5,464 nt of DNA from Actinomycetes bacterium (GTDB taxonomy: Bacteria; Actinomycetota; Acidimicrobiia; UBA5794). Positions 1 to 5,464 of the stretch are shown here, one piece after another (the first letter of the stretch is position 1; every line of letters starts with the position of its first letter). The stretch is taken from the NCBI GenBank assembly GCA_030598305.1, contig JAUVQC010000107.1, forward strand, positions 1 through 5,464. The letters are read 5' to 3'. The position numbers and the translations under genes were made by a program. The notes under the pieces were generated by a model that saw nothing but the letters and a program-made list of their open reading frames with translations, searched no databases and was not told the origin of the DNA.

Positions 1-452
1 ACCATCGCCAGCAACATTGCGGGGAGTGACAGGACGCGGATTGAGAGATATGCGGATGACTGTTCCAGCACATCGCCCCGGGCACCGAACGCGCCAACGA
101 TCGTCTCTGACAGGGAGCCGACCACGATCGCAAGAATGATGCCGAGGCCCACGGAGATGAGCAGTGCGCCCTTCGTGATACCGCCGGCCCTCTCGGGTAA
201 CCCGCGCCCGACCTCCCCTGCGACCATCGGTGTGATCGTTACGTGGATGAAATTGAAGACGGCGAATACTGCCCCGAATACCGCCGAGGCCACCGCAAGG
301 GATGCCAGCTCGACAGTGCCAAGCCGGCCGACCCAGGCGGTATCGACGATCGAGACAAGCGGGTCTATGGCCAGCGTCCCGAGCGCCGGAATCGCCAGGG
401 CCGCAATCGCCCCATCGCGGGGGCTTCGCCGAAACGCCTGGGGGATTCTCAT
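1..452 (-). CDS. MATE/DinF-family efflux transporter, N-terminal part (cut by window edge)
   Basis: Inner-membrane multidrug/organic-cation antiporter of the MATE family (normally about 12 helices and 430-460 residues), driven by Na+ or H+ gradients. Only the first 150 residues are here; the frame is open to the left edge. After a basic start (MRIPQAFRRSPRDG) come hydrophobic segments at about residues 15-38, 47-72 and 95-117, with a fourth beginning near 139. The end of helix 1 reads DTAWVGRLG (37-45), the typical MATE D-x-x-x-V-G-R-x-G turn, and the end of helix 2 reads ITPMVAGEVGRG (73-84), matching the family's TTPLVAxxxGxG. This fits the DinF-like branch best. The ATG at 452 overlaps the nth stop as ATGA, with a weak GAGG a few bases upstream, so translation is probably coupled to nth. 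The family is seen from motifs; the substrate is unknown. Confidence 0.88.
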   Translation of the reverse strand, partial: MRIPQAFRRSPRDGAIAALAIPALGTLAIDPLVSIVDTAWVGRLGTVELASLAVASAVFGAVFAVFNFIHVTITPMVAGEVGRGLPERAGGITKGALLISVGLGIILAIVVGSLSETIVGAFGARGDVLEQSSAYLSIRVLSLPAMLLAM

Positions 453-1129
453 CCGCCTCGCGGCTTCCGGCTTTCGGCTTTCAACTTGCCCTCCCACTCG
501 CACCGATCAAAGAGAGGGCACTCCATACACCGAGGTTTCTTGGCGTCGCACACATCGCGGCCGAACTGGATCAGGGTCATCGATATATCGGTCCATCGCT
601 CCGACGGATAGAGCGCCATGAGGTCGCGCTCAACCTTCTCAGGGTTCGTGTTCGCTGTGAGCCCGACCCGGTGTGCGACTCTCTTCACGTGTGTGTCGAC
701 GGCGATGGCCGGGATGTCCCACACCTCGGCAAGCACGACTGACGCCGTTTTGCGCCCGACGCCGCGGAGCTTGACCAATTCGTCGAGATCGGCAGGCACC
801 TCACCATCGAACCTGTCAACCAGATCGCCAGCGAGGGCGATGATGCTCTTCGTCTTCTGCCGGTAGTAGCCGGTCGAGTAGATGATTTCCTCAACCACTT
901 CCGGGTCGGCTGCTGCGAGGTCATCGGGAGTTGGGTACTTCTCGAAGAGCACCGGAGCAACCTTGTTCACGTTCTCATCCGTGGTCTGGGCTGACATCAC
1001 GGTCGACACGAGCAACTGCCACGGGTCGACGTATTCAAGCGCGGTTTCGATGTCGGGGTAGATCTTTGTGAGGCGGTTCAGGATCACCCTCGCGTTTGCA
1101 CGCTCCTCAACCGATGGCTGGTTCTCCAT
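449..1129 (-). CDS. nth: Endonuclease III, [4Fe-4S] DNA glycosylase/AP lyase
   Basis: Bifunctional base-excision-repair enzyme that removes oxidised pyrimidines (such as thymine glycol) and cuts the abasic site by beta-elimination. The 226-residue length is slightly above the 211 of E. coli Nth. All diagnostic residues are present: the helix-hairpin-helix LRGVGRKTA at 121-129 with catalytic Lys127, catalytic Asp145 in VDTHV, and the iron-sulfur cysteines 194, 201, 204 and 210 in C-x6-C-x2-C-x5-C spacing. Each is offset by exactly 7 from E. coli K120, D138, C187, C194, C197 and C203, so the protein should be intact and active. The ATG at 1129 lies 4 bp after the stop of the upstream membrane-protein gene and has no clear Shine-Dalgarno, which suggests translational coupling. 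The last roughly 10 residues (KAESRKPRGG) are basic, poorly conserved, and encoded by a short 7-bp tandem repeat. Confidence 0.97.
   Translation of the reverse strand: MENQPSVEERANARVILNRLTKIYPDIETALEYVDPWQLLVSTVMSAQTTDENVNKVAPVLFEKYPTPDDLAAADPEVVEEIIYSTGYYRQKTKSIIALAGDLVDRFDGEVPADLDELVKLRGVGRKTASVVLAEVWDIPAIAVDTHVKRVAHRVGLTANTNPEKVERDLMALYPSERWTDISMTLIQFGRDVCDAKKPRCMECPLFDRCEWEGKLKAESRKPRGG
462..482. repeat. Three-copy 7-bp tandem repeat inside the 3' end of nth
   Basis: On the + strand the units are GGCTTCC, GGCTTTC and GGCTTTC with no spacer. They encode the basic tail of endonuclease III (about residues 217-223), beyond the last cluster cysteine, where length should be tolerated. The repeat is seen directly. 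Whether it belongs to a dispersed family is unknown. Confidence 0.7.
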
Positions 1130-1133
1130 TACG

Positions 1134-1568
1134 CTACGAACCCAGGATCACGATGGCGAGCCCTATGGCCACGTACAGCACGCCACCGAGGACCTGCCAG
1201 AACGCCCGTGCGTTCGCTTCGGGTCTCAGACCCTTCTGGAGTCGTTCCTGTGGTGTGATCTTGAAGCTCGAATTGGCCTCCGGCTGCGGCTCATCTGCTC
1301 TCCTTGTCCCGAAGAGAGCGCCCATGGCGCCCATGCCGAGGTTCGTGTAACCGCCGCCTGAGGATCCTCCCGCCAGGAGGAGCACGACACCGTAGAGGAT
1401 CATCGTGTAGCCAACGCTCGAGGCAAGGGCGATATCGCTGACGAGCCAGATCACCACACCAACGGCTGCGGCCCCGAGGAGCCCGATGCCGAACGTGACG
1501 AGGTAGTCAGGCATCCGCTCGGACAGCGGAATGGTCTCCTCTATGCCTTCGGGCGTCAGCGGTTCCAT
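1134..1568 (-). CDS. Hypothetical three-helix membrane protein upstream of nth
   Basis: I do not recognise a family for this 144-residue protein. It has an acidic N-terminus (MEPLTPEGIEETIPLSE), hydrophobic segments at about residues 22-43 and 47-67, then a Gly-rich loop (GGSSGGGYTNLGMGAMG, 68-84). A polar, charged segment follows (about 88-121, rich in E, R, P and Q), and a third hydrophobic segment at 123-143 ends almost at the C-terminus. The Gly/Met-rich stretch after helix 2 is distinctive and might be membrane-associated or a flexible linker. The gene is 30 bp downstream of another small membrane protein on the same strand and 4 bp upstream of nth, so it is probably in one transcript with nth and the MATE gene. 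The ATG at 1568 lacks a Shine-Dalgarno; a TACTCT box sits 9 bp upstream of it. The CDS is convincing from its hydrophobicity pattern and packing; the function is unknown. Confidence 0.8.
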   Translation of the reverse strand: MEPLTPEGIEETIPLSERMPDYLVTFGIGLLGAAAVGVVIWLVSDIALASSVGYTMILYGVVLLLAGGSSGGGYTNLGMGAMGALFGTRRADEPQPEANSSFKITPQERLQKGLRPEANARAFWQVLGGVLYVAIGLAIVILGS

Positions 1569-1577
1569 AAGGGTGTC

Positions 1578-1583
1578 AGAGTA
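1578..1583 (-). promoter_or_regulatory. Possible -10 box (TACTCT) for the 144-residue membrane-protein gene
   Basis: Read on the minus strand, TACTCT ends 9 bp before the ATG at 1568, so a transcript would have almost no leader. A TTGACG lies only 13 bp further upstream, too close for a standard -35. The gene may instead be transcribed from the small gene 30 bp upstream. Weak candidate. Confidence 0.25.
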
Positions 1584-1598
1584 CAGGACTGTGCGACG

Positions 1599-1856
1599 TC
1601 AATTCCGTGTCGGCACCCTGCCGAGCAAATGGAGGCATCCCACGATTCCCCCGCCGAGGAGCACGAGGGCGCCCACAAGGGCGACCAGCAGTTCCATGAG
1701 GGTGAACGCCGAGGTCGAGCACGTTCCCAGTCCGGTCGGACAGAGGCCGAGGCCGGTACCACCAACGACGAGATCGAGGAGGACGACCGCAGGTAGGGCC
1801 ACCACGATGACGAGAAGAACGACAAGGCCGCCAAGCAGCAGTCTCACAAATGCCAT
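1599..1856 (-). CDS. Small two-helix membrane protein with a Cys-containing loop
   Basis: An 85-residue protein that I do not recognise. It has two long hydrophobic segments (about residues 6-31 and 51-76) joined by a short loop, GTGLGLCPTGLGTCSTS, with cysteines at 39 and 46. Arg5 at the N-terminus and Arg80/Arg84 at the C-terminus suggest both ends are cytoplasmic and the loop is outside, where the two cysteines could form a disulfide (inference). The frame is open further upstream, but I chose ATG 1856: the hydrophobic protein begins immediately there, the upstream translation is antisense to the ThyX-like gene, and a TACCCT box lies 7 bp before the ATG, as in a leaderless promoter. No Shine-Dalgarno is visible. 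It is the first gene of the leftward cluster and is divergent from the ThyX-like gene. Confidence 0.68.
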   Translation of the reverse strand: MAFVRLLLGGLVVLLVIVVALPAVVLLDLVVGGTGLGLCPTGLGTCSTSAFTLMELLVALVGALVLLGGGIVGCLHLLGRVPTRN

Positions 1857-1863
1857 GCATCGA

Positions 1864-1869
1864 AGGGTA
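1864..1869 (-). promoter_or_regulatory. Candidate leaderless -10 box (TACCCT) for the leftward cluster
   Basis: On the minus strand TACCCT occupies -13 to -8 relative to the A of the ATG at 1856. That is the distance expected when transcription begins at or next to the start codon. No good -35 is visible. The absence of a Shine-Dalgarno supports the reading. Confidence 0.42.
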
Positions 1870-1884
1870 CAACGGGGCCGGATA

Positions 1885-1913
1885 TTGCTGAGGTACCCGG
1901 GTGTGTGTACGGT
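1885..1913 (+). promoter_or_regulatory. Candidate promoter of the double ThyX-like gene
   Basis: TTGCTG (1885-1890) is separated by exactly 17 bp from TACGGT (1908-1913). This would start transcription near 1920 and give a leader of about 20 nt that carries the Shine-Dalgarno. Both hexamers are only partial matches to sigma-70 consensus. It lies in the 85-bp gap shared with the divergent membrane-protein gene. Confidence 0.38.
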
Positions 1914-1929
1914 GCCACGAAACCCATCC

Positions 1930-1935
1930 GAGAGG
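1930..1935 (+). promoter_or_regulatory. Shine-Dalgarno deciding the GTG start of the ThyX-like gene
   Basis: GAGAGG ends 6 bp before GTG 1942. It selects this codon over the many in-frame ATG and GTG codons upstream, back to 1531, which would lie on top of the oppositely oriented membrane-protein genes. Confidence 0.65.
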
Positions 1936-1941
1936 CTGTTC

Positions 1942-3597
1942 GTGAGCACCGGCGTCGCCGCACCCCCGGCATACCACATCGAATCATTCACAGAGGACGA
2001 GCGTACGATTCTCGCCCGATACTTCACAGATATCAATGGTCCAGTATTTGCCATCACGGGCCTGCCCGAGGTCGTCAAGGGTGCGCTCTTCGCCCGCTAC
2101 AGCCGGTCCCCGAAGTCTGTACGTCGCCTCTTCATCGACGAGTTCGCGTCGGATGCCGAATCCGGAGTCGCCAACATCGATTCTGCATCCGAGCACGCAG
2201 GCTCCATCGGCAGGGCGAAGGCAGAGGGCTTGTACGACCGTGTATTCACGCAGTATGGCGATGACTCGGTGGCCCAACTCGGCGCCGCTCATCTCGCTGT
2301 CGAACAGGCATCGAACATCCTCACGAAGGTGCTCGAGTGGGGCAGGCTCGCGTCGTACCTGGAACAGTCGACCCGGTACATCTTCTACGACAAGTTGCTC
2401 GGTGACCGTTACAGATTCCAGGTCCCTCAGGAACTAGCTGACCACCGATTGACGGACCGATACAACACCGACATGGCTTGGATGTTCTCCACGTACAGCG
2501 ATGTCGTGCAAAGGCTGGTCGCCTACTACGAGCACCTCTACCCGAAACAGCCAGGTGACTCGAACTTCGTGTGGACGTCGACGATCCGCGCAAAGGCGTG
2601 TGACGATGCACGTGGTCTCCTTCCGGCATCCACCCAGTCCAACGTCGGTATCTTCGCCTCCGGACAGGCGTATGAAGCGCTCCTGCTGCGAATGCAGGCG
2701 AATCCGCTGGCAGAGGTTCGCTGGTTCGCTGACGCGATGCTCGTTGAACTGCGCAAGGTCATCCCATCCTTCATGAAACGCGTCGACGTGCCTGACCGCG
2801 GCGGCGCCTGGGTCGACTACTTCAGCGAGATCGCCGGTGCGATGGATGCGCGGGGTGCCTCGATTGGCGCTCCACCGAACGATGCACCAACGGTCACCTT
2901 GGTCGAGTTCGATCCCGACGGCGAACGGAAGGTCGCGGCCGCAAGCCTCTATTCGCACACGAATCTTCCGGACACCCAGATTCGGGACATCGTCGCGACG
3001 ATGGACGAAAGCGAGATCGACGGCATCTTCGCTGACCTCGTGGGCGATCGCACCAATCGACGCCACAAGCCCGGTCGTGGCATGGAACAGACCTTCTATC
3101 GCTTCGATGTGCTGTGTGACTACGGCATCTTCAGGGACCTCCAACGCCACCGGATGATGACGCTCGATTGGCAGCAGCTCTCACCCAACCATGGGTACGT
3201 GACACCCGACTCGATCACCGACATCGGTGCCGAATCGATCTGGGACGAGGCCATGGAGCGCGCCGGTGCTCTCTATACGCACATCAGCGATTCGGCCGGC
3301 TCCCATGTCGCCCAATACGCTGTGCCCTTTGCGAACCGGGTCAGGTTCTACATGAACATGAACGCTCGCGAGGCGTTCCACATGCTCGAGCTCCGCACAC
3401 AGCAGGGCGGGCACCCGGACTACCGGGCGGTGTGCCAGGAGATGCATACATTGATTCGAGATGTCGCGGGTCACGCGCGTATCGCTGGTGCAATGACCTA
3501 CATCGACCACAATGACTACGACCTCGCTCGACTCGAGACGGAGCGCAGGGCTGCTGGGAAGCGGGCAGCCATGGGTATCGAGGACCCGTCAGCCTGA
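1942..3597 (+). CDS. Double-domain ThyX-like protein (FAD-dependent thymidylate synthase family)
   Basis: A 551-residue protein, about twice the size of canonical ThyX (220-250 residues), built from two ThyX-like halves. The C-terminal half (about 316-515) begins with the ThyX strand VTLVEFDPDGERKVAAASLY and contains FRDLQRHR (397-404). It later has NAREAFHMLELR (474-485) and a final Arg495, the counterparts of ThyX NxRxLxHFLxLR and AQWEIR. The N-terminal half (about 45-280) contains WGRLASYLEQSTRY (133-146), which parallels RHRIASYNELSGRY of Thermotoga ThyX but without RHR, and a matching late segment ending AEVR (257-260). The FAD-contacting His of the EH motif appears as Gln383. ThyX makes dTMP from dUMP with methylenetetrahydrofolate and FAD/NADPH; activity here is uncertain because no half has the whole motif. 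The GTG start is chosen from its Shine-Dalgarno; the open frame upstream is Arg/Pro/Thr-rich noise. The gene is monocistronic and convergent with its neighbour. Confidence 0.85.
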   Translation: MSTGVAAPPAYHIESFTEDERTILARYFTDINGPVFAITGLPEVVKGALFARYSRSPKSVRRLFIDEFASDAESGVANIDSASEHAGSIGRAKAEGLYDRVFTQYGDDSVAQLGAAHLAVEQASNILTKVLEWGRLASYLEQSTRYIFYDKLLGDRYRFQVPQELADHRLTDRYNTDMAWMFSTYSDVVQRLVAYYEHLYPKQPGDSNFVWTSTIRAKACDDARGLLPASTQSNVGIFASGQAYEALLLRMQANPLAEVRWFADAMLVELRKVIPSFMKRVDVPDRGGAWVDYFSEIAGAMDARGASIGAPPNDAPTVTLVEFDPDGERKVAAASLYSHTNLPDTQIRDIVATMDESEIDGIFADLVGDRTNRRHKPGRGMEQTFYRFDVLCDYGIFRDLQRHRMMTLDWQQLSPNHGYVTPDSITDIGAESIWDEAMERAGALYTHISDSAGSHVAQYAVPFANRVRFYMNMNAREAFHMLELRTQQGGHPDYRAVCQEMHTLIRDVAGHARIAGAMTYIDHNDYDLARLETERRAAGKRAAMGIEDPSA

Positions 3598-3801
3598 GAT
3601 CGGGATCCTTAGGACAAGGTCACCTTCGTCGAGGGACCACGACGCAGATCCGACGAGGGAGTAGTCGAGGTAGTCCTTCTCGGCCGCTTCTATGAACTGC
3701 TTCCGCGCCGATCCCTCAAGGGGAGGCACGCCGCGTTCGCGTACCGCTTCAGCCCTGTCCTGAAAACGTTTCAGGAAGGCGTCCATATCAAGTTGGGCCA
3801 T
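3589..3801 (-). CDS. Small conserved-type hypothetical protein, divergent from the ArsA-like pair
   Basis: A 70-residue soluble protein. Residues 5-24 form a likely amphipathic helix (LDMDAFLKRFQDRAEAVRER), followed by a Pro turn (VPPLEG, 25-30), a second helix (SARKQFIEAAEKDYLDY, 31-47), and two short beta-like stretches ending in DLVLRIPI (61-68). From memory, similar short proteins with R-A-x-A-V-R, P-P-x-E-G and D-Y-x-D motifs occur next to actinobacterial ArsA-like genes. I know no function and cannot verify this here. The ATG at 3801 is fixed by an excellent Shine-Dalgarno (AAAGGAG, 5-bp spacing). The upstream open frame, which runs into the ATPase gene on the other strand, is spurious. 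The stop lies inside the end of the convergent ThyX-like gene (9-bp overlap). No membrane segment or cysteine is present. Confidence 0.82.
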   Translation of the reverse strand: MAQLDMDAFLKRFQDRAEAVRERGVPPLEGSARKQFIEAAEKDYLDYSLVGSASWSLDEGDLVLRIPISG

Positions 3802-3806
3802 GAGGG

Positions 3807-3813
3807 CTCCTTT
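3807..3813 (-). promoter_or_regulatory. Strong Shine-Dalgarno (AAAGGAG) of the 70-residue gene
   Basis: On the minus strand AAAGGAG is followed by CCCTC and then the ATG at 3801. It is the best ribosome binding site in the window and sets the start of this small gene. Confidence 0.8.
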
Positions 3814-3818
3814 GTGAG

Positions 3819-3842
3819 AGTAGGGAGTAGAGAGTAGAGAGT
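3819..3842. repeat. Heptanucleotide tandem repeat in the divergent intergenic region
   Basis: The + strand shows AGTAGGG, AGTAGAG, AGTAGAG and a partial AGT, with no spacers. On the minus strand the array, together with the bases just before it, supplies two TACTCT hexamers (3831-3836 and 3817-3822) and a TACTCC. It therefore sits where the -10 region or leader of the 70-residue gene should be, directly upstream of its Shine-Dalgarno. Confidence 0.75.
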
Positions 3843-3864
3843 CCGCAGAGCCCAGAAGTTGCGG

Positions 3865-3902
3865 GGAACGCTTCGCGTTCCTGCCAACTCCCAAGGAACG
3901 CG
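3865..3902. repeat. Two mutually exclusive inverted repeats
   Basis: GGAACGC (3865-3871) pairs with GCGTTCC (3875-3881) around a TTC loop, giving a 7-bp hairpin. The same right arm, extended to CGCGTTCCT (3874-3882), pairs instead with AGGAACGCG (3894-3902), a perfect 9-bp stem with an 11-nt loop. A further GGAAC/GTTCC pairing (3895-3899 with 3907-3911) is possible. There is no T-tract, so an intrinsic terminator is unlikely. It may be a dispersed intergenic repeat, an operator, or structure in the leader of the 70-residue gene. Confidence 0.6.
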
Positions 3903-3910
3903 CAGGGTTC

Positions 3911-3926
3911 CCAGCCGATAGGCTGG
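3911..3926 (+). promoter_or_regulatory. Leaderless -10 box inside a perfect palindrome before the first ATPase gene
   Basis: TAGGCT (3919-3924) lies exactly at -12 to -7 if the A of ATG 3931 is the first transcribed base, the expected layout for an actinobacterial leaderless gene. There is no Shine-Dalgarno. The box is embedded in CCAGCC-GATA-GGCTGG, a perfect 6-bp inverted repeat with a 4-bp centre. If transcription starts at the ATG this palindrome is not transcribed, so it would act as DNA, for example as an operator. No convincing -35 is visible. Confidence 0.5.
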
Positions 3927-3930
3927 CACC

Positions 3931-4791
3931 ATGACCGCAAGTCGCCTCATCTTCGTCTCCGGCAAGGGCGGAACCGGCAAATCTGCGGTAACTGCAGCCA
4001 CAGCCATCGACTTTGCGCGACGCGGCCACCGGGTGCTTGCCATTGACCTGGACAACCGAACAGGTCTTGCGGCGCATCTCAGGCAGGCGAAGCTCAAGTA
4101 CGATCCGACAGAGGTCAGACCGGGGTTGTTCGCGATGGTCATGAACCGCCCCGACGCCCTCGACGAGTATCTCAAGAGACAGCTCCATGTCCCCCACGGC
4201 GCACCGACACGCCACATCTCGGCGGCTCTCGCTGTTCTCGCCGATACCGCTCCGGGGGTGCGGGAGATCATCACCATCGGTAAGCCGATCGGAGAAGTTC
4301 TCACCGGAAACTGGGATGTTGTTATCGTTGACGCATCCTCCCTCGGCCAGTTCCAGTCCTACCTCAGTGCACCAAGAACCATATCCGAGCTTGTCCCGAC
4401 GGGAACGATGCGACGCCTCGCGAGCCGTATGCGTACAACGCTTCGTGACAGCGATGTGACGTCAATCCATCTCGTGACGACCCCCTCAGAACTCCCGATC
4501 ATCGAGACCGCCGAGGCGATCGCGACGATCAGGAAAGAAGAGCTTGGTCCCGAACCGAAGGTGATCCTCAACCGGGTTCTCGAGGCCTCAGGGATCGCTG
4601 ACGGCGATCTCGAGTCACTCGGAGACGGTCCGCTACGGGAGGCAGCGACGCTCCAACTCGATCTCGAAGCCGACCAGGACCGTTGGTCAGGCGAGGTGGC
4701 CTCTGATGCCTCACTCCCCTATCTGTTCGGTGTGTTCACCCCCGGTGAGGTCGCCGAACAGCTTGCCGACAGGATCGGGATGCCGTTATGA
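3931..4791 (+). CDS. ArsA/Get3-like ATPase, first of a tandem pair
   Basis: Cytoplasmic SIMIBI-class P-loop ATPase, 286 residues. The deviant Walker A is SGKGGTGKS (10-18), with the signature Lys12 that reaches across the dimer and the P-loop Lys17. The switch I region is IDLDNRTGL (38-46) rather than the usual DPAxxLxD. The switch II region is VDASSLGQF (133-141) rather than DTxPTGH, so both switches are degenerate. VTTPSELPIIETAEAI (182-197) matches the ArsA/Get3 VTxPExxxxxET segment, and ILNRV (212-216) the base-binding Asn strand. No metal-binding Cys cluster or transmembrane segment is seen, so arsenite export is not supported. The ATG at 3931 fits a leaderless promoter. The stop overlaps the next ATPase start as ATGA. 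Actinobacteria carry such pairs; in Mycobacterium tuberculosis I recall Rv3679-Rv3680, described as Get3 homologues. The actual client is unknown. Confidence 0.88.
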   Translation: MTASRLIFVSGKGGTGKSAVTAATAIDFARRGHRVLAIDLDNRTGLAAHLRQAKLKYDPTEVRPGLFAMVMNRPDALDEYLKRQLHVPHGAPTRHISAALAVLADTAPGVREIITIGKPIGEVLTGNWDVVIVDASSLGQFQSYLSAPRTISELVPTGTMRRLASRMRTTLRDSDVTSIHLVTTPSELPIIETAEAIATIRKEELGPEPKVILNRVLEASGIADGDLESLGDGPLREAATLQLDLEADQDRWSGEVASDASLPYLFGVFTPGEVAEQLADRIGMPL

Positions 4792-5464
4792 CCTCGACCA
4801 TCATCGTCACCGGGGCAGGAGGTGTCGGCAAGACGACGCTCTCTGCCGCCCTCGCAGCGTCTATCGCTGCTCGCGGAGTGTCAACCCTCGTCCTGACGAT
4901 CGATCCGGCGAAGCGGCTTGCCGACGCCCTCGGGGTCGGCACTCTCGACGACACCCCAACCCAGATCCGAGGATCCGAGTACATGTGGGCTGCAATGCTC
5001 GACGCCTCGGCATCATGGGAGGCGATCATCCACAGGTATGCCGATCCCGAGGTTGGGGAGCGACTGCTCGGGAACCCCTACTTTCGCGCCATTGCGGATC
5101 GCTTCCCCGCAGCCCAGTCCTACGCCGCGGGCGAGCGAATGGCCGAGTACATCGAGTCCAAGCGCTTCGACGTGATCGTTGTCGACACACCACCATCTGG
5201 CGGAGGCATCGACTTCTTCCAGGCACCGTCGATGGCCAACGACCTGATCTCTGGCAAGCTCCTCAAGTGGCTCACCGGATCGAACCTTCCGGGAAGAGGT
5301 CTGATCTATCGGTTCACGGCAAAACCGATCCTTCGCATCGCGGACAGTGTCCTTGGTGGTCCGATGCTGAGCGAGGTCACAGATTTCCTGCTCGACATCC
5401 GCACCATGTACGACACGATTTCGGTACGGTCACGGACCATCGAGGTGTACCTCAAGGCGGCGAC
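4788..5464 (+). CDS. ArsA/Get3-like ATPase, second of a tandem pair (cut by window edge)
   Basis: The first 225 residues are present; the frame is open to the right edge. Walker A is TGAGGVGKTT (8-17), with P-loop Lys15 but Ala10 where ArsA/Get3 proteins have the signature lysine. Switch I, TIDPAKRLADALG (37-49), closely follows the family's TDPAxxLxDxxG. Switch II, VDTPPSGGGIDFF (132-144), follows DTxPTGHxLRxL. After switch II the region FFQAPSMANDLISGKLLKW and onward (143-202) is the hydrophobic, helix-rich part that in Get3 forms the client-binding lobe (inference). The start ATG lies in the stop of the preceding ATPase gene (ATGA overlap, 4788-4791) with no good Shine-Dalgarno, so the two should be made together by coupled translation, consistent with a heterodimer. 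Family assignment is firm; the substrate is not known. Confidence 0.9.
   Translation, partial: MTSTIIVTGAGGVGKTTLSAALAASIAARGVSTLVLTIDPAKRLADALGVGTLDDTPTQIRGSEYMWAAMLDASASWEAIIHRYADPEVGERLLGNPYFRAIADRFPAAQSYAAGERMAEYIESKRFDVIVVDTPPSGGGIDFFQAPSMANDLISGKLLKWLTGSNLPGRGLIYRFTAKPILRIADSVLGGPMLSEVTDFLLDIRTMYDTISVRSRTIEVYLKAA

Follow-up and report, generated by a model that had tools for sequence, protein, structure and literature searches.

The flavin-dependent thymidylate synthase ThyX provides an essential precursor of DNA and has been investigated as an antibacterial target. Which subunit supplies each of its active-site residues is known from symmetric tetramers. Passages on the enzyme of Mycobacterium tuberculosis (Mtb) describe that the RHR motif of subunit A holds the FAD phosphates and the flavin, and that FAD is also contacted by Ser71 and Arg190 of subunit B and by the Gln103 backbone of subunit C (PMC6514825). 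According to the same passages, Arg95 and Arg199 of A bind dUMP together with Arg87, Ser105 and Arg107 of C, and Tyr108 of C serves as the lid over it (PMC6514825). An excerpt on a viral ThyX with inhibitor reports the same sharing of the site between two monomers (PMC3498832). For the Thermotoga maritima (Tm) enzyme, sections of two papers name H53 of the GHET motif as the histidine contacting FAD or Tyr91 (PMC11940539) and R174 as the residue that activates dUMP (PMC8316439). In the excerpts used here, the ThyX reaction returns H4folate (PMC9931769), whereas the DHF released by a ThyA-type enzyme is recycled by DHFR (PMC1971073).

The window, a stretch of 5,464 nucleotides from an Actinomycetes bacterium, encodes a protein with two ThyX-like halves on one chain, referred to as the double ThyX (Table 1). 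The protein scored 143 bits against the Pfam Thy1 model (cut-off 24.8) in two stretches, which places it in the ThyX/FDTS superfamily, and it was assigned to the ThyX fold. The doubles of its relatives exceed the Thy1 cut-off at two places each. Residues 123-275 of the N-half aligned with canonical ThyX in hhalign at a probability of 97.5% (E 8e-12). Against the equivalog model TIGR02170, the window protein reached 72.6 bits and thus missed the cut-off of 87.9 bits. Thy1 was the only domain found at E <= 0.01, a ThyA domain (PF00303) being absent, and a PDB sequence search returned weak matches only (E 0.35-0.82). All 8000 candidates scored, a capped number, proved homologous to the window protein, and the best 120 of these 8000 were listed; one of the nearest relatives (P0002) is 99% identical and 10 aa longer. 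A start at position 1531, giving a frame of 688 aa, was rejected, since most of the listed relatives measure about 550-565 aa.

Table 1. Features of the window and motifs of the double ThyX. Bracketed numbers are residues of the double; Tm denotes Thermotoga maritima ThyX.
Feature	Position	Strand	Remarks
Start of MATE-transporter-like gene	3-503	-	Adjoins endonuclease III gene
Endonuclease III gene (nth)	449-1129
144-aa ORF	1134-1568	-	Hydrophobic by eye; 56% in L112
Double ThyX gene	1942..3597	+	GTG start, 551 aa
N-terminal ThyX-like half (1-305)	1942..2856	+	TIGR02170 best stretch 96-279
FARYSR (50-55)	2089..2106	+	R52 and S54 = Tm R28 and S30 of the folate loop; 293/294 (1 gap)
GDDS (106-109), ThyX GHxS/T	2257..2268	+	S109 kept (Tm T55); His replaced by D107
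WGRLASYLEQSTRY (133-146)	2338..2379	+	dUMP loop E86/S88/R90/Y91 kept; RHR lost
R224-GLLP	2611..2625	+	R224 = Tm R147; C-half counterpart Q458
C-terminal ThyX-like half (315-525)	2884..3516	+
RDLQRHR (398-404)	3133..3153	+	Putative FAD/dUMP-binding RHR kept; downstream ExSxRY lost
NAR (474-476)	3361..3369	+	N163 and R165 equivalents in core-family C-half; N-half has G241-Q242
ELR (483-485)	3388..3396	+	R485 = Tm R174
~70-aa ORF	3589-3801	-	Ends on last bases of double gene; 83% in L001, 57% in L113
Two adjacent ArsA-like ATPase genes	3931-5462	+	Second runs off the window

Translation of the gene confirmed both motifs that the sequence-only reading had picked out, the stretch from W133 to Y146 in the N-half and R402-H-R404 followed by MMTLDWQQLSP in the C-half. 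Their conservation was analyzed in a core alignment of 294 sequences, composed of the window protein, search hits and genome ORFs, with the distant doubles L068 and L069 left out. Tm numbering was transferred by motif, and Mtb residues were matched to Tm residues by our own choice, according to motif position. The N-half carries R52, S54, S109, E141, S143, R145, Y146 and R224, corresponding to Tm R28, S30, T55, E86, S88, R90, Y91 and R147, each in 293-294 of the 294 sequences (E141 and S143 in all, R145, Y146 and R224 in 293). At the position of R78-H79 it has W, K or R followed by G (S or P once each), and at the position of R165 it has Q242 throughout (294/294). The C-half carries E382 (Tm E58), R402-H403-R404 (R78-H79-R80), R476 (R165) and R485 (R174) in all 294 sequences and N474 (N163) in 289; the Y91 position is occupied by G418 (294/294) and the R147 position mostly by Q458 (229/294). 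Further invariant residues of the C-half are R373, R374, P377, R379, Q411 and G418, in an alignment of 120 sequences, and R398 and D399 (52/52). Since the R174 position of the N-half is occupied by R, K or H (R in 233/294), the core family does not divide this residue cleanly between the halves. Going by the motifs, a complete RHR lies in the C-half only and the Ser/Arg/Tyr loop in the N-half only. This split was held in 40 of 40 representatives sharing less than 70% identity, and a contiguous RHR...ExSxRY was never found within one half, either in the 294 core relatives or in the two alignments of distant doubles (8 and 9 sequences). A pseudogene was also considered and dismissed because the split residues are fixed.

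The stretch following RHR had been described as 2 residues longer than normal, a view that hinges on S414 being the equivalent of Ser88. Position 414 is variable (S in 195/294), and loss of the stretch is therefore a better reading than its extension. The FAD-binding histidine had been equated with Q383; however, Q383 aligns with H59 of the FEH motif, and the histidine that contacts FAD is H53 of GHET. Residue 383 is itself variable in the 294 core relatives (Q 117, R 70, T 50), and the H53 position corresponds to D107 of the N-half and P377 of the C-half. All ThyX active-site residues that were checked are present somewhere in the chain except H53, which is D107 in the core family.

We aligned a distant set of nine sequences, comprising the window protein, an IMG/VR contig, two Paenibacillus records and the phages Tunturi_5, Yong XC31, Ma-LMM01, My-WqHQDG and BONAISHI. 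The eight doubles other than that of the window are 17-53% identical to it, and 17 of 551 columns were invariant. Ten of these 17 are catalytic in ThyX, namely S54, S109, E141, S143, R145, R224, R402, H403, R404 and R485, an enrichment with a hypergeometric probability of 1.5e-9 relative to 32 catalytic columns that we picked ourselves. The main split residues persist in phage and plasmid doubles that are 17-26% identical to the window protein. One of the nine sequences (L109) has Phe in place of Y146. In the Paenibacillus and Tunturi_5 doubles, the equivalent of Tm R165 lies in the N-half, instead of in the C-half (R476) as in the core family, and the T55 equivalent is in the N-half too. All 7 of the phage or Paenibacillus doubles retain the His of GHxS/T. 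Searches of IMG/VR with the alignment A1 matched 23 stretches, none of them a relative; a search with the Tunturi_5 double found no relative, the Paenibacillus query retrieved only a 100% identical copy, and the Parabacteroides query retrieved one double. The Paenibacillus rhizovicinus "plasmid" NZ_CP048288.1 (L068/L106; 228,841 bp) has the same length as an IMG/VR viral contig on which the identical double is encoded, and it is therefore probably a phage-plasmid. On the Parabacteroides distasonis "plasmid" NZ_OY725790.1 (L066), the double ThyX is accompanied by DHFR and a tRNA-modification gene; the record looks like a piece of chromosome.

In Mtb ThyX, the RHR and the equivalent of R485 belong to one subunit and the Ser/Arg/Tyr loop to another, so the two halves of the double would reproduce one inter-subunit site. 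The window protein very probably works like ThyX, as a flavin-dependent thymidylate synthase that forms a covalent pseudo-heterodimer. Its two ThyX-fold halves would share the labour of a single inter-subunit active site. The C-half would act as "subunit A", with R402-H403-R404 holding FAD and, together with R485, dUMP. The N-half would act as "subunit C", with the E141 backbone meeting the flavin, S143 and R145 holding dUMP and Y146 forming the lid; it also keeps S109, which may serve the FAD phosphate in a "subunit B" role, and S54 of the putative folate loop. The methylene would be transferred from CH2THF to dUMP by FADH–, with dTMP and THF as products. In the opposite pairing, between W-G-R of the N-half and the degenerate loop of the C-half, these residues have been lost, and a dimer of doubles would therefore contain two live and two dead sites, not four live ones. 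If the tetramer is kept, it follows that the double ThyX probably has half the active sites. We infer that the two motifs meet in a single pocket, that the doubles dimerize and that the chemistry runs as described. A structure prediction of the N-half alone, based on 3 sequences, was unusable (pLDDT 40).

The halves might instead form separate sites and no composite one, for example for FAD in the C-half and for a nucleotide with a regulatory role in the N-half. This would suit halves whose sequences have drifted so far apart that hhalign does not match one to the other (8% probability), and the composite pocket has been derived from motifs rather than from pocket geometry. However, the retained residues of each half find their known partners in the opposite half, in keeping with the published division between subunits A and C, and the same pattern recurs in doubles of 17-26% identity. 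We therefore regard separate sites as highly improbable. For the composite site, a further step can be imagined, in which fusion froze half-of-sites behaviour in an obligately asymmetric synthase lineage of large phages, Parabacteroides and Actinomycetota. The twin pocket, now dead, would have become a non-catalytic folate or nucleotide sensor regulating the live site; we consider this doubtful.

The genome content was examined in an even sample of 149 genomes from the phylum of the Actinomycetes genome G001, for which 90% completeness was requested. A full-length double was found in 44 of them (~30%); in two of these, G063 and G068, the match contains one flagged stop. A second sample drawn around the genome G002 gave 47 long matches in 149 genomes, but is not independent because it drew mostly the same genomes. 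The contig L002 (SMXV01000058.1) of G002 is titled as an Acidobacteria MAG, and its phylum sample nearly equals that of the Actinomycetes MAG G001; the title is probably wrong. Together with G002, 45 genomes with a double were available for comparison. In none of these 45 was a single-domain Thy1 gene found, all Thy1 matches being confined to doubles. One genome, G042, carries two different full-length doubles (G042:C71 and G042:C5). ThyA was found in 1 of the 45, G126, as a fragment that is possibly contamination; it shares its contig with the DHFR gene of G126, which is the only DHFR among the 45 genomes. Thymidine kinase (TK) gave no match in 28 of the 45.

ThyA and Thy1 were also checked in 75 of the 105 sampled genomes without a full double. 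All 10 genomes with a strong ThyA match also have DHFR, and three of them have Thy1 as well; in 49 genomes with Thy1 and without strong ThyA, no DHFR match exceeded the cut-off, and one sub-threshold match occurred. Fourteen of the 75 genomes (G017, G022, G032, G037, G044, G045, G049, G056, G060, G067, G078, G082, G089 and G093) had neither Thy1 nor a strong ThyA and instead showed a weak PF00303 match of 35.6-42.6 bits, covering about positions 110-235; some of these frames contain stops. The proteins are possibly a divergent ThyA-type synthase. As these 14 genomes lack DHFR too, the absence of DHFR alone is weak and unspecific evidence. Very weak Thy1 matches (40-44 bits) in frames of 302-451 aa were seen in G011, G041, G052 and G074; these are candidates for divergent ThyX-like proteins. 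The replacement of both ThyA and canonical ThyX, with DHFR being dispensable, was observed in relatives only and with one exception (G126). The genome content thus points to ordinary dTMP synthesis by the double. In line with this, the proposal of a fused pair with complementary active-site elements, put forward in the sequence-only reading, is supported: the split is fixed family-wide, it follows known subunit boundaries, and the genome content fits dTMP synthesis.

The same reading had offered a new flavin or nucleotide activity as an alternative. Such a protein would bind flavin and a pyrimidine nucleotide and catalyze another reaction, such as UMP methylation like PolB, or the formation of 5-hydroxymethyl-dUMP for modified DNA or a product pathway. 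In that case, however, nearly all double genomes examined would have no known dTMP synthase, and 28 of the 45 would have no TK match either. Moreover, the known dUMP residues are kept, and neighbouring genes supply dUMP in two of the records viewed (Euzebya plasmid and Tunturi_5). A different reaction is thus very unlikely, and the assumption of a new activity, being unnecessary, is less likely than thymidylate synthesis.

As far as the contigs reach, the double is flanked in the same order by nth, the MATE-like gene, a small ORF and the two ArsA-like ATPase genes at the 4 nearest loci (61-79% identity). None of the window's neighbour genes was found in the other 10 stretches examined. The conserved flanks fit a chromosomal gene inherited within a lineage. 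The gene at the start of the window encodes a putative MATE transporter. The longer frame holding the ~70-aa ORF had no Pfam match. The 144-aa ORF, likewise without a Pfam match, occurs in only one of the 4 nearest loci (L112), being absent from the stretches examined of L001 and L113. In 3 of the 10 annotated records viewed, the double has nucleotide or folate genes in its vicinity: a dCTP deaminase gene on the Euzebya plasmid, dCMP deaminase and dUTPase genes in Tunturi_5, and a DHFR gene in P. distasonis; in the other 7 records, no named dUMP-supply or folate gene was found beside the double.

As for the origin of the two halves, we infer a single duplication. The direct comparison of N-half with C-half gave no significant match. 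That hhalign result, obtained although each half matches canonical ThyX, would also agree with two different ThyX genes whose products formed a heteromer before the genes fused, an origin compatible with the proposed synthase. However, the genes of Vibrio phage Yong XC31, a Microcoleus phage and Ma-LMM01 are all single fused ORFs, the two-gene form was not met among the records viewed, and the genes of Refuge and HGTV-1 encode an ordinary single ThyX with its own RHR. A two-gene origin is thus conceivable but rather unlikely.

Such proteins already appear in public records as FAD-dependent thymidylate synthase or ThyX, and no description of the two-domain form or of the split site was found in the open-access full-text literature searched. 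We classify the double as a variant of ThyX rather than as canonical ThyX, because it lacks two defining features, the equivalog score and the contiguous signature. About 30% of the sampled phylum genomes (44/149) appear to depend on an architecture below the ThyX equivalog cut-off, as judged from the one member tested. Since the subunit roles are separated on one chain, each residue can be altered in one copy alone, and the cross-subunit mechanism therefore becomes directly testable.

Among the known systems, canonical ThyX (T. maritima TM0449, 1o26; M. tuberculosis, 2af6) has the Thy1 fold in common with the double, and its RHR, ExSxRY, R147/R165/R174 equivalents and folate-loop Ser all recur somewhere in the double's chain. 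Genomes with canonical ThyX, like those with the double, mostly lack ThyA and DHFR. In contrast to canonical ThyX, the double has two domains on a chain twice as long, its signature is split so that neither half is complete, and H53 is replaced in its core family. Thermus thermophilus Thy1 with an extra C-terminal domain (6j61) has a chain of 270 residues, presumably too short for a second Thy1 domain. PolB of Streptomyces cacaoi (4p5a/4p5b), a UMP/dUMP methylase, is a single-domain chain of 239 residues that, according to its title, also acts on UMP. The thymidylate synthase of Microcystis phage Ma-LMM01 (phrog_36506, 491 aa) shows the same split as the window protein, with ERSTRY in the N-half and RHR and the R485 equivalent in the C-half; it differs in being a phage gene product of 20-22% identity that has kept GHxS. 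The FAD-dependent thymidylate synthase WP_009276148 of P. distasonis is a full-length double of 45% identity with the same split and has DHFR as the fourth gene downstream.
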